From a virus: DNA of 64,000 bases. The notes below the pieces were generated by a model. That model had not been told where the DNA came from and did not search any database. It was given only the letters and a program-made list of their open reading frames with translations. The stretch lies in IMG/VR virus record IMGVR_UViG_3300028392_000041, positions 1-64,000 of that record. One strand, given 5' to 3'. Shown here piece by piece: positions 1 to 64,000 of this stretch. How positions within the stretch are numbered: position 1 is the first letter of the stretch; each line of letters begins with the position of its first letter. The position numbers and the translations under genes were made by a program.

Positions 1-22
1 CTGGACTAAGTTGAAAAGGCAT
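1..22 (-). CDS. 18: Tail sheath protein gp18 (N-terminal start only)
   Basis: Only the first seven codons lie in the window; the gene continues beyond base 1. They read MPFQLSP, the usual opening of tail sheath proteins in T4-like marine and freshwater phages. A strong AAGGAG ribosome binding site sits 8 bases upstream. Position just after the large terminase gene matches the T4 order 17-18. The sheath contracts to drive the tube through the host envelope. The call rests on seven residues plus synteny, so it is likely but not proven. Confidence 0.6.
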
Positions 23-90
23 TGTAATTCTCCTTGTTACATGTACATGTTATTTGTTTGTGCCATTGAAAGTTTAAGCATTCACTAGAT

Positions 91-97
91 TATTTAG
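91..97 (-). promoter_or_regulatory. Late promoter-like box upstream of tail sheath
   Basis: On the minus strand the bases read CTAAATA, a variant of the T4 late -10 box TATAAATA also seen elsewhere in this window. It lies about 70 bases upstream of the sheath start and just past the terminase stop. A strong separate promoter for the abundant sheath protein would be expected. Confidence 0.45.
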
Positions 98-101
98 TAT
101 T

Positions 102-1736
102 TTAGAAGTTTAGAAGAGGTTTTTCCTCTGAACCCTGTCCGTCTGCTATAAACCCAAATGGGGTTAATTCATTTTCAATCGCTTTTATTCGAGACCTGTA
201 GATCAGATCCCTTAGATTGATATCATTTAAATCTTTAAAGTATGGTTGGGTAGTTAGCCAACCAAATAAAACCAAAGTCATTACTAGATCGTCACAGTAC
301 CCATCATCTGCAGCATAAGAACCCTTTGATTCAATAAAAGTTGTAATCTCTGAAATAGTATCGGCATCTGGAATCAATAACTTTTGTTCCTCGACCATAG
401 TTTTCAGGTTCATACAACCAATTCGTTTTACCTTTCTATCAGTAATCACACCCAACTGGGCACGACCACCACCGAAACCACCAGAAATTGTTTGTCCTTG
501 GGTGTTTCTATTCACGAACAAAAGGTTATCATATTCTAATTCGTTATGTAATATGTTAGCGACCTGCTCACTTATATTTATCTCTACTAAAATGTAGGCA
601 TTATTATATTCTTTAGCTACCTTGTATATAAAGTTCGGGTAGAGCAGCGCAGATACATCGTTTTTTCTAAATTTGGCAACCTGTCTGTATGGTGCCGATG
701 TAATATCAATAACTGAGAAAGCCGAATAGTCGCCTTCAACACCTGCCGATACATCGGCAATTAACACATAAGTGTGTGGTGGTTTCATAACTGGCTTACC
801 AAAGTTATCAAAGTTACCAGATTCCATTTCATAGACTGGTTCTTCAAATACATCTAGTCCATCTTTTGAAAACATAGGATAAGTCGGCGACATCATACCA
901 ATAACATCAGCATTGATCAAAGTCATTGCCGAGCCAAGGAACTTACATAGTACCTCTTGGTTAAACTTTAGATCGCCAAGAATGCCCTTCTGCTCATCAG
1001 CCCATTCTCTAGTTCTTCCTGGAATTTCCCAGTAAGGAATAAAACAATTTACAAAACCATTGCGACCATGTTCGGCATCGTTCCAAAATTTCCAGAAATG
1101 ATTATACCCAAGTGGGGTACTAGATAACAAGATTTTTGTCGTTTCGCCAGCTGAAATTGTAGGATAAACAGAAGTAAAAAACTGCTCAGCAACAGTGTTA
1201 GGAATGATCGCTGCCTCATCGACATATAAAAGATTAACAGATTTACCACGAATACCAGAAGCAGAAGTAGCAGCAGTGAAAACTTTAGATCCATTTTCTA
1301 ACTCAATATCCCCTTTATTCCAACCACGGATACCTTGTTGCATCCAGATAGGAAGTCCCTCATACATAGTTTGATAACGAGTAAGAACCTCACGAGCAGC
1401 AGTTGCTTTATTGGCAAGGATCGCAACAGTCTTGGCTTCTTGAAATAATGTATACCAAAGAATATAAGCAGCAGAAGTAGTTGTCTTACCTTGCTGACGA
1501 CCTTCCATCAAAATAACTTTTCTGTTAGTATGAATAATATCTAACTTTTTCTTTTGACAATCATATAGTTTAAACAACTGAAGACCATGGTCAAGCGTAA
1601 CAATCTGGCAGTAGTTTTCAATAAAGTAAATATAGTCAGTTTTACACTTAATAATTTCCTGCACCTGTTCTGGAGTATAGTTGACCTGTACTCCAATCGA
1701 TTTCAGATTGGGATTTGCATTATAAAAATCAGCCAT
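102..1736 (-). CDS. 17: Large terminase subunit gp17 (ATPase and nuclease)
   Basis: This is the packaging motor that translocates DNA into the prohead and cuts concatemers. The ATPase domain shows a Walker A motif, GRQQGKTT (residues 79-86), and a Walker B, LLYVDEAA (169-176, with D173 and E174). The C-terminal RNase H-like nuclease shows D328 (IADVSAG), E385 (LVEIN) and an aspartate cluster near 477-483 (DDGYCDD). At 544 residues it is shorter than T4 gp17 (610). It lies 3 bases after the gp15 gene, and the neck genes 13-15 follow upstream. The small subunit gene is far away at 50.9 kb on the other strand. Confidence 0.97.
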   Translation of the reverse strand: MADFYNANPNLKSIGVQVNYTPEQVQEIIKCKTDYIYFIENYCQIVTLDHGLQLFKLYDCQKKKLDIIHTNRKVILMEGRQQGKTTTSAAYILWYTLFQEAKTVAILANKATAAREVLTRYQTMYEGLPIWMQQGIRGWNKGDIELENGSKVFTAATSASGIRGKSVNLLYVDEAAIIPNTVAEQFFTSVYPTISAGETTKILLSSTPLGYNHFWKFWNDAEHGRNGFVNCFIPYWEIPGRTREWADEQKGILGDLKFNQEVLCKFLGSAMTLINADVIGMMSPTYPMFSKDGLDVFEEPVYEMESGNFDNFGKPVMKPPHTYVLIADVSAGVEGDYSAFSVIDITSAPYRQVAKFRKNDVSALLYPNFIYKVAKEYNNAYILVEINISEQVANILHNELEYDNLLFVNRNTQGQTISGGFGGGRAQLGVITDRKVKRIGCMNLKTMVEEQKLLIPDADTISEITTFIESKGSYAADDGYCDDLVMTLVLFGWLTTQPYFKDLNDINLRDLIYRSRIKAIENELTPFGFIADGQGSEEKPLLNF

Positions 1737-1739
1737 TAT

Positions 1740-2465
1740 TTAAAAGGTATCGTTCCAAGTTTCAGTAATTGTTTTAGTAGTAAAGTCGCCGTGAGCAGTA
1801 TATTTTCTGTTTGGCTGTGTATCATTAATAAAGACAGTAGTAATTGGACCAGCATTTGTAACTGGACCATAGAAATTAGATTTAACAGTAAAGTTAAGTG
1901 TATAAGTTACAAATCTTCTCTCTTGAAAAGTTCCGTCATAATTATCTTCAATGTTTACACTGTTTAAAATAATAGGAATATCCATAGTTAAATCTAACTC
2001 TGGAACAGCATTAATACTTAGAGTAAACTCAGGAGTAAAGAATGGAAGAATCTGTTCAACAATCTGAAGACAATCTTCTTGAGTTTTTGAAATAATATAA
2101 AGCGAAATGTCAAAGTTATATGGAACAGGACTATACGCTTGGTTTACTGTTGTTGGCGATGTATCGCTGTTATTGGCAGTAATTTTATTCATACGATTTG
2201 TTTTTCTTGACGCATCGTATGCCATACTTGTAATTTCAAAAGACATTCTTGGAAGAGTAATATAAGTATTTTTTTCCAATCCTGGATCTTGTTCAATACG
2301 AACTAACCATTTTTCTTTTGGCGCATATGTTAATGGAACAACAAGAGTTTGACCAATTGTCCCATCGTTTTTCTCACGCTGAATTTTAATATTGCTGAAC
2401 AGACTGCCGAATGATACGATAACTTTACGAGTCAATCCGTGATAGAATGGTGGGATATTAAGCAT
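1740..2465 (-). CDS. 15: Tail sheath stabilizer and completion protein gp15
   Basis: The protein is expected to cap the finished tail and join it to the head neck. It is 241 residues against 272 in T4 gp15. It shares the T4 pattern FSNI(K/Q)I-R near residues 23-30, a VPLTYAPKEKW segment matching VPITYASKEH, and the QIVEQILPFF signature near residues 135-144. It overlaps the gp14 gene by one base, which fits translational coupling. Neighbours gp17 on one side and gp14 and gp13 on the other support the call. Confidence 0.9.
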   Translation of the reverse strand: MLNIPPFYHGLTRKVIVSFGSLFSNIKIQREKNDGTIGQTLVVPLTYAPKEKWLVRIEQDPGLEKNTYITLPRMSFEITSMAYDASRKTNRMNKITANNSDTSPTTVNQAYSPVPYNFDISLYIISKTQEDCLQIVEQILPFFTPEFTLSINAVPELDLTMDIPIILNSVNIEDNYDGTFQERRFVTYTLNFTVKSNFYGPVTNAGPITTVFINDTQPNRKYTAHGDFTTKTITETWNDTF

Positions 2466-3523
2466 TATTGAATATCTCCGAACGGATTATTAACATTGAA
2501 AACAACATCAGTTGCTTCAGCTTTAAATTTAATATTGTCACCATAAGAGTTTGGTAAATCTGGATTTGATTCGATAGTTGCTACTGCAGTAGCTGGAGTT
2601 CCAACATACAATAATATTGCTGAACCATTGGCAGCAGAGCCAGTTGTATGTGTTGGTGGAGTAGAACCAAGAGTTCCTGCAGTTGTTACTTTATAATTTT
2701 TGTTGCTATATGAAACATTAGTATTAGTATTTACTGAAGCAGATGCAGTCCACCAATAACCAATTTTAATAGTTGGCGCAGTATCATATCCAGTACCAAC
2801 ATCTAAAATATTAATTGCTGAAACTGACCCAGATGTTAATTCTAGCGAAAGACTTGCTGGCTGGAATGCAGCAGTTCCACCACCACCTGTTAATGTAATA
2901 GTTGGCGTAATAGTGTATCCTGCGCCTGCACTGGTAATATTAACATGAGTAACTGAACCAATCGCATTTCTAGCATAGTCAGTGTCATATGTTTTAAGTG
3001 TTTCAAATACATCAATATCTTTAAGACCAGTGTCAATGTGCTCAGAAGCATACTGGAACAATTCAACATTAAGACGATAAACATAAAGTTTACCAAGTTG
3101 ATAAAATGGATCTTGATGTTGAACAAACTTAATTTCAAATAGACCTTTAGTCAAAGGAAAATAAAGTAGATCTCCTTCGTTTGGTCTATTTGGTAATTGA
3201 GTCTGACCAAATCTGCCTACCAACTGATCCCAACGGCGACGAGCAACAGTAAGAGTTGCTGACTGTTCCATCATTAAACCAAACTTCTCAATGAAAGCAC
3301 CTTGACCTTCAAATCCTTGATTAGTTTCAAGATACATCTCTATACCATATGCTTCTTTAAACTCAGACAGTCTGTCTTCACCAAGAATATTATCTTTGGC
3401 TACGAGTGTTCTTGGGATATAGTAGAAATCTTGCCCATAAATCTGCATTGATTCGATAATAATATCTTCAAGAAGATACTGTTCGTTTGCAGTTCCTTGG
3501 GAAAAGTAGACATTGCGTGGCAT
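2465..3523 (-). CDS. 14: Neck protein gp14
   Basis: This is a head-neck protein that helps close the filled head and provides the tail attachment site. Residues 1-175 resemble T4 gp14, starting MPRNVYFSQGT and including the YIPR segment. It is 352 residues long against 256 in T4. The extra length is mostly residues 190-320, which hold two glycine-rich repeats (GAGYTITPTITL and GTGYDTAPTIKI) and one 'TTAGT-PPTHTTGSA-NGSA' module. The same modules recur in gp8, gp25 and other proteins of this window, so they look like mobile decorations rather than part of the neck core. Confidence 0.88.
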   Translation of the reverse strand: MPRNVYFSQGTANEQYLLEDIIIESMQIYGQDFYYIPRTLVAKDNILGEDRLSEFKEAYGIEMYLETNQGFEGQGAFIEKFGLMMEQSATLTVARRRWDQLVGRFGQTQLPNRPNEGDLLYFPLTKGLFEIKFVQHQDPFYQLGKLYVYRLNVELFQYASEHIDTGLKDIDVFETLKTYDTDYARNAIGSVTHVNITSAGAGYTITPTITLTGGGGTAAFQPASLSLELTSGSVSAINILDVGTGYDTAPTIKIGYWWTASASVNTNTNVSYSNKNYKVTTAGTLGSTPPTHTTGSAANGSAILLYVGTPATAVATIESNPDLPNSYGDNIKFKAEATDVVFNVNNPFGDIQ

Positions 3524-3526
3524 TAA

Positions 3527-4564
3527 TTACCCCATCATGAAGTCAAGTGGAGCAGATTTATTTTGTAGTTCGTCTTCTAGTGCTTTAATTTCAGCATTCG
3601 CTTCGTTATACAGCAAATTGCCATCCAATGTTACACCACCTGGAAGTTGTAAACCACTAAACTTTTTCAGGTTGGTTCCCCACTGACGCTTGAACAACGC
3701 AGTAGTATAACGCTTGAGCCATGGTTCATTCCATACTTTAGTAAACTCAACAGGATCTAAACCACGATATGCTTCAATAATAACATAGTTACCAACATCA
3801 ATCTTTTGACCATTGAGCCAGTCAATGTCAATCTGTAATCTGTTTTCTAAACGATTGAAACGATAGATAGGTTTACCATTAAGCAACAAATCTAATGTTG
3901 CTAAGTGTTGCATAACAGTTGTGTAGTAAATCAATGAAGTACTAGACAAATCGTAAAGATCGTTTAATCTTAATTGATATTGTAAGTCAAAAATTGATTT
4001 AGAAGAAGATGTTCCTTGAAATAATGGCATAACTCTTGTTACACCATAAACTGAATCGGCGATAGGAATATATTTGTTCTCGATATCGCCAGGAGTAAAC
4101 CAATCAGTGGCAGTGCTAATTGTTCCAGTTACTGTGTTGCCATTAACATCTTTTCCAACAATAGTTTCTCCAGGAGTAAACATAATTGTCGGTCCAACTG
4201 GACGACCAGTAACAACAGGAATTAGACGAGCAACATAAAGTAAAGATTGATCAGTGTTATATGGAAGCACACCATTTTGTGAACCATACACAGTTGCAGC
4301 AACACCTGAAGTTTGACCAACAATTTTAGAATTGCCAGCAAAAGACAATCCATTATTAGATGTAATCTTCATTGTTGAAGCAGTAATCTGATGCTTTAAA
4401 TATAACTTCTCAATACCATCATAGTGATATAAACGAAAAATATCTAACGACTCGTCAATACGATCTTCTAATTGATCATCGTCTACATTTATCTCAAGCA
4501 CAGGTGCGCCAAGATTGCGTAGGCAATAATTTTTAAAGTCGGCTCTAGTTGCTGGAATCGCCAT
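3527..4564 (-). CDS. 13: Neck protein gp13
   Basis: This protein partners gp14 in the head completion complex. It is 345 residues, near T4 gp13 (309). The N-terminus (MAIPATRADFKNYCLRNLGAP, then a DDQLEDRIDESLDIF helix) is the conserved gp13 opening, and the C-terminal part has FTKVWNEPWLKRYTTALFKRQWG-type residues also typical of the family. Residues 65-150 hold an inserted beta-rich stretch. The start codon lies 1 base after the stop of the adjacent fibre gene region, and gp14 follows after 3 bases. Confidence 0.88.
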   Translation of the reverse strand: MAIPATRADFKNYCLRNLGAPVLEINVDDDQLEDRIDESLDIFRLYHYDGIEKLYLKHQITASTMKITSNNGLSFAGNSKIVGQTSGVAATVYGSQNGVLPYNTDQSLLYVARLIPVVTGRPVGPTIMFTPGETIVGKDVNGNTVTGTISTATDWFTPGDIENKYIPIADSVYGVTRVMPLFQGTSSSKSIFDLQYQLRLNDLYDLSSTSLIYYTTVMQHLATLDLLLNGKPIYRFNRLENRLQIDIDWLNGQKIDVGNYVIIEAYRGLDPVEFTKVWNEPWLKRYTTALFKRQWGTNLKKFSGLQLPGGVTLDGNLLYNEANAEIKALEDELQNKSAPLDFMMG

Positions 4565-4565
4565 A

Positions 4566-6731
4566 TTAGTTTCCTAGTTTTGCTTTTAATTCTTCGATTT
4601 GTTTTTGCTGCTCTTTAATTGCTTCGACTAACAATGGGATAACTCTTTCGTATTGAATAGTTAAATATTTGTCATCAATTGGTGCAGGAACAACAACCTC
4701 TGGGAGAACTGCTTGAACTTGCTGAGCAGATAAACCAACTTCTTCCTTTGAAGAATCATATCCCAAAGCTGCAGCTGTTTGATTTGCTGTATAATGAAAA
4801 CCATCGAGAGATAAAACTTTCTCAAGAGCATTTTTAATATTGCCCTTACGATCTTTTAAACGATCATCAGAGTAGTAAGAAGTAATTGCAGCAGTTGCGC
4901 GAATCTCGCCATCAGTAGTATTTGTTGTACTACCAACTGCCAAACCACCACGGATTAATGTTTGACCAGTTACCGAAGAACCAATATTAATAGTAGTAGT
5001 AGAACCAGTGGTACCACCAGTACCGATGTTTATTGTTTTAGTAAATGCTCCAGACAATGCAGCAGAACTAATATTCCAAGTAGAAGAAGCACCTGTTCCA
5101 CTATACCCAATAGTTCCTGAAGTGACAGAACCAAACGCAGAAAGAGTAGTTAAATTAGTATTGAATAATGTTAGTGTACCAGTAGAAGAAGAAGCGATCG
5201 TTGGTGATGCTCCATTTATATTCAATGTAGTAGCATTACCGAGAGTTACGGTAGCATTATTAATTGAAGCAGTACCAGTAGATGCACCGATAGAAAGAGT
5301 AGTAGCTGCGCCACCAATGTTTAGTGTTGTAACTGTTGAATTAAACACAGAAGCAGTAGTGCTAGTTGTAGCAATTACTGGTGAAGAACCATTAAGGTTT
5401 AATGCAGTAGCATTTGATAATGTTACTGTTGGGTTGGCGATAGTCGCTGTACCACTAGAAGCACCTAGTGCTAAAGTAGTGGCTGCGCCAAAGGCATTAA
5501 CAGTAGTGGCAGTTGCGTTGAACACATTCTGTGTTGTTTGAGTACCAACTAGAGTACCAGTATAATCTTTTAAGTTAGTTCTGTTCCATTGACCAACCTG
5601 AGTTGCACCATTACCACCAGAGTTTTCTGCGTAAAAATCTAAGTCACCATTTGATGCACCAGCAGAAGTTTCTGCTTGGATATATGTGTAACCATCAACA
5701 GACTTAACACCACCAAGCGATGACCAAGCACCTGAAGAATATCCTTCAAATGTAGATTGAGTAGAATTATAACGAACCATACCAACTGCTGGTGTATATG
5801 GTCGTTGTGCAGTTGTACCTGATGGAACTTGTAGGTAACCAAGAGTGGTAAGAGAAGTAACAGTACCAGCAGTTGGAATTGTTCCGCCAGTAACTGTATA
5901 GGTAATGCTTGTTCCAGAAACAATGCTTGCTACAACTACGCTGGTTGGAGAACCACCAAAGAGAGTTCCAGTACCAGCAGTGGCAGAAATATTTTGTCCA
6001 ACATTAATACCAGTGGTAGATGTTATACCAGTGAGTGTTGCTGTCCATGGACCAGTACCAGTAATAGTTCCAACAGTTGCACCACCATAACTTCCATTGC
6101 TCATTGTTATAGAAGTGACACCAGCAAACGATGTTGTAGTATCGCCAACCTGCGCAGCAGTAGAGCCAATTGTTAAAGCAGAAGTAACCCAAGAAGGAGC
6201 ACTAGATGCACCAGTAGAGCGAAGAACATATCCTGAAGCACCTGGAGCAATAAATGCAGTTGTATTAGTATCTGATTGATAAACTAGATAACCTGCAGAA
6301 CCACCTTGAATGTTTGCAGCATTGGTAGCGTTAGTAGCAGTACCAGTAGTAAGAGAAGAAGCGTTTACCCAAATTGGTGTACCACTACCAGCAGATTGTA
6401 GCAACTGGCCAGAAGTACCAGCAGAATTAAGAGCCAAACCACCAGAAGTAGAATAAGCAACTGCGCCAGCTGTAGCAGTTAATGAAGAACCAGTACCACC
6501 ATATGTTAAACCAATGGCATTACCAGCCCATACAGAATTGGTAGACAATGTTTTATTTGTTAGTGATTGAGTTGCAGAAAGAGTAACAACTGTCGCTCCA
6601 CCACCAGCTGTGGAACCATCATGCAAACGCAATGTTTTTATATCGGTATCATAGGTGATCTCACCCTGTGCTCCAGTAAAAGCATTGTTTTGTGTAGTTG
6701 TACCTCTTCTAAATTGTACTTGGGATGACAT
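4566..6731 (-). CDS. Tail fibre protein with S74 self-cleaving chaperone tail
   Basis: The 721-residue protein begins with a phage fibre attachment motif (VQFRRGTT, ITYDTDIKTLRLHDG, residues 5-45) and continues as low-complexity Thr/Ser/Gly/Ala repeats that probably form a trimeric beta fibre. The last about 110 residues are an intramolecular chaperone (peptidase S74): YYSDDRLKD near residue 618, then a coiled coil ending KEQQKQIEELKAK. The family cleaves just before the Ser of SDxRLK after trimer folding. It is one of three S74 fibres here, with 17783-18634 and 25552-26796. Receptor specificity cannot be read from the sequence. Confidence 0.85.
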   Translation of the reverse strand: MSSQVQFRRGTTTQNNAFTGAQGEITYDTDIKTLRLHDGSTAGGGATVVTLSATQSLTNKTLSTNSVWAGNAIGLTYGGTGSSLTATAGAVAYSTSGGLALNSAGTSGQLLQSAGSGTPIWVNASSLTTGTATNATNAANIQGGSAGYLVYQSDTNTTAFIAPGASGYVLRSTGASSAPSWVTSALTIGSTAAQVGDTTTSFAGVTSITMSNGSYGGATVGTITGTGPWTATLTGITSTTGINVGQNISATAGTGTLFGGSPTSVVVASIVSGTSITYTVTGGTIPTAGTVTSLTTLGYLQVPSGTTAQRPYTPAVGMVRYNSTQSTFEGYSSGAWSSLGGVKSVDGYTYIQAETSAGASNGDLDFYAENSGGNGATQVGQWNRTNLKDYTGTLVGTQTTQNVFNATATTVNAFGAATTLALGASSGTATIANPTVTLSNATALNLNGSSPVIATTSTTASVFNSTVTTLNIGGAATTLSIGASTGTASINNATVTLGNATTLNINGASPTIASSSTGTLTLFNTNLTTLSAFGSVTSGTIGYSGTGASSTWNISSAALSGAFTKTINIGTGGTTGSTTTINIGSSVTGQTLIRGGLAVGSTTNTTDGEIRATAAITSYYSDDRLKDRKGNIKNALEKVLSLDGFHYTANQTAAALGYDSSKEEVGLSAQQVQAVLPEVVVPAPIDDKYLTIQYERVIPLLVEAIKEQQKQIEELKAKLGN

Positions 6732-6751
6732 TTATAATTCCTCTTTCGATA

Positions 6752-6759
6752 TATTTATG
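6752..6759 (-). promoter_or_regulatory. Late promoter-like box for the S74 fibre gene
   Basis: CATAAATA on the minus strand differs from the T4 late box TATAAATA at one position. It overlaps the stop codon of the upstream 954-residue structural gene and sits about 20 bases before the fibre ATG, with a GAGGA ribosome binding site between them. Spacing is suitable for a late transcript start. Confidence 0.5.
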
Positions 6760-9619
6760 CTTGCGCTTCAGACCAAAATAAGTTAATATTTGCAACAGCT
6801 GCAGCACTGTCTAAGTTTTTAACAACAATTGCCAACATGTCTGGTCCGTCTGGATAGTTAGCATAGCCACCAATTGATGAGTTTGATAATTCTTTCAACT
6901 GACCCAAGTCAATTTCAGCGAAACCATTTGGTTGACCAAGAGTTGAAAAGTTTTGTTCACCTGGAGTTGCAGCAGTTGAACTGCTTGTAGAAATCTGAGC
7001 AAAAGATGGCTGTGAACCAAGACCAACAGTATTAACAGATGTCCATGTTAGTGATGTTGCATCAATATTTCCTGGATTCAAAATACCAGTTACCTGAACA
7101 GATTTATCAGACTGGACCTGTAATTTTTGTAGTAGCAGTAAAGATCTATTAACTAAATCTCGATCGCCAAGAGTTCCTGAAATTGAGTTAGATACCGATG
7201 GAGCCAAACGAAGGAAGAATGCAGTTTTAGATTGATTACCAGTTAATGATATACTAGTGGCAGTATAGTTAAAGTAGTAACCACGATCATTATCAAATCC
7301 ACCATCAATAATATAAGAAGAACCCCAGTGGCAGATTGTTGGTGAAGCAGTAACAGAAGACAACCACACGGCAGTTTGTCCATTGCCAACTGCATGAGAT
7401 GCAGCAGTAGTTCCAGTAAATGTTTGTGATTTACCACCAACATACTGGGTGATAGATGCGCCACGGGTACAACCAGTTAAATTATTTCCAGAAACACCTG
7501 AGAAGTTAATTAGTTCGCCTTCAATATTAACTGTTCCACCGATAGTCGGAAATCTAGAAGCATCAACTAAAGGTATAGTTGTTACTGAACTATTAATTGA
7601 TGAAGAAAGAACTGAAACTGCTGATTCATTTTTAACTTGATAACGAACTGATTGGTTACCAGTTCTCATATATGCTTCATCGTTTAAATTATTTTGTTTC
7701 ATACGATGAGCAACAACAAAGTTACCATCTGACCCACGCATCATAAAATCAATAAAGCCAGCACCGTACCATGAGAATGAAATTCCCATCATTTGCATTT
7801 TGTTTAAATTCACATTAAACCCAGAGAATCCAGTTCCGTCCATCTTATCAATATTAAATTGAGATTGTGGAACTCGTGTATCTGAAACCAAAGCGTATTT
7901 AATTGAAGCCGATGAATTAACACCACGATACTCTGGGTTAATAGACATAGTATTGTCATCGGTAATAGAACCAACTTTATATGTCATACCACGAATAACA
8001 ATATTATCGCCAATTTTTAATTGTTGAGTAAATCGACAAGAGCCATTACCAGTCACAGTTTGCGATCCTGGAGTTACAGAAATATATGCTGAGAGTTGAT
8101 AAGTTGCTGATCGTTTAACGCATGCTAATTCTTTACCATCAAATTCCCAGAACACACCATTTTGTTCATCGAATGGACCACAACGAACAGTTGCGCCAGT
8201 CCAGTTTGTACAAGTTACACGAGGGAAAGAAGTAATAACAGCAGAAGCAGATCCTAACGCTGATGCAGCAACTACAGTAAACACTGTTTCTGAAACAATA
8301 CTATTTACACCATATGTCCCATTATATCCCGATGTTAGAACACCTGCGATTTGAACAGTGGAGTTGACTTGAAGACCATGATCAATTTCAGTGGTAACTG
8401 TAATTAACGAACCAGATGTAGTTCCTGATGCAGAAATTTGATCAAGGTTAATAACAGGATTAAACAAAACACCTGAAGACCAAAATAAACCTTTACCTGA
8501 TTGGTAACGCATGTATTTTTTAGTCTGACGAGAAACAGAAGCACCATGAGTTGGAACAAAGTTACCCAACTGAACACCACCATCAAATGGGCGATGAAGA
8601 ACGAATGCATCTGAACGAGTATAAACAGACATGTTAATTGATGAGTTGGCAACAGCGCCACCAACACGAGCAGTAAAAGTAAATACTGTTGGAGATGTAA
8701 CTGTTTCTGCGTAAAAATTACCAGTGAGTAAAGAGTGGTTAGTACCGCTAGAAATAGCAACACCAACAATAGGAGTTCCTGGAACAAGACCATGATTGGA
8801 TGAACAAGTTACAGTAATTTTAGAAGGAGAGTTAGCATCCGATGTAAACGATGCAGTATTTAATGATGATCCTGCATAGAAACCACCACGACGAGCATAT
8901 GTTGATGCATTATAAAGCGACAATCCGTTTGTTCCAACAATACCCTTTGCGTAGTATGTTAATGTAGTTGAAGTTGGAACTGTGTTAATAACAAACGAAC
9001 CTTCAGCACGAGAAGATGATGCTGTATTTGCTAATCCATAAACAATAACTGGAGTAGCAACTGTTAAACCATGATCAGCAGAACAAGTAACAGTAATTAA
9101 AGAAGGAGAAGAACCATCAGTTGTTACATTAGTAACGAATAAATCTAGTCCTGGCTTTTCAAAAATACCTGGAATGTTTTTTTGGTCAAAATAGTTTTGC
9201 CATTTAGTTGGTTGTAGACCATACTCAAAGTCAGCGTCAATCAATGCCTGCGGGTTAGCAACACGCATGCGTTCAATAGCATCAACACCGAAAGCATAGG
9301 GGCGAACAATATTACCTAAGTTCTTTGGAGCATCAGTATAGATGGAAATTTTATCTGTCGACAAATACATTGAAGTATCGGCAGAAAATGTTAATGTTGA
9401 AATACCTTGTTGTTCAGAATAAAAAGTAGTATTATCTGCAGGATCATACGCAATAGTACCACTACGAGTTGGATCACCAATCGCATATAAGTTTGTCTGA
9501 TTTGTTTTGTTTGCGATAATTAACAGTTGAGTTAAATCACACTTGCCTGGAAACTTTAGCGTACCTGCGCCAGCAATTCCTGGAGTAAAAATATATTTTT
9601 CAATTAACTGGCGTGCCAT
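6755..9619 (-). CDS. Large virion structural protein, tail-associated
   Basis: The 954-residue protein starts MARQLIEKYIFTPG, with LIEKY-FTPG and a PYAFGVDAIERMR block (residues 108-122) that I recall from structural proteins of T4-like cyanophages and pelagiphages. Its middle has three copies of an 'ITVTCS-DHGL--GTPV' unit (about residues 175, 270 and 400), a beta-sandwich-like repeat. It carries no recognisable enzyme motif. It lies among fibre genes, read in the same direction, 9 bases after a short fibre-like gene. It is probably a fibre or baseplate attachment component; the exact role is unknown. Confidence 0.7.
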   Translation of the reverse strand: MARQLIEKYIFTPGIAGAGTLKFPGKCDLTQLLIIANKTNQTNLYAIGDPTRSGTIAYDPADNTTFYSEQQGISTLTFSADTSMYLSTDKISIYTDAPKNLGNIVRPYAFGVDAIERMRVANPQALIDADFEYGLQPTKWQNYFDQKNIPGIFEKPGLDLFVTNVTTDGSSPSLITVTCSADHGLTVATPVIVYGLANTASSSRAEGSFVINTVPTSTTLTYYAKGIVGTNGLSLYNASTYARRGGFYAGSSLNTASFTSDANSPSKITVTCSSNHGLVPGTPIVGVAISSGTNHSLLTGNFYAETVTSPTVFTFTARVGGAVANSSINMSVYTRSDAFVLHRPFDGGVQLGNFVPTHGASVSRQTKKYMRYQSGKGLFWSSGVLFNPVINLDQISASGTTSGSLITVTTEIDHGLQVNSTVQIAGVLTSGYNGTYGVNSIVSETVFTVVAASALGSASAVITSFPRVTCTNWTGATVRCGPFDEQNGVFWEFDGKELACVKRSATYQLSAYISVTPGSQTVTGNGSCRFTQQLKIGDNIVIRGMTYKVGSITDDNTMSINPEYRGVNSSASIKYALVSDTRVPQSQFNIDKMDGTGFSGFNVNLNKMQMMGISFSWYGAGFIDFMMRGSDGNFVVAHRMKQNNLNDEAYMRTGNQSVRYQVKNESAVSVLSSSINSSVTTIPLVDASRFPTIGGTVNIEGELINFSGVSGNNLTGCTRGASITQYVGGKSQTFTGTTAASHAVGNGQTAVWLSSVTASPTICHWGSSYIIDGGFDNDRGYYFNYTATSISLTGNQSKTAFFLRLAPSVSNSISGTLGDRDLVNRSLLLLQKLQVQSDKSVQVTGILNPGNIDATSLTWTSVNTVGLGSQPSFAQISTSSSTAATPGEQNFSTLGQPNGFAEIDLGQLKELSNSSIGGYANYPDGPDMLAIVVKNLDSAAAVANINLFWSEAQA

Positions 9620-9628
9620 GTTATTCCT

Positions 9629-10249
9629 TTAGAATCCAAAAATAATAGAGTAACCAAGATAATCAGATTTTACTGATTGGTCAAGGTTGTTCAATGAGAT
9701 AATACCTGTGAAACTTAAAATACCTAGATCGTATACATAACTATTTGATCCAGTAACTAATCCTTCATCTTCACTAATAGAAGCTACATCATAAACAAAC
9801 CCAAGGTCTGATAGAGTAGATCCAAAAATAGCAGAAGCAACAGTTGCGTTGGAGTCAGCATTGATCCAGTTAGCACCATTATAAGTAAGAACTTGTCCAG
9901 AAGTGGAACCTGATAGTGCCACATCAGAAAGCGACGCTAATGAACTACCACCTGGAGTTGCCCAAACAACACCTGAACCAGTAGACTTTAAAAACTGTCC
10001 ATTAGAACCTGTGTTTCCACCTGCTGTTAAAGAACCAGTCAATACAGCAGCAGAAAGAGTTTTGTTTGTTAGGGTTTGTGTGCCAGTGAGAGTAGCAACT
10101 GTGACGATGGCATCGACACCACCTGGGGATTTTAAAAAGAATAGATTGCCATCATAAGTGTTTAATGCAAGTTCGCCCAACGCTAAATCTGTCGTTTCGG
10201 GATTTTTGCTCGCTACTGAAGAGCGTTTGATTAAAACTTTATTGGCCAT
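9629..10249 (-). CDS. Short tail fibre-like structural protein
   Basis: This 206-residue protein has the same kind of N-terminal adaptor as the larger fibres here (MANKVLIKRSS, LALGELALNTYDGNLFFLK) and a TLTGTQTLTNKTLS repeat. A Gly/Ser-rich shaft follows, then a distinct C-terminal tip ending YSIIFGF. It lacks an S74 domain. It lies between two much larger structural genes, and its leader contains two hairpins and a late-type box. It may be a short fibre or an adaptor carrying a variable tip. Confidence 0.6.
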   Translation of the reverse strand: MANKVLIKRSSVASKNPETTDLALGELALNTYDGNLFFLKSPGGVDAIVTVATLTGTQTLTNKTLSAAVLTGSLTAGGNTGSNGQFLKSTGSGVVWATPGGSSLASLSDVALSGSTSGQVLTYNGANWINADSNATVASAIFGSTLSDLGFVYDVASISEDEGLVTGSNSYVYDLGILSFTGIISLNNLDQSVKSDYLGYSIIFGF

Positions 10250-10277
10250 AATAACCTATTCTATTTAGAAAACAATA

Positions 10278-10316
10278 CTCAGTATATACTGAGATGGTGG
10301 GACTTACACCCACCAT
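10278..10316 (-). terminator. Two adjacent hairpins in the leader of the short fibre gene
   Basis: A stem ATGGTGGG/CCCACCAT (10294-10301 with 10309-10316, 7-nt loop) is followed on the minus strand by a perfect 16-base palindrome, CTCAGTATATACTGAG (10278-10293), and then TATTGTTTT. The arrangement lies between the stop of the 1060-residue fibre gene and the start of the 206-residue gene. It could be a terminator, an mRNA processing or stability element, or an operator; the sequence does not decide. Confidence 0.45.
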
Positions 10317-10317
10317 G

Positions 10318-10325
10318 TATTTATG
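10318..10325 (-). promoter_or_regulatory. Late promoter-like box before the double hairpin
   Basis: CATAAATA on the minus strand lies just downstream of the stop of the 1060-residue fibre gene and just upstream of the two hairpins. A transcript from here would carry the hairpins in its leader before the 206-residue fibre gene. Confidence 0.4.
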
Positions 10326-10330
10326 CTACT

Positions 10331-13300
10331 TTAATAAGTACCACCATCAATTTGGAAGCCATCCAGTGTAGAAGTTGCAGCGCCAGCACCAGTAATATTA
10401 GTACCAATATACATTGATTTAGCAACAGACAAACCACCAGATAATACAACTGGAGCAGTTCCAAGAGCGGAAGCATCAGTAGTAGAAGTGAAAGTCACAT
10501 TACCAGTAGCAGCAACAGTAGTACCACTGAATGAAGAAGAAGTAATTGTTTTATTACTTAATGCTTCAGAACCTGCCAAAGTGGCAAGAGTACCAGTTGT
10601 TGGTAGAGTAACAGAAGTGTTAGCAGTTTGTGTTAATGTTAAAGAATATGCGCCACTAGTAGTAAATGCGCCTGCTGTAGAAATATTACCACCAAGAGTG
10701 ATAGTATTTGATCCATTGTTAACACCAGTACCACCATATGTTCCACCAATTACTGAACCATTCCAAGTACCAGTAGCAATAGTACCTAATGTAGTAATTG
10801 AAGTCTGACCAACATAACTTGCAGAAATATCAATAGAATCAGCATTAGCAATAATTCTATTTGTAGTACCAACTACATTTAAAGTATTACCAGATTTAGT
10901 TAAACCATCACCAGCGATAACAGAACCAGCACCAGAGAACTGAACAAATGTTAAAACAGTTGTATCAATTGTTATGCTACCGTCTGTTGTAAGAACATAA
11001 CCATTGTCTGCACCAACAGTACCTTCTTCAACGAAAGTAAACATGCCTGGAGTAACTTCACCGCTTGGAGAGTTATCAGCATCAGTGGCACGAGTCAATA
11101 CCCAGTTAGTAGAAGCAGAACCAACAGTAGTAACAGTATAGATACCGTTATTTTGACCAAGTGTTTGATCTTTAACTAAAACACGATCACCAGAAACTAG
11201 AACAATACTATCAATAGTGATTGCAGCTTGAGTGCCAGAGTTAGTAAGTGTTTTACCAGCACCTGTACCAGAAGCAGTTGCAGTTAAGTTTGCAGTAGTA
11301 GCAACACGAACTGAATCTTTAATATCCAGTGCTTGTTTAACTGAATCAACATAACCTTTATTTGCAGCATCAGTTGCTTGAGTTGGAGTAGCAACTGAAG
11401 TAATACGGAAACTACCAACATCAACAGTACCTGTACCAGTTGGTGTAAGATTAACACTTTGGTTAGAACCACCAGCTGCGAATGTTAGTGAACCAGTACC
11501 AGTAATAGAACCAGTTGTAGAACCAGTACCACCATAAGCAACACCAATAGTATTACCATTCCAAGTAGAACCAGTTGATACTGTCTTATTAGTTAATGTT
11601 TCTGAACCAGCAAGAGTTGCTAAAGTACCAGTAGTTGGTAGAGTAAGAGCAGTAGTTCCTGTCGCAGTTAATGTTACACCGAATGCACCAGAAGTAGTAA
11701 ATGCACCTGCTGTAGTTAATGCACCAGCAAGAGAAATATTACCACCAAGAGCAATAGTTCTAGCAGCGTTCTGTACATCGATTGTTAATGCGCGACCAGC
11801 AGTTAAAGTAACTGAAGAAGTAGCACCAATAGTAACATCAAACGCAGCAGAAGTATCACGGATACCAAGAGTAGTAATTGCGCTGTGTGTACCACCAGTA
11901 ATAGTTGGTGTTCCGATTGTTGGGCTAGTACCAAATACTAATGCGCCAGAACCAGTCTCGTCAGAAATAACACCAGCCAATTGACTAGAAGTAGTAGAAG
12001 CAAACTGAGCAAGAGTACCACCTTGATAAGCAACAGTACCACCAGTACCAAAGGCAACTGAAGAAGAATCAGTACCAGTGAATGTTAATGTATTAGAAGC
12101 AGTAAGTGTTTTACCATCAGCAATAGTTAATGTAGAACCAGTTGCTGGCGCAGTAAGAGTAACTTTGTTGATTGTAGTAGCAGAAGCAACACCAAGAGTT
12201 GGAGTTACTAGCGTTGGACTAGTTGCGAATACAAATGCGCCAGTACCAGTTGCGCCAGTAGAAGTAACACCTTCAATAGTTGGGTGACCAGTAATAGTTG
12301 GCGCAGCAGAAAGAACAACAGTTGCACCAGTACCAGTATAACCAGTAATAGAATTACTATTAATACTGAATGAGTTACCAGTACCAGCAGTATTGAATGT
12401 TTTATTAGTAAAAGTATCAGTAGTTGCTCTACCAACTAAAGTATCAGTGGCAGCTGGCAGTGTTAATGTTCCAGATGCTGCAGAAGAAGCAGCAAGAACT
12501 GTAGAACCAGATCCTGATCCAGTAAATGTTACACCAGCAGAACCGATAGTAGCAGTAACAAGAGAAGCTGAAGTAATTGTTGGGCTAGTTGATAAAACAG
12601 CACTACCTGAACCTGTTAATGCTTGAAAACCAGTATACTCATATACCCAAGTTTGAGCACCAGTAGAAGCAACAGTATAAGTTATCTGTGTTCCACCGAT
12701 TTGAGTAGTAATTGCGCCAGAAGCAGAAGTTTGAACAGTTAATGTACCAGTACTGTTATTGGTAATTATGAATTCTTGACCAATAGTTAATGTTGAAGTG
12801 TCAGGTAACTTAACAGTTTGAGTAGTTGAACCAGTGAAGAACTGATTAGCAGTGCTAGATGCTGTTAAAGTTGTTGTTCCAGCACCAGTAGCAGTGGAAG
12901 TATAGCCACCTGCGCCGATAGAAGAGATTGTAACTGTTTGACCAGATACAGAAGTGGTAATACCATTACCACCAGTAAAGGTTAATGTTTGGGATAGTAG
13001 AGCAACAGAACCAGTAGTAGCACCACCAGCTGCTAGACTTAGAGTAGCAGCAGAAGCAGCCCAAGTAGATGTACCACTACCATCAGTAGTTAATACATAT
13101 CCATTAGTACCAGCTGATCTTGGTAATGTCCAAGTACCAGCAATCTGCACCATACCAGTGCCGTTTGGATTAAGTACTAAGTTACCATTTGTATTAGTTG
13201 TGCTTAATGTATTACCAAGTAATTGAGTATTACCAACTAACCATTTATCAATAGTACCAGTTGCTGAAAGAATTGGGATTGATGATGCACTAGTAGTAAG

Positions 13301-13513
13301 AGTACCAGCAGTTGATGCATCAACCAAACCAGTGTAGTAAGTACCACCGATTACATAGTGGTTTGCTGCATTACCTGAGGTCTCTGATCCAATACCAATG
13401 TATAGTCGATTACCACCTGATCCGCTAAAAGCTGAATATGCTAATTCACCTGCTCCGAGCGTACCTGGATTTCCTGATGTCGATGAACGCTTTATTCTAA
13501 TTATTGATGCCAT
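10331..13513 (-). CDS. Long repetitive tail fibre protein
   Basis: The 1060-residue protein opens with the fibre adaptor signature MASIIRIKRSSTSGNPGTL-AGELAYS. Most of it is Thr/Ser/Gly/Ala-rich repeats such as TLTNKT, TGTLATLAGSE-LTNKT and GGTGSTTG. A more complex block at about residues 735-890 (ATDAANKGYVDSVKQALDIKDSVR and VLVKDQT-QNNGIYTV) is a known phage fibre motif. There is no S74 domain. Composition is biased, so most open frames on the opposite strand here are shadows. It is probably a host-range determinant. Confidence 0.75.
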   Translation of the reverse strand: MASIIRIKRSSTSGNPGTLGAGELAYSAFSGSGGNRLYIGIGSETSGNAANHYVIGGTYYTGLVDASTAGTLTTSASSIPILSATGTIDKWLVGNTQLLGNTLSTTNTNGNLVLNPNGTGMVQIAGTWTLPRSAGTNGYVLTTDGSGTSTWAASAATLSLAAGGATTGSVALLSQTLTFTGGNGITTSVSGQTVTISSIGAGGYTSTATGAGTTTLTASSTANQFFTGSTTQTVKLPDTSTLTIGQEFIITNNSTGTLTVQTSASGAITTQIGGTQITYTVASTGAQTWVYEYTGFQALTGSGSAVLSTSPTITSASLVTATIGSAGVTFTGSGSGSTVLAASSAASGTLTLPAATDTLVGRATTDTFTNKTFNTAGTGNSFSINSNSITGYTGTGATVVLSAAPTITGHPTIEGVTSTGATGTGAFVFATSPTLVTPTLGVASATTINKVTLTAPATGSTLTIADGKTLTASNTLTFTGTDSSSVAFGTGGTVAYQGGTLAQFASTTSSQLAGVISDETGSGALVFGTSPTIGTPTITGGTHSAITTLGIRDTSAAFDVTIGATSSVTLTAGRALTIDVQNAARTIALGGNISLAGALTTAGAFTTSGAFGVTLTATGTTALTLPTTGTLATLAGSETLTNKTVSTGSTWNGNTIGVAYGGTGSTTGSITGTGSLTFAAGGSNQSVNLTPTGTGTVDVGSFRITSVATPTQATDAANKGYVDSVKQALDIKDSVRVATTANLTATASGTGAGKTLTNSGTQAAITIDSIVLVSGDRVLVKDQTLGQNNGIYTVTTVGSASTNWVLTRATDADNSPSGEVTPGMFTFVEEGTVGADNGYVLTTDGSITIDTTVLTFVQFSGAGSVIAGDGLTKSGNTLNVVGTTNRIIANADSIDISASYVGQTSITTLGTIATGTWNGSVIGGTYGGTGVNNGSNTITLGGNISTAGAFTTSGAYSLTLTQTANTSVTLPTTGTLATLAGSEALSNKTITSSSFSGTTVAATGNVTFTSTTDASALGTAPVVLSGGLSVAKSMYIGTNITGAGAATSTLDGFQIDGGTY

Positions 13514-13527
13514 CTTTTATTCTCCGA

Positions 13528-13779
13528 TTAAAATTCTCCACCTTCCATGTTCTGCGCATCAAGCACAGTGGAAGCTGTCCATTTATTTGTTGTTGTTTTA
13601 TATATCAATAATGAACCATTGCTAGGATTGACTGCATCAACATCGGCGATTCCCGATATGCCAGTTTGTGTTGCAGATAGTCCTTGAATTCCAACTGCCG
13701 AAACTGTTGGAATTGACTGTACATCAATAGATGCATTGATATTTGTATTTGTTAATACTGTTGCTGTTATATCACTCAT
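13528..13779 (-). CDS. Small fibre-cluster structural protein, unknown role
   Basis: The 83-residue protein has the tail LLIYKTTTNKWTAS followed by LDAQNMEGGEF, a C-terminal signature I recall from short proteins of T4-like cyanophage fibre clusters. No enzymatic motif is visible. It lies 14 bases upstream of the long fibre gene and 3 bases after a 111-residue neighbour, so the three are probably co-transcribed. An adaptor or fibre tip role is possible but unproven. Confidence 0.6.
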   Translation of the reverse strand: MSDITATVLTNTNINASIDVQSIPTVSAVGIQGLSATQTGISGIADVDAVNPSNGSLLIYKTTTNKWTASTVLDAQNMEGGEF

Positions 13780-13782
13780 AAT

Positions 13783-14118
13783 TTAAGTCTTTGTGATTTC
13801 TGGCGTGATTATAACCAACCCCTCCAACGCACGAGATTTCTCTCCTGTTGGTGAAGTCAACTCAATATCGTACAAGTATCTACCTGCTTGAATATTTGAA
13901 GTATCTGTAGGACTAAGTTGTAACCTAATCTTTCCAGCTGTTGCATCGTATATAGATGCTGTAAAATTCGTTGCCGAAGATGATTGATAGGACTTACGGA
14001 ACTGCGCTTTGACAGTATAACTTGTCAAATCCATTGCTGTTCCATCTTGATTTGTGAGTGAAATGATACTACTGAAAGTAGTACCTTGATCAATCACTAG
14101 ATTGCTTATTGTCGCCAT
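13783..14118 (-). CDS. Small beta-sandwich virion protein, BppU-like N-terminal type
   Basis: The 111-residue protein shows LVIDQGTTFSSIISLTNQDG, then DLTSYTVKAQFRKS and AGRYLYDIELTSPTG, the pattern of small Ig-like domains found at the base of phage receptor-binding complexes. A ribosome binding site (GGAG) and an exact late box lie upstream. It starts the transcription unit that runs into the small 83-residue protein and the 1060-residue fibre. The function as a baseplate adaptor is inferred. Confidence 0.6.
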   Translation of the reverse strand: MATISNLVIDQGTTFSSIISLTNQDGTAMDLTSYTVKAQFRKSYQSSSATNFTASIYDATAGKIRLQLSPTDTSNIQAGRYLYDIELTSPTGEKSRALEGLVIITPEITKT

Positions 14119-14142
14119 TAATATCTCCAGACTTTACTCTTA

Positions 14143-14150
14143 TATTTATA
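14143..14150 (-). promoter_or_regulatory. Late promoter, exact TATAAATA
   Basis: The minus strand carries TATAAATA, the exact T4 late consensus, 25 bases upstream of the ATG at 14118, with a CTGGAG ribosome binding site between. A terminator lies directly upstream, so this marks a clean transcription-unit boundary. Confidence 0.75.
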
Positions 14151-14173
14151 ATACTGGAGAGTGCAAGAAACAA

Positions 14174-14195
14174 AAAACCACCCGAAGGTGGTTTT
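14174..14195 (-). terminator. Intrinsic terminator with UUCG loop
   Basis: On the minus strand the stem AAAACCACC/GGTGGTTTT closes a TTCG loop and runs into TTTTTTG. It lies 6 bases after the stop of the 134-residue gene. It is symmetrical enough to stop transcription from both directions. The same C(UUCG)G loop is used in two other terminators of this window. Confidence 0.88.
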
Positions 14196-14200
14196 GTTTA

Positions 14201-14605
14201 TTATAGATCAGGATGCGTATAATCTGGATTTGTATCTTTAAATGATTGATCAATTACCCATTTTTGTTGTTGTTCATCCCAGTTCCACATACCTGTTTCT
14301 GGTCTTGGGACAGGAGCAACCCACCAACATGTTTCTTCGTCTAAAGTCCAACTAGGATGAGTTTTGCCTGGATAAAAAGCATCACGATCTTTATCGTAAA
14401 TCATACCAACACCAGCAAAGTTTTTACGCAATGCGGGTTTGCCATCTGGTTCTCCATCTTCTCCGTAGTGAACGCCACCTCTAGTATTATATGATGTTTG
14501 GATCCATTCTCCTGGTGAAGAATCGATGAATGTTTCGAAGAAGGTTTCGTCAGCAACAATGACAGATAAAACTTTACCGTCTAATACTTTTGCATAGTGA
14601 GCCAT
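14201..14605 (-). CDS. Conserved phage protein of the fibre cluster, unknown function
   Basis: The 134-residue protein begins MAHYAKVLDGKVLSVIVADE and contains several tryptophans in W-D-E rich strings (WTLDEETCWWVAP, WNWDEQQQKW). I recall similar short proteins in T4-like phages of marine bacteria, always near structural genes, with no assigned role. It ends a transcription unit: a strong terminator follows at once. An upstream late-like box (GATAAATA) and an AGGAAT ribosome binding site precede it. It may be a fibre-assembly or virion surface protein. Confidence 0.65.
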   Translation of the reverse strand: MAHYAKVLDGKVLSVIVADETFFETFIDSSPGEWIQTSYNTRGGVHYGEDGEPDGKPALRKNFAGVGMIYDKDRDAFYPGKTHPSWTLDEETCWWVAPVPRPETGMWNWDEQQQKWVIDQSFKDTNPDYTHPDL

Positions 14606-14637
14606 TTGTTATTCCTATAATTCTAAAATTATTTTTA

Positions 14638-14645
14638 TATTTATC
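14638..14645 (-). promoter_or_regulatory. Late promoter-like box GATAAATA
   Basis: The minus strand reads GATAAATA, one base from the late consensus, 33 bases before the start at 14605. It touches the stop codon of the first glycine-rich adhesin gene. Confidence 0.45.
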
Positions 14646-15698
14646 TTAACTGGTATATCTAATGATAACGACACCGCCACCACCATTACCACCGACACCT
14701 GATGTTGGAGAAATTGGAGTTGTTGGACCACCACCATATCCACCACCGCCACCACCAGTTCCTGGTGTTCCGTTTTTATCTGTTCCTGGATTATATGTTG
14801 GACTAGTGCCATGACCACCACCACCAGAACCTCCTGGTCCACCAACAATAGAAGGAGAATTTGGTTGATTATAGTGACCACCGCCACCACCACCTGCGTA
14901 GGTAGTTCCATTCAACCATGATGAACCATTACCACCTGCTCCTGTGTTGCTTGAGGTTTCTAGTCCTGCTTGACCAGCTTGAGAAGCACCGCCACCGCCA
15001 CCTGCTTGATAGTAAACACCTGCTGGACCAGCAGAACCACCTGCGTTTCCTTGACCAGGAGTTCCTGATCCACCCGATCCGTTGTCATTTCCACCGCCAC
15101 CGCCAGAACCTCCTGGACCTGCGTTACCGCTACCTGAAACACTACCACCAGTACGAGAAGCACCTGCACCACCACCAATCGCAGTGGTCGGAACAACACT
15201 TATTCCACTATTTCCACCTTGAAATCCATAATTAGAGTAACCATTCCAGCCTGCTGCTCCTGGAGAAGTACCACCACCTGAGCCACCACTACCAACAGTA
15301 ACAGTAACTGTTCCAACAGTTAAAGTTGTTGATCCGTTTACATATCCACCTGCGCCACCACCACCTTGGCCACCTCGACCATCGGTACCAGCACCACCGC
15401 CACCACCAGCAACAATAAGATAATCAACACTCTTAGTTCCTTGTGTAACTGTCAGAGATCCAGACTGAGTCCATGTTTGATAAGTGTAGTTTCCTGATGT
15501 TGTGGTTGTTGCGTTCACATTTGCTGTGGCGAATGCTCCGATACCAATCCATGATGAACTTACTGAATCGTAATATTCAAGATATGAGGTTGTCTCATTT
15601 TGGCGAAGCATTCCGAAACTTCCTGTTGGTCTTTGTGCAGTTGTTCCGACAGGAAGCGTAATCGCTTGTTGACCTAGTATTACTCCATCTCTTGCCAT
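14646..15698 (-). CDS. Glycine-rich tail adhesin, paralogue 1
   Basis: The 350-residue protein has an N-terminal attachment region (MARDGVILGQQAITLPVG-TAQRP, then SYLEYYDSVSSSWIGIGAF), a Thr-rich linker, and a C-terminal 250-residue domain built of GGGGG tracts separated by short variable strings. It closes with GVVIIRYTS. Glycine-rich domains ending in VIIRYT occur in many phage and bacterial adhesins. It is close kin to the two genes that follow. All three share an identical 26-bp stretch encoding TYAGGG and its left flank. Probable role: receptor binding with variable tips. Confidence 0.75.
   Translation of the reverse strand: MARDGVILGQQAITLPVGTTAQRPTGSFGMLRQNETTSYLEYYDSVSSSWIGIGAFATANVNATTTTSGNYTYQTWTQSGSLTVTQGTKSVDYLIVAGGGGGAGTDGRGGQGGGGAGGYVNGSTTLTVGTVTVTVGSGGSGGGTSPGAAGWNGYSNYGFQGGNSGISVVPTTAIGGGAGASRTGGSVSGSGNAGPGGSGGGGGNDNGSGGSGTPGQGNAGGSAGPAGVYYQAGGGGGASQAGQAGLETSSNTGAGGNGSSWLNGTTYAGGGGGGHYNQPNSPSIVGGPGGSGGGGHGTSPTYNPGTDKNGTPGTGGGGGGYGGGPTTPISPTSGVGGNGGGGVVIIRYTS
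14893..14918. repeat. 26-bp direct repeat, copy 1 of 3
   Basis: An identical 26-base sequence beginning cctgcgtagg and ending ttcaacca occurs at 14893-14918, 15952-15977 and 16981-17006, once in each glycine-rich adhesin gene. It encodes the conserved WLNGTTYAG segment. The bases on one side diverge sharply, so it could serve as a recombination anchor between the genes. Confidence 0.85.
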
Positions 15699-15710
15699 TT
15701 TAATTCCTAA

Positions 15711-16727
15711 TTATGTTGTATATCTAACAATGACTACACCACCGCCACCAGCAGCACCTGTCAAACTATTTCCACTTGTAGGTTGATTACCACCTGCACC
15801 GCCACCGCCACCACCAGTTCCTGGTGAACCAGCAACAGCTGCAATATTTTTATCAGCGCCACATGCGCCATTTCCGCCACCACCTGCTCCACCATAAGAA
15901 GTTTGTGTTATAGAATATCCGTTTGAGTGATGAGCACCACCGCCACCACCACCTGCGTAGGTAGTTCCATTCAACCAAGTTTTTCCACCACCACCATACG
16001 AAGCAGCTCCTGGCGACGCTTGAGCAGAATTACCACCAGCTTGGTTAGCACCACCACCACCACCACCCCAATAGTAAACATCTGGACCTGAGCCAGAACC
16101 ACCTGCGTTTCCTTGGCCAGAAGTTCCTGATCCACCTGGACCATTGTCTGTTCCGCCACCACCGCCAGAACCTCCTGGGGTTCCATTGTATGGACCAGCT
16201 GGTGCACGACATCCACCGCCACCGCCACCGAGTGCTGTTGTTGGAACACCTGTGAGCGAACTATTGTTACCAGAGTAACCAACGATAATATTTGCTCCTG
16301 GTGCTGATCCACCGCTACCAACAGTAACTGAGTATACACCACCGACAAGTGTCATTGAACCAGAAACATATCCACCTGCTCCACCGCCACCTTGTCCTCC
16401 TGGACCAGTTGTTCCACCACCTGCGCCACCACCAGCGACAACAAGGTAGTCTGCAGATTTAACACCTGATGTAACTGTTAGCGAACCAGACTGTGTCCAA
16501 GTCAAATATGTATATCCACCAGAAGCCGATGTTGTTGCTCCAACACTTTGTTGTTGGAATGCTCCGACACCAATCCAAGATGTTGTTGTTACATCATAGT
16601 ACTCAATATACCCAGTTGTTTCATTTGCTCTAAGCATACCAGAAACACCTGTCGGTCTTTGTGCAGAACTTCCTCTTGGTAGAGCAACATACTGCGCTCC
16701 TAGTATTGATCCATCATTCGCAGCCAT
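15711..16727 (-). CDS. Glycine-rich tail adhesin, paralogue 2
   Basis: This 338-residue protein shares the architecture of its two neighbours: adaptor (LGAQYVALPRGSSAQRP), YIEYYDVTTTSWIGVGAF, TWTQSGSLTVTSG linker, and a C-terminal polyglycine domain ending GVVIVRYTT. It is the most divergent of the three in the glycine domain, where the strings between GGGG tracts differ (for example VYYWGGGGGGANQAG). It lies 12 bases after paralogue 1 and 9 before paralogue 3 in gene order. Tandem duplication followed by tip divergence is the simplest explanation. Confidence 0.75.
   Translation of the reverse strand: MAANDGSILGAQYVALPRGSSAQRPTGVSGMLRANETTGYIEYYDVTTTSWIGVGAFQQQSVGATTSASGGYTYLTWTQSGSLTVTSGVKSADYLVVAGGGAGGGTTGPGGQGGGGAGGYVSGSMTLVGGVYSVTVGSGGSAPGANIIVGYSGNNSSLTGVPTTALGGGGGGCRAPAGPYNGTPGGSGGGGGTDNGPGGSGTSGQGNAGGSGSGPDVYYWGGGGGGANQAGGNSAQASPGAASYGGGGKTWLNGTTYAGGGGGGAHHSNGYSITQTSYGGAGGGGNGACGADKNIAAVAGSPGTGGGGGGAGGNQPTSGNSLTGAAGGGGVVIVRYTT
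15952..15977. repeat. 26-bp direct repeat, copy 2 of 3
   Basis: Copy in adhesin paralogue 2, identical to the copies at 14893 and 16981. Spacing to the neighbours is 1059 and 1029 bases. Confidence 0.85.
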
Positions 16728-16736
16728 TGATATTCC

Positions 16737-17783
16737 TTAAGTTGTATATCTAATAATGATTGTTCCGCCACCACCATTACCACCGACACCTGATGCTGGA
16801 GAAATTGGAGTTGCTGGACCACCACCGTATCCGCCACCACCTCCACCAGTTCCTGGCGAACCATTAATTAATGCATTAGATTGTTGTGGCGATGTTCCGC
16901 GACCACCACCACCAGAACCAGCAGTACCTCCGAGTAAAGTAGAAGTATTTGGACCATTATAGTGGCCAGCACCACCGCCACCTGCGTAGGTAGTTCCATT
17001 CAACCAAGTGGATCCGTTTCCACCAGCACCAGTTGGAGGAGCTTGCTCAACACCTGCTTGACCAGCTTGAGAAGCACCGCCACCGCCACCTGCTTGATAG
17101 TAAGTTCCTGCTGGACCGCCTGATCCACCTGGATTTCCTTGACCAGGAGTTCCTGATCCACCTGAACCATTGTCGTTACCGCCACCACCGCCTGATCCAC
17201 CTGGACCTGCGTTACCAGGAGCGCCACCAGTAATTCTTGATGCTCCTGCGCCACCACCAATTGCTGTAGTTGGGACGGATGTCATAGAACTATTATTACC
17301 TTGGAATCCGTAGTTAGCATAACCACCATATCCAGTAGATGATGGAGAAATAGCACCACCATTACCACCGCCACCAACAGTCATTGTATATATGCCATTG
17401 TTAACTGTTACAGAGCCACTAACATATCCACCAGCACCACCGCCACCTTGTCCACCACGACCATCAGTGCCAGCACCGCCACCGCCACCTGCTACGATTA
17501 GATAGTCAATTGTTTTAGTGCCAGCAGTAACAGACATTGTTCCTGACTGAGTCCAAGTTTGATAAGTGTAGTTTCCTGATTGTGTTGCTGTGTTATTTGT
17601 AAAAGTGGCATTAAATGCTCCGATACCCAACCAAACTGCATTGGTTGCATCATAGTATTCAATATACTTGGTGTCGGAGTTCGCTCTTATCCAACCAAAC
17701 TGTGGTGAACCTGGACGATCTGCAGTTCCACCAACTGGTAATGTTAAAGCCTGTTGCCCTAATATTGCTGTATTAGTTGCCAT
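16737..17783 (-). CDS. Glycine-rich tail adhesin, paralogue 3
   Basis: The 348-residue protein is closest to paralogue 1, sharing the strings QGGGGAGGYVSGS, NDNGSGGSGTPGQG and GGGYGG followed by a TPISP segment. The N-terminus (AILGQQALTLPVGGTADRP and YIEYYDATNAVWLGIGAF) is the shared attachment part. It overlaps the upstream S74 fibre gene by one base. Differences from paralogue 1 cluster between glycine tracts, as expected if these are exposed recognition loops. Confidence 0.75.
   Translation of the reverse strand: MATNTAILGQQALTLPVGGTADRPGSPQFGWIRANSDTKYIEYYDATNAVWLGIGAFNATFTNNTATQSGNYTYQTWTQSGTMSVTAGTKTIDYLIVAGGGGGAGTDGRGGQGGGGAGGYVSGSVTVNNGIYTMTVGGGGNGGAISPSSTGYGGYANYGFQGNNSSMTSVPTTAIGGGAGASRITGGAPGNAGPGGSGGGGGNDNGSGGSGTPGQGNPGGSGGPAGTYYQAGGGGGASQAGQAGVEQAPPTGAGGNGSTWLNGTTYAGGGGAGHYNGPNTSTLLGGTAGSGGGGRGTSPQQSNALINGSPGTGGGGGGYGGGPATPISPASGVGGNGGGGTIIIRYTT
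16981..17006. repeat. 26-bp direct repeat, copy 3 of 3
   Basis: Copy in adhesin paralogue 3, identical to the copies at 14893 and 15952. Confidence 0.85.
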
Positions 17784-18634
17784 TATTTAATTCCCTGTAA
17801 TTCTTTTACTTGATTATTTAACTCTTTAATTGCCTCAATGAGTAAAGGAACAATTTTTTCATACTGAACAGTTTTATAATTTTCTCCAGAGCGAGAGATC
17901 TCAGTTTCTTCAAATCGAATAATATCGAAGGGAGCTGGTTTAACTGCTTCTGGTAAAACTTTCTCAACATCAGCAGCAAGAACACCGACCTGAGATTCTT
18001 TATTGGTAAAACCAAACGATTCTGCTAATTGGTTGGCATTATAAGTTACACCATTCAGAGCCATAACTTTATTTAATGCATCTGTAATTGGTGTAATATT
18101 TTCTTTTAATCTGGCATCAGAGTAATAAGAAGTAATTTGGTTTGTAGCACGAATTTCGCCTGTAGTTCCTGTTCCAGCAACACCAACACCGATTGATCCA
18201 AATTGCACATTTGACGCAGAAGCCAAATCTTGTGGGGTTGACAGAGTAATTGAACCAGCACCATTAGTAACTGTAATCTGGTTAGTAGTACCAGTTAATG
18301 TTGTTTTTGTGAGAGTATTACCAGTTGTATTACCAATTAAAATTTGACCATTAGTAAATGTAGTTTGACCAGTACCACCAGAAGCCACTGGTAGTGCGCC
18401 ACCTGAGATCGTTAGTCCTGTAGCTGTAATATTTCCAACAGCAATATCGCCAGCACTGTTTCTAAGAACCAATGTGCTTCCAGTATTTGCATAAGACATA
18501 ACACTGGTTTCAATTTTATTCGTGGCAAGACTGATAAAATTATTATCGATTTCTGCGCTGGAAAGTGGCGATCCCTTTACTGTGGGAGCGTATGTTGCGT
18601 CGGTGGAAACTCTGGTTGTCAGGGCTGTGGTCAT
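17783..18634 (-). CDS. Tail fibre with S74 chaperone tail (short)
   Basis: The 283-residue protein has a fibre adaptor (STDATYAPTVKGSPLSSAEIDNNF), a brief repeat shaft (LPVASGGTGQTTFTNGQILIGNT) and an S74 intramolecular chaperone from about residue 168 (YYSDARLKENITPI), ending in a coiled coil (LLIEAIKELNNQVKEL). Family members cleave themselves before Ser in SDxRLK after folding. It borders the enzyme island on its downstream side, mirroring the S74 fibre at 25552-26796 on the other side. Confidence 0.85.
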   Translation of the reverse strand: MTTALTTRVSTDATYAPTVKGSPLSSAEIDNNFISLATNKIETSVMSYANTGSTLVLRNSAGDIAVGNITATGLTISGGALPVASGGTGQTTFTNGQILIGNTTGNTLTKTTLTGTTNQITVTNGAGSITLSTPQDLASASNVQFGSIGVGVAGTGTTGEIRATNQITSYYSDARLKENITPITDALNKVMALNGVTYNANQLAESFGFTNKESQVGVLAADVEKVLPEAVKPAPFDIIRFEETEISRSGENYKTVQYEKIVPLLIEAIKELNNQVKELQGIK

Positions 18635-18659
18635 TTACTGTTCCTATGCTTATCAGCTA

Positions 18660-18667
18660 TATTTATT
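18660..18667 (-). promoter_or_regulatory. Late promoter-like box AATAAATA
   Basis: On the minus strand AATAAATA lies 26 bases upstream of the fibre ATG at 18634, with an AGGAA ribosome binding site between. It overlaps the end of the halogenase gene and would allow separate late expression of the fibre. Confidence 0.45.
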
Positions 18668-19787
18668 ATTTAGTGTATCCAATGCCAGCTGCAATGGCAT
18701 TCCAGCTTTTATCTGGAAATAGGTTAAAACTGTACTGTACATCATTTTCGTTTATTCTATTTAATAATTTTTCTGGCATATAATTATTAAGTTGAAAATC
18801 CTTCCAGAACCCTGTGTCAGCTCTTTGACTGAGGTAGTGAAAGTACAAAAATGATAAAATATCTTCATTCAACTCTTTTACATCATTGTTTACTTTTTCT
18901 GGATTATCTCTATTCTGCACAAATAATTTAAGTGCCATAATCTGAATCCAGATTGATGTTGCTTCCAATGGTTCAATAAATCCTGAAGATAATCCAACTG
19001 CCATACAGTTGTTCACCCAAACCTGTTTATATGCGCCAGCACTAAAATTAAAAGTTCTTGGTGAAACAAAATCGTGTCCAAGATAATCTCTAATTTCTTC
19101 TGCAGCTTCCTCATCTGTTGTCATTGTTGAATCGAAAACATATCCACACCCATAACGACCTTGAACTGGAATCTTCCAGATCCAGCCATATTTCATTGCA
19201 ACAGATTCTGTATAGTCAGGAGAATTATCATTTGGTAGAAAGAAAGGTATGGCACGATTACATGGCATAGGATATTCTTCCCAATCAGACTTATATATTT
19301 CTCCAATTAACAGTCGTTTAAATCCCGAACAATCAAAAAAGAAATCGCCTGATACTGGACCAGCTGGTGTTACAAGACTGGTTATATCTTTATTATCTAG
19401 TAGTACCTTTATTACTTCATTATTAATTATTGTAACACCACGAGATACTGCTACATCTTGTAAATATTTTGCCAATAAAGAAGCATCAAAGTGTAAAGCA
19501 TATTTGTTATCCCAGAAATTATGAAAGTAATGTTCACCATCACCATTCCAGTTTGTAAACTTAATTCCTGTTTTTAATGTTGCTTTACAGTTTGAAACTA
19601 ATTCTAATTCGGTAATACCAACCTCTTCAAGATACTCCATAAAAGCAGGAGTAGTTCCTTCACCAGCACCAAGAATACCAATTTCTGAACTTGCGACTAT
19701 CGTAACTTCATCATCTGGAAAGTTTTTGTTTAAATACAATGCTGTCAACCAACCAGCAGTTCCGCCACCGAGAATGACATATTTCAT
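18666..19787 (-). CDS. Flavin-dependent halogenase (tryptophan halogenase family)
   Basis: The family uses reduced FAD, oxygen and halide to halogenate an aromatic substrate. The FAD motif GGGTAGW (residues 7-13), the halogenase signature WIWKIP (202-207), the catalytic-type lysine K72 in LKTGIKF (equivalent to PrnA K79) and the SGFIEPLEATS block with E275 are all present. The residue after that glutamate is Ala276, where PrnA and RebH have Ser. At 373 residues it is shorter than PrnA (538). It overlaps the adjacent oxygenase gene by 4 bases. Halogenases of this family are known from cyanophages. The substrate is unknown; the island context suggests a protein or peptide, by inference. Confidence 0.88.
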   Translation of the reverse strand: MKYVILGGGTAGWLTALYLNKNFPDDEVTIVASSEIGILGAGEGTTPAFMEYLEEVGITELELVSNCKATLKTGIKFTNWNGDGEHYFHNFWDNKYALHFDASLLAKYLQDVAVSRGVTIINNEVIKVLLDNKDITSLVTPAGPVSGDFFFDCSGFKRLLIGEIYKSDWEEYPMPCNRAIPFFLPNDNSPDYTESVAMKYGWIWKIPVQGRYGCGYVFDSTMTTDEEAAEEIRDYLGHDFVSPRTFNFSAGAYKQVWVNNCMAVGLSSGFIEPLEATSIWIQIMALKLFVQNRDNPEKVNNDVKELNEDILSFLYFHYLSQRADTGFWKDFQLNNYMPEKLLNRINENDVQYSFNLFPDKSWNAIAAGIGYTK

Positions 19788-20311
19788 TTAAAGTGTGTAG
19801 AAATTGCTATCGACAATCTCATCTCTTGACTTAAATTTGATTCAACAGAATGAACAATATATCCTGGAAAAATTAATAGCATTCCTGGAACTGGAGTAAT
19901 TTTATGGTAAGGTCTATAAGACTGCCATGTTACATCTGTTCTTGCTTGTGGGTCTTGCCATAATATAGATCCTCTTGGATCATGTAGTAAAATATCACCA
20001 GAGTTTTCTGGAACTTTAACATAGTAAACAACAGCCAACATACACTCAGGGTGATGATGTGGAGAATTATTTCCTCCTGGCATCGTAGGATTTTGTCTAG
20101 CAGATAGCGTAAAATATTTTGAAAGTTTACATTCTTCTGCAACTGATTCAATGTATGGTAAAACAATATCTTTTAACTTTGGCGCAATATGAAAATAATC
20201 AGAACCCTGTGTATAGTGTGGTGCCAGCGCAAGCAATTCCTGATTCAACATACCAGAATCAGATATCACTGTTTGCCAAACAGGAGTTGTAAATAAAGTT
20301 TCTTTATTCAT
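19784..20311 (-). CDS. 2OG-Fe(II) oxygenase-like protein 1
   Basis: This 175-residue protein matches the phage 2OG-Fe(II) oxygenase family that hydroxylates or otherwise oxidises substrates with 2-oxoglutarate. Likely iron ligands are in HHHPE (H85-H87) and H154 (VHSVE); R165 (RLSIA) would bind 2-oxoglutarate. The conserved GDILLHDPRG is at 105-114. I chose the ATG at 20311 over a TTG at 20362: it overlaps the upstream stop as ATGAATAA and gives the same N-terminal pattern (LFTTPVW) as the paralogue (MFGTPLW). It is a near neighbour and paralogue of 20304-20840, and overlaps the halogenase gene. Confidence 0.8.
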   Translation of the reverse strand: MNKETLFTTPVWQTVISDSGMLNQELLALAPHYTQGSDYFHIAPKLKDIVLPYIESVAEECKLSKYFTLSARQNPTMPGGNNSPHHHPECMLAVVYYVKVPENSGDILLHDPRGSILWQDPQARTDVTWQSYRPYHKITPVPGMLLIFPGYIVHSVESNLSQEMRLSIAISTHFK

Positions 20312-20840
20312 AAATCGACATGGCAATTGATAATCTAAGAGTTCCGCTAAAATTTGGCTCAACTGAGTGTATCAAATAACTTGGAAATAAAATAAGCATC
20401 CCAGGTTTGGGTGTTATTCTATGATATATTCTTTGAGTTTTTCCAGTATCTTCTGTTCTGGCGTTTAAATCTGGCCAATCAGTTCCACCTCTTGGATCAT
20501 GCAGCAAAATATCTCCACAATTTGATTCTGCTTTAACATAATAAATACCAACCAATTTATGCCCATGATGGTAGTGTGGTGTATCTAATTCGTTTGGAAA
20601 TAATGGTCTTTGTGTTCCATGTATTCCTTTAGGTTTATTTCTCCAATTATACTGAACAGAAATTTCGTCACATATTTCTTTCATTTTGTATTTTAATTTT
20701 TTAATATTATCACCAGCAAGATCGAAATAATTTCCGCTGGTAAATAACATACCTTCTCGTTCAAGAGCAGTATTATCGAGTAAACCTTTTAAATCAAGAA
20801 CCCATAAAGGAGTTCCAAACATTATATTATTCTGCAGCAT
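20304..20840 (-). CDS. 2OG-Fe(II) oxygenase-like protein 2
   Basis: The 178-residue protein is a paralogue of the adjacent oxygenase. It has HYHHGH (residues 89-94) as the probable iron-binding segment, GDILLHDPRGG (109-119), the distal His158 (IHSVE) and R169 (RLSIA) for 2-oxoglutarate. Tandem duplication of this kind of gene is seen in some cyanophages. The start overlaps the upstream gene by 14 bases; an internal ATG at 20822 is an alternative. Its substrate is unknown. The two paralogues differ most before residue 85, which may reflect different targets. Confidence 0.8.
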   Translation of the reverse strand: MLQNNIMFGTPLWVLDLKGLLDNTALEREGMLFTSGNYFDLAGDNIKKLKYKMKEICDEISVQYNWRNKPKGIHGTQRPLFPNELDTPHYHHGHKLVGIYYVKAESNCGDILLHDPRGGTDWPDLNARTEDTGKTQRIYHRITPKPGMLILFPSYLIHSVEPNFSGTLRLSIAMSIYE

Positions 20841-21519
20841 TACTTTTTTTAATCAGTTCCTGTAAATTATCAATCGCCCAATAATGATTTTCTTCAATTT
20901 CATAAATTAATTCTGAGATTGCAAAACAAACATTATATGTTTTTACTTTAGGATTAATCTTATCTATAATGTCAATGTTAGCCACTACCATTAATGGTCT
21001 TTCGCAATCCATAGAAGAAATAACTTTGGGATCTTTTATGTATTCAATTGCTAAGTTATTTACTTTATCAAGAGCTAATAATTTTTGCTCTAATACCTGT
21101 AATGGTTCGCTCTTTATAATTACCAATTCGGGTGGCATTTCATGTAGGATTACAAAATCCATATTTGGTGGACGAACAAAATAAATAAGTTTTCCACGAT
21201 TATATAGAGGACTATGTCCAGCAATTAATGATCCAGAATTTTCCATGTCTGGACATGGACAATTAAATAAATGCTCAAAGGGTAATTGTTTATATGAGTC
21301 TCCATCAATAATTCTGTTTGGAACTAAAAATGCTATCTCTACAGGTTCTTCTTCTGTTCCACGATCACCTTTTACAATGTAATCCAAAAATACACAATCT
21401 TTGTCTTCAACTTGACTTAACACATACTCTGGTGGATCGAGCACCTCAAGAGAAATGACGCATTCTAATTCTTTGGCTGCATCAATAAATTTTTGTAAAT
21501 TTGGGGTAATTGTTGCCAT
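20827..21519 (-). CDS. Unknown protein of the enzyme island
   Basis: I do not recognise this 230-residue protein. It has no signal peptide or membrane segment. The N-terminal half is mixed alpha/beta (residues 20-120, with LFNCPCPDMENSG and an LIAGHSPLYNRGK stretch); the C-terminal half looks helical (LQVLEQKLLALDKVNNLAIEY, ISELIYEIEENHYW). It lies 1 base downstream of the SPASM radical SAM gene and overlaps the oxygenase that follows, so it is surely part of the same operon. A substrate-recognition or partner role for the radical SAM enzyme would fit but is a guess. Confidence 0.75.
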   Translation of the reverse strand: MATITPNLQKFIDAAKELECVISLEVLDPPEYVLSQVEDKDCVFLDYIVKGDRGTEEEPVEIAFLVPNRIIDGDSYKQLPFEHLFNCPCPDMENSGSLIAGHSPLYNRGKLIYFVRPPNMDFVILHEMPPELVIIKSEPLQVLEQKLLALDKVNNLAIEYIKDPKVISSMDCERPLMVVANIDIIDKINPKVKTYNVCFAISELIYEIEENHYWAIDNLQELIKKSNAAE

Positions 21520-21520
21520 C

Positions 21521-22969
21521 TTATGCCTCTACTTTTGATTGTCCGTATACCTGAACATCATCAATTTGAGTAACAATCTCGCTCACCACTTTAATAGGTA
21601 TAACTTTCTTTTTTGTTTTTTCTTTATGCTCGAACTGTGTTCCCCAAATATCTTGTCGTTCCAATGGAAGAACATCATTTTTAATTAGAACAGGAACATA
21701 ACCTCTAGTCATCTTTTCAAACCCTAATGCAAATAAAGCAATATTATCTGAGTATGCATTGTCGCAAGAAACTTCCCATAGTTCTCCATCAAGGAACATA
21801 CAAGAACCTTTACAAATATGTAGGACTGGACATGCTGAACATTCTTTACGATTTCTCCAATGTGTTGCAGTTTTAACAGCTACATTATCATAATCTTCTA
21901 AAGTTCCAGATAAATGACTTTCTCCATTCATACCAGTTTCAACTGGAGAAACATTTTGACAAGTCATAACATTACCACGAAGATCAATGGCTAATGTGTT
22001 TTCTTCATCCATTCCACACTTCTGACCAACAAATTTTGCGTTTCTGTGAGTAAGAACTGATGTAACAAACTGATCAACTTTTGTCGTAATCATTGTAAAA
22101 CCAATATTACCATTATTAGAGTAAATATCATTAAATGATAATTTTCTAAAATCAAAATGTTCTTGTTTTGTGTTTAATGAACTTTGGGCACCATCTGCGT
22201 CATACGCATCAACAATAGTGCCTTCGCCAAGAACAATATTTTCGTCGCCAGTAAAATTAATAAACCAATTATGTATATCTTTACGACTTTGATTTTTTGC
22301 ATTAAGCATAGAGTTAAAACTCATGCGTCCCTGTTTTTTCATAATACGATAAAAATCAAGAACTATTTTTTTCTGTTCTGGATCTTCAAATGGATCTGGA
22401 CCACGAACTGATTGTCCTGGACCATCATGACTTATGGCTACCGAAAATCCCATGTAGTACAGCCATTGACAAATTTCTTTGGTTAAAATAGAACCATTAG
22501 TTATAACACTGAATTTTGGTTCAACTTTCCAATCAGAAAATCTTTCGCGAAGTGCTTCAGCCAATGGTTTTAATGTTTTCCAATAAACAAAAGGTTCGCC
22601 ACCCCAAAATTCAATTTTAAGACCAGCTTGTTCAGAGAAATTTAAAACATCAAGTTTTTCTAAAAAAGCGTCAATATCTTTTTTAGATGTTTCTGGTGCT
22701 CTTTCCACAAATTTTTGCGAACAATAATCGCAAGAATAATTACAAGATAAACCAAGTTGAATCTTCAATAGAGTTATATCTTTAGATTTTTTTATTGGAT
22801 TAGTTTTATCAAATGGCAAAGACTCTTTTCGAGTTTCTGGTTGGCGTTGATCTTCTGGGTATTCTATAACGACACCCTCGTGATTGGTTAAAGTATTAAT
22901 CTCATTGTCGTAGAAGAAAACCTTCTTATCATTATCACCAAGTCGTTCAGCATGAATTTCAAAAATCAT
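21521..22969 (-). CDS. Radical SAM enzyme with SPASM domain (peptide-modifying type)
   Basis: The protein has the radical SAM cluster motif CNYSCDYC (C76, C80, C83), the GGEPF motif (residues 123-127) and a full SPASM cluster pattern: C318-x13-G-x4-C337, then C377-x2-C380-x5-C386-x3-C390-x11-C402. SPASM enzymes usually act on peptides or proteins, making thioether or C-C links or oxidising Cys or Ser. At 482 residues it fits the family. It lies 24 bases downstream of the Cys-rich protein gene, the obvious candidate substrate. It lacks the PqqE-type CxxxCxxC context, so I do not call it PqqE. Confidence 0.9.
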   Translation of the reverse strand: MIFEIHAERLGDNDKKVFFYDNEINTLTNHEGVVIEYPEDQRQPETRKESLPFDKTNPIKKSKDITLLKIQLGLSCNYSCDYCSQKFVERAPETSKKDIDAFLEKLDVLNFSEQAGLKIEFWGGEPFVYWKTLKPLAEALRERFSDWKVEPKFSVITNGSILTKEICQWLYYMGFSVAISHDGPGQSVRGPDPFEDPEQKKIVLDFYRIMKKQGRMSFNSMLNAKNQSRKDIHNWFINFTGDENIVLGEGTIVDAYDADGAQSSLNTKQEHFDFRKLSFNDIYSNNGNIGFTMITTKVDQFVTSVLTHRNAKFVGQKCGMDEENTLAIDLRGNVMTCQNVSPVETGMNGESHLSGTLEDYDNVAVKTATHWRNRKECSACPVLHICKGSCMFLDGELWEVSCDNAYSDNIALFALGFEKMTRGYVPVLIKNDVLPLERQDIWGTQFEHKEKTKKKVIPIKVVSEIVTQIDDVQVYGQSKVEA

Positions 22970-22993
22970 AGTATTCCCAATTTTATAGTTTAA

Positions 22994-23413
22994 TTACCAG
23001 CAAGCACAATCACAAACAAAACAATTACATTGACATTGACACGCACAATTTACCCATTGATCTTGGTTCTGCGTGCAGTTATATGTAGTGGCACAATTTG
23101 TTCCAGGCTGTAAATATGATTGTGTATCACAGTTTGCGCAATTAATCGTATTACAATTTGAACAGTTATTACATTGAGCAGTACCACCTGTTCCTGGAGC
23201 TATTCCAGTTAAACTTTCTGTACAGTTACCATTGTTACAATTACCATCAGCATTGCGTTGGTAATAATTTAACCCATGAAGACTATTATAGTCTGTTGGA
23301 TTACCCTTAGTGTTATCTTTAATCCAGTCGATGCCAGTCTGCGTGGTTGTTCCGCGACCTGTTTCGTTATTAACATCGCTAGTTGCTATTGCTCCAGATG
23401 CTGGTGTTGTCAT
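22994..23413 (-). CDS. Cys-rich virion-type protein, candidate substrate of radical SAM enzymes
   Basis: The 139-residue protein has two parts. Residues 1-55 (TTPASGAIATSDVN-E-GRGTTTQ) resemble the common 'ASGAI-SDVN-ELGR' opening of phage tail proteins. Residues 59-138 hold 17 cysteines and no methionine; 10 of the 17 follow an asparagine. The end is a CxC ladder: Cys at 123, 125, 127, 129, 131, 134, 136 and 138, then a final Trp. It has its own exact late box and lies between a B12-type and a SPASM radical SAM gene. I infer a tail component whose tip is enzymatically cross-linked. Disulfide or metal binding are alternatives. Confidence 0.8.
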   Translation of the reverse strand: MTTPASGAIATSDVNNETGRGTTTQTGIDWIKDNTKGNPTDYNSLHGLNYYQRNADGNCNNGNCTESLTGIAPGTGGTAQCNNCSNCNTINCANCDTQSYLQPGTNCATTYNCTQNQDQWVNCACQCQCNCFVCDCACW

Positions 23414-23444
23414 GACTTTACCTTGATTGCCTTGTATACAGTAC

Positions 23445-23452
23445 TATTTATA
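23445..23452 (-). promoter_or_regulatory. Late promoter, exact TATAAATA, for the Cys-rich gene
   Basis: The minus strand carries the exact T4 late consensus TATAAATA, 32 bases upstream of the ATG at 23413. It overlaps the stop codon of the B12-type radical SAM gene. The other island genes lack such a perfect box, so the Cys-rich protein appears to be made in excess over its enzymes, like a structural protein. Confidence 0.75.
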
Positions 23453-24959
23453 ATGCTCCAACCATAGATTTATATTCTAAAAACTTGTTAGAATTTAAGG
23501 ATGGTATATCATATTTTTTTATAGTTTCTTCTTCTGAGAGAGAGTAAATATCTTCCAAAGATATCCCAGTAGATAGGGCTGCAGGAACATAAAAGCCAGA
23601 TATCTTATTCATTGGGTTTCTGAGATCGTTAAACTTATTGGCTATATCTAAACACATACGATAGTTTAATTTTTGAGTTTTTAAATCCCAACAGTATTTT
23701 AAATCTTCTTGGAAGGTATATCCATAAACCTCTGGATTGATACTAAATTCTGAACCATATTTAGAAAGTGGATCTTCTTTTCCATAATTAAACATCATTA
23801 ATGGATAATATAAAATAGATTGTAATGGGTTATCTTCTTCTAAACTCCAAGACAAGAGTTCATTAAAATATGCAAGATTATCGTATGGGAGACCAAGGAT
23901 AAAGCCAGCTTCCATATTAACTTTATTTTCCCATTTTTCGCGAAGCCAATATAATCTATCTTTTACTTTATTTGGATTTAGTCCTTTACCAATTGCTTTA
24001 GCCGATTCTGGTTGCATTGTTTCTAAACCAAAAAAATTACCAACCAATCCCATATCCGTAAGCAAATCAGCTTGATGTGGATATTTGTTAATTAAATCAA
24101 TCCTAAGATAAGTAGAAAATTTTGGTTTAAATGGTAAGGAAGTAAATAGTTTGTGGAGTATTTCTAATTTATCATTATCATCATTAAATGTATCATCAGT
24201 AAAAAAGTAAGTGTCTGTCCCGTGAATTTCCCAAGTCTTAATTAGTTCATCTCGCACTTGTTCTAAATCGCGAACATATGTGCCTTTCTTTTTACCAGTT
24301 AGAGCATATGAACAAAATTTACATTTAAAAATACAGCCACGACCAAGTTCAATTGGTAATGCTTCACCTTTTAAAATTGGATAGTTCCACCAGCGAGTTG
24401 GAATATTTTTTACATCTGGTTCTGGAAATTTGGTAGAGTCAATAATTCTACCAAAAGAATTTAAAGATTTACCTGCCAAGTAATCGGTCAATGCAACTGT
24501 AGATGTATCAGCGTAACCAAGAACATAATGATCAATGTTACGATCTTTCATAAACCATGGGGTTCTTGCACCACCAAAAATTATTTTTGCTTGACTGTTG
24601 GAACGAACGAATTCAAATAATTGTTCTATTTCAGAATAATTTTCTGTATAATACATATCTTCAACATCATTATTACCTCTTGAATCTGCAACTCGTTCTT
24701 TAAATGTTTGATTTGGTCTCTGTCTTTGCCAAAAGAAAGTAGAAGAAAATCCAATCCAAAGAGTTTCTTTGCCAATATGTTTTTTTAAAACATTTAAAAT
24801 TTCTTCAATCGTAAATTTGTTTATGTAATCTAAAACAAATGTAGAATATCCAGCATCTTCTAAAGCTGATGCGAGTCTATATGGACCAAGAGATCTATAA
24901 ACAGAACAACGATCTTCAGAATTCCATGTTCCGCCAGATAATATAATACAGTTAGACAA
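23448..24959 (-). CDS. B12-binding radical SAM protein
   Basis: The protein begins with a cobalamin-binding-like domain (ILSGGTWNSEDR, GPYRLASALEDAGY) and has the radical SAM motif GCIFKCKFC (C209, C213, C216 from the chosen start), followed by LRIDLIN and GLETMQP segments of the TIM barrel. B12 radical SAM enzymes methylate unactivated carbons or do ring contraction. I chose a TTG at 24959: it overlaps the upstream stop as TTGTCTAA and has GAAGGGA at good spacing. A TTG at 24974 is the alternative. No ATG exists near the start. It lies immediately upstream of the Cys-rich gene. Confidence 0.85.
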   Translation of the reverse strand: MSNCIILSGGTWNSEDRCSVYRSLGPYRLASALEDAGYSTFVLDYINKFTIEEILNVLKKHIGKETLWIGFSSTFFWQRQRPNQTFKERVADSRGNNDVEDMYYTENYSEIEQLFEFVRSNSQAKIIFGGARTPWFMKDRNIDHYVLGYADTSTVALTDYLAGKSLNSFGRIIDSTKFPEPDVKNIPTRWWNYPILKGEALPIELGRGCIFKCKFCSYALTGKKKGTYVRDLEQVRDELIKTWEIHGTDTYFFTDDTFNDDNDKLEILHKLFTSLPFKPKFSTYLRIDLINKYPHQADLLTDMGLVGNFFGLETMQPESAKAIGKGLNPNKVKDRLYWLREKWENKVNMEAGFILGLPYDNLAYFNELLSWSLEEDNPLQSILYYPLMMFNYGKEDPLSKYGSEFSINPEVYGYTFQEDLKYCWDLKTQKLNYRMCLDIANKFNDLRNPMNKISGFYVPAALSTGISLEDIYSLSEEETIKKYDIPSLNSNKFLEYKSMVGAL

Positions 24960-25533
24960 TATATGTCCCTTCAAATACTAAACAAATTCTTGGTATATCG
25001 CTATTGTGAATACTTACTGCATGTGGAATATCTGGAGAGTGTATAACAAGTCTACCTGTTCTTGATTTGATAGTTGTTATTTTAGATTCATCATACTCAT
25101 AATAGTGTGTATTAAATTTACCACCATTAATGAATAGTAGGTTTGCTCCATCTTCTGGCACTTGGTAATAAAAAATTGCAACGAAGTCTGGTTTCTTTGC
25201 TAAATTTTCATTTATATGAGCGTGAACCAAACCCTCACTATTCTTCATCATTTTATTACACCAAGATTTGGTGTAATTTATTCCAGACGCTTTTGGGTTT
25301 GCTATTAAAACTTTTTCAGTTATCCAGTCTACTAATTTACCTGCTCCTGGCATATTAACAATATCAGACCAGTCGTTTCCAACTGAAGTCAAAACATTTC
25401 CCTGTGCTGAGTCGTATTTAGAACCTTGTTCTCTGTTTATAACTTGTGGGAGTTCTAGTAATAGATTTATACTAGCAGATAATAATGAATTTTGATACAA
25501 CGATGTATCATCACATTGAATAATGTGTAACAT
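24952..25533 (-). CDS. 2OG-Fe(II) oxygenase-like protein 3 (divergent)
   Basis: The 193-residue protein shows a probable HxH iron site (H104 and H106 in LVHAHINEN), a distal H171 (IPHAVS) and R182 (PRICLVF), the layout of a double-stranded beta-helix 2OG oxygenase. It lacks the LLHDPRG signature of the other two in the island, so it is a separate branch. It is the first island gene in transcription order, 18 bases downstream of an S74 fibre gene, and overlaps the radical SAM gene that follows. The substrate is unknown; a sidechain oxidation of the Cys-rich protein is one possibility. Confidence 0.7.
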   Translation of the reverse strand: MLHIIQCDDTSLYQNSLLSASINLLLELPQVINREQGSKYDSAQGNVLTSVGNDWSDIVNMPGAGKLVDWITEKVLIANPKASGINYTKSWCNKMMKNSEGLVHAHINENLAKKPDFVAIFYYQVPEDGANLLFINGGKFNTHYYEYDESKITTIKSRTGRLVIHSPDIPHAVSIHNSDIPRICLVFEGTYIV

Positions 25534-25551
25534 AATATAAACCTCAAAAGA

Positions 25552-26796
25552 TTATTTTAATGCTTGAATCTCTGCTCTCAGTTCTTTAATTGCTTCAATA
25601 ACCAATGGCATCATACGAGCATAATCAACTGTTAAATACTGCGCATCAATCGGAGCTGGACCAACAATTTCTGGTAGTACTGATTCAACTGACTGAGCAG
25701 AAACACCAACTTCTTTCTTAACAGTATATCCTAAATCTTGAGCAGTTTGATTGGCTTCAAAATAGAACCCTTCCAATGAACAGAGTTTGTCCAAAGCATT
25801 TTCAATTTTACCAAGTTTATTTTTTAAGCGATCGTCAGAATAATAACCAGTAATGTTGCCAGTTGCAGTTATATTTCCAGTAACAGCAATTCCATTTGCT
25901 GTAATAGAACCACTTGCAGACAATGATGTTGTATTAATACTACCATTAGCATATAATCCGCCAGTAATAGAAGCTGTTCCAGCTACAGTAGCATTGCCAG
26001 ATAAAACTAATGATGTAATAGAAATTCCTGATGATGCTGGAAGATCAACAGAAATATTTCCACCAACACCACTACCATTAGTAATAACAATACCATTACC
26101 ATTGGTAACAATTGATCGTTGAATAACAGAACCAGCACCAAGACGAACATAGATTCCAGTTGCTGAGTTTGCTGCAGCAATACCTGTTAATTCGTTTGAG
26201 AATGGTTGAACATCAGAACCAAGCTGAAGCCCAAGGTTAGAACGAGCAGCAGAAGCAGTCGCTGAGCCAGTTCCACCATCGGCAATTGCCAAAGCAGTTG
26301 TAAGACCAGAAATTGTTCCGCCAGTAATAGCAACAGCACTTGCTGCCTGTGTTGCGATAGTCCCTAATCCAAGGTTAGAACGAGCAGAAGAAGCAGAAGA
26401 TCCGCCTGTTCCACCATTATTAATAGCAACTGTGCCCGAAACATTGGTTGCGTTTCCACTTAAAGTTCCAGTTACATTACCTGTAACATTACCAGTTAAA
26501 TTCGCAATTACTGTAGTAGCACGAACTGTTCCAGCAAAAAGATCTCCATTAGAATCGCGAAGAGCAATAGTATTTGCCGTTGCTGCAGAGTCAGAACTAT
26601 ATCCATCCAACAAGTCAGCATCTAAACCAGAACCAGTTCCATCAACAGTTTTCAATTTGGTAAGAACATCAGCTGCAGTGTAGGAAGCTGATGGCAAAGC
26701 AAGATTTAACTGTGTATTGATATTATTAAAGTTATCGTCGACCTCTTGGTTTGAGAGAGGACTTCCTTTAATAGTGCGTAGCGTAATTGATGCCAT
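25552..26796 (-). CDS. Tail fibre with S74 chaperone tail
   Basis: The 414-residue protein has an adaptor (MASITLRTIKGSPLSNQEVDDNFNN), a repeat shaft with LDADLLDGYSSDSA and two copies of an 'IADGGTGSATASAARSNLGL'-type unit, and an S74 chaperone from about residue 318 (YYSDDRLKNKLGKI) ending in KELRAEIQAL. The 'LDADLLDG' motif is common in phage fibres. It lies upstream of the enzyme island. The start overlaps the previous stop as TAATG. Confidence 0.85.
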   Translation of the reverse strand: MASITLRTIKGSPLSNQEVDDNFNNINTQLNLALPSASYTAADVLTKLKTVDGTGSGLDADLLDGYSSDSAATANTIALRDSNGDLFAGTVRATTVIANLTGNVTGNVTGTLSGNATNVSGTVAINNGGTGGSSASSARSNLGLGTIATQAASAVAITGGTISGLTTALAIADGGTGSATASAARSNLGLQLGSDVQPFSNELTGIAAANSATGIYVRLGAGSVIQRSIVTNGNGIVITNGSGVGGNISVDLPASSGISITSLVLSGNATVAGTASITGGLYANGSINTTSLSASGSITANGIAVTGNITATGNITGYYSDDRLKNKLGKIENALDKLCSLEGFYFEANQTAQDLGYTVKKEVGVSAQSVESVLPEIVGPAPIDAQYLTVDYARMMPLVIEAIKELRAEIQALK

Positions 26797-27026
26797 TAAT
26801 TTTCCTTATTAATCAACTGTTGCAACATAGTTTTTATGTCGTTGATATCATGTTCAAGTCTATTTATCTTTTCGTTCTGGACCTGGATTTGATTAACTCT
26901 ACCAAGCATAATATCCTTATTTCTAAGGTATGTTTCATACTCTGATCTATTTGTATTAACAATCGCATTGGAACCCAAATCCCTTACGAGAGATGGGTTT
27001 CCTTCAACATGTAACATATTTTCCAT
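26796..27026 (-). CDS. Small coiled-coil protein between fibre and baseplate genes
   Basis: This 76-residue protein has a variable N-terminus (MENMLHVEGNPSLVRD) and a C-terminal coiled coil (QIQVQNEKINRLEHDINDIK, about residues 43-65). I recall equivalents in T4-like cyanophages next to the large DUF4815 gene, without a known role. The ATG at 27026 overlaps the preceding stop as TAATG, which favours it over a TTG nine bases upstream. A trimerisation or fibre-attachment role is possible. Confidence 0.7.
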   Translation of the reverse strand: MENMLHVEGNPSLVRDLGSNAIVNTNRSEYETYLRNKDIMLGRVNQIQVQNEKINRLEHDINDIKTMLQQLINKEN

Positions 27027-30000
27027 TATGTGCAAGCAATAACTCTTAGATCTCTAACTCTTGTTACTTCAGAACTGTTAGTTGAAGTAAATACCAATTT
27101 AACAGTAAATGCGTCAAATGCAGTTAAACCAGTTATTGTATAATCAACATCGGTGAACGGAGTATCTCCATACTGAACTTTAGGGAACAATGTATCAGGT
27201 GTTACCAAAACATAGTTAATAGTTGAGTAAGAGTTTTTAGTTCCAACTGGACTTGTTTTATAGTAAACTAACAAATTAGAATATGTTGGAGAATTAACTG
27301 ACATACGAATCTTCAATGTATTAGCAGGACTTGCTAAACTTACTTTCTTAGTAACATATTTACTATGAGTAGAACTACCTCTTGGAGAGATCTCATCAAT
27401 AAAGGTATTTCTAAATACCAAAGTAATATTGTCACCAGCAGCAACGGCAGAAAGAGCATTAGGCATTGTTATAGAAACAGAAGAACCATCAGCAGCAACG
27501 GCAGTTATTAATCCAGTTTGATTATTTCCTGAAGTTCCAGAACCACTAATTGTTACATATTTTCCAACCTGTAAAGTAGCCAATAATCCTTTGGCAGTTG
27601 AGTCGGTCGAAGAAATACCAGTAGTAGTTATAGCAATCTTGTTTTGACTTCCACTATTGATACTTGAAGAAATTAAAGCAATTTGATCTAAATCTCCATA
27701 GTTAACAACAGACTCAGATGGAGAGTTTATAGTATTACTAATCGCGATCAATCCCATTCTGTTACTGTCAATTACTGGAGAAACAGCATCATTTGTAGTG
27801 CTAATTTGTGCCTGAAGTGTAAGAGTTTTTCCAGGAGTTGCCATCAAACTTTGATTGGATGTTGATGCGATAAGTCTTGGGGTTGACCAATAATTGTTAC
27901 TATTAATTGCCACTGCGTTAGCAAGACCATTTGTAAGCGAGTCTAGTGTATATGGAGATTGTGTATTAGGAGTATCATTAATAGATTCACCGCTTGTGGT
28001 TTGCATATAGAATACTGTACTAGTATCAGCAAAATCTTGATACTGCGCTTGTGGTTGAGCAGCATTATATTGAATATTACCAATAGCAGTAACTGTATCA
28101 CCACCAGAGTATCCAGTTTTCTTTCCAGTAGTTGTTGTTATGATAACATAAGAGTCGTTATCAATAACTCTATCTACTGTTTTCTGACCATAAATTTCTG
28201 TAACTGGAATACCATTAACGGAAGGAGCGATAGTAAATGCGCCAGTATAAGTAACTGCTGAGTTAACAACTAGAGTTGCTGCAGTATCTCCTGGGGTTCC
28301 ACTTGTTACAGAAGCAATAACACCAATTAATCTTGGAGTTGTTTCAGCTGTATAAAGAACAGCACCTTGACCGCTTGTTAATGTTCCGATATCTGTTCTA
28401 AACACAGTACCAGTACCAGTAACTGCAGTTGTTCCAGTATTTACGGAAATTGTTCCAGATGTTGGAGTATATCCGTAAATATTTCTTGAATCATTATCGG
28501 ATAAGACAGCATATGAAGAAGCAATTAATCCATGATTAGGATGGAATACTTTTAATTTCGCTGAACCAATATTTGTTTCAAACGGATTATTATCTAAAAC
28601 AGTTTTATTAATAACATCATTACTAAACTGAACAGCTCCGATTGTATTTGTTTGGAATACTGCTCTGTTTAAAGTAAACTTCAAATCTTGGTCTTGATTA
28701 GCAGTCCAAGTAGATCCATTCTGAGATTTAAACAGAACACCAGCATATGGTTGTTCGGAAATCATTCGACTAGATCCTGGGATTTGATCTCCCATATTTG
28801 AAATCCACGCTTTGTAGCTATTAGAATCAGAAGCAACAACTAAAGCATACTCTCCCAAATCCTGAACATAAACAGGCGATGGGAATGTAAATCTAGTTGG
28901 AGTATCATAACTTGGAACAATCGTTCCATCTGGCAATGTTACAGTATTTGTGGAAATATTAACTTGTTCAGGATTTAATGTTACTTGTGAAAATGGTAGG
29001 ATTGTTTTTCCTGGAGCACCATTAATAACTTCACGAATCTCAATATGAACAGGAATCCTTTTATCTCTAGTGGCAAAAAATAAATCAACTGAAGTTAAGA
29101 ATGCGCCACCTCTAGATTGAATCTGGAAAGTTTGGGCAAGTGGGTCGTAATAAACGCTACCGCTACCAACTAAACGAGATGTTGTTTGGGTAATAGTTTG
29201 TGTATCAGAAACTTGATTCTGAACTAGAATACCATTTCTAGTAGACATATATGTCGCTTGTTTTGTTTCAAGAACACCTTGCGCATAATATTGACCATTA
29301 CCCTTACTTGTGTAAGTAACATCGTTTGTTGAGACATCAGTTAAAGTAAATTGACGCTGACCAGTACGGAAACGAACTAAGTCTGTAGATGGAATAGTAA
29401 ATAACATCTGAACTTTACCATTCACATCAGTATAAATTGAACTACCAGCTGATTTAATAGTACCAACTGTAATAGCAGTTCCAGTTACTAAACTTACACT
29501 TCCTCTGATAGATTCGCCTGTAGCAAATGTTCCTTTAATATTAACAACATAGATATTTCTTGCTGTAACATTTCCAGAATCGTCCAAGATTTTTTCTGTT
29601 CCAACAACAACAGCAGTTGCTCCAGAAGCAGTAATTCCACTAGCTCCAATTCCAGTAACAACATCTCCAGTATTTAAACAAATATTTGTATCGCCATTAA
29701 TTAAACGAGCTGTATCTGTTGTATTTGCTCCGACATTTGATGTAGAATCAAAATCTACAGCACCACTATAAGTGATCTTAGTGGCAGGAGTGCAATAAGC
29801 ATCAACGGCAACATTATCAAAGAATGGATAAAATTTAGTATATGGTTTTAATCCACTAGTTTGAATTAAAATATTTCTTGAACGAATATATGGAATAACT
29901 GCAGTAGAAAGAACACGATCGTTTACTAACTGTGTATCAATCTTAGCAACAACTTTTGTATTAACACCTGTTCTAGATTGACCAACTACAGTGGCAGTTG

Positions 30001-33000
30001 TATCTGTTACAGTATAACTACCAGCATATCTACCCCAGCCACCATTTAAACTGTAATCTCCTCCAGTAGCACCATATGGATTATAACCAGCATAGTCGCG
30101 AGTAGTGACGGAAGTTCCTGTCCATTGAGTTTCCCAAGCATTCCAAACAGTTCCAAGAACTCCTGCCTTTTCAGCAAGAGTTGCGATAGTATTAAAATCG
30201 CCTTCTTGATTTTGTACAATATCTGGACGACGATTTACTTCAAACCAAGTGTCGCTTGGTGGATTCAACTCAACATTGCCCAAGAAAGTAAAGATTGAAA
30301 ATGGGTTAATATTTTCTATACGAGAAGCATATGGTTGGGTAATAATCGGTGTAGTAGTATATGGTAATGTGATTAGATTACCAGTAATTTTATAATTTGC
30401 TGCAGAACGAGCTGTATCAGTTGAAACTTTTTCAATTAAATTTACATTCTGCATAGAAAAGAATGGACGGAGTTCGTTCTTTTCCATATCAATAGCGCAG
30501 TAGTAATCAACATTGGCTGCATCACCAACACTATGGCCACTGAAATTATCAACCATAAAACCATTTTTAAAACGATTTAGTCCTGTAGCTGGATCTGTGA
30601 TAGTCAATGATTCTGTTTGTTGTTCAAGCAATGACAATGATGTATAATACTCAATGTTATTAATTCTTGCTTCTAACTTACCAATATCACGCATTGTATA
30701 GCGTTTGTTTTCAATTTTTGTTACTCCAACACTTTCTGGAGCTGTTGAGAATGTGTATGGTTCAAGTCTAAGAGTATAAAGAACCATAGAATCTTTTGGA
30801 TCTGGTGGTTCTGCAGGATTAAGATCAGGTGTTCCTGATCTACTGAAAAACTTACCAGTTTTATCAATCGCAATTTTATCAATTCTTGCCAAGTAATATG
30901 AAAAATCTGTTTGTATTTCTTGTCCACGCTTAGGAACTAAATTTGATCCTGCATCAAAAGTAGAACCATCAGTAGAAATTCTTGGGCGGAAATCGATAGA
31001 ATCTCTTAATGAAATATTTCCATAGTAAGGAATTCTCTTATAGTCAATATCTTTGTAAGAATTTACTGAACAATAATCCCCACCACTATGTGTGAAATAT
31101 TCAAATGTAACTTGCACTGGACCACTTGGAACAGTGAACGATGGTTTTAAAACCAGTTTTGATATACCATAGTAAGTAGATGTTTGACCATTATCGAATG
31201 TGTAGTGATCGCTAATATCAATAGTATAAGTTCCATTCGGACTAGCAAATGTTCCAGCATCCATAAGAACACTAGTAACACGATATCCGTCAGCCTGTCC
31301 AAGACTTAACAGAGTTACTTGTGCAGCTGCTTGAGTTGTAAAAGTAACTGTTCCTGGATTTAATGTCTTAACTTTTTCTGTACTTGATGCGCCAGTTTTA
31401 GCAATAGTGGCAATAACACTGAAACGACTTGTTCCAACATATCCTGTTCCTGAAAGAACTAGGTAACCAGTTGTGGTTCCGATATTACTATCAATCGGTT
31501 CAACAATTAAACCAGTAGTATTATCAATAACAATGTAATTTACTTTAGTGTAAGGCGCAAGAACACCAGAAGTAGTGCTAAGACTTACTTTTGTATTTCC
31601 ACTAAAAGTAGTTCCAGCAAGAGAATCAAACTTTTGATATGCGTAATAAGTTGTTTTATTTGTAGTTCCATCTAAAGCACGCAATGATTTAATTCCAAAA
31701 TATGGAAGTTCAAAAATCATTTTTTCATTTTGTGGTTCAACAAGTGTAGTAGAAACACGATCAATAGTAACGCCAGTTACTGTGGTTGCTTGATCAACGA
31801 CAATAGAATTCTGTGAAGAAATAGTAACAACACGACGATATGTTCCACCTAAAGAAACATAATCACCAACGACTAAATCTGTCTGAAAAGAGGTACCAGC
31901 ACCAGTAATTGTTGTGCTAGAAGAAGCAGTTGCAGAACCAACTAAACGAGTAGCCACTGGGACAATATCAGCAGAAAAATCAACAACTGATCCACCACCT
32001 GAATTATCGTAGTAAATTCCTTTAACATTACGCTTAAAGTCATAACCACTGGTCATTTTTATATCAAATAAACCAAGTTTATATTGAGCAGAGGTTGAAC
32101 CGATTGTTCCAGTATCCCACTCAATAAAACGAATACGAGCAGTACCGATAAGTCTTGAAGAAATATAAGAGATACCAGTGTTAGCTGATGCAGCATTGGC
32201 AGTCAATGTTAAAGAAGTATCAGAAGCAATGCTTAGTACAGTTCCAATCGCAGTACCATCAGTTTTACGGATAATACTACCAACAACATGCTGCGTTGAG
32301 AACTTCGTAGAAGTTCCAGTAATTGTTGCTGAACTTGTAGTTGTTGTAATAGTTCCTGGCTGAACTCCTGAAGGTGGAATACCTGGAAGGGCAGTTGCTA
32401 ATCCTGTAGTTGTAAAATTTGAATATAATCCAACAGTTGGAAATGTATCAACAAAAGGAACTGAGTTTACAGAATTTACTAAAACATAGTTACCAACTGT
32501 TGCTGGTTGGAATGCCCCAGCCACTTGAACTGTATGGGCATCATTTCGACATTTATTAATGTATACATATTCAGTTGCAACTTTTTCTAACTCGTAACCA
32601 CTGACATATGCTTTTCCTGGATCGAGCGCAATTGCTAACTGACCATCAGATCCAGTTTTACTAATTCCACGATTAAACGAAGGAACAAGAGTATATTCCC
32701 AATTGATACCACCAGCGCCATCATAAGCCGAACCAGTAGTATGTGACGGAGCAGTACCAGCAGATGTTCCAGTATTTTTGGCAGTATAGTAATTTCCATT
32801 TACTAAAATTACATCACCAATTATATAAGAAACACCAGTGGTCGTCCATGTTCCACGATTATTATCTCTTGCTTCGCGAACATCAACATTAAAAGGACGA
32901 ACAGTGTAGTTACCAGACTCATCATAGGTACGACGAGCCATTGTTTTTTCTAACTCTGAGTATTGTGTTGTATTAACAATGCGAATAATCGTTCCATTAG

Positions 33001-33817
33001 AAACTTGCAGTAATTCAATAAATGTATCGTCTGCAGCACTGTTTAATGGTAGTTTTGATAAAATTAAATCTATGTGATAACGATGTGCGCCAGGAGCAGC
33101 ATAGTTATAAGAAGTCTGAGCATTATCTAATAATGTAGAATCTTGTTCTGGTGTAATTTCTGCTTCAATAACACTTAAACCAACACGATATGAAGGTGTG
33201 TTAGTATATTTGTCAAGAACAATAACCTGTTCTTTAGTTGTATGTGGATCAGCGCAAAGAACAAAGAAACCATTAACATAGTAAACACCACGCTCGACAG
33301 TTGCTAAAGAACCAGTACCAGTTGCTGAACTCGATGCTGCCTGAACAGTTCCCGAAGCATCATCTAAAGTAATTACTTCACCATCAGCAAAAACTTTTTG
33401 AGTTCCAGTTGCACTAGTTCCTGATGGAGTTCCAGATGTATTATAACGAACATAAATCGTTGTTGGATCTGTAGAAGTTGCAGACACAACTTTAATAATT
33501 TGTGCTTTTAATCCACTTGATCCAGTAATATACTTACCAGCAGTTCCTTGAATGAATGATTCTGTTGTAACAGTACCATAATCTTTTGTTAATTTTACAT
33601 ATTGAGCATTACAATCAATAGAAATTTGACCAGGAATAACCATTGCGCCCTGTTTGTAAATTGCGCTGCCATGTCTCTGAATCTGATTCTGTAGAATGGT
33701 TTGTAATTGGGTTAATTCTCTGGCTTGAACAGCAAACGATGGACGAAACAAAATACGATAGAATTTACTATCTTCGCTGTAGTCATCATTATACGGTTCG
33801 GTATTGAAATCTAGCAT
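27026..33817 (-). CDS. Giant virion structural protein (DUF4815-like), baseplate region
   Basis: At 2263 residues this is the largest gene here. The N-terminus (MLDFNTEPYNDDYSEDSKFYRILFRP, then VQARELTQLQTILQNQIQRHG) is the DUF4815 signature found in large baseplate-region proteins of T4-like phages. A 'Y-A-NTGTSAGTAPSHTTGSA' module at about residues 340-375 is shared with gp8, gp14 and gp25. The C-terminal part has beta repeats with no enzyme motif. It lies between fibre genes and gp8, so it is probably a peripheral baseplate component linking fibres. Whether it replaces T4 gp10 or gp7 cannot be decided from sequence alone. Confidence 0.75.
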   Translation of the reverse strand: MLDFNTEPYNDDYSEDSKFYRILFRPSFAVQARELTQLQTILQNQIQRHGSAIYKQGAMVIPGQISIDCNAQYVKLTKDYGTVTTESFIQGTAGKYITGSSGLKAQIIKVVSATSTDPTTIYVRYNTSGTPSGTSATGTQKVFADGEVITLDDASGTVQAASSSATGTGSLATVERGVYYVNGFFVLCADPHTTKEQVIVLDKYTNTPSYRVGLSVIEAEITPEQDSTLLDNAQTSYNYAAPGAHRYHIDLILSKLPLNSAADDTFIELLQVSNGTIIRIVNTTQYSELEKTMARRTYDESGNYTVRPFNVDVREARDNNRGTWTTTGVSYIIGDVILVNGNYYTAKNTGTSAGTAPSHTTGSAYDGAGGINWEYTLVPSFNRGISKTGSDGQLAIALDPGKAYVSGYELEKVATEYVYINKCRNDAHTVQVAGAFQPATVGNYVLVNSVNSVPFVDTFPTVGLYSNFTTTGLATALPGIPPSGVQPGTITTTTSSATITGTSTKFSTQHVVGSIIRKTDGTAIGTVLSIASDTSLTLTANAASANTGISYISSRLIGTARIRFIEWDTGTIGSTSAQYKLGLFDIKMTSGYDFKRNVKGIYYDNSGGGSVVDFSADIVPVATRLVGSATASSSTTITGAGTSFQTDLVVGDYVSLGGTYRRVVTISSQNSIVVDQATTVTGVTIDRVSTTLVEPQNEKMIFELPYFGIKSLRALDGTTNKTTYYAYQKFDSLAGTTFSGNTKVSLSTTSGVLAPYTKVNYIVIDNTTGLIVEPIDSNIGTTTGYLVLSGTGYVGTSRFSVIATIAKTGASSTEKVKTLNPGTVTFTTQAAAQVTLLSLGQADGYRVTSVLMDAGTFASPNGTYTIDISDHYTFDNGQTSTYYGISKLVLKPSFTVPSGPVQVTFEYFTHSGGDYCSVNSYKDIDYKRIPYYGNISLRDSIDFRPRISTDGSTFDAGSNLVPKRGQEIQTDFSYYLARIDKIAIDKTGKFFSRSGTPDLNPAEPPDPKDSMVLYTLRLEPYTFSTAPESVGVTKIENKRYTMRDIGKLEARINNIEYYTSLSLLEQQTESLTITDPATGLNRFKNGFMVDNFSGHSVGDAANVDYYCAIDMEKNELRPFFSMQNVNLIEKVSTDTARSAANYKITGNLITLPYTTTPIITQPYASRIENINPFSIFTFLGNVELNPPSDTWFEVNRRPDIVQNQEGDFNTIATLAEKAGVLGTVWNAWETQWTGTSVTTRDYAGYNPYGATGGDYSLNGGWGRYAGSYTVTDTTATVVGQSRTGVNTKVVAKIDTQLVNDRVLSTAVIPYIRSRNILIQTSGLKPYTKFYPFFDNVAVDAYCTPATKITYSGAVDFDSTSNVGANTTDTARLINGDTNICLNTGDVVTGIGASGITASGATAVVVGTEKILDDSGNVTARNIYVVNIKGTFATGESIRGSVSLVTGTAITVGTIKSAGSSIYTDVNGKVQMLFTIPSTDLVRFRTGQRQFTLTDVSTNDVTYTSKGNGQYYAQGVLETKQATYMSTRNGILVQNQVSDTQTITQTTSRLVGSGSVYYDPLAQTFQIQSRGGAFLTSVDLFFATRDKRIPVHIEIREVINGAPGKTILPFSQVTLNPEQVNISTNTVTLPDGTIVPSYDTPTRFTFPSPVYVQDLGEYALVVASDSNSYKAWISNMGDQIPGSSRMISEQPYAGVLFKSQNGSTWTANQDQDLKFTLNRAVFQTNTIGAVQFSNDVINKTVLDNNPFETNIGSAKLKVFHPNHGLIASSYAVLSDNDSRNIYGYTPTSGTISVNTGTTAVTGTGTVFRTDIGTLTSGQGAVLYTAETTPRLIGVIASVTSGTPGDTAATLVVNSAVTYTGAFTIAPSVNGIPVTEIYGQKTVDRVIDNDSYVIITTTTGKKTGYSGGDTVTAIGNIQYNAAQPQAQYQDFADTSTVFYMQTTSGESINDTPNTQSPYTLDSLTNGLANAVAINSNNYWSTPRLIASTSNQSLMATPGKTLTLQAQISTTNDAVSPVIDSNRMGLIAISNTINSPSESVVNYGDLDQIALISSSINSGSQNKIAITTTGISSTDSTAKGLLATLQVGKYVTISGSGTSGNNQTGLITAVAADGSSVSITMPNALSAVAAGDNITLVFRNTFIDEISPRGSSTHSKYVTKKVSLASPANTLKIRMSVNSPTYSNLLVYYKTSPVGTKNSYSTINYVLVTPDTLFPKVQYGDTPFTDVDYTITGLTAFDAFTVKLVFTSTNSSEVTRVRDLRVIACT

Positions 33818-33850
33818 GTTTTACTCTTCTTTTATGATTCAACTATTTAG

Positions 33851-36800
33851 TTAGAATGTTATGATAGTTCTAAGGGTAACTGTTTCGTCGGCTGATGGCG
33901 TAAATCCAGCTTTGTTATCAATAAACAACATATCACCTGAATATTTATCAAGCGTTGGATTACCAACTGCAGCAACACTAACAAATTGATTGTTTATATT
34001 GGTCATTTGATCTCCAACTTGTGGAGTATCTCCATCTAAAGACGACACCAACAAACTTGTTCCTGTATCATTTGTTGCTATAATAATATATCTTTTTTGT
34101 TCTGAATTACCATCAACTGTTCTTGGAATGGTTAAAACCATATCCCTTTTAAAGTTTGTTGTTAAGTAAGTTCCAGAAATAGTAAAACAACCAGAACCAA
34201 GTGGATCGGCAAATCTATTAGTTGTGTTATAATATCTTGGGTTCTTTATGATACCAACTTGACGATAATCGTTCGCTACATCAAATCCTTGGTTTTTATC
34301 TCTAGAAACATTACTGTAGAACATTAATGTCTTTGAATACAATTCATCAAACGCATCTTTTCCATGGCCAGCTGCTGGAGAAATAATTGCTCTTGCTGTT
34401 GCCCCCTGAGCTCCAGTATTAGCAGTAATTACAACATCAGCATAAGTGTAATTTGATCCTTGATTTGTAATTGTAATTTTACTTATTACACCACCAACAG
34501 TTGTAGCAGTTGCTGTTGCTCCAGTACCATCTCCAACAATATTAACAGTTGCGACTCCATAATTATAACCACCGCTAATTATTTGAATATTATTAATTGT
34601 TCCAGGAACAGTAAGCAATTCATTATTTGCTTGTAATGTATTAATATTACCAATAGAAATGTCAGGAGAAAGTTTACATCCAGTTCCATCACCTGTTGCA
34701 GTAATGGTAGCAGAACTGTAACCAACTCCTGGATCATCAACTTGCACTCCAACTAATTGTCCATTCTCAAGAAGTGGAATTAGTTTCGCATTAGTTTGAG
34801 ATGATTGAAAAGATGCCGAAAATCCTGTTCCAGTTGTCGTATTGATAACAACTGATGGGTTTCCTGAATAACCAAACCCATATCGCAACACTGCTGTTCC
34901 ACTTGCAGAATAACCAACCCACTGTAGAGAAGCTGTTCCATCAGTAACAATTTGACCAAGTGTTGTAGATGTTGGAGAAGAAGAACCAGTTGTTCCTGCA
35001 GTTGTTACTGTGTATAATTTTGTTCCTACAGCAAACTGTTGACCCAATGTTACGACAGTAGATGATGTCCAAACAGTTCCGATTGTTACTGTTGGTACAG
35101 ATGTATAGTTGGCGCCAGCATCAAGAATTTTAATTCTTTGAACAACCCCAGCTGGAGAAAGAACAGTAGTTGCTGATGGTAAATTGAGCGAATTGGCCAG
35201 AGTATGAGAAGAACCAACTCCTGTTCCTGTTAAATTAATTGCTGTTCCTGCGATTGCGTTCGCATAAGTTGAAGCCAATTTAACAGCAGTCGAAGAAGAT
35301 TTAATAACATAATAAACTGTGTTATTAACTAATCCAGGAATTGTTGTTCCGCCACCATTTGAGTAAATTACTTTATCTCCAGAAGAAAACCAATGAGATC
35401 CAATGGTAATAACTTCAGATGTTGTATTAACGATACTACCATCAAATGTTTTTGTAGGAGCAGTAAAAGTAATGGTTGGGTTTGATGTATACCCAGAACC
35501 ATATGAAGTTAAGTTTACTTCTCTGATACCACCCAATGTATTTACTGATGTAATTGCACCTGCAGTAAATGTTAATCCTGTTAATGTTCCAGCAGTTGTC
35601 GCAAGAGCAGTCCCAGTTGTAGTTGTTAGTGTGAACCCAGTAACACTAGGAGATGTTCCAGTTACAGCAGAAACTTTATATAAGTTTCCTGTTGTATATC
35701 CAGTAAAGGTTGCAGTTCCACCCTTTGTTCCAGTAATTTTAATCACATCTCCAACAGCAAGAGAAGAAGCTCCACAAGTAAATTGCCCAGCAGTTCCTGA
35801 AATTGCGATAGTAGAAGCAACAGTAAATGAGTTAAATGTTGGATATGCTTTAGCAGTTTCGCCAATAAAAGTTAAGGCGCAAGTCCCATCAGAAACTGTT
35901 CCATCTCTAAATGCTGGTTCAGAAACTCCTGTAGTTCCAGCCTGAGCAACTTTATAAATTTTACCTGTTGAGGTACCAATAAGATTTCCAAGATAAACAG
36001 CAGTACTTGCTGCCCATGTGCTTGTAACTGTATATGGAGGAGCAATAGAAATAGTATCTCCATCAACATATCCATAACCACCTGTTGTAATTGAATTGCT
36101 TCCAAGATAAACAGGATCATTGGCTAAGTAACCATCGCCATTAACTGTTAATGTCATAGAAGTATATCCACTACCACGAGAATCAATTTTTACTGCTTCA
36201 ACACCACCATTGGAATAAAATTGTTGACTTAACGCAGTAACAACAGGGAAATATTGGTCATTTAAAAATTTAGTTCTTAATGCCAACGGCACATTAAACA
36301 TATATTTCCAAACATACCCATCTGATAGAGAGATAGGAAGAACTTGTGTTCCAATTGGTTTTGCTGTGGATTTTGCTCCATTATTATTGTCAAGACATTT
36401 ATATACATTATACTCATCTGTCATAACATAAAATTTTGCATCTTCTATGGTAAACGCACCAGTTGAAGAAACACCAATAACACCATTAGCAACTGCTCCA
36501 AGACCAACTCCAGTTGAATCAGTAATCGTAACCTTTGGAGGATTTGTGTAACCAGAACCAAAGTTGGTCATGGTAATAGCAACCACCTCGTTATTATATG
36601 TTGAAGCATACGCTGTCGCCTGTGTACCACCAGCAAGATCAGGCGGATCAATAGTTACTGTAGGAACAGTAAGATAATTTGAACCACCTGCTGTAATGTT
36701 TACACCAAGAACTTGTGTTGAATATTGATCATCGTAAATATCATAAACAGTATTAAATACCCAATCAATTCTTGGAACAATAAATGCAACATCATTTGAT

Positions 36801-37012
36801 TGGATTTGTTTTAATGTTATAATATTATTACGAGTATCTCTTTCATATCTTAAATCGTCGATTGGATATGGTGGCGAAGTTTCATCTGTCCACGCTAATG
36901 TCTTACCCAAGAAGTAATAATATCTTGATGAGTTTGACAGAATCTCTTTGTACACACCCTCCGCAATGGTTTTATGTAAAAGAGACTTAATGAGAGAAGA
37001 TGTTGTCGCCAT
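33851..37012 (-). CDS. 8: Baseplate wedge protein gp8, enlarged
   Basis: The N-terminal 100 residues (LGKTLAWTDETSPPYPIDD, then DVAFIVPRIDWVF) match the gp8 pattern, T4 having APPYPTD and AVIPRRDW. Near residues 204-260 follow VYKCLDNNNGAKS and LSDGYVWKYMFNVP, as in T4 (VYRCLD, DGYVWEYLFEIP). It is 1053 residues against 334 in T4. The extra material is repeated 'GSGYT-PP-VTITD' and 'TTAGTTG-S-P' modules in the middle. gp8 sits in the outer baseplate wedge and contacts gp10 and gp7. Location between the giant protein and gp6 agrees. Confidence 0.85.
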   Translation of the reverse strand: MATTSSLIKSLLHKTIAEGVYKEILSNSSRYYYFLGKTLAWTDETSPPYPIDDLRYERDTRNNIITLKQIQSNDVAFIVPRIDWVFNTVYDIYDDQYSTQVLGVNITAGGSNYLTVPTVTIDPPDLAGGTQATAYASTYNNEVVAITMTNFGSGYTNPPKVTITDSTGVGLGAVANGVIGVSSTGAFTIEDAKFYVMTDEYNVYKCLDNNNGAKSTAKPIGTQVLPISLSDGYVWKYMFNVPLALRTKFLNDQYFPVVTALSQQFYSNGGVEAVKIDSRGSGYTSMTLTVNGDGYLANDPVYLGSNSITTGGYGYVDGDTISIAPPYTVTSTWAASTAVYLGNLIGTSTGKIYKVAQAGTTGVSEPAFRDGTVSDGTCALTFIGETAKAYPTFNSFTVASTIAISGTAGQFTCGASSLAVGDVIKITGTKGGTATFTGYTTGNLYKVSAVTGTSPSVTGFTLTTTTGTALATTAGTLTGLTFTAGAITSVNTLGGIREVNLTSYGSGYTSNPTITFTAPTKTFDGSIVNTTSEVITIGSHWFSSGDKVIYSNGGGTTIPGLVNNTVYYVIKSSSTAVKLASTYANAIAGTAINLTGTGVGSSHTLANSLNLPSATTVLSPAGVVQRIKILDAGANYTSVPTVTIGTVWTSSTVVTLGQQFAVGTKLYTVTTAGTTGSSSPTSTTLGQIVTDGTASLQWVGYSASGTAVLRYGFGYSGNPSVVINTTTGTGFSASFQSSQTNAKLIPLLENGQLVGVQVDDPGVGYSSATITATGDGTGCKLSPDISIGNINTLQANNELLTVPGTINNIQIISGGYNYGVATVNIVGDGTGATATATTVGGVISKITITNQGSNYTYADVVITANTGAQGATARAIISPAAGHGKDAFDELYSKTLMFYSNVSRDKNQGFDVANDYRQVGIIKNPRYYNTTNRFADPLGSGCFTISGTYLTTNFKRDMVLTIPRTVDGNSEQKRYIIIATNDTGTSLLVSSLDGDTPQVGDQMTNINNQFVSVAAVGNPTLDKYSGDMLFIDNKAGFTPSADETVTLRTIITF

Positions 37013-37026
37013 TTTTTATCCGAAAA

Positions 37027-37479
37027 TTAAGATACTGTTACAACCCAAGTAATTGCGATTGAATCACCAGCTGCTTTAGCAACTGATGGGAATACTGTAC
37101 GGCAAAGTAAAGTACCACCAGAAGATGCATTTAAAATACCAGCTTCTTGCACACCTGGAGATGTTGAAGTTCCAGTACCTGCAGGGAAAGTGGCAGTGTA
37201 AGTAACTGTATTAGTAGAAACAGTTGTTGCTGAGAGAGTTACGCGACCACCCTCTGCAACTAAAGTTGAATCGCTTGCTGAAGCAGCAGTTGAAGATGTT
37301 CCAATTGCCATATGAGTCATAGCAGTATAAGTTGTGTCTTTCATTCTTGATGCGATATATGCTTTACCAGAAGTAACAACTAAATTTGGAACTTCAAATT
37401 TATTGAGTAGTTCGCCTTCAGAATTAAAGTGGGATACACTAACCATCCCAGTTGGTTTTAAATTTTCTTGAATATTCAT
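37027..37479 (-). CDS. Small virion protein, unknown role
   Basis: The 150-residue protein begins MNIQENLKPTGMVSVSHFN and continues with VPNLVVTSGKAYIASRM and MTHMAIGTSSTAASASDSTL, a pattern I recall from small phage structural proteins. The rest is a predicted beta domain ending in ITWVVTVS. It has a GGAG ribosome binding site at 6 bases. It lies between gp8 and the 706-residue baseplate-region protein, suggesting a baseplate or fibre-network component. Confidence 0.65.
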   Translation of the reverse strand: MNIQENLKPTGMVSVSHFNSEGELLNKFEVPNLVVTSGKAYIASRMKDTTYTAMTHMAIGTSSTAASASDSTLVAEGGRVTLSATTVSTNTVTYTATFPAGTGTSTSPGVQEAGILNASSGGTLLCRTVFPSVAKAAGDSIAITWVVTVS

Positions 37480-37513
37480 TTGAATAAGATCTCCTATTGA
37501 GGTTTAATTAATA

Positions 37514-39634
37514 CTATGTCTGAGGATTGGTGTCAACAGTTGAACCAAATTTTGAGTCCACAGTATTGTCGTAAATAATCGGATGGATACTAAAATAGCC
37601 ACCCTGACTATATGGATTCTTTGCTACATAACCATCATCTGCCGATGACATTGTTTCTGTATCTGTAAGATATTTAGTGACATCTCTGACGATAGAATCG
37701 CTTGGGGTACTGATTGAATCAGATAAAGATGTTCCAATATCAAAAGTTATTGTTGAGTCGCTTTGGGTACTGATTGAATCGGTTAGCGATTTTCCAGTCA
37801 ATAAAACCGCACTATCGCTTGGGGTGCTGATTGAATCGGATAATGATTTTCCAGTCAATAACGACGCACTATCGCTTGGGGTACTGATTGAATCGGTTAG
37901 CGATTTTTCAACGCTGAATGCTTGCGTTTCTGTTATTAACGCTGATTCTGTTAATGCTTTTGCTATATTAAATATTAAGCCACCTGCAGTATCTCCTGCA
38001 TCTATCGTTCCAACAGAGTCTTTTAAACTCAATGCTAAAATTCTTACAAGAGATTGTAAAGCAGCACCGATATTAAAATTATTTGATATCTGATATTCAC
38101 CAAACAATGCTGTTCCTGCAGGATGAACCATAGTTCTTACAGCAGTTTTATATGAAGATAATCTTTCATCAATTTGTAAAACATAAGAGAATGCTTGGTA
38201 GTATTTACTATCTTGAATGAAGATAGAGTCGCTTAAGAACCCTGCGTTTGATGTATAATACCCTGGATAATTAGCAAGAGAACCCAATTCAATTTTTAAA
38301 ATTGCTTGATTTTTACTTACTGAAGAAACAACTTGACTAATTGCTTGTGTAGTAAATGTTCCAAGAACTGAACCAGAATATGTACCATCTACCCAAAACT
38401 GTTGATCAACAGCAGTAATTGTAACAGTAGGAGGAGATGTATATCCTGATCCAGCATTAGTTACAGTTATAGCAGTAATAACACCATTTACAACTGTGGC
38501 AGATCCAAGTGCCGTTACACCAGAAGTTGGTGGTGAAAATGTAACAGTAACAACATTACCATAGTTAGATCCACCAGAACTAACATCAACAGTATTTACA
38601 GTACCAGAAGAAAGTGTAGCAGTTGCTACCGCACCACTACCAAAGGTATAAGCATAATCGAATTTGTTGATATATCCCTGCTCTGCGCTACCATTTGTTG
38701 TTTCTGTAATATTTACAATGTTACCATTAACAAGAACAGTAGAAAGTAAGGGTTGAATTGCAGTTGTAAAATAATCTTGAGAAGAATTAATTGATATTGT
38801 AAAATCTGTAGAATACCCAATACCGAATTTAATAAATTCGCAAGAAAGAATACTTCCAGCAGTAGCATCTCCAACATATTGCGCTGTTGTTACACGAGTT
38901 ACTTTTAAAATTGATCGTACACCATTTCCGTTTTTAAGTTCAAAAAGTTGACCAGCTTTAAACCCAGAACCACCTTCAAGAATTGAAACTTTAGATGTAG
39001 TTGCTACAATCGTACCAGCAAAAATTGTTTGATAACGAATAACATCTCCAACTTCAATGTTACCGAAAAACCTTCTATCAATAAAAATTTCATAAGTGTT
39101 GTTACTTAATTGAACAACACGATCAACTTCAACTTCAACATATTGGCGACGATCAACTAGAACTTTGAATGTTGTATTCGGTTTAATAACATCAACCAGT
39201 TTACCTTCAATTAAATCAGGTGTTCCAGTGGAAACTTTAATAAAAAGTGAAACATCTTTCTGCCACCTACCATCAGATGCGCGAAGCATCTGTGTTCCAG
39301 GGTATTTTACTTGAACATCTTTATTATAGAGAAGTTTAAACAATAATTTAAAAGATTGTTCGCTTCCTTTTGCCAAATAATGATTTTTAATATTTTCAAG
39401 TAAAAATGAATCACTAACTTGTAAATCTGCTGGCATATTAATTGCCAACTCATTTTTAAAATATTTAATAAAATCGTCTAGTGTTGTGTCTAGATCTCTT
39501 AGCGATGTAAGATCAACGCCACTGTTGTCCAAATACTCATAATATGCCTCAATAAAGGCAACGAATGTTGGATAGTCTTCCCTAACAAACTCAGGAACTT
39601 GTGTTGGGATTAAAGATGGTGAAGATATACGCAT
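37514..39634 (-). CDS. Baseplate-region structural protein with DSIST repeats
   Basis: The 706-residue protein starts with a helical region (PEFVREDYPTFVAFIEAYYEYLD, LRDLDTTLDDFIKYFKNELA) and a 'HYLAKGSEQSFKLLFKLLYN' motif that recurs in T4-like structural proteins. Mid-protein there are two 'GSGYTSPPTVTI' type repeats. Near residues 580-655 come four copies of a 19-residue unit (SL-DSISTPSDS...). No name from T4 can be given safely. It lies 1 base downstream of gp6, so a wedge role is likely. Confidence 0.7.
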   Translation of the reverse strand: MRISSPSLIPTQVPEFVREDYPTFVAFIEAYYEYLDNSGVDLTSLRDLDTTLDDFIKYFKNELAINMPADLQVSDSFLLENIKNHYLAKGSEQSFKLLFKLLYNKDVQVKYPGTQMLRASDGRWQKDVSLFIKVSTGTPDLIEGKLVDVIKPNTTFKVLVDRRQYVEVEVDRVVQLSNNTYEIFIDRRFFGNIEVGDVIRYQTIFAGTIVATTSKVSILEGGSGFKAGQLFELKNGNGVRSILKVTRVTTAQYVGDATAGSILSCEFIKFGIGYSTDFTISINSSQDYFTTAIQPLLSTVLVNGNIVNITETTNGSAEQGYINKFDYAYTFGSGAVATATLSSGTVNTVDVSSGGSNYGNVVTVTFSPPTSGVTALGSATVVNGVITAITVTNAGSGYTSPPTVTITAVDQQFWVDGTYSGSVLGTFTTQAISQVVSSVSKNQAILKIELGSLANYPGYYTSNAGFLSDSIFIQDSKYYQAFSYVLQIDERLSSYKTAVRTMVHPAGTALFGEYQISNNFNIGAALQSLVRILALSLKDSVGTIDAGDTAGGLIFNIAKALTESALITETQAFSVEKSLTDSISTPSDSASLLTGKSLSDSISTPSDSAVLLTGKSLTDSISTQSDSTITFDIGTSLSDSISTPSDSIVRDVTKYLTDTETMSSADDGYVAKNPYSQGGYFSIHPIIYDNTVDSKFGSTVDTNPQT
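37695..37900. repeat. Four tandem 57-60-bp coding repeats
   Basis: The core cttgggg(t)actgattgaatc occurs at 37701, 37761, 37818 and 37875, at intervals of 60, 57 and 57 bases. Each encodes SxDSIST(P/Q)SDS. The repeats lie in frame near the C-terminus of the 706-residue structural gene. Copy number probably varies by slippage or recombination without breaking the frame. Confidence 0.85.
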
Positions 39635-39635
39635 A

Positions 39636-41474
39636 TTATGCTGGTCTTAAGTCAGTAAATTCATAGTTGAAGCCTGCGCTTAAATCGCCAGATGCAGTTT
39701 GGTCAGCAATCATATTAACAGTTAAGTGATCTAAACCAAGTTCAGCAACTTGATGTAATGCTGAAACGACATCGTTAGATCTTGGTTTCATTGAAATTTC
39801 AAAGTCAACATCTGCTAAAGCAGTAATATAAAGATTACTAATTTGTAAATATCCAGCGTCGTAATCAACTGAACCAATTGCTGGGTCAACGATAATTTTC
39901 TGGAAATTATTATCCAATGTGTAAAGACGAATTGATCCCAAACCATCATCGTCAATATAGTGAACATCAGTACTGCCTTTGATAAAGAATCCAGTAGAAT
40001 AGATACTACCATCTGGTTGACCAGAAGCATATAATGGATTAATAATGTTTAAAACATATTGAGCAGAGATATTATATTTTACTATAAGTTTTCTTCTCAA
40101 TAAAACTGTGATATTACTATTTACAATAGATGTGTCTGCTGTATCTATTAAACGAGAAAGTTTAGAGTGTCTAAATACACCATCGAATCTTCTTAAATCA
40201 GAATTGTTATAATTAACGATAGTATCAGTTACAATTTGTTGCAACTGATTAACTGTTTTTTTAGTCCTAGTTTGATCGTAATATGCAGTAACATCTATTG
40301 CGATATTAATATATTCTGGATCAATAATTTCTGGTGTTACAGAAACCATATTTCGTTTAGAAAGAATTTGATTGAGAATATATGTTTTTTGTAAATTTGT
40401 TAATTTATCAGCATCAGTAGGAAGAACACAAATATAAACTTTACCGTATACTGCTGGATAATTTACTTCCCCACCCCAAACAGATACGGATCTTGCTTGC
40501 GGAAACCCTGATAAAATTAGTGTTTTATAATCATCAGGTGTTACCGCACGATTTTGTGCAGCATAAGATCTTGGAGCATTATAACGAATGCTTTCAATAT
40601 CTTCTGGACTACCACCACCAGTAGCAATTACTTTAGTTGAAATATTTGATGACCCACCAAGTAAACTAATACCACTATAATTGAATAATCTTGCGCCATT
40701 CGGAGCATCTAAACTTGAAACAAAATAATCAATAGTAACCACATTACCATTTACGAGTTGTGTTCCAAGAACTCCATCTCCGAAATATATTTCAAATAAA
40801 TTCCCCTCTATTTCTTTTACAAAAAATACTTTACTTGCTGAAGTTAAAGCAGATAAAATATTATTAGCAAAGGTATATGTTGTAAAATTACCAACGCTTG
40901 CTGAATCTTGAACAGTAACACGAACAGTCGTTAAATCTACATTACTATTTGGTATAATATATCTTGATCCATCGGTAACAGTATAACTATAAGAAAGTGG
41001 TGTTCCTTCCACTAATGTGACACCAGAAAAAACATATCCGTTGGCGCCATTAATAGTTGTATAATCTCCAAGATTATAAAAGGTATATGTTTGTCCATCT
41101 ACTGATGTAGTAAATGGTTGATATGTTGGTAGAGTTGTAACAGTTGGTGTTGATGTTGGATTTACAATTCTAAGATCAACAGTTGCTTTTGCGCAACTTG
41201 CTGAACGAGGAAGGTAACCAAGCATCTTAGCAAGAGAAACTACACTAGAACGCTTTGCTGCTGAATCTAAAAACATCTCATTGACAGCAAGGTTCGTATA
41301 AAGATTATTATAGTGAGTATTATAGGCAAGAACATCGATCAAAATATTAAGACCAGCGCCATCGAAGTCATAGTCTTTAAATTGGTCTTGACCACGAAGA
41401 AAGTTTTTTAAATTTTCTTTGATATTATCGAAATCTAATTCCGCTACATTAATTCGGTTGCTGGTTAGTGCCAT
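39636..41474 (-). CDS. 6: Baseplate wedge protein gp6
   Basis: gp6 forms the inner ring that links the wedges and switches on sheath contraction. The 612-residue protein (T4: 660) has the family opening (INVAELDFDNIKENLKNFLRGQ, then YDFDGAGLNILIDVLAYNTHYN and LNEMFLDSA-like residues) and the central GSPEDIESIRYNAPRSY motif near residue 283. It overlaps the gp25 gene by one base. Position between gp25 and gp8 group is the conserved order. Confidence 0.93.
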   Translation of the reverse strand: MALTSNRINVAELDFDNIKENLKNFLRGQDQFKDYDFDGAGLNILIDVLAYNTHYNNLYTNLAVNEMFLDSAAKRSSVVSLAKMLGYLPRSASCAKATVDLRIVNPTSTPTVTTLPTYQPFTTSVDGQTYTFYNLGDYTTINGANGYVFSGVTLVEGTPLSYSYTVTDGSRYIIPNSNVDLTTVRVTVQDSASVGNFTTYTFANNILSALTSASKVFFVKEIEGNLFEIYFGDGVLGTQLVNGNVVTIDYFVSSLDAPNGARLFNYSGISLLGGSSNISTKVIATGGGSPEDIESIRYNAPRSYAAQNRAVTPDDYKTLILSGFPQARSVSVWGGEVNYPAVYGKVYICVLPTDADKLTNLQKTYILNQILSKRNMVSVTPEIIDPEYINIAIDVTAYYDQTRTKKTVNQLQQIVTDTIVNYNNSDLRRFDGVFRHSKLSRLIDTADTSIVNSNITVLLRRKLIVKYNISAQYVLNIINPLYASGQPDGSIYSTGFFIKGSTDVHYIDDDGLGSIRLYTLDNNFQKIIVDPAIGSVDYDAGYLQISNLYITALADVDFEISMKPRSNDVVSALHQVAELGLDHLTVNMIADQTASGDLSAGFNYEFTDLRPA

Positions 41475-42271
41475 TATCGTGTTCTCTCTAATACAAGATT
41501 AAGAAATTGAGGTGTTTGAGTGTTTAATATAGTAAAGTAAATTGAAACATCAACGCTATTATTATCAGGATTTACCTTACAATCAACTTGATCTAGCGAC
41601 ACTCTTGGCTCAAAATTATCTATTGTTTGCCTAATTGATCGTTCAAGCACAGCGCCGAGCATTGGTGTTGCTGGCTCAAATAATAATCCTCTTATCTGAG
41701 ATCCAATCTCAGGATGAAATTTTCGTTCATAATTTGTTGTTAAAATTAAATTTTTAACGGATGCTTTAATCGCATTTTCATCATAACGCTTTACAATATC
41801 TGCTGGGTTTGAATAAGTAAATCCCTGTAAAGTAACATTTTGCCTAGCAGGAGTATATAATTCTAGAGTATATGTGTCAATAGTAGATTTAACTTTACCA
41901 AGAAAAACACCATTCGAAAATATATTGCGATAGAGCATATCATATCGTTCAAAATTTGTTACAGCAGCGTCAGTTGGTCTGGCAGCACTAAATGCTAATC
42001 TTGCTGTTCCGTTCAATGCTGAACCACTTGTATGAGATGGACCAGAAGATCCAGTTATCCCAGTTAAAGTACAGGTGTATAAGTTATAATTCCAGAAAAA
42101 TGTTTGGCCAATATAGATAGGAACTCCAGCAGCCCAAAGTCTAGTTCCACGAATTAAGTTGCTGGATGTTGAAGATGAAACGACCCCTATCCCTGTATTA
42201 ATTACCAATGACATTGGTGATGGGATAAAATTTAAATCTATATCAGAGAATATTCTTGTATTTCTTGCCAT
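41474..42271 (-). CDS. 25: Baseplate wedge protein gp25 with an inserted domain
   Basis: The C-terminal half (residues 160-265: AIKASVKNLILTTNYERKFHPEIGSQI, LFEPATP and FEPRVSLDQV with the EPR motif) is the gp25 sheath-initiator fold. The N-terminal FSDIDLNF matches T4 YSDID. At 265 residues it is double T4 gp25 (132). The excess is residues 21-155, including a 'TLTGITGSSGPSHTSGSALNGTA' module shared with gp14, gp8 and the DUF4815-like protein. The core nucleates sheath assembly on the baseplate. Confidence 0.88.
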   Translation of the reverse strand: MARNTRIFSDIDLNFIPSPMSLVINTGIGVVSSSTSSNLIRGTRLWAAGVPIYIGQTFFWNYNLYTCTLTGITGSSGPSHTSGSALNGTARLAFSAARPTDAAVTNFERYDMLYRNIFSNGVFLGKVKSTIDTYTLELYTPARQNVTLQGFTYSNPADIVKRYDENAIKASVKNLILTTNYERKFHPEIGSQIRGLLFEPATPMLGAVLERSIRQTIDNFEPRVSLDQVDCKVNPDNNSVDVSIYFTILNTQTPQFLNLVLERTR

Positions 42272-42277
42272 ATGTAT

Positions 42278-42285
42278 TATTTATA
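42278..42285 (-). promoter_or_regulatory. Exact late box directly before gp25
   Basis: TATAAATA on the minus strand ends only 6 bases before the gp25 ATG, too close for a leader with a ribosome binding site. It may drive a leaderless message, use a later start, or be fortuitous. Confidence 0.5.
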
Positions 42286-42289
42286 AGGG

Positions 42290-42592
42290 TTATCCAAAAG
42301 AAGTATTACCAGCCAAAACAGCGATTGTATCATTATCATCTAACAGATCTCCCTCAAATGCCACAGGATGTCCTTCCATAAAGAAAGTGGAAGGAGTGCT
42401 TTGAGTTGCTTTTACTGTTCTAGACCCATGGTGGGTAACTAAATCAGGATGATCGTTATAAACTGTTGTTCCACGCCATTGTATTTTTCTACCAGCAAAA
42501 GTAACTGTTGAGGTAAATGGACCAATTGGCAGGGTAGGTGTTTTACCACAAGCCCCAGTCGATTTATTATTTTCAGTTGCTATTGCTGGCAT
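42290..42592 (-). CDS. PAAR-domain spike tip (gp5.4-like)
   Basis: The 100-residue protein contains PAAR-type features: GPF-STVTFAGRKIQWRGTTVYND, HHGSRTVKATQSTPSTFFMEGHP and FEGDLLDDNDTIAVLAGN, with histidines that could hold a metal at the tip. PAAR proteins sharpen the gp5 spike used to pierce the outer membrane. The gene overlaps the gp5 gene by one base, exactly where a tip protein would be expected. T4 gp5.4 is 97 residues. Confidence 0.88.
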   Translation of the reverse strand: MPAIATENNKSTGACGKTPTLPIGPFTSTVTFAGRKIQWRGTTVYNDHPDLVTHHGSRTVKATQSTPSTFFMEGHPVAFEGDLLDDNDTIAVLAGNTSFG

Positions 42593-45513
42593 TATGCTTT
42601 ACTCGGTCTATAAATTGCTACCAAAGATCCATTTCCTGGAACATTATATCCAGATGGCCAAGAGTTATTAACTGTACCACCTGATGGATTATTTGCTGCT
42701 TTGTCTGCTTGGTTTCCACCAACGAATGTTAGTTTACCTCCGACATTACTGTATACAAAATTAACATGTCGATATTTCCAGAAAGCAATATCTCCTGGCT
42801 GAGCATCGGCAAGGTTTTCAATTTTTGTCGCATTCCAACGAGCAGTGTTAGTTGTAATTTCAGCAGCAGAAGCTGTCTGAACATAACGATAACCACACTG
42901 CTTCAGTGTCCAGTTTACGAATCCCATACACCAAGCAGTTTGGTCAGTTACCCACAATCCTGACTTAGGATATCCAAGGTCTGCCCAAATACGAGTAATA
43001 TTAGCATTTGATACTGCGCCACCCATGCCTGTTTCTGACCAATATCCAGATTGAGCCAACTGAAGTTGTTTCTGTAAGAAAAGATAAATGTCTCCAGTTG
43101 TGTTTGTGGCAATTAAACTCTTACCTTGTCCATCGTCTTTTGGAGTTCCTGCGTAATTTTCTTTTACGCCACCTTCTGCTGCTTCAGGATTTTTATATTT
43201 TGCAGGATTGGCAATATAATCTGCAACTAATGCGTTATTCTCTTCATCGATAGCATATTTTAATTGAATAGGAGGAGAAGGTCTAACAGGAGTTGTTAGA
43301 TAGTTGAACTGATTGCTTCTTCCTTCAGAAAAATCAAGATATGTAAGAGCAACTGTATTTGCTTCTACTGCTGGTGCGCCAGTAGCAGTTCCCGCAGCAC
43401 CTTCTTGTCCATGGAACTGTGTTCCATCAACATTAATATTTCCACCAGCACGGATATGATTATCTCCACCAGCAGTATTATAAACTGCGCCAGATGCATT
43501 AATATGCGTATCGCCAGCAGAGTCGGCATAAAATTTACCAGATGCTTTCATACTAACATCAACACCAGAAGTTACGCCAAAAGATTTTCCAGTATTTTGT
43601 GTAATATTATCTGCAGCAGTTACGCCAAATTTTGCTTCAGTTTTAAAATCAATACTACCACCTGCTTGAACTTTAAAGTTTCCACCGACAGCAAGATTTA
43701 AGTCGCCACCGACACCAATGTCAGCATTATTCTGCAAATTAACAGTGGCATAACCATCTACCTGAATATCGGCTGTTCCTTGAACAAGAATATTAACACC
43801 ATTACCAACAGTTAGGTTTGCTTTACCAGCAATAAAGATTGAACCATTACGATCTATAATCGTATATCCATCGCCGACAATCTTATTAACTTGTGTTCCA
43901 TTAGCATCTATATCAAGGAATGTTCCTTGTTTATGATATAAACTTAGTGTTTCATTTTCAGGTGTATCGTCAAGAACAAATAAATGTCCTGATTCTGTTT
44001 CTAAAACTTTTGCATATGGATACATACCACCGAACGGAGCAAGAGGTTGATCCCATGAGTCATCGCCATTCGCAGCAGGAATGGCAATAGTTCTTACTGA
44101 GTCTTTAAACTCAATCGCTGTTTCTTTAATAACACCACGAGCCAAACGATTAGTATCTGGTTCATCTAATAAATTACGAAGTGGATATTTACCCTTCGGA
44201 TCTCTGAACCCAAGGATATTTGAATCTGATCGATCTTCAAGCAATGCTGCTTGTTTAGCAGGTGGAAGATCTGCCACTTCTGCTGCTGTATAAACTCTTT
44301 GGTCATCGGCAGAAGGTTTATTTGTTGAATCAACTGCGACAACAGCACCAAGGAAATACTCATAGAACTTTTGTTTCTTTGCGTAACCAGTTCCATTAGC
44401 ATCTGCACCTGTTCGTTTTAAAGCAGCAACGAAATACCCTGGATCATTTTGATCATGTTTAACATTAATAGCATAAAATGCAGCTGTAGCCAAAGCGGAA
44501 GTAGCAGGATCGTCAACTAAAGATCCTGGATTATTTGTAAAATCAACAACAACACCCTTTGTTGCTAGATATTTTTGTAACTGTATATAAAGCGATTTAC
44601 CTGTAATCTGATTAAATCCACGACCATAATATTTACCACCATCATCTGGATCTTTGTGTCCAAGTAATTTACCATTACCTTCTGGTGAATATATTTTCTT
44701 AAAGAAGTCAAATTTTGTACCAGCCCATTTAGTATATTCCTGCGCATCAGCTTCTGTTGGAAATGTTCTTTTAAAAATTGCGGAAAGGGAACTTGCTTTT
44801 GAGTAATAAGAACCTTCTTCAACACACAACCATGATGATTCACCACCACAAATTCCAAGAATTGCACATTTAGCATACTTACTTGTTAATCCAACTTTGT
44901 CGCAAGCATCTAGCAGATACTGAATATTTTGTTTAGCAACAGTTGGGTTAGCAGTTGATCCTTTTGGTGGATCTGTTGTAATATCTTGTTTAAGAACAGT
45001 ATCCGATGGTTTATTTGGTGTCTTCTGTTCTGTTAGATTTGGAACATCGGCAGCTGTTGTTGGCTTAGAAGTTGAGGGTGGATTTGCTCGAGAATCAGAA
45101 GTTCCAACAGTAACAGGAATACCAGAAGCATTAGTGACTTCAGTTCCTGATGAGTCAACTAAAATTCCACCATCGGTAACAATCATATCGCTGTCTGATT
45201 CTTCAATCGCAATTTCCGCTGATTTACTTTGCGGAATACCACCAATCGTACCAAGCATAATAGGTTTCTGCTGGTCTTGATCTGTGAAAGTAACAAGAAC
45301 CCATGTTCCATTTACTGGACCAACAGGTGACCAACCAATACCATTCATTGAAGCAGAATTGATTGGAGACACAGGAACTGCCCAAGGCAAATCGGCAGTT
45401 GGTAGTAGTGATTTATTTTCTGTATGTAAACCAACAATACGAACTTGGCAGCGACCAATCTTTAATGGGTCATCTCTGTTCTCAACTACACCTGTATAAA
45501 ATGGCTGGTTCAT
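42592..45513 (-). CDS. 5: Baseplate hub spike gp5 with two lytic domains
   Basis: The 973-residue protein has an OB-fold start (residues 1-95), a GH19-like glycosidase domain (about 190-390, E225 in GICGGESSW, then YYGRGFNQITGKSLY at 294-309), a beta-helix spike (530-710, 'GGNFKVQAGGS', 'GVDVSMKASGK' type repeats) and a C-terminal amidase/peptidase-like domain (805-973: C862 in AWCMGFVNW, H916 in RHVNFV, N934 in VGGNQ). T4 gp5 is 575 residues with a T4-lysozyme domain and no C-terminal peptidase. The spike would thus cut glycan and peptide bonds of peptidoglycan. It overlaps the gp27-like gene by 4 bases. Confidence 0.9.
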   Translation of the reverse strand: MNQPFYTGVVENRDDPLKIGRCQVRIVGLHTENKSLLPTADLPWAVPVSPINSASMNGIGWSPVGPVNGTWVLVTFTDQDQQKPIMLGTIGGIPQSKSAEIAIEESDSDMIVTDGGILVDSSGTEVTNASGIPVTVGTSDSRANPPSTSKPTTAADVPNLTEQKTPNKPSDTVLKQDITTDPPKGSTANPTVAKQNIQYLLDACDKVGLTSKYAKCAILGICGGESSWLCVEEGSYYSKASSLSAIFKRTFPTEADAQEYTKWAGTKFDFFKKIYSPEGNGKLLGHKDPDDGGKYYGRGFNQITGKSLYIQLQKYLATKGVVVDFTNNPGSLVDDPATSALATAAFYAINVKHDQNDPGYFVAALKRTGADANGTGYAKKQKFYEYFLGAVVAVDSTNKPSADDQRVYTAAEVADLPPAKQAALLEDRSDSNILGFRDPKGKYPLRNLLDEPDTNRLARGVIKETAIEFKDSVRTIAIPAANGDDSWDQPLAPFGGMYPYAKVLETESGHLFVLDDTPENETLSLYHKQGTFLDIDANGTQVNKIVGDGYTIIDRNGSIFIAGKANLTVGNGVNILVQGTADIQVDGYATVNLQNNADIGVGGDLNLAVGGNFKVQAGGSIDFKTEAKFGVTAADNITQNTGKSFGVTSGVDVSMKASGKFYADSAGDTHINASGAVYNTAGGDNHIRAGGNINVDGTQFHGQEGAAGTATGAPAVEANTVALTYLDFSEGRSNQFNYLTTPVRPSPPIQLKYAIDEENNALVADYIANPAKYKNPEAAEGGVKENYAGTPKDDGQGKSLIATNTTGDIYLFLQKQLQLAQSGYWSETGMGGAVSNANITRIWADLGYPKSGLWVTDQTAWCMGFVNWTLKQCGYRYVQTASAAEITTNTARWNATKIENLADAQPGDIAFWKYRHVNFVYSNVGGKLTFVGGNQADKAANNPSGGTVNNSWPSGYNVPGNGSLVAIYRPSKA

Positions 45514-46844
45514 GATGTTTTACCTGTCTTCAAATCAAATATTAAACTGTCTTTAATTGCTTCTATGTAAGAATGATGCGCTTCTCTATCAATGTAGTGA
45601 TTAATTGCCGAGATTAAATAATTTCCACTGTACATTTTATCTTTTGTATCTTCTGGTGTATCTTCGCTAGATGTTGGTTCTGCTTTATTAATATCTAGAT
45701 AAATTTTCTGCCCAACAGTATAATCTGTTCTACCCTTTACCTTCAATGATACTTTAAATGCTTCTGCCTGTTTCATTCTGGAGATACGATCTTGAATGGC
45801 ACGGGACTGAGAAATATCACCAAATCCAGTAAACAATTGATTTTCGGTTTCTGTTACAATAATTTTCGCACCAATTCTTGCTGAAACCTCATCAGTAGTG
45901 ATTGGAAATTTATTCAATCGAGTTTCTTTACCTTCATTAAATTTGGCAAGGTAATCATAGTTGATAGTTTTGTATCTTTTAGTTGTTGAATCATGAACAA
46001 TTTGTCTTGATGCGTATGTCGCATTTCTAACTCTATCAATATAATCAAATCCAGAAGAAATATGAATTTCTAAAATCTTTTGAAATTCCTTATCTATAAC
46101 GCGAGTAGATCCACCCGATGGACTTACGATTGTTGTTGGAACACCATACTTAAACATTTGATGGGGTTCTTTGTCGTTTAAGTAATCTAAACTTACAAAA
46201 TTAAAACCTTGTCTATTTTCAAAAAACAAATAAGTTGTACTACCATTAGGATTAGTTGCTTGTTGAAGAATATAATTTATACACTTAGTTGGTGCCCAAT
46301 AATTTGAAACAAATTTTGTTTCATTTTTTGTATTTTCAAGAACTAATTGTTTATCAGATGCCAAAAAGTTTTTATCTTTTATGATTGAAGCTGCGATATC
46401 TGAAATTTTACCTTTAAATGGTCTACTCAAAGATAAATTTAAATCGGCAACTGCTTCGGCAGAAATAAAGTGAAGCTGATAAACAACACTCTTATCTGCA
46501 ACATATTCTCTATCTGTTATTTTGTAAATATAAAATCTATCTTCAATAATACCAGCACCACCCAATGATTGATCAAGGGTAGGTGTAAAGATTTTTAAAT
46601 CCACAAACTCTTGTCCAACATATGGTAAGTTGTTTACCAAATCTAAAGAATCTTTGATGATAATTGACCCAGTTGTAAAAGGACTGAATAAGTCTTCAAA
46701 TATTTGAATAGTAAGAACTTGGTTTTTAATGTCAAATGATGCCCCACTGGCAAGAGAAACGATCTCTACCTTTTCAATATTTACATCACCAGCTTGTCTT
46801 AACTCTGCAGATGATATGTCAATAATTTCTTTTTGTTCAGTCAT
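45510..46844 (-). CDS. 27: Baseplate hub protein gp27-like
   Basis: This 444-residue protein (T4 gp27: 391) begins with a beta domain (VEIVSLASGASFDIKNQVLTIQIFEDLFSPFTTGSI) and contains a late-tail-hub type region (ILQQATNPNGSTTYLFFENRQGFNFVSLD). It lies next to gp5 and gp53. The gp27 trimer carries the gp5 spike and adapts six-fold baseplate to three-fold spike symmetry. The name rests on position and general pattern, as gp27 relatives diverge widely. Confidence 0.78.
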   Translation of the reverse strand: MTEQKEIIDISSAELRQAGDVNIEKVEIVSLASGASFDIKNQVLTIQIFEDLFSPFTTGSIIIKDSLDLVNNLPYVGQEFVDLKIFTPTLDQSLGGAGIIEDRFYIYKITDREYVADKSVVYQLHFISAEAVADLNLSLSRPFKGKISDIAASIIKDKNFLASDKQLVLENTKNETKFVSNYWAPTKCINYILQQATNPNGSTTYLFFENRQGFNFVSLDYLNDKEPHQMFKYGVPTTIVSPSGGSTRVIDKEFQKILEIHISSGFDYIDRVRNATYASRQIVHDSTTKRYKTINYDYLAKFNEGKETRLNKFPITTDEVSARIGAKIIVTETENQLFTGFGDISQSRAIQDRISRMKQAEAFKVSLKVKGRTDYTVGQKIYLDINKAEPTSSEDTPEDTKDKMYSGNYLISAINHYIDREAHHSYIEAIKDSLIFDLKTGKTS

Positions 46845-47374
46845 TATGAGAACGATGTAGAATATTGTTTAACGATAGAATCTATAACATCTTTAGACAG
46901 TAATTTAATTCTTCGTTTTGATTCGTTTATCCTATTTTCGTAGTCGAAATTATCGACAGGACTGGCTCCTGGAAATGATGGCATTACAACATGTGTTGTG
47001 GCAATTCCTGAGTTTGTCGTAGCATCAACTGTAGCTTCATAGTGATGAGTATGGTATTCATTACCTGCGCCATATTTGTCTGTTACATATTTTCCAAGTG
47101 TATTATAATTTAATGGGAAATCGCTTCTATAATCATAGAGTCCATTAAAAATCATAATAATCCAATGGTATTTTGGTGTACCATAAACTTTTGTGGAAAT
47201 TATTTCAGGAGTTTCGTCATCTAGAATATCATAATAATCATACATGGTATAATTTTCAAGATCTTTTGTAAGAAACCTGACATTTGTTGTAATGTCTTTG
47301 ACAATTTTTAACGATGGGTTTCCTTCTTTATCTAGAAAGTCGTAGTAAATATTTGGCATTAAAGCGAAGTACAT
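46844..47374 (-). CDS. 53: Baseplate wedge protein gp53
   Basis: The 176-residue protein (T4: 196) has the family features: short N-terminal strand, TMYDYYDILDDETPEIISTKVYG followed by TPKYHWIIMIFNGLYDYRSDFPL, with T4 showing EEIANALYGNPQLYWVLLMCNDNYDPYYGW. gp53 clamps neighbouring wedges together around the hub. The ATG at 47374 has a GAGGA site 11 bases upstream; a later ATG (47359) has none. Confidence 0.88.
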   Translation of the reverse strand: MYFALMPNIYYDFLDKEGNPSLKIVKDITTNVRFLTKDLENYTMYDYYDILDDETPEIISTKVYGTPKYHWIIMIFNGLYDYRSDFPLNYNTLGKYVTDKYGAGNEYHTHHYEATVDATTNSGIATTHVVMPSFPGASPVDNFDYENRINESKRRIKLLSKDVIDSIVKQYSTSFS

Positions 47375-47375
47375 T

Positions 47376-48587
47376 TTAGTAGTTTTCCTCGATTTGTTTC
47401 TTAGTAAGAATAGCCAGTTCTTTAAAGGATAATGTTATATCGATTTGAGTAGGCATACCATCTTCGAACGCATTAAACATACCATTTGGCGTATAATTCA
47501 CATTCATATCTGTAAGCACACAGGATGTATGACGATGTAGATTCAAATTTTCTTTACCATTATTATAGTAGAAAATATCAAATTCAGATGGATAGATAAA
47601 CACAAAGTTATTTGAATCTTTGTATTCAGGATGCATATGAATTTTAAATTCTTTAATGATGTTTAACACATTTTTTGCTTCATTGGAATTTCTTGGAAAA
47701 AACTTATAATCTAAACTAAATGTTCTAAACTCAACTGATTTGAATAAATTTTCTTTCTTTGGGTTTGCTGCTAAACCAGACTGAGCAGAAAGAGCTGCTG
47801 CTTGTGGACCTTTAGATAATGCTAAAGATGCGACAATAGCATTGACAGTTCCAGTAGCATTTGTTAAATTGCCAGTTGTCATTGCTTTAACTAATTCAGT
47901 ACCACCTGTTGCTGCCATTTGATACGCAGCAGTATCTTCAGCAGACCAGTCCATTTGATAACGAATACTTAACTGATTTGGAACATGAAGCGCAATTGCT
48001 TTCTTTAGTCGTTTCTGTTGTTTAGTTAATTTTCCACCTGATAGTGCGCCAACAGCAGTTGCGCCAATACCACCAGCAATTAATGGACCAGCTGCACCAG
48101 CCATCGCTCCACCAACAACACTTTTAGTTGCTACACTGGCAGCTGTAAATATACGAGAACTTCTTGATACATTTTTGATTCCACCAGCCATCTTTGCTTT
48201 TTCTGCTAACGATGATGCAATTTTTCCAGGAGCAGCTACTGCTCCAGCAGCAGCACCTGCAGCGCCAAGGGCAATGGCTGATGGACCAGCTGTTCCAGCA
48301 ATCGTTTGAGCGAGGTTATAATTATTTGACGCAAGATCACCCTGCATTCTGGCAGGAACTAAAGAAGCATCAACAGTTGGTTCTTTATTGACTTTTAAAA
48401 CTCTTGAATCTTCAGCTACATTAATGTAGAAAATAACATAATTTCCACCATAAACTTGGTTATTAGAATATAAATCGCTTGGATATGAATATTGTTTAAT
48501 ATCATACTGCGATGGAGTAAATTCTGTTGGTACTCCAGCTGCTCTTGGTGGGGCACTCTTAGTTGGTGTTGCTTGGGTATCTGCCAT
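47376..48587 (-). CDS. 48: Baseplate tail-tube cap gp48-like
   Basis: The protein is 403 residues (T4 gp48: 364). The C-terminal half has FRTFSLDYKFFPRNSNEAKNV, IIKEFKIHMHPE and LTDMNVNYTPNGMF, typical of gp48/gp54 tube-initiator proteins. Residues 95-190 are unusually rich in Ala and Gly (GAAGAAAGAVAAPGKI, GGAMAGAAGPLIAGGIGATAVG), which may be a hydrophobic insert; T4 gp48 binds the tape measure. It is the first gene of the minus-strand structural block, diverging from gp4 with 41 bases between. Confidence 0.78.
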   Translation of the reverse strand: MADTQATPTKSAPPRAAGVPTEFTPSQYDIKQYSYPSDLYSNNQVYGGNYVIFYINVAEDSRVLKVNKEPTVDASLVPARMQGDLASNNYNLAQTIAGTAGPSAIALGAAGAAAGAVAAPGKIASSLAEKAKMAGGIKNVSRSSRIFTAASVATKSVVGGAMAGAAGPLIAGGIGATAVGALSGGKLTKQQKRLKKAIALHVPNQLSIRYQMDWSAEDTAAYQMAATGGTELVKAMTTGNLTNATGTVNAIVASLALSKGPQAAALSAQSGLAANPKKENLFKSVEFRTFSLDYKFFPRNSNEAKNVLNIIKEFKIHMHPEYKDSNNFVFIYPSEFDIFYYNNGKENLNLHRHTSCVLTDMNVNYTPNGMFNAFEDGMPTQIDITLSFKELAILTKKQIEENY

Positions 48588-48595
48588 GTTTTTCT

Positions 48596-48603
48596 CTAAA
48601 TAG
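48596..48603 (+). promoter_or_regulatory. Late promoter-like box for the plus-strand block
   Basis: CTAAATAG on the plus strand lies 26 bases upstream of the gp4 ATG. CTAAATA is the variant also seen before the tail sheath gene. It would open the plus-strand late unit running to 53.8 kb. Confidence 0.4.
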
Positions 48604-48623
48604 TAGATTAGATCGTTATAGTA

Positions 48624-48631
48624 TATTTATG
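48624..48631 (-). promoter_or_regulatory. Late promoter-like box for gp48-like gene
   Basis: CATAAATA on the minus strand lies 37 bases upstream of the gp48-like ATG and overlaps the gp4 start codon on the other strand. The two boxes make a compact divergent late promoter pair. Confidence 0.45.
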
Positions 48632-49063
48632 TTCCACAAAAGAAAGTTTACACCAACAAACCCACAAAAATACTCTGGGGATCCAACAAACATAATTATG
48701 AGATCCAGCTGGGAAACCAAGTTTGCTAACTGGTGTGATGTAAATCCAAGTATAGTTAAGTGGGTTTCAGAGGAAACTATTATCCCTTATCGTTGTGGCA
48801 CAGATAACAAAATACATCGTTATTTCGTTGACTTTAAGATCGTTGTAAAAGAGTCAACTGGTAATCTTAAAACATATCTGGTTGAAATTAAACCATACAA
48901 ACAGACAATTCCTCCTGTGTTTCCTGGACGCCAAACTCAGCGTTATCTTCAAGAATCATTCGCTTATATCAAGAACCAGTCTAAATGGTCTGCAGCGACA
49001 CAGTATGCAAAAGAGCGAGGTTGGGAGTTTATTAAACTGACGGAACATGAACTGGGACTATAA
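48629..49063 (+). CDS. 4: Head completion nuclease gp4
   Basis: The 144-residue protein (T4: 150) has the GDPTNIIMRSSWE motif (about residues 17-29) typical of gp4, and a VDFK ... YLVEIKPY pattern (about 69-92) resembling a PD-(D/E)xK-type nuclease centre. gp4 is needed to complete and package heads. The ATG at 48629 begins MFHKRKFTPTNP; the open frame extends upstream but without a ribosome binding site or family similarity. Confidence 0.88.
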   Translation: MFHKRKFTPTNPQKYSGDPTNIIMRSSWETKFANWCDVNPSIVKWVSEETIIPYRCGTDNKIHRYFVDFKIVVKESTGNLKTYLVEIKPYKQTIPPVFPGRQTQRYLQESFAYIKNQSKWSAATQYAKERGWEFIKLTEHELGL

Positions 49064-49066
49064 ATA
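49059..49066 (+). promoter_or_regulatory. Exact TATAAATA box at the end of gp4
   Basis: The plus strand reads TATAAATA across the gp4 stop codon, ending 5 bases before the next ATG (49072). As with gp25, this spacing leaves no room for a leader, so a leaderless message, a misread box, or expression of later genes are all possible. Confidence 0.5.
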
Positions 49067-49071
49067 TACTT

Positions 49072-49668
49072 ATGGCTACTAAATCTCAAATGCAGGATAT
49101 CTTTGATAAGTATCGCTACGATCCTTCGATAGTGAAAAAGTCTAAGACTTGGTTCGAACAACAAGCACTGTTGTTGAGTAAGAAACGCATCACACCACAA
49201 ATGGTGATTAATAATGACCCAGCAAATGTAAAAAGCCCAAATGCTATTATGCCTGGAAAAATGTATATGTTTTTCTATGATCCAAAGCTGAAGGCAGAAT
49301 TACCATACTACGATAAGTTTCCACTAGTGTTCCCATTTAGAAGAATGGAAGATGGGTTTATCGGTTTAAACATGCACTACCTTCCACATAGATTAAGAAT
49401 TATGCTTATGGACAGGTTGATGATATTTGCAAACAATGACAAAATGGACGCTACAACAAAATTGCGTTACTCTTGGGCATTGATTGATGGTGTGGCTAAG
49501 TTTAATTTGGCCAAGCCATGTGTTAAAAGATATTTAACAAACCACTTAAAATCTCAGTTGGTAAATGTGCCAGCAGATGATTGGACAACAGCATTGATGC
49601 TTCCTGTAGAGAGATTTACTAAAGCATCTAAAGAATATGTCTGGTCAGAATCTAGGAAAAAGATATGA
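49072..49668 (+). CDS. Conserved T4-like assembly protein, unknown exact role
   Basis: The 198-residue protein contains MYMFFYDPKLKAELPYYDKFPLVFPF and GFIGLNMHYLPHRLRIMLMDRLM, a block I recall from many T4-superfamily phages near head and tail completion genes, with inconsistent naming. The basic N- and C-termini could bind DNA. It lies between gp4 and a gp54-like gene, so an assembly function is likely. I do not assign a T4 gene number. Confidence 0.7.
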   Translation: MATKSQMQDIFDKYRYDPSIVKKSKTWFEQQALLLSKKRITPQMVINNDPANVKSPNAIMPGKMYMFFYDPKLKAELPYYDKFPLVFPFRRMEDGFIGLNMHYLPHRLRIMLMDRLMIFANNDKMDATTKLRYSWALIDGVAKFNLAKPCVKRYLTNHLKSQLVNVPADDWTTALMLPVERFTKASKEYVWSESRKKI

Positions 49669-50411
49669 AGATTAGCGATTTCGTTTCGTCTATGGGTAAA
49701 GGAATGGCAAGAACAAACAGATTTTCTGTTATTTTATCTATGCCAACTGTAGTTACTGGAGACGCAACTCCTGGAAGAACAGAATTAAAAAATTTACTAC
49801 TGTTCTGCGACCAAGCCCAATTACCTGGACTTACAGTAAATGCAACACCAATTAGAATATTTGGCGAAGTAAGAGAAACACCTACAGAATATAATTACGA
49901 ACCAATTACTCTTTCTTTTTATGTTGACAGAAAAATGCACCTTAAAGCATGGTTCGATGATTGGATTAAAATGATTCAAAATGGAAGTCAAAGAACATTC
50001 AGATACTATGATGAATATATTTGCCCACAAATGCAGATTCTAGTTCAAGATACAAAAGACAGATCAACATATCAAGTAAATCTGTATGAAGTTTGGCCAA
50101 AAAGTATTGGAGCAATTCAATTAGATTATGCTTCTAAAGATATTATGAAGCTGTCTGTAACTCTACAGTATAAGTATTGGAGATATATTACAGTTGATGA
50201 CACAAGAGAAAATATTAAAGAACAGTCTGAATTAAGTAAACTTACAGGAATTCCTGAAGAATATTTCTCTAAGTTTAATTCATTCCAAAATGATTTGTCT
50301 GGAGCAATTTCTTCTAGACTTAATAGTACCGCACTGTTGGGTTGGATGAAAGGAACAGGTGGTGGTGTTAGTGCTGATCAATCATTAAGTGCTGGCGAAG
50401 AAATAGTTTAA
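49665..50411 (+). CDS. 54: Baseplate tail-tube initiator gp54-like
   Basis: The 248-residue protein has the tail-tube fold pattern: NRFSVILSMPT, FCDQAQLPGL, YEPITLSFYVDRKMHLKAWFDDWI, VNLYEVWPKSIGAIQLDYAS. T4 gp54 is 320 residues and caps the baseplate to start tube polymerisation. The start overlaps the previous stop by 4 bases (ATGA). A second tube-like protein, gp19, would be expected near the sheath gene outside the window; if that is missing, this one could be the tube itself. Confidence 0.7.
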   Translation: MKISDFVSSMGKGMARTNRFSVILSMPTVVTGDATPGRTELKNLLLFCDQAQLPGLTVNATPIRIFGEVRETPTEYNYEPITLSFYVDRKMHLKAWFDDWIKMIQNGSQRTFRYYDEYICPQMQILVQDTKDRSTYQVNLYEVWPKSIGAIQLDYASKDIMKLSVTLQYKYWRYITVDDTRENIKEQSELSKLTGIPEEYFSKFNSFQNDLSGAISSRLNSTALLGWMKGTGGGVSADQSLSAGEEIV

Positions 50412-50426
50412 TTAAGGAGTATTAAA

Positions 50427-50945
50427 ATGGCAGAAGAAAAGAAAAAAGACGAAGATTGGATGCAAAAGAAATGGCGTCCAGCCATGGGGTGGATGTACAT
50501 GGTTGTTTGTTTCTTTGATATGGTTATCTTCCCAATTCTTTGGGCATTAGTACAAACAATTCAACACCAACAATTGGTTCAGTGGAATCCTTTAACACTT
50601 CAAGGTGCTGGTTTATTCCATGTCGCCATGGGTGCTGTTTTAGGTATTGCTGCTTTTGGTCGTACTCAAGAGAAAATTGCAGGGAGCGCAACAAATGCCA
50701 CACCAAGTACTACCCCAACACCAACGCCATCCTTTGGAGCAGGCATGCCTTCAGCACCTAGCCCAACGCAATCAGCAGGATTCGGTTCAGGTTTTAATTC
50801 CCCAACTCCAACAACAGCAGGTGGTTTCGGTGGAGCAGGAGTATCAACAACAACAGTAGCAAATGGTGGTGCTGGAACAGGATTTAATTTCGGAGCAGGA
50901 TTACATCCTGATGATCCACCAACTCGTAATACTAGAAACGACTAA
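50427..50945 (+). CDS. Holin-like membrane protein with low-complexity tail
   Basis: The 172-residue protein has a charged start (MAEEKKKDEDWMQKKWRPAMGW), a hydrophobic segment at about residues 22-45 (YMVVCFFDMVIFPILWALVQ) and another at about 58-76 (GAGLFHVAMGAVLGIAAFG), the pattern of small phage holins with 2-3 membrane segments. The C-terminal 90 residues are Thr/Pro/Gly/Ser-rich. It has an AAGGAG site 8 bases upstream. It would permeabilise the inner membrane for the endolysins at 57.5 and 60.1 kb. Confidence 0.75.
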   Translation: MAEEKKKDEDWMQKKWRPAMGWMYMVVCFFDMVIFPILWALVQTIQHQQLVQWNPLTLQGAGLFHVAMGAVLGIAAFGRTQEKIAGSATNATPSTTPTPTPSFGAGMPSAPSPTQSAGFGSGFNSPTPTTAGGFGGAGVSTTTVANGGAGTGFNFGAGLHPDDPPTRNTRND

Positions 50946-50947
50946 TA

Positions 50948-51364
50948 ATGAAAATTGATGATAATTTGAGCGAAATCTTTAATATGACTCCGATTGAAAA
51001 GGTAACAGGTGAATTAATCGTTGCTGAAACTGGAGAAATTATAGAATCACAAGACCAAAAGATTGAATCTGATTATGATAAAACCAGAGCAAATCTTTTG
51101 GACTTATTGACCAAAGGTCAAGACGCATTAACAACTGCTCTTGCTGTTGCAAAACAGTCTGAACATCCAAGAGCATTTGAAGTCGTTGGGAATTTAATGA
51201 AACAGGTTGCAGATATTAATAGTCAGCTTATGGAATTACATCAACAGAAACAGAAAATTGATGAACCAAAAGGTGGCGCAAAAACTGTAAATAATAATGC
51301 TATCTTTGTAGGTAGCACAAGCGAATTGAACAAATTGATTGATAAGATGAATAAGGGGAATTGA
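50948..51364 (+). CDS. 16: Small terminase subunit gp16
   Basis: The 138-residue protein (T4: 164) shows the gp16 layout: acidic start, ESDYDKTRANLLDLL helix, SEHPRAFEVVGNLMKQVADINSQLMELH (T4: [26 protein letters not shown]) and a C-terminal NAIFVGSTSELNKLI (T4: NATVFMGSPTELMDEI). It regulates the large terminase and recognises DNA. Its separation from gp17 by 49 kb and opposite strand is unlike T4 but known in other relatives. Confidence 0.93.
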   Translation: MKIDDNLSEIFNMTPIEKVTGELIVAETGEIIESQDQKIESDYDKTRANLLDLLTKGQDALTTALAVAKQSEHPRAFEVVGNLMKQVADINSQLMELHQQKQKIDEPKGGAKTVNNNAIFVGSTSELNKLIDKMNKGN

Positions 51365-51367
51365 GTT

Positions 51368-52078
51368 ATGTCATTACCGATGATGAAGACACCATTATAT
51401 TCTGTGAAGATTCCTTCTACAGAACAAAAAGTAACATTTAGACCATTTTTGGTCAGAGAAGAAAAAGCATTGTTGCTGGCACAGCAAAGCGAGAGTGTTG
51501 AGGTTATGACCAATACACTGAAAGAAATTATTACAAACTGCGTTAGAGAAAAAATTAATATTGATTCTTTGGCAGTTTTTGATGTTGAATATTTGTTTAC
51601 ACAAATAAGAGCAAAGTCTGTGGGTGAAACTGTTGACTTAGTGTTTAATTGTCAGCACTGCGAACAAGAAAAAAATAAAGTTAAATTGTCTATTGATTTA
51701 ACAACTATTGAAATAGTTAAAGATCCTAACCATACAAATAGAATACATCTATTTGATGAGTGTGGTGTAATGATGAGATATCCAAATCTAGAAACATTCA
51801 GAAAAGCGGATGGTAAAGAAGAAGATATTAATGCTGTTATGGAGTTGGTTATTGACTGTATTGAGTCAATCTATAATGGCGATGAAGTATTTTATGCCAA
51901 AGAACAAACTAAAAAAGAATTAGAAGATTTTGTAATGAATCTTACCAAAGAACAATTCGATAAAATTGAAGAATTTTTTGTTAGTATTCCAAAGTTTAAA
52001 AAAGTAATAGAATTTGACTGCCCAGCGTGTGGCGCACATAACGAAACAGCTCTGGAGGGAACAGCCAGTTTTTTTTAA
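51368..52078 (+). CDS. 26: Baseplate hub/tape-measure chaperone gp26-like
   Basis: The 236-residue protein has LPMMKTPLYSVKIPSTEQKVTFRPFLVREEKALLLA, the opening of the T4 gp26 family, and a probable zinc ribbon with CQHC (C95, C98) and CPAC (C218, C221). In T4, gp26 acts in hub assembly together with gp51 and the tape measure gp29. Its 3' end holds a run of eight T bases next to the UAA stop and a GGAGGG upstream, a likely -1 frameshift site leading into the overlapping 60-codon frame. Confidence 0.85.
   Translation: MSLPMMKTPLYSVKIPSTEQKVTFRPFLVREEKALLLAQQSESVEVMTNTLKEIITNCVREKINIDSLAVFDVEYLFTQIRAKSVGETVDLVFNCQHCEQEKNKVKLSIDLTTIEIVKDPNHTNRIHLFDECGVMMRYPNLETFRKADGKEEDINAVMELVIDCIESIYNGDEVFYAKEQTKKELEDFVMNLTKEQFDKIEEFFVSIPKFKKVIEFDCPACGAHNETALEGTASFF
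52054..52078 (+). promoter_or_regulatory. Candidate programmed -1 ribosomal frameshift site
   Basis: In the gp26-like frame the codons read AGT TTT TTT TAA (52067-52078). The heptamer T TTT TTT allows both tRNAs to slip back one base; the zero-frame stop follows at once. A GGAGGG stretch (52054-52059) lies about 9 bases before the slip, the spacing at which an internal Shine-Dalgarno stimulates -1 slippage in dnaX. After the slip the frame reads LINLSHESLANYY and stays open for 60 codons. Confidence 0.65.
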
Positions 52079-52257
52079 TAAATCTCAGTCATGAGTCGTT
52101 GGCCAATTACTATAAAACCAACTTCGCTCTGATGCAATATCACAAATATTCTCTGACTGAGATTGAAGATATGATTCCTTTCGAAAGAGAGATCTATGTT
52201 GCTATGCTGGTTGAATTCTTACAAGAAGAAAAACAAAGATTAGAGAGAAACAAGTAA
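52075..52257 (+). CDS. 51: gp51-like short frame, probably expressed by -1 frameshift
   Basis: The frame from 52075 encodes 60 residues (INLSHESLANYYKTNFALM, YHKYSLTEIEDMIPFEREIY, a Glu-rich end), the pattern of short gp51-like proteins in T4-like phages. It has no ATG or GTG: the only standard start is a TTG at 52099, which would remove conserved residues. The frame is closed upstream by TAA at 52039. I infer translation as a C-terminal extension of the gp26-like protein, parallel to gpG-gpGT chaperones of lambda. The tape-measure-like gene follows 1 base later. Confidence 0.7.
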   Translation, partial: LINLSHESLANYYKTNFALMQYHKYSLTEIEDMIPFEREIYVAMLVEFLQEEKQRLERNK

Positions 52258-52258
52258 A

Positions 52259-53839
52259 ATGACAATGCAAGAACTTCTTAAGTTGCAAGCTGCGATGACA
52301 GAGAAAAACACTCTGTCCATCAATTTAAACACGCATGCAGCAAACGATCTAAAGGTTGATGTTAAGAAGTTATCTGAAGCGCAGGTCAAAGCAGCAAATG
52401 ATGAAGAATACAAAAAGAAACGCGAAGAGCAAGTAACTGATAGTCTAAAGCAATTAAATGCGACAATTAAAGAAGCAATCAAAAATGGTCTTGGCGCAGC
52501 AACTGCATCAAGAATTGGTGAAAATGATGAATCTAGACAAAATGTCGCTGGAGCAAATAGTAAATTAAGAGAATTAATGCTTGGTGGTAAAAAAGGCGAC
52601 GAACAAGTACAAAGTATAACTGGTATTCGTGGTGCAATTGATAAGTGGCTTGGTAAAAGAGAAGAAAAAGCAGCACTTAAACAAGAGAAAAAAGAATTCG
52701 TTCAAGGTGCTCTTGGTAATGATAAGCGAGCAATTGCGTTAAAGAATCTAAAAGGCGAAGATTATGCTAAGGCTGACGCTGAGAAGAGATTCGAAGAAAT
52801 TAAAGCAAAAGAAAAAGAAATAGCAGAAGCACAAAGAAGAGTTGATGCTTCTAAAGCAGCTGGATATGCTCCAAAGAAAAAAGATCTAGAAGCAGTGGAC
52901 AAGGGAACAAAAGAACTTGCCACTATGGATCCAAGAATGAAGTCAACTCTAACTAGAACTGCTCAAGAAGAAGCGCAAGAGTTTGATAAGAAAGCGAAAT
53001 TAGATACAGTAAAAGCACAAGGTGACGAAGTAACAATCGAGCGTGGTATTGGCAAGTCATTAATAGACTCGCTTGATGTTCAGAAACAACAGCTCGCAGC
53101 ATTACAACAACTTGTTGAACTTGGTGGTTCTGGTGGAGGAAGTGGTAGTGCTTCTTCTGTTGCTGCAGATTTAGCAGAAGCTGCTGTAGACAGTGCTGGT
53201 AATGGTAAAGGTGGCAAAGGTAAAATGCTTGGTAAGGCAGGTAAATTTTTGGCCAGAAATGCTGGTAAGATAGGTGCTATCGGAGCAGTTGGTATGGGTG
53301 CTTATGAAGCATATAGTGGGTATAATGATGCTGAGGAAGCAGTTCAGCGTGGTGAAATAACCAAAGAAGAAGGACAGGTTAAAAAAGGTGAGGCAGTTGG
53401 AGGTGGTGTTGGTGGCGCAGGTGGTGCACTTGCTGGTGCTGCTGCAGGTGCTGCAATTGGTTCTGTCGTTCCTGTGGTTGGAACTGCCATCGGTGGTTTA
53501 ATCGGTGGTGCTCTAGGATATTATGGTGGTTCAAAAGTTGGTACTGCTGTTGGTGGCGCAGGTGTTAAAGCAGCACAAGGATTCCAAGCTGGAGATACAG
53601 TTGCTTATGATGAGATGGGTAATCCTATTGGATCTGCTCCTACATCCTCGGAGAAAATAGAAACTGGTTCTAAAACAAATGAATCATTAAAAGTTAAAAC
53701 AAGCTCTGCTCCAACTGTTGTTAATGCTCCAACAACAATTAATAATAACGGTAGTAAGGGTGGTTCAGTTGACATTAGATCACCACTCCGTAATCAAGAA
53801 TCAAGCGTAAATAGTTACATTTCCAATCGCTACGCATAA
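52259..53839 (+). CDS. 29: Tape measure-like protein (gp29-like)
   Basis: The 526-residue protein is close in length to T4 gp29 (590). The N-terminal 250 residues are charged and helical (SEAQVKAANDEEYKKKREEQ, KAKEKEIAEAQRRVDASKAA), and residues 375-440 form an Ala/Gly-rich hydrophobic stretch (GGVGGAGGALAGAAAGAAIG, VVPVVGTAIGGLIGGALGYY), as expected of a tape measure that threads into the host membrane. The two likely chaperones lie immediately upstream. It is the last plus-strand gene before a bidirectional terminator. Confidence 0.7.
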   Translation: MTMQELLKLQAAMTEKNTLSINLNTHAANDLKVDVKKLSEAQVKAANDEEYKKKREEQVTDSLKQLNATIKEAIKNGLGAATASRIGENDESRQNVAGANSKLRELMLGGKKGDEQVQSITGIRGAIDKWLGKREEKAALKQEKKEFVQGALGNDKRAIALKNLKGEDYAKADAEKRFEEIKAKEKEIAEAQRRVDASKAAGYAPKKKDLEAVDKGTKELATMDPRMKSTLTRTAQEEAQEFDKKAKLDTVKAQGDEVTIERGIGKSLIDSLDVQKQQLAALQQLVELGGSGGGSGSASSVAADLAEAAVDSAGNGKGGKGKMLGKAGKFLARNAGKIGAIGAVGMGAYEAYSGYNDAEEAVQRGEITKEEGQVKKGEAVGGGVGGAGGALAGAAAGAAIGSVVPVVGTAIGGLIGGALGYYGGSKVGTAVGGAGVKAAQGFQAGDTVAYDEMGNPIGSAPTSSEKIETGSKTNESLKVKTSSAPTVVNAPTTINNNGSKGGSVDIRSPLRNQESSVNSYISNRYA

Positions 53840-53865
53840 AAAAAGGGATCCGAAGATCCCTTTTT
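53840..53865. terminator. Bidirectional intrinsic terminator between convergent units
   Basis: AAAAAGGGATC and GATCCCTTTTT flank a CGAA loop (UUCG when read on the minus strand), with T-runs on both sides. It ends the plus-strand tape-measure unit and the minus-strand gp32-pqqA unit, whose last stop is at 53869. Confidence 0.92.
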
Positions 53866-53868
53866 CAT

Positions 53869-53940
53869 TTACTTGTTCATTACATACATTGTAACTTCGA
53901 ACCCAAATCTCATTTCTGTAGCAGCTGGTTTAGTCCACAT
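53869..53940 (-). CDS. pqqA: PqqA-like pyrroloquinoline quinone precursor peptide
   Basis: This 23-codon gene encodes a peptide starting MWTKPA, with RFGFEVTMY in the centre and ending NK. Cellular PqqA has the same length and pattern (MW-KPA, R-G-EVT-Y); the Glu15 and Tyr19 that are cross-linked by PqqE to make PQQ are both in place. A GGAG ribosome binding site lies 6 bases before the ATG. It follows gp32 in the same direction and is closed by a terminator. No pqqB-E genes are in the window, so host enzymes would be needed. PQQ is the cofactor of methanol and glucose dehydrogenases. Confidence 0.9.
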   Translation of the reverse strand: MWTKPAATEMRFGFEVTMYVMNK

Positions 53941-53962
53941 AACAATCTCCAAAAGATTGACA

Positions 53963-54006
53963 GCAAATCCTGTCACATTTACTTATAATATAAGAGCAGG
54001 ATTTGC
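53963..54006 (-). promoter_or_regulatory. Inverted repeat with a late-like box in the pqqA leader
   Basis: A perfect 10-base inverted repeat, GCAAATCCTG (53963-53972) and CAGGATTTGC (53997-54006), encloses 24 bases containing TATAAGTA on the minus strand (53980-53987), one base off the late consensus. It lies between the gp32 stop and the PqqA start. It could form a hairpin in read-through mRNA, be an operator around a late promoter, or affect RNA processing. Confidence 0.5.
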
Positions 54007-54039
54007 CTAAGTGAATCTATTAAACTCTACTAATGAAAA

Positions 54040-54969
54040 TTATGCTTCGTCAGCGATTTTCTGGAAGTAAGACATGACATCTTCGTCATCGTCATTAATC
54101 TCAGGTGCTTTAGAAACTGTTACTGGCTTAGATGCTACAGTAGTGGCAGTTGACTTTGGAGCAACATAATCATCATCTTCAGACAAGGCTGCAGCTGACT
54201 TAATAGGTGTTCCTTCACCATCTAACACATCTGACAGTTTCTTAGTCAGTTCTTCAAAAGATTTGAAGTTTTTACGATCTAAGAACTCAGACAACTTGTA
54301 AGATTTGTTTAGAATCTCAACCATCTTTTCTTCATCACCAGATGCCAACTCAGTTGGATCCATAAAAGTGGATTGGTCATAATTAGCATAACCATCTACC
54401 TTACGCATACGCAACTTAAAGTCTGCGCCTTCGAATGGATCGAAGACATTAACTGGCTTCTCATCTTCAAAAGTCGGACGAGCTTTATCCATGATTTTAT
54501 CAAAGATTTTCTTACCAAACTTAAACAAGCGAACTTGTCCTTCATTCTCTGGATGCTTTGGATCAGAAACGATCAAAACATTACAGATGTAAGATAACTT
54601 ACGCTTTTGTTTACGAGCAATTTCCTTGTTGGCATCAGAACCAGAATTCCACAATTTAGAATTCAATTCACCGACAGGATCTTTCTCACCAAGAGTGGTA
54701 AGAGAGTTCTCGATATACCACTTACCAGTTGGACCCTGGAAGGAGTGGTTAAAGATACGAACCCATGGGAGTTCGTCACCTTCTACGCGAGGTAGAAAAC
54801 GCAGTGTGGCTGTACCATTACCAGCCTTATCGGCTTCTAGTTTCCACATTCTGTCGTCTTGGTAGGATTTTTTGCCACCGCCAGATTCGGGGTTAGCAAT
54901 TTTTTCGAATTCGGAAGTGATTTTACCGAAATCTGTGTTACGCATTTTGCGAAGTGCTTGAATGTCCAT
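54040..54969 (-). CDS. 32: Single-stranded DNA-binding protein gp32
   Basis: The 309-residue protein (T4: 301) coats ssDNA in replication and repair. The N-terminal basic region (MDIQALRKMRNTDFGKI) mediates cooperativity; the OB-fold core includes TATLRFLP and FNHSFQGPTGKWYIENSLTTLGEKDPVGELN; the C-terminus is acidic (EINDDDEDVMSYFQ) for partner binding. The His-Cys3 zinc site of T4 gp32 is absent: that segment has no cysteines. The gp59-like loader gene lies close upstream. Confidence 0.95.
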   Translation of the reverse strand: MDIQALRKMRNTDFGKITSEFEKIANPESGGGKKSYQDDRMWKLEADKAGNGTATLRFLPRVEGDELPWVRIFNHSFQGPTGKWYIENSLTTLGEKDPVGELNSKLWNSGSDANKEIARKQKRKLSYICNVLIVSDPKHPENEGQVRLFKFGKKIFDKIMDKARPTFEDEKPVNVFDPFEGADFKLRMRKVDGYANYDQSTFMDPTELASGDEEKMVEILNKSYKLSEFLDRKNFKSFEELTKKLSDVLDGEGTPIKSAAALSEDDDYVAPKSTATTVASKPVTVSKAPEINDDDEDVMSYFQKIADEA

Positions 54970-54992
54970 CGTATTTCCTTTGTATAAATGTA

Positions 54993-55196
54993 TTAATATG
55001 TTTTTGTATTAGTATTATCGTCTTCATCGTATGTTTCAAAATCATAATCTAAGTCTTGCTCATCATAATATTCTTCAACATAACTATTTAGTACTTTCAT
55101 ACCTTTACCTTTTTGGTTCTTGGAATGTTTAGTTTTTTTAAACTTACCAGTAACCTCTACTTCATCTTCGAAGTGAAGATCTATCTTGCGATTCAT
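54993..55196 (-). CDS. Small acidic-tailed protein, unknown
   Basis: The 67-residue protein has a basic middle (GKFKKTKHSKNQKGKGMK) and a strongly acidic, Tyr/Asp-rich C-terminal half (EEYYDEQDLDYDFETYDEDD). I do not recognise it. It lies between gp59-like and gp32 genes, 1 base after the former, so it probably belongs to the replication operon and may bind DNA or gp32. Confidence 0.65.
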   Translation of the reverse strand: MNRKIDLHFEDEVEVTGKFKKTKHSKNQKGKGMKVLNSYVEEYYDEQDLDYDFETYDEDDNTNTKTY

Positions 55197-55197
55197 A

Positions 55198-55809
55198 TCA
55201 GTGCAACTCTAAAATTTCCTGTTTAAAATTCTCATAGACACGCAAGAGTCGTTCGGTATTAAACTTCACGAAACCCTTACATTTATCTATTCTACGGCAT
55301 TCTTCTCCCAAAAGCAAATTTAATTGCGAAGGTATTCTTGCAATGTAATTCGTATAAGAATCTAAAATTACCATAGTTTCTATTGTGATATAACCACCGA
55401 GATATAATTTAAATAACTCAGGGAAATCACTACCACTCTTTTCATATAGATGATTCTCAGATAAACCCTCTTTCTCTAGATGCAAGCAGATTGCATGTAA
55501 GTCGTTTTCAAAAACTTGTGACATACTTTCTTTTCGTTTATTCCAAGTACTTAAATTACGCTCACCCTCTCCTGGGTCATAGACAACTTCATTATTTCCG
55601 TAAGCAAAATTAGCAACAAAATATTGAATCACATCCCTTTCGGTTGGAAACTTTCTTGCCAATTTTTCAAAGATAAACCTATCATTACGATTATAAAAAG
55701 TGTCTCGAGCACCTTTTACATGACCACGATTGTTAAACACATTATACGCATTCGTAGTAAAGTGTAACTTCACAGCCATATAAAGTTTCCATACCTTATA
55801 TCCGTCCAC
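55198..55809 (-). CDS. 59: Helicase loader gp59-like
   Basis: The 203-residue protein (T4 gp59: 217) shares the N-terminal pattern DGYKVWKLYMAVKLHF (T4: DGKSVYKLYLMIKQHM), then FYNRNDRFIFEKLARKF (T4: YQKRRDKYFFQKLSEKY) and FENDLHAICLHLEK-type helices. gp59 loads the gp41 helicase on gp32-coated DNA. I keep the GTG start at 55809, because the shared DGYKVWKLY block precedes the first ATG (55779) and an AGGAA site lies upstream. It is two genes from gp32. Confidence 0.8.
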   Translation of the reverse strand: MDGYKVWKLYMAVKLHFTTNAYNVFNNRGHVKGARDTFYNRNDRFIFEKLARKFPTERDVIQYFVANFAYGNNEVVYDPGEGERNLSTWNKRKESMSQVFENDLHAICLHLEKEGLSENHLYEKSGSDFPELFKLYLGGYITIETMVILDSYTNYIARIPSQLNLLLGEECRRIDKCKGFVKFNTERLLRVYENFKQEILELH

Positions 55810-55978
55810 GATTTAATTTCCTACAATCAGTTCTCACTTCAATTGGGAAATCTGGAGAGATTTCCGCCAATCTACAATCATAAACTACTACGCCATGTTT
55901 AGGGATTGCTAAGAACATAGTTCCCCAAACCAGCGTAAAAGCAAAAATAACAGCAAGCGTCAATTTCAAATTAAACAT
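55796..55978 (-). CDS. Small membrane protein, unknown
   Basis: From the ATG at 55978, which overlaps the upstream stop as ATGTTTAA, the 60-residue protein has a hydrophobic segment at about residues 3-23 (LKLTLAVIFAFTLVWGTMFLA) and a periplasmic-type tail with two cysteines (VYDCRLAEISPDF, RTDCRKL). It overlaps the gp59-like gene by 14 bases. Similar one-pass proteins occur in this position in T4-like cyanophages as far as I recall; the role is unknown. Confidence 0.65.
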   Translation of the reverse strand: MFNLKLTLAVIFAFTLVWGTMFLAIPKHGVVVYDCRLAEISPDFPIEVRTDCRKLNRGRI

Positions 55979-56210
55979 CAAGTTGTGCCGTTTTCGGTAG
56001 GTGTCCACTCTGTTGAAAATCCATCTTCATTTTTTCTTTGAGGGACTTGTTAATCAAAGATTTAATTTCTTCAGGGTCAATGAAGTTTTCCTTACAATAT
56101 TCCAAGATAGCATCGACATGGGTACACTTCTTGTCTCTTGCCAATTGTTCTATATAAAGAGAAAACGACTTTGAATCTTCAAATACTTTTAAGTTTGTTG
56201 ATGTAGGCAT
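55971..56210 (-). CDS. 33: Late-transcription co-activator gp33-like
   Basis: The 79-residue protein has SFSLYIEQLARDKKCTHVDAILEYCKEN, then PEEIKSLINKSLKEKMKMD and a C-terminal LPKTAQLDV. T4 gp33 shows the same order (IIEKMVEEFGMSYLEATTAFLEEN, IPSGIIEKI, ending TLDFLL). gp33 bridges the late sigma-like gp55 and the gp45 clamp to RNA polymerase; the late TATAAATA boxes here require such a factor. It overlaps the 93-residue upstream gene. Confidence 0.75.
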   Translation of the reverse strand: MPTSTNLKVFEDSKSFSLYIEQLARDKKCTHVDAILEYCKENFIDPEEIKSLINKSLKEKMKMDFQQSGHLPKTAQLDV

Positions 56211-56460
56211 TTGCTGTTGTGATTACCTCGTTTAGTTCGCTATACTCTCGCGATTTTGATTTATAGAGTTTCCAAACTGGGGTATCAGTTTCTTCAGGAT
56301 TCATTTTTCGGTCAAACATATCAAGATACTTGTCAAACCAACGATCCATTACTTTTCGTTGCTTAATCAAAGAAAGATGAATTTTCTCTAATGCTACGAT
56401 ATCTCTATCCATTGCGCAAAGGGAAAACTTCTCTTGATACTCATATTTACTCAACTCCAT
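56179..56460 (-). CDS. Small helical protein after an early promoter
   Basis: The 93-residue protein (ATG 56460; AAGGAG 6 bases upstream) is helical and charged: LEKIHLSLIKQRKVMDRWFDKYLDMFDR and LYKSKSREYSELNEVITTANAYI. I do not assign a function. It is the first gene after a strong sigma70-type promoter and leads the unit 56460-53869, which contains gp33-like, gp59, gp32 and pqqA. Confidence 0.7.
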   Translation of the reverse strand: MELSKYEYQEKFSLCAMDRDIVALEKIHLSLIKQRKVMDRWFDKYLDMFDRKMNPEETDTPVWKLYKSKSREYSELNEVITTANAYINKLKSI

Positions 56461-56490
56461 CACAGGCTCCTTTTCTATAGTCCTAAGACT

Positions 56491-56519
56491 ATTATACCCT
56501 ATTTACGAATTAATGTCAA
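56491..56519 (-). promoter_or_regulatory. Early sigma70-type promoter
   Basis: On the minus strand TTGACA and TATAAT are separated by exactly 17 bases. The start region includes an inverted repeat ATAGTC-N4-GACTAT (56477-56492), a possible operator. A near-identical core (TTGACATTAATTC ... TAGGGTATAAT) occurs at 62807-62835. Confidence 0.88.
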
Positions 56520-56522
56520 GCA

Positions 56523-56756
56523 TTATTTTCGACCTGTAGGAGAGTCTCCATGCTTGGTTGCAGCGTATAGCATACACATAGTGCCTTGAGAGTCGTAGGC
56601 GCATTTAATTGCAACTGGGTCAACACCCTTTACAATACCATTTTCAATATTTGCAGACATGAGTCGGTCTTTTTGCAAATTATAGTATGCAATAGAACTA
56701 ATCGCTGTCATCAAAACCACAGTCGTACAAATTACAAATAAGTTTCTTTCAGTCAT
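56523..56756 (-). CDS. Small membrane protein, unknown
   Basis: Using the ATG at 56756 with an AAGGA site 9 bases upstream, the 77-residue protein has one hydrophobic segment (LFVICTTVVLMTAISSIAYY, about residues 5-24) and an outer domain with two cysteines (VAIKCAYDSQGTMCMLYAA). The longer frame from 56795 lacks a ribosome binding site. Such one-pass proteins are common early phage genes that modify the host envelope; the function is unknown. Confidence 0.65.
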   Translation of the reverse strand: MTERNLFVICTTVVLMTAISSIAYYNLQKDRLMSANIENGIVKGVDPVAIKCAYDSQGTMCMLYAATKHGDSPTGRK

Positions 56757-56778
56757 AATAAAACATCCTTTTATTTTG

Positions 56779-56952
56779 TTAATAAGATCCATCATCGATA
56801 ACTATCCTTACTGTTAGTGGACCAACAGTGGCACAAATTACATGCCTTGCTGGATCCATATCATCTGGACCACGCACATCAAAATCAATTCTCCAGTGAT
56901 ATGGGTTTACCGCAAGCGAAATCCAAACACCTGAATATTTTAACCAATTCAT
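56779..56952 (-). CDS. Small protein, unknown
   Basis: From the ATG at 56952, which overlaps the ClpP-like stop as ATGA, the 57-residue protein begins MNWLKYSGVWISLAVNPYHWRIDF and contains GPDDMDPARHVICATVGPLTVRIVIDDG. I recall similar short proteins in other T4-like phages but no function. It is translationally coupled to the protease gene upstream. Confidence 0.65.
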   Translation of the reverse strand: MNWLKYSGVWISLAVNPYHWRIDFDVRGPDDMDPARHVICATVGPLTVRIVIDDGSY

Positions 56953-57524
56953 TTTAAATCCTTTACTAAGTCGCATAGTCCAAGTTTCTGTGCTTCCTGA
57001 GCAGATAACCAAATATCCTGCGGAGGAAGAAGTGTTTCTCTAATTTTTGGTTCAGTTAAACCTGTCACTTTTTTATAGTGAGCAATCATTCGTTTTGTTG
57101 TCAAATCGAATTCTTTAACTGTCGCAAATAACTCATGCTCTTTGCCAAACGCACCCCAAGAATATTGGTGCGATAAAATTGAAGTGTTCGGTGTAAGAAT
57201 TCGTTGTCCTTTAGTTCCTGAAGCAAAGATCAATAGACCTGCCGAAGAAACCTGCCCCAAACCGATTGTTCGAATTGGAATAGAAGAACCACGCATCGTG
57301 TCAATAACTGCGAACGCAGCATTCAAATCGCCACCTGGAGAGCAGATAATTAAATTTAACAACTCTGGTGTTTCAGCAGTGAAGTTTGATTCAAGTATCC
57401 ATTCTACCAATGGTTTTACCGAAGAAAGGGAAACTTCTTCCATAAGAAGAAAGAATCCGTGAGTAGATTTATCACCCTCTTTGAGAAAATCTAAATTCAA
57501 TTTTTGCATCATACTATTTGCCAT
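56949..57524 (-). CDS. ClpP-like protease
   Basis: The 191-residue protein has the ClpP fold pattern: LLNLIICSPGGDLNAAFAVIDTM, IGLGQVSSAGLLIFASG with the probable nucleophile S94, and ILSHQYSWG with H119; the Asp is likely near residue 170. Phage ClpP-like enzymes can act as head proteases or modify host proteolysis; here the surroundings are small early genes, not head genes. The ATG at 57524 has a GGAG site 6 bases upstream. No Clp ATPase is in the window. Confidence 0.85.
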   Translation of the reverse strand: MANSMMQKLNLDFLKEGDKSTHGFFLLMEEVSLSSVKPLVEWILESNFTAETPELLNLIICSPGGDLNAAFAVIDTMRGSSIPIRTIGLGQVSSAGLLIFASGTKGQRILTPNTSILSHQYSWGAFGKEHELFATVKEFDLTTKRMIAHYKKVTGLTEPKIRETLLPPQDIWLSAQEAQKLGLCDLVKDLK

Positions 57525-57535
57525 CAATTACTCCA

Positions 57536-58075
57536 TTAGGGTTTATAAAAAATATGTCTACCAATCGTTACTGTTTTCTCTAATTTCCATCTAGGATTAA
57601 CATAATCCGCATGATAAAATAAAGCACCTTGAGTGTTATCTATCATATTACCATAGTTCATGTAAACATAAACTGCCACATCTTGCGCTTCTTTATAGAC
57701 TTCTTTTTGTCTATCATTAAAATAATTAGTTTTATATAGCGATGTCATTTGCAATTTAGCATTACACCACCAAGAGAACTGACAAGTGTTTTGAGTTTTT
57801 TGTTTCACAACACTGCAAACAGAATCTTCAAATCCTTTATTAACTCTGTTCATTGTAACCAGCCCTACCGCAATCTTTCCATCTTTTGGTTCATAGGCTG
57901 ATTCAAAATATATGTTGTCTGCCAAGCATTCGACTTCTTTTTTAGCCGATGGGGTCAGATCTGAATAATCAATTCCACTTAACGGAATTACATTTTTACC
58001 ATTTAAAGCAATCACTGGAGCAATAATAATCAAACTTAGTATAGTTAATGTCGTATATAATATTTTCTTATGCAT
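57536..58075 (-). CDS. SleB-type cell wall hydrolase (endolysin)
   Basis: The 179-residue protein has an N-terminal signal or signal-anchor (ILYTTLTILSLIIIAPVIA, residues 5-23) and a hydrolase domain with ECLADNIYFESAYEPKDGKIAVG (catalytic-type E58), VMNRV-like TMNRV, CQFSWWCN and ALFYHADYVNP. SleB-like proteins cut peptidoglycan glycan bonds. The signal suggests export through the Sec system. It is one of three peptidoglycan hydrolases here, with gp5 and the GH19 enzyme at 60.1 kb. Confidence 0.87.
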   Translation of the reverse strand: MHKKILYTTLTILSLIIIAPVIALNGKNVIPLSGIDYSDLTPSAKKEVECLADNIYFESAYEPKDGKIAVGLVTMNRVNKGFEDSVCSVVKQKTQNTCQFSWWCNAKLQMTSLYKTNYFNDRQKEVYKEAQDVAVYVYMNYGNMIDNTQGALFYHADYVNPRWKLEKTVTIGRHIFYKP

Positions 58076-58099
58076 TACATCTCCTTAATGTGCAGAAGA

Positions 58100-58119
58100 A
58101 AGGTGTGCGAACACACCTT
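58100..58119 (-). terminator. Intrinsic terminator with UUCG loop
   Basis: On the minus strand the stem AAGGTGTG/CACACCTT closes a TTCG loop, followed by TCTTCTG. It lies 14 bases past the stop of the 90-residue gene and before the SleB gene. The downstream U-tract is weak, so termination may be partial. Confidence 0.75.
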
Positions 58120-58132
58120 CCAATCCCATTTA

Positions 58133-58405
58133 TCAGGTGGACTTTTTCGTAGTCTTAGTATCTAGGGGAATATTTGAAACAAAACCATTTAGGGTTTGAG
58201 CCTTTGCAATGATTTCAGTTTCTGATGGATAAGCTGGAAATCCTGGATGAACAGGCAACTCCCCACCATTGATTTTAGCAACTTCTAGTTGAGCATGCCA
58301 ACTATTGCTAATTACTTCACGCTTACCGTAGTATTCATCGTTAAGCATGTCTTTCGCCATTTTTAAAAGTTCAAGGCGAATCTCGAACGGAGTCATGTTA
58401 CTCAT
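58133..58405 (-). CDS. Small conserved phage protein, unknown
   Basis: The 90-residue protein begins MSNMTPFEIRLELLKMAKDMLNDEYY and has a central KREVISNSWHAQLE and a PGFPAYPSETEIIAKAQTL stretch. I recall relatives in T4-like cyanophages and pelagiphages as conserved hypothetical proteins. It has AAGGA 6 bases upstream and is followed by a terminator. Confidence 0.75.
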   Translation of the reverse strand: MSNMTPFEIRLELLKMAKDMLNDEYYGKREVISNSWHAQLEVAKINGGELPVHPGFPAYPSETEIIAKAQTLNGFVSNIPLDTKTTKKST

Positions 58406-58493
58406 ATTAATTCCTTTGTGTGTTAATGAGTTGTGTGTAATGACAGTTTTTTATATGGTTACTGCCACCATATCCCATCCCTGGGACATAATA

Positions 58494-58667
58494 TTATTTA
58501 GGTGCTTCTGCTTTTTTCTTTGGAGTTGGTTTAGGACTCTTTGGAGCAGCAGGACAATTACCTTTCTTGTCCTTTGTTACACAGTTCGTTTCTTCTTTCT
58601 TTGCTGGTTCAGCAGCAAAAGTTGAGAAAGAAAATGCTAAAGCAGTAAGTAAGATAATTGTCTTCAT
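58494..58667 (-). CDS. Small secreted Lys/Pro-rich protein
   Basis: This 57-residue protein begins with a clear signal peptide (MKTIILLTALAFSFSTFAA, cleavage after residue 18 or 19) and then a lysine- and proline-rich mature part with two cysteines (TNCVTKDKKGNC) and a repetitive PKPTPKKK tail. An AGGAAT site lies before the ATG. It is 9 bases after the outer membrane protein gene, so both envelope proteins are probably co-expressed. Function unknown. Confidence 0.7.
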   Translation of the reverse strand: MKTIILLTALAFSFSTFAAEPAKKEETNCVTKDKKGNCPAAPKSPKPTPKKKAEAPK

Positions 58668-58676
58668 AGTAATTCC

Positions 58677-59120
58677 TTAGAATGAATATTTCAAGCCAGC
58701 AATAACAGTACTACCATCTAAAGAACTAACTTTAGATTGTCCTGCTTGATAACGATAATCAGCAGTGAGAGCAACTTGTTTGCTTAATGGATAAGAAACA
58801 CCAGCACCAACTAATGCAGCATAGCCATCAGTTGTATTCTTTTGATCCAAGTAAGCAACTCCACCTTTAACTGCGATGGTCGCTGCACCAACTGTTGCAA
58901 CATCATACGAACCAACTAAAGTGTACTTGTTCATGTCAGTTCCAGTTTTGTATTGATCAAATCCAGCAGTGATGCCTACTTTATCAAACTTCTGTCCAAC
59001 AGTAATACCTACACCAGTACGATCTGTATTGGCAGTATCGCGACTTGCGTTGATACCTAGTTCAACTGCTTGAACACCCATAGATGCCAATAATGCTGCG
59101 ATTAAAATAACTTTTTTCAT
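58677..59120 (-). CDS. Small outer-membrane beta-barrel-like protein
   Basis: The 147-residue protein has a signal peptide (MKKVILIAALLASMGVQA) and about eight amphipathic strands (VGITVGQKFDKVGITAGFDQY, YTLVGSYDVA, AALVGAGVSYPL, VALTADYRYQAG), ending AGLKYSF with the C-terminal Phe that marks Gram-negative outer membrane proteins. It resembles small OmpA- or OmpW-type host barrels. A phage-coded barrel could mask receptors or change permeability. An AGGGAA site lies upstream. Confidence 0.8.
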   Translation of the reverse strand: MKKVILIAALLASMGVQAVELGINASRDTANTDRTGVGITVGQKFDKVGITAGFDQYKTGTDMNKYTLVGSYDVATVGAATIAVKGGVAYLDQKNTTDGYAALVGAGVSYPLSKQVALTADYRYQAGQSKVSSLDGSTVIAGLKYSF

Positions 59121-59134
59121 TTAATTCCCTTTTT

Positions 59135-59174
59135 AAAAAATATGGTAACTTATTCTGTTACGAGGAAAGTTACC
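59135..59174 (-). terminator. Intrinsic terminator of the tmRNA gene
   Basis: GGTAACTT and AAGTTACC (59167-59174 with 59144-59151) form an 8-bp stem on the minus strand, followed by ATATTTTTT. It closes the tmRNA transcript just before the outer membrane protein gene. Confidence 0.8.
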
Positions 59175-59432
59175 GAAACCCTAGTCAGCGATTAAGCTGC
59201 CAATGCGAACTGTGAGTCGTTTGCGTTTACTTTTGTTTAGTTTTAACATCTACTCTGATGGGTTGTCCACTTCTATACTTGTTACCCTGTCGAAACCTAG
59301 TCACCCCCATCAGAAGCACACCCATTAGAGCCCATAAAATGGTTTCTTTCATCTAACACATGCACTTCTGGTGGAGGTGGGGAGAATCGAACTCCCGTCC
59401 AGAATACTTTTCTAGTTGCTTCACACAACCAT
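59150..59432 (-). ncRNA. ssrA: Circularly permuted (two-piece) tmRNA
   Basis: tmRNA rescues stalled ribosomes and tags the protein for degradation. Read on the minus strand, the 3' piece comes first: T-arm GGGAG-TTCGATT-CTCCC, then CACCTCC and ACCA ending at 59369. After a 60-nt intervening segment (59309-59368, whose ends pair GAAGTGCA with TGTGCTTC) the 5' piece starts GGGGGTG at 59308, then AGGTTTCGACAGGG. GGGGGUG pairs with CACCUCC in 7 bp with G3-U70, the alanine identity pair. The tag frame at 59224-59192 encodes ANDSQFALAA then TAA. Long-range ACAACC/GGUUGU pairing can join the pieces. Exact ends are estimated. Confidence 0.9.
59192..59224 (-). other. tmRNA tag reading frame (resume codon GCA)
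   Basis: The frame GCA AAC GAC TCA CAG TTC GCA TTG GCA GCT TAA encodes the degradation tag ANDSQFALAA. The ALAA end is recognised by ClpXP in bacteria, and the AND start is typical of proteobacterial tmRNAs. It lies in the 5' piece of the permuted gene. Confidence 0.9.
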
Positions 59433-59438
59433 TCACCT

Positions 59439-59467
59439 ATTATACATTATATATTTATTATAGTCAA
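59439..59467 (-). promoter_or_regulatory. Sigma70-type promoter of the tmRNA
   Basis: On the minus strand TTGACT and TATAAT are separated by 17 bases; transcription would start near 59432, at the beginning of the tmRNA acceptor piece. The element overlaps the end of the exonuclease-like gene. Host polymerase could transcribe it early and throughout infection. Confidence 0.8.
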
Positions 59468-59468
59468 A

Positions 59469-60119
59469 TTAAATACCTTTTAATTGCAAATATTCTTTGC
59501 GAAGATCTTTAAAATGTCCAATCCATTCATTCCTACGCTCTTCAAACACTTGTGGGGTATAATTATCAACCCCAACTATAATTACAAGTCTATTAACAGG
59601 AATTCCTGTCAACTCCTCAAACATAACTGCATATGCAGAAGTCTGCATAAAGTAACCATGAATCCAATCACGATTTTTAAGTTTAGATGATGTTTTAAAA
59701 TCAATGATAGATAACCTACCTTTATACTCAGCAATACAGTCAACAGTTCCTGCAACTTGTAGATGGTGAGAATAAAGCGGACTCTCTAACGCATGTATAT
59801 TATCTATATTATTTAATTCTGGGACGAGACTTTTAAATAGGTGCGAATCAAAGAAATCTGGTTGAGTAGGTTCTCCACGCAAATAGGATTCGCAGAGGGA
59901 GTGAATTTTGGTTCCTCTTGATGCTGCTCTGGTGGAGATTTTGTTTGCTTCTTCTTCTCCGACTCTTTTTCGCCAATCAAGGATTCCCTGTTTTGAGTGC
60001 AATCCAGTAACTGTGGTAACGGAGGGATAGGATTTACCCGAAGGTGTGCGGTATAACCTGCCTTCGGGACTATCGATACGCTCCAGTTTCGCAAATTCAT
60101 GATCAATAAATGTTTTCAT
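59469..60119 (-). CDS. PD-(D/E)xK exonuclease-like protein
   Basis: The 216-residue protein shows the RecB-type nuclease core: H73 in SRGTKIHSLCESYL, E112 in ALESPLYS, D127 in GTVDCIAEY and IIDFKTSSK with D140 and K142. Such single-domain nucleases are frequent in T4-like cyanophages and may resect DNA ends or degrade host DNA. It overlaps the GH19 gene as TAATG. Its upstream part (GEEEANKISTRAASRG) is the expected helix preceding the core. Confidence 0.85.
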   Translation of the reverse strand: MKTFIDHEFAKLERIDSPEGRLYRTPSGKSYPSVTTVTGLHSKQGILDWRKRVGEEEANKISTRAASRGTKIHSLCESYLRGEPTQPDFFDSHLFKSLVPELNNIDNIHALESPLYSHHLQVAGTVDCIAEYKGRLSIIDFKTSSKLKNRDWIHGYFMQTSAYAVMFEELTGIPVNRLVIIVGVDNYTPQVFEERRNEWIGHFKDLRKEYLQLKGI

Positions 60120-60739
60120 TATGTAAGTAAATTAATGCATTCCTCATAGTGTTTAATACGATCTTCAAGACCAATGTATCCACCATTAATCTTTTTAGTC
60201 ATTAACTTAATATCACCATTGTCAGCTTGAACATTTAACTTGTTCGCATTCCAAAACCAAATTGCTGACATAAGAGCAAAGTCGCGATCAGCAGTTACCC
60301 AGTCAGGATTATCAACAACATTCTGCCAGTCATCAAACATCTCTTGAGCAAATTTAGTATAGTTCGCACGACCAGTCAACTGAATTGGTCCACGACCACG
60401 ATATCTATATCCATCACCAGATTCTGGACCACCATTACCCATGCGATTAGCATAGATCTTATTAGCAATCATTTCTGGATGACGAGCATAAGGTGTTGCA
60501 GATTCAATAGTAGGGAAATACTTCTTGAAAATACTGTTTAATCCTTGTGCGGAATAGTTTAGGTTTTCTTCAAACACAGTCCAACCACCAGACTCATGCC
60601 CACACTGAGCAAGAAATGCTGCGACACGATGTGGTGTATTAATATCGTAAGTTGGAAACACATTATTCATTGCCTCAGCCCAGCCATCTGGATCTTGCGC
60701 TCTTGGAAATAAGTGTTTAAATTGATCTCCTGTAATCAT
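60119..60739 (-). CDS. GH19-family endolysin
   Basis: The 206-residue protein has the glycoside hydrolase 19 signature: AAFLAQCGHESGGWTVFEENL with E49 and E58, and YRGRGPIQLTGRANY. These enzymes cut peptidoglycan or chitin glycan strands. It lacks a signal peptide and so depends on the holin at 50.4 kb. The gp5 spike carries a related domain. It is coupled to PhoH by ATGA and overlaps the exonuclease-like gene. Confidence 0.92.
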   Translation of the reverse strand: MITGDQFKHLFPRAQDPDGWAEAMNNVFPTYDINTPHRVAAFLAQCGHESGGWTVFEENLNYSAQGLNSIFKKYFPTIESATPYARHPEMIANKIYANRMGNGGPESGDGYRYRGRGPIQLTGRANYTKFAQEMFDDWQNVVDNPDWVTADRDFALMSAIWFWNANKLNVQADNGDIKLMTKKINGGYIGLEDRIKHYEECINLLT

Positions 60740-61503
60740 TTTCTGTCCTCGTAATCTTCGTATTTTAATTTAGCCAAGATATAATCTTTGACTAACGATG
60801 AGCGAACAATATCATTTACAGTAAATTCAATTCGAGTAAATGCCGACATATGTTGGGCAATATCAAAGAATTTAAGAATACCAGTAACATCGTTCTTTCT
60901 TTTATTTAGATCAGTTTGGCGATAGTCTCCACACCAAATAATCTTAGACATATGACCAACACGAGTCATAACTGTGTCAATTTCTTCATATGTCAAATTC
61001 TGCATCTCGTCAACAATAATAATAGCATTGTCGAAAGACATACCACGGATGAAGGATGTAGAAATAAATTGAATATAACCTTGTTCTTCCAAACGATCCC
61101 AAGCATCCTTGCGGTCAAATAACTGATGACAAATCTGACGATAAGGTTGTTCGTAGATTTCCATTTTCTCACCAACATCTCCTGGAAGATGACCAATCTC
61201 TCTAGATTGAACTGCTGAACGAACAACAATAATCTTATTGAATGGATTTGATTTATCAAGCACTTCTTCTATTGCTTTATAAAGTGCGATAAAAGTTTTA
61301 CCTGTTCCTGCTACACCATGAAGTGCTACAAAATAATCACCACGCTTATACGCATCATAAAATAACTTTTGATTTTCAGTTAATGGTTGAAAAGTTTTTA
61401 AATTATCTAATCTTACTTTTAACTGATTGCTTGCTATTGGCTTTGACTCACGAATTTCATTATTATCTTTTTCTACTACTGAAAGTGGCGATTTACGAGC
61501 CAT
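60736..61503 (-). CDS. phoH: PhoH-family ATPase
   Basis: The 255-residue protein carries a Walker A motif GVAGTGKT (residues 63-70), a Walker B IIIVDEMQN, and the family segments IIVVRSAVQSREIGHLPGDV and IWCGDYRQTD. PhoH is a P-loop ATPase with RNA helicase- or nuclease-linked roles in bacteria; it is one of the commonest auxiliary genes of marine and freshwater phages and is often tied to phosphate stress. It overlaps the GH19 endolysin gene. Confidence 0.95.
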   Translation of the reverse strand: MARKSPLSVVEKDNNEIRESKPIASNQLKVRLDNLKTFQPLTENQKLFYDAYKRGDYFVALHGVAGTGKTFIALYKAIEEVLDKSNPFNKIIVVRSAVQSREIGHLPGDVGEKMEIYEQPYRQICHQLFDRKDAWDRLEEQGYIQFISTSFIRGMSFDNAIIIVDEMQNLTYEEIDTVMTRVGHMSKIIWCGDYRQTDLNKRKNDVTGILKFFDIAQHMSAFTRIEFTVNDIVRSSLVKDYILAKLKYEDYEDRK

Positions 61504-61512
61504 TTAAATTCC

Positions 61513-61761
61513 TTAAATTTGTGAAGATGTTTTATCGAAATCTGCGTAGGTAGTTTTCTCTTTAATTTTTTGTAGCACCTCCTTGAATCCTGAATCTTTT
61601 TTACGGACACCTAGTCGGACAGGATCACCCATAGGAATAGGGGTGTCGTGGTATCTTTCGTGGGTTGGATTTGTTTCTTTGTACTGATCGTACTCTGAAA
61701 TTTTCATAATAACATCAAAAATCTCGTCAGTTTCCGTATTACGGAATCTATATGTTGGCAT
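61513..61761 (-). CDS. FmdB-like N-terminal small protein
   Basis: From the ATG at 61761 (AAGGAG 8 bases upstream) the 82-residue protein starts MPTYRFRNTETDEIFDV, which resembles the opening of FmdB-type zinc ribbon proteins (MPTYEYRC), but has no cysteines there. It continues with THERYHDTPIPMGDPVRLGVRKKDSG and a lysine-rich end. The longer open frame from 61797 overlaps the neighbour and lacks a binding site. Similar proteins occur in T4-like phages; the function is unknown. Confidence 0.75.
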   Translation of the reverse strand: MPTYRFRNTETDEIFDVIMKISEYDQYKETNPTHERYHDTPIPMGDPVRLGVRKKDSGFKEVLQKIKEKTTYADFDKTSSQI

Positions 61762-61784
61762 CGTAAAACTCCTTATAATTCTAT

Positions 61785-62327
61785 TTATGAAACCCAAGAT
61801 GGGGTTTCACGATTTTTCCAAGAGAACATGCGAGTTTTGTCGCCAAGGTAGTAGTTTTTGTAAGACTGGATAGAATCTCCAGCAACTTTGTAGTGGTCAG
61901 GCATGGCTGGAGTTGGTTCAGTCCAGTTTCCTTCAGGTAAATTCTTAGGAAAGTTATTTTTGAGGATCTGCATCAAACCAATCGATTCAACTTTATGAAT
62001 TTTCCCATAACGATAGGAATACTCTTTACAGAGTTCTTCAAGCATTTCTGCTAGCCACATATAATTAGCAGCAGATTGTCTTACCCAAATAGCAGAGGGA
62101 TGATTAATATGAGTAGCACTGTACAGTAAATGCTCACGATCGTCTTCGATAATGTATTGCTTCCGTTTGCGACCAGACTGAGATAAACCAGTAACAAGAA
62201 TGCCGTCAAGATAGCGGTGGGCAGTAGAAAGTAATTGTGCATATTCTAAAATCATCTTTACGCAATGTTTGTCGACATGCATTTTAGCGCATGCCGACGG
62301 ATCGTTATGTAAGTAAAAAATATTCAT
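61785..62327 (-). CDS. Conserved phage protein, unknown function
   Basis: The 180-residue protein starts MNIFYLHNDPSACAKMHVDKHCVKMILEYAQLLSTAHR. I recognise this block as common in many T4-like and jumbo phages, without a proven activity. It is rich in histidine (H7, H17, H21, H37, H66, H74, H76), which may indicate metal binding, and aromatic residues. The start overlaps the HAD gene stop as ATGA. It lies in an early nucleotide-metabolism cluster with HAD and MazG-like genes. Confidence 0.8.
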   Translation of the reverse strand: MNIFYLHNDPSACAKMHVDKHCVKMILEYAQLLSTAHRYLDGILVTGLSQSGRKRKQYIIEDDREHLLYSATHINHPSAIWVRQSAANYMWLAEMLEELCKEYSYRYGKIHKVESIGLMQILKNNFPKNLPEGNWTEPTPAMPDHYKVAGDSIQSYKNYYLGDKTRMFSWKNRETPSWVS

Positions 62328-62800
62328 GATAAAAGTTTTATCGTTGAATCCAGTAATCGAATCGTTTCAGAAGAAGTAGTGTGTAAAATACCATGACCAC
62401 CTGCTTCAACAAACGGACTAATACATCCAACAGAATCATCAATCAAAATTGAAGTAGGTGTTGCCCACTTCGCTTTTTCATCTTTACTTCTAGAAAAGTT
62501 TGCTCGGTAAGGAATGTTTTTCTCATTCAACCATTTAAGTTTCTGTGATTTCGCAGCCTCACCTTGTTCAGTTCGAAAAGTTCCCATTGATGTAAGAATC
62601 TCAATGTTGATTCCTTTCAGTTTTGCAACATGGTTCAGCAATTCTTGAGTGTCACACATAAAGTCTAACTTCTCAAAAATACGATGTTCCATAACAGCTG
62701 ATTGAAATTTCTTTCGATCTTCTTTCAATGGGTCATATTTGGTGTATTCCTTGTTGAAATCAGCAAGGACACCATCCATATCTAAGTATAATGTAATCAT
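62324..62800 (-). CDS. HAD-family 5'(3')-deoxyribonucleotidase-like
   Basis: The 158-residue protein has HAD motif I (LYLDMDGVLADF, D7 and D9), a motif II-like ILTSMGT and motif IV SILIDDSVG. These match phage and bacterial deoxyribonucleotidases that dephosphorylate nucleotides. The start at ATG 62800 keeps motif I near the N-terminus as in the family; an upstream ATG at 62821 lies inside the promoter. The -10 box ends 7 bases before this ATG, so the message from that promoter would be leaderless or nearly so. Confidence 0.82.
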   Translation of the reverse strand: MITLYLDMDGVLADFNKEYTKYDPLKEDRKKFQSAVMEHRIFEKLDFMCDTQELLNHVAKLKGINIEILTSMGTFRTEQGEAAKSQKLKWLNEKNIPYRANFSRSKDEKAKWATPTSILIDDSVGCISPFVEAGGHGILHTTSSETIRLLDSTIKLLS

Positions 62801-62806
62801 AATATA

Positions 62807-62835
62807 ATTATACCCTAACATTGAATTAATGTCAA
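62807..62835 (-). promoter_or_regulatory. Early sigma70-type promoter, leaderless spacing
   Basis: TTGACA and TATAAT are 17 bases apart on the minus strand. The core TTGACATTAATTC and TAGGGTATAAT match the promoter at 56491-56519. The -35 box overlaps the stop of the MazG-like gene, and the HAD ATG is where transcription should begin. Confidence 0.82.
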
Positions 62836-63191
62836 GACTTTTTAATAAATTTGCTCAAATCAGGTTGAGTCCAGCCCTCTGGCTTCAAAATCTTACCATC
62901 TTCGCGACGAGTAACCTTACGAGTAGTAGGGTCAACTTTTGCCATATTGCTTCGAAGAACTTCATCCCACGCTTTTTGTACATCATAACCCTTCATGTGA
63001 CAGAATCCAAGCGTAACCCAAATTAAGTCCATACAACCATCAAGCATTTCTACTTCATCACGATTCCAATGAGCATCAATAAACTCTTTGAATTCTTCTT
63101 CCATCAAAGACTTATATAATGCAGCATTTTCAGGCGATGCTTTTTGATCGCATGCTTGTTGAAACATTAATACATCAAGTGGCATTCCCAT
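62832..63191 (-). CDS. MazG-like nucleotide pyrophosphohydrolase
   Basis: The 119-residue protein has helices with EEEFKEFIDAHW (about residues 31-42) and EMLDGCMDLIWVTLG (48-62), the E-x2-E ... E-x2-D pattern of all-alpha NTP pyrophosphatases, which hydrolyse NTPs or dNTPs to monophosphates. MazG-type genes are common in cyanophages and can lower alarmone or noncanonical nucleotide levels. It precedes the HAD nucleotidase and probably serves the same nucleotide-pool role. Confidence 0.8.
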   Translation of the reverse strand: MGMPLDVLMFQQACDQKASPENAALYKSLMEEEFKEFIDAHWNRDEVEMLDGCMDLIWVTLGFCHMKGYDVQKAWDEVLRSNMAKVDPTTRKVTRREDGKILKPEGWTQPDLSKFIKKS

Positions 63192-63469
63192 TATTTGTTC
63201 CTTTCGGTGTCAAAGAAAAACTCTGAATGACTGATATCATCTTGTGGTGTTTCCCACTCTGGTACTCGCCACTCAGGTGCTTCACCATAATTTTCATCAG
63301 GAACATAATCTAGCGTTCCTTCTGGGAAATAACCTACTCCACGAATAAACAGATCAGTATTCTGAAGTACATCAGATATACCATCAGCTTCAAATTCATA
63401 GGTAACTTTAGATTCAACTTTACCAGTGTACCAATTTGTATGTTCAGCAATTAGTGTAAATTTTGGCAT
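63191..63469 (-). CDS. Small conserved phage protein, unknown
   Basis: The 92-residue protein begins MPKFTLIAEH and contains KVESKVTYEFEADGISDVLQNTDLFIRGVGYFPEG, resembling small proteins next to MazG-like genes in T4-like phages as I recall. The rest is acidic (EAPEWRVPEWETPQDD). It overlaps the MazG-like start by one base. No activity is recognised. Confidence 0.72.
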   Translation of the reverse strand: MPKFTLIAEHTNWYTGKVESKVTYEFEADGISDVLQNTDLFIRGVGYFPEGTLDYVPDENYGEAPEWRVPEWETPQDDISHSEFFFDTERNK

Positions 63470-63470
63470 A

Positions 63471-63908
63471 TTAAAAACCTCTTCCTTCGCCTTCTTTTGT
63501 GAAAAATGCTCTTACCTTTTGTTCTTCAGTCCAACCATTAGTATAGTCATTATCTTCGTCGCATAATTTTAATGCGTCATCATGAGAAATTACACGATGA
63601 GAAACAATTGTCTCACCAATATCTAACTGTGAAAACTCTTTAGCGTCTTGACAAGTTACATCATCAAGCGCATATTCAGGATGGTCAGCTGGTGCTTGAA
63701 CCATGTAACGCATACGATACTGTTGAACACACTCAACAAGAACCCAAACTTTATCTGATTTACTCAAAGTCCAACTCCCATCTCCATTATCTTTCCAATT
63801 AAGATCATCACCGATTTTCCAACCAGTGCCTTCAAGAATTTCGTCATTCAATTCAATAAAGAACTCTCCATCTTCATTTTCTTGAACTTCCAATGTATAC
63901 TTACTCAT
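63471..63908 (-). CDS. AbrB-like small protein, phage-conserved
   Basis: From the ATG at 63908 (GGAG 7 bases upstream) the 145-residue protein has an N-terminal swapped-hairpin-like stretch (YTLEVQENEDGEFFIELNDEILEGTGWKIGDDLNW, then NGDGSWTL), the AbrB type of DNA-binding fold. The C-terminal half is acidic and probably a separate domain. The longer frame to 63959 overlaps the upstream gene. A role in regulation is possible but not shown. Confidence 0.72.
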   Translation of the reverse strand: MSKYTLEVQENEDGEFFIELNDEILEGTGWKIGDDLNWKDNGDGSWTLSKSDKVWVLVECVQQYRMRYMVQAPADHPEYALDDVTCQDAKEFSQLDIGETIVSHRVISHDDALKLCDEDNDYTNGWTEEQKVRAFFTKEGEGRGF

Positions 63909-64000
63909 AATTAATCTCCAACCAATTTGTTTCTTCAGGTAGAATCTCAATTTTTCCACCTACTTTATAAAGTCTATCACTCATATTTTGAAGAATTCCA
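63901..64000 (-). CDS. Partial gene at the window edge (C-terminal part)
   Basis: An open frame runs from the window edge to a TAA at 63901. The visible C-terminus reads ILQNMSDRLYKVGG, then EILPEETNWLEINYE. An internal ATG at 63984 could start a 27-residue peptide, but there is no clear ribosome binding site, so I read it as the end of a longer gene. Its last 8 bases overlap the next start as ATGAGTAA. Confidence 0.5.
   Translation of the reverse strand, partial: GILQNMSDRLYKVGGKIEILPEETNWLEINYE

Follow-up and report, generated by a model that had tools for sequence, protein, structure and literature searches.

The nearest precedent for the phage system considered here is, by analogy, the QhpC/QhpD/QhpG set of QHNDH gamma-subunit maturation, in which a SPASM enzyme and a flavoenzyme act on one protein (PMC7876137). 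QhpD makes several Cys thioethers, between Cys and Asp or Glu, in the small structural protein QhpC, and the flavoprotein QhpG then acts on Trp (PMC7876137). A search of open-access full text (subscription literature being outside its scope) returned no paper linking radical SAM enzymes with tail fibres, and we found no description of a virus that matures its fibre tips with radical enzymes. Our reading of the locus, to which we assign a probability of roughly 0.75, is that it encodes a machinery for protein maturation that acts on a tail fibre at its distal, C-terminal tip; a SPASM enzyme would cross-link this tip, further enzymes would optionally tailor it, and the product would be kept on the virion.

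The locus lies on the minus strand of a 64,000-nucleotide stretch of viral DNA, hereafter the window, whose ORFs were assigned to domains with Pfam, NCBIfam and PHROGs profiles. The original prediction of a same-strand enzyme set around a Cys-rich protein was borne out, as every ORF of the island is present on that strand where it had been placed and the named enzymes match their family profiles. The fibre genes noted on both flanks are also there (25552..26796 and 17783..18634, both minus strand), each encoding a C-terminal S74 intramolecular chaperone (PF13884). The gene junctions measure -23, +34, +24, +1, -14, -59, -4, and +31 nt. The whole island is found in the same gene order, between two S74 fibre genes, in the related contigs L005 and L006 (60-87% identity); this conservation does not extend to L007 and L008, which are missing the B12-type enzyme, and we therefore rejected that enzyme as an essential part of the system.

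The proposed cross-linking maturase is a SPASM/twitch radical SAM enzyme of 482 aa (21521..22969, minus strand). It matches the SPASM domain TIGR04085 above the cut-off and has a CX3CX2C motif along with the auxiliary-cluster cysteines C..GX4C and CX2CX5CX3C..C; the motif cysteines are invariant in 15 diverse members of the family. These cluster cysteines, together with an adjacent conserved substrate, place it among the SPASM/twitch radical SAM maturases. Its best NCBIfam relatives are the geopeptide, PapB, CcpM, and QHNDH maturases, with sulfatase and cyclophane maturases as weaker matches.

The invariant partner of this enzyme and its proposed substrate is CYS, a Cys-rich fibre-tip protein of 139 aa (22994..23413, minus strand). 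All 17 of its cysteines fall within residues 59-139, an excess with a binomial chance of 8e-16 relative to the Cys rate of the neighboring proteins (46/6176), and the protein ends in a C-terminal C-x-C run and a terminal Trp139 (codon 22997-22999). CYS had no family match in Pfam, NCBIfam or PHROGs, fibre domains included, its AlphaFold model yielded no fold (pLDDT 47), and neither CYS nor the B12-type enzyme had a tblastn match among isolated phages. Its tie to tail fibres is homology to the S74-fused proteins L127, L500, and L528. The C-termini of CYS homologs may be long, S74-fused or Trp-ended. In the long form a 150-aa domain with a membrane-like end comes after the Cys run, which has no direct fit to the picture of an exposed tip. 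The idea that this form is uncoupled from SPASM was ruled out, since a SPASM gene is found by it too. An N-terminal motif, 'MTLPSSG.I', was dropped as proof of a virion location, having one non-Cys relative (L066) and 0 matches in isolated phages.

The coupling of the SPASM enzyme to a Cys-tailed fibre in phages and prophages was established by comparison across a SPASM family set of 62 clusters (70% identity), drawn from both. A CxCxC motif was counted when it occurred in a neighboring protein encoded on the same strand within 3.5 kb of the SPASM gene, as it did for 53 of the 62 clusters, in C-terminal position in 41, before a Hint domain in eight, before S74 in one, and elsewhere in three. 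Two of the nine remaining clusters have a CxCxC protein at 3.7 and 5.4 kb, and two are cut; five low-scoring clusters, mostly from bacterial chromosomes, are without a Cys-tailed neighbor. As controls, only 14 of 7859 ORFs away from SPASM have a CxCxC end, and none of 60 contigs with a B12 enzyme but no SPASM gene encodes a Cys-tailed protein. In the reverse search, 64 of 65 distinct CYS homologs adjoin a SPASM gene, the exception being cut by the contig end. A DNA scan for NCNCNC, a pattern with 14 specified bases, likewise placed SPASM beside all C-terminal fibre-like matches having enough sequence. One apparent exception to the reverse pairing, L411, was set aside, its record being a 7.7-kb fragment. 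In total, this phage and hundreds of others have a radical enzyme beside a fibre gene with a Cys-rich end, among them the isolated phages JWF and 2-1 and prophages of Limnohabitans and Thalassobacter; in Achromobacter phage JWF (gp28-gp30), '...NCNCDCNCNCS' precedes the Hint Cys and is followed by the SPASM gene.

These comparisons bear on two parts of the original prediction. Retention of the enzymes without the Cys protein, which had been named as an outcome that would speak against it, is not what was found for SPASM: unrelated fibres are still Cys-tailed, and no sufficiently long contig has a Cys protein without a SPASM gene. The proposal of a RiPP-like island with a virion-borne product, which might be a hardened or altered adhesin, survives in part, in that SPASM is paired with a Cys-rich virion-type protein whose retention on the virion is suggested by the fibre domains of its relatives. 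The 6.9-kb island does not stand as one fixed pathway, because the B12 enzyme, oxygenases, and halogenase are each absent from some Cys-SPASM loci, and the B12 and halogenase families are also present in many phages that have no Cys protein. Judged by sequence comparison, the functional unit is SPASM with its Cys-tailed fibre; this unit is smaller than the island and occurs much more widely, and the other enzymes are optional additions to it.

The Cys-tailed proteins are mostly mutually unrelated tail fibres (T7-type, collagen-like, and Mtd-type), with domains that include the T7 tail fibre N-terminus, Mtd_N, collagen, CBM, S74, and Hint. When 44 of them are aligned, the sole invariant columns are C-x-C-x-C, which argues that the Cys run is the one shared recognition site. 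The run consists mostly of (N/A/D)C repeats, with N, A or D as the middle residue of CxC in 89%. It either forms the C-terminus or immediately precedes a Hint or S74 domain, both of them self-cleaving, so the mature fibre would present it as its exposed end once any such domain had cut itself off. We propose that the SPASM enzyme recognizes the Cys run and that its SAM radicals may join the Cys sulfurs to carbons of neighboring Asn, Asp or Ala, much as QhpD links Cys to Asp or Glu. The cross-links are probably thioethers, and would give a compact, covalent tip that stays with the virion and has a part in host contact or protects it; here we infer the bond type, the residues modified, and the presence on the virion.

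Other explanations of the Cys run can be weighed against the same observations. Runs of CxCxC are potential Zn, Fe or Cu ligands, and SPASM enzymes also perform non-Cys chemistry (the weaker profile matches include sulfatase and cyclophane maturases), so the tip might be a metal-binding or disulfide knob while SPASM alters the fibre slightly at a single other place, such as by an epimerization or an oxidized residue, and leaves the cysteines uncross-linked. We regard this as quite unlikely, based on the fact that the Cys run alone is common to the SPASM partners and that metal binding does not require the dominance of N, A, and D between the cysteines. It is far less probable still that CYS is a free RiPP, its C-terminus being cleaved away after modification and set free to serve as a peptide toxin or signal. 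The geopeptide, PapB, and CcpM relatives of SPASM do mature released peptides; however, the ORF list and profile searches turned up neither a protease nor a transporter nor a double-Gly leader near the locus, and relatives carry the Cys run as a fusion to complete tail fibres, encoded in tail operons ahead of the lysis genes. Nor did these HMM searches return a match for an RRE domain at the locus.

The remaining enzymes are candidates for tailoring the tip. OG1 (24952..25533), OG2 (20304..20840), and OG3 (19784..20362), all on the minus strand, match 2OG-FeII_Oxy_5 (PF13759) at 2e-6, 2e-16, and 2.6e-19, each above 27 bits, and may hydroxylate the tip in this phage; OG3 also matches TIGR02466, and its true start is probably an internal ATG near 20311, which would reduce the -59 nt junction to about -8. 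The B12-type enzyme (508 aa, 23448..24974, minus strand) has the radical-SAM motif (PF04055, 3e-15) and its best NCBIfam matches are B12-binding/radical SAM families, although its B12-binding domain is weak (E=0.007, below cut-off); it probably methylates the tip. HAL (373 aa, 18666..19787, minus strand; PF04820, 7.8e-95) keeps the GxGxxG FAD motif, the catalytic Lys, WxWxIP, and the EPLE motif with its Glu, and so resembles a flavin-dependent Trp halogenase, although relative to PyrH-type enzymes it is without about 70 aa between residues 93 and 95; some island-type halogenases are about 500 aa. HAL probably halogenates the C-terminal Trp. UNK (230 aa, 20827..21519, minus strand), immediately after SPASM, is predicted to be a tandem duplication of an alpha/beta domain (pLDDT 81); it belongs to no family, and Foldseek gave nothing significant against the PDB or viral models.

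Whether these enzymes act on the tip at all is a fair question, as cyanophages and pelagiphages often carry halogenase and 2OG genes at a distance from any SPASM or Cys protein, phage halogenases also occur without SPASM, and one locus includes a desaturase among its enzymes. They could act on small molecules or on host surface glycans or lipids, lying near the fibre genes only as part of a variable genome region, with the SPASM-Cys coupling separate from the rest. This seems unlikely to us, though less so than a metal-binding or disulfide knob, because 2OG genes cluster by SPASM in unrelated phages (26/62 clusters, vs. 1/62 farther off) and the set is kept despite differing gene order and genome location. 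In addition, the halogenase is present when the mature tip ends in Trp: the S74 fusion L500, from a halogenase locus, reads '...CACFWS|DDTLK', with Trp just before the cut site, whereas S74 fusions at loci without HAL have no such Trp. About two evolutionary changes underlie this association.

The usual view of phage tail fibres is of polypeptides assisted by chaperones but otherwise unmodified. These phages, in contrast, probably rebuild chemically the fibre tip that touches the host, and we lean slightly toward a general route to cross-linked, enzyme-built adhesin tips in tailed phages, in which almost any fibre may receive an N-C-x-C-x-C tag by grafting, while optional enzymes (2OG oxygenases, B12 radical SAM enzymes, and a peptidyl Trp halogenase) diversify the tip into a virion-borne natural product used in host recognition. 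If radical enzymes do rebuild the tips, models of receptor binding built on sequence would overlook chemistry on which host range, adsorption, and virion stability depend, and fibres produced recombinantly in the absence of the enzyme could lack activity. A SPASM gene with an NCxCxC tail is a simple genome signature, phrog_1802, a phage protein family so far labeled just radical SAM, is tied to a substrate, and a large natural set of enzyme-tag pairs is on offer for protein stapling. JWF and 2-1 make fibre-tip maturation testable.

Like the QHNDH system, that of the phage would combine SPASM and a flavoenzyme on one small protein and retain the product as a protein. The similarity of the two enzymes is weak: the window SPASM has a match to TIGR03906 (QHNDH maturase) at 6e-18, and HAL has a weak one to QhpG. 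Unlike it, the proposed phage substrate is a fibre tip and the flavoenzyme is of halogenase type, with no redox partner, whereas the QhpC system involves a leader, a protease, and a redox role; profile searches of the window neighborhood found none of QhpA/B partners, a QhpE protease or a quinone-forming Trp. The ranthipeptide and sactipeptide maturases (PapB, CcpM, geopeptide) likewise have the architecture of SPASM enzymes and a Cys-rich substrate encoded alongside, but the window enzyme is far below their family cut-offs (84 of 400 bits, and 75 of 340 for the PapB-type ranthipeptide equivalog), no peptide is released, and the Cys spacing is mostly CxC. HAL is in the same Pfam family as the phage flavin halogenases VirX1 and the cyanophage PrnA-like enzymes, with the same motifs, yet only the island-type halogenase is linked to a Cys protein. 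JWF gp28-gp30 has the same architecture, although its record annotates the Hint and radical SAM proteins separately and proposes no link or function. Finally, the C-terminal domains are the same as those of self-processing S74 and Hint fibre ends, but here an enzyme-linked Cys run precedes them and would be laid bare when they cleave.

The virus record that contains the window is 111,827 bases long, and the genes of the island are all on the minus strand, flanked on both sides by fiber genes with C-terminal S74 domains. In order of transcription they are the 2OG-Fe(II) oxygenase OG1 (24952-25533), a B12-type radical SAM gene (23448-24974), the Cys-rich CYS (22994-23413), the SPASM radical SAM gene (21521-22969), UNK (20827-21519), the oxygenases OG2 (20304-20840) and OG3 (19784-20362), and the flavin halogenase HAL (18666-19787), with overlapping or tight junctions throughout. 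CYS has 17 Cys among its 139 residues, far exceeding the local Cys rate. The gene set described in the original prediction was borne out with one soft point: the B12-type radical SAM gene is present, but its B12-binding domain alone scores under the Pfam cut-off. Immediately downstream of the island (14646-17783, minus strand), three tandem genes encode Gly_rich_2-domain (PF21722) proteins of 338-350 aa, which look like polyglycine adhesins. A phage tmRNA gene (tag ANDSQFALAA) is located at 59101-59461, also on the minus strand.

Using the SPASM, B12 and CYS proteins as queries, we retrieved about 160 loci from IMG/VR. A Cys-domain homolog was present in 92 of the 101 loci having a SPASM homolog, the remaining nine being either cut or distant SPASM members. 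CYS homologs have three architectures: a short form ending in ...CACACW, a long form (~300 aa) with a C-terminal domain lacking a family, and a fusion to an S74 chaperone. In the long proteins (loci L012-L076; e.g., L032:9492-10394) this domain is 150 aa, with the pattern CSKIIC.KL..LGLM...ADQ.FG and a hydrophobic membrane-like end, and neither a Pfam nor a significant PHROG family was found for it. The real test of the pairing was provided by the distant SPASM members, whose neighbors have no family in common with CYS. These neighbors were tail fibers, either with terminal runs such as NCNCNCNCNCSTDC, FNCNCNCRC and NCNCACDC or with NCNCDCNCS immediately before a Hint domain.

A genome scan and a further IMG/VR scan added 150 SPASM loci. 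These lie in prophages of Limnohabitans, Burkholderia, Rhodobacterales, Magnetospirillum and others, and clustering the family at 70% identity gave 62 clusters. In 53 of these, a protein encoded on the same strand as SPASM and no more than 3.5 kb away contained CxCxC (at the C-terminus in 41, before Hint in 8, before S74 in 1, elsewhere in 3), although a few single matches, such as that in L266, may be chance. The background rate in ORFs away from SPASM was 14/7859, and none of 60 control viral contigs with the B12 enzyme but without SPASM had a CxCxC tail. Among the nine other clusters, the motif lies farther away in two (3.7 and 5.4 kb), two more are truncated, and the last five comprise low-scoring SPASM genes, mostly on bacterial chromosomes. 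A ~290-aa protein without a family (L083:5312-6217 and relatives) is near SPASM in 39 of the 62 clusters, typically downstream of the Cys-tailed fiber, and at L161:8385-12037 a single 297-aa gene is flanked by two different SPASM genes, adjoining one Cys protein.

The reverse scans were in agreement. A CYS-alignment scan, independent of SPASM, together with a HAL scan gave 65 distinct CYS proteins, 64 of which had SPASM; the contig of the sole exception, L529, stops 156 bases past CYS. When DNA was scanned for NCNCNC, the run was C-terminal in 28 hits, and 20 of these had SPASM. Six of the other eight are cut before or at the expected SPASM position (L383 still shows the SPASM start); the remaining two are a spurious 68-aa ORF and a 7.7-kb fragment, L411.

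Alignment of 44 Cys-tailed proteins, one per cluster, gave a mean identity of 11%, with only C-x-C-x-C invariant and the preceding Asn and following Cys nearly so. N, A or D is the middle residue in 89% of CxC units. The proteins match tail-fiber PHROGs and carry T7 tail fiber, Mtd_N, collagen, CBM, S74 and Hint Pfam domains. The C-terminal end of a tail fiber is generally its host-facing end. Cleavage at the S74 Ser or Hint Cys would make the Cys run the end of the mature fiber. S74 cleavage is mediated by that Ser and a Lys five residues later (PMC3742440), both kept in the CYS fusions of L127 (S-DKSLK), L500 (S-DDTLK) and L528 (S-DDRLK). These comparisons establish the SPASM-Cys linkage, the tail-fiber nature of the relatives and the C-terminal, or processed C-terminal, position of the Cys run.

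The remaining enzymes are optional. A 2OG oxygenase gene is found no more than 4 kb from SPASM in 26/62 clusters versus 1/62 at 4-8 kb, and the B12 enzyme is absent from L007 and L008. Many viral contigs (L091-L158) have relatives of the B12 enzyme without SPASM or a Cys protein, amid other recurring gene sets, and a fatty-acid-desaturase-family gene (L013:12471-13169) lies amid the oxygenases of one Cys/SPASM locus. The halogenase, whose catalytic motifs are kept in the island, is the most telling. It accompanies every distinct Trp-ended CYS except the window's twin, L490, where the contig is cut before the halogenase position, and is found in none of the long-form loci. Based on this rule, Trp was expected at the cut site of the only halogenase-bearing S74 fusion; L500 reads ...NCACFWS-DDTLK, with Trp directly before the cut site, and the halogenase-free fusions (...CACACS-DKSLK and ...CDCLFS-DDRLK) have no Trp there. 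Since halogenase and tip Trp each change only twice on the tree, the link is suggestive and not statistical proof. Related phage halogenases occur without SPASM, and the family therefore has other uses.

In the maturation of QHNDH, QhpD forms thioethers between Cys and Asp/Glu in QhpC, and QhpG acts on a Trp of QhpC in a ternary complex (PMC7876137). By analogy with such families, the SPASM enzyme probably forms thioethers on the Cys run and the flavoenzyme, like QhpG, probably then acts on a Trp of the same protein. The tip might also be hydroxylated and methylated, and could serve as a rigid or chemically altered adhesin.

By motif the SPASM enzyme is a SPASM maturase, but because it scores far below every named equivalog we do not file it as PapB, CcpM or QhpD. 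The original prediction was of a RiPP-like pathway with a virion-retained product; we do not call the phage system a RiPP, since the analysis revealed neither a released peptide nor a leader or protease. A radical SAM gene is annotated in the isolated phages JWF and 2-1, and a Hint protein also in JWF, with no link drawn by the annotators; we found no radical SAM-tail fiber link in open-access full texts, although the subscription literature may hold one. The phage system would work like QHNDH maturation and ranthipeptide formation, but is a member of neither. SPASM-dependent protein maturation chemistry is already known, and what is new here is the substrate class, virion fiber tips, and the proposed role.
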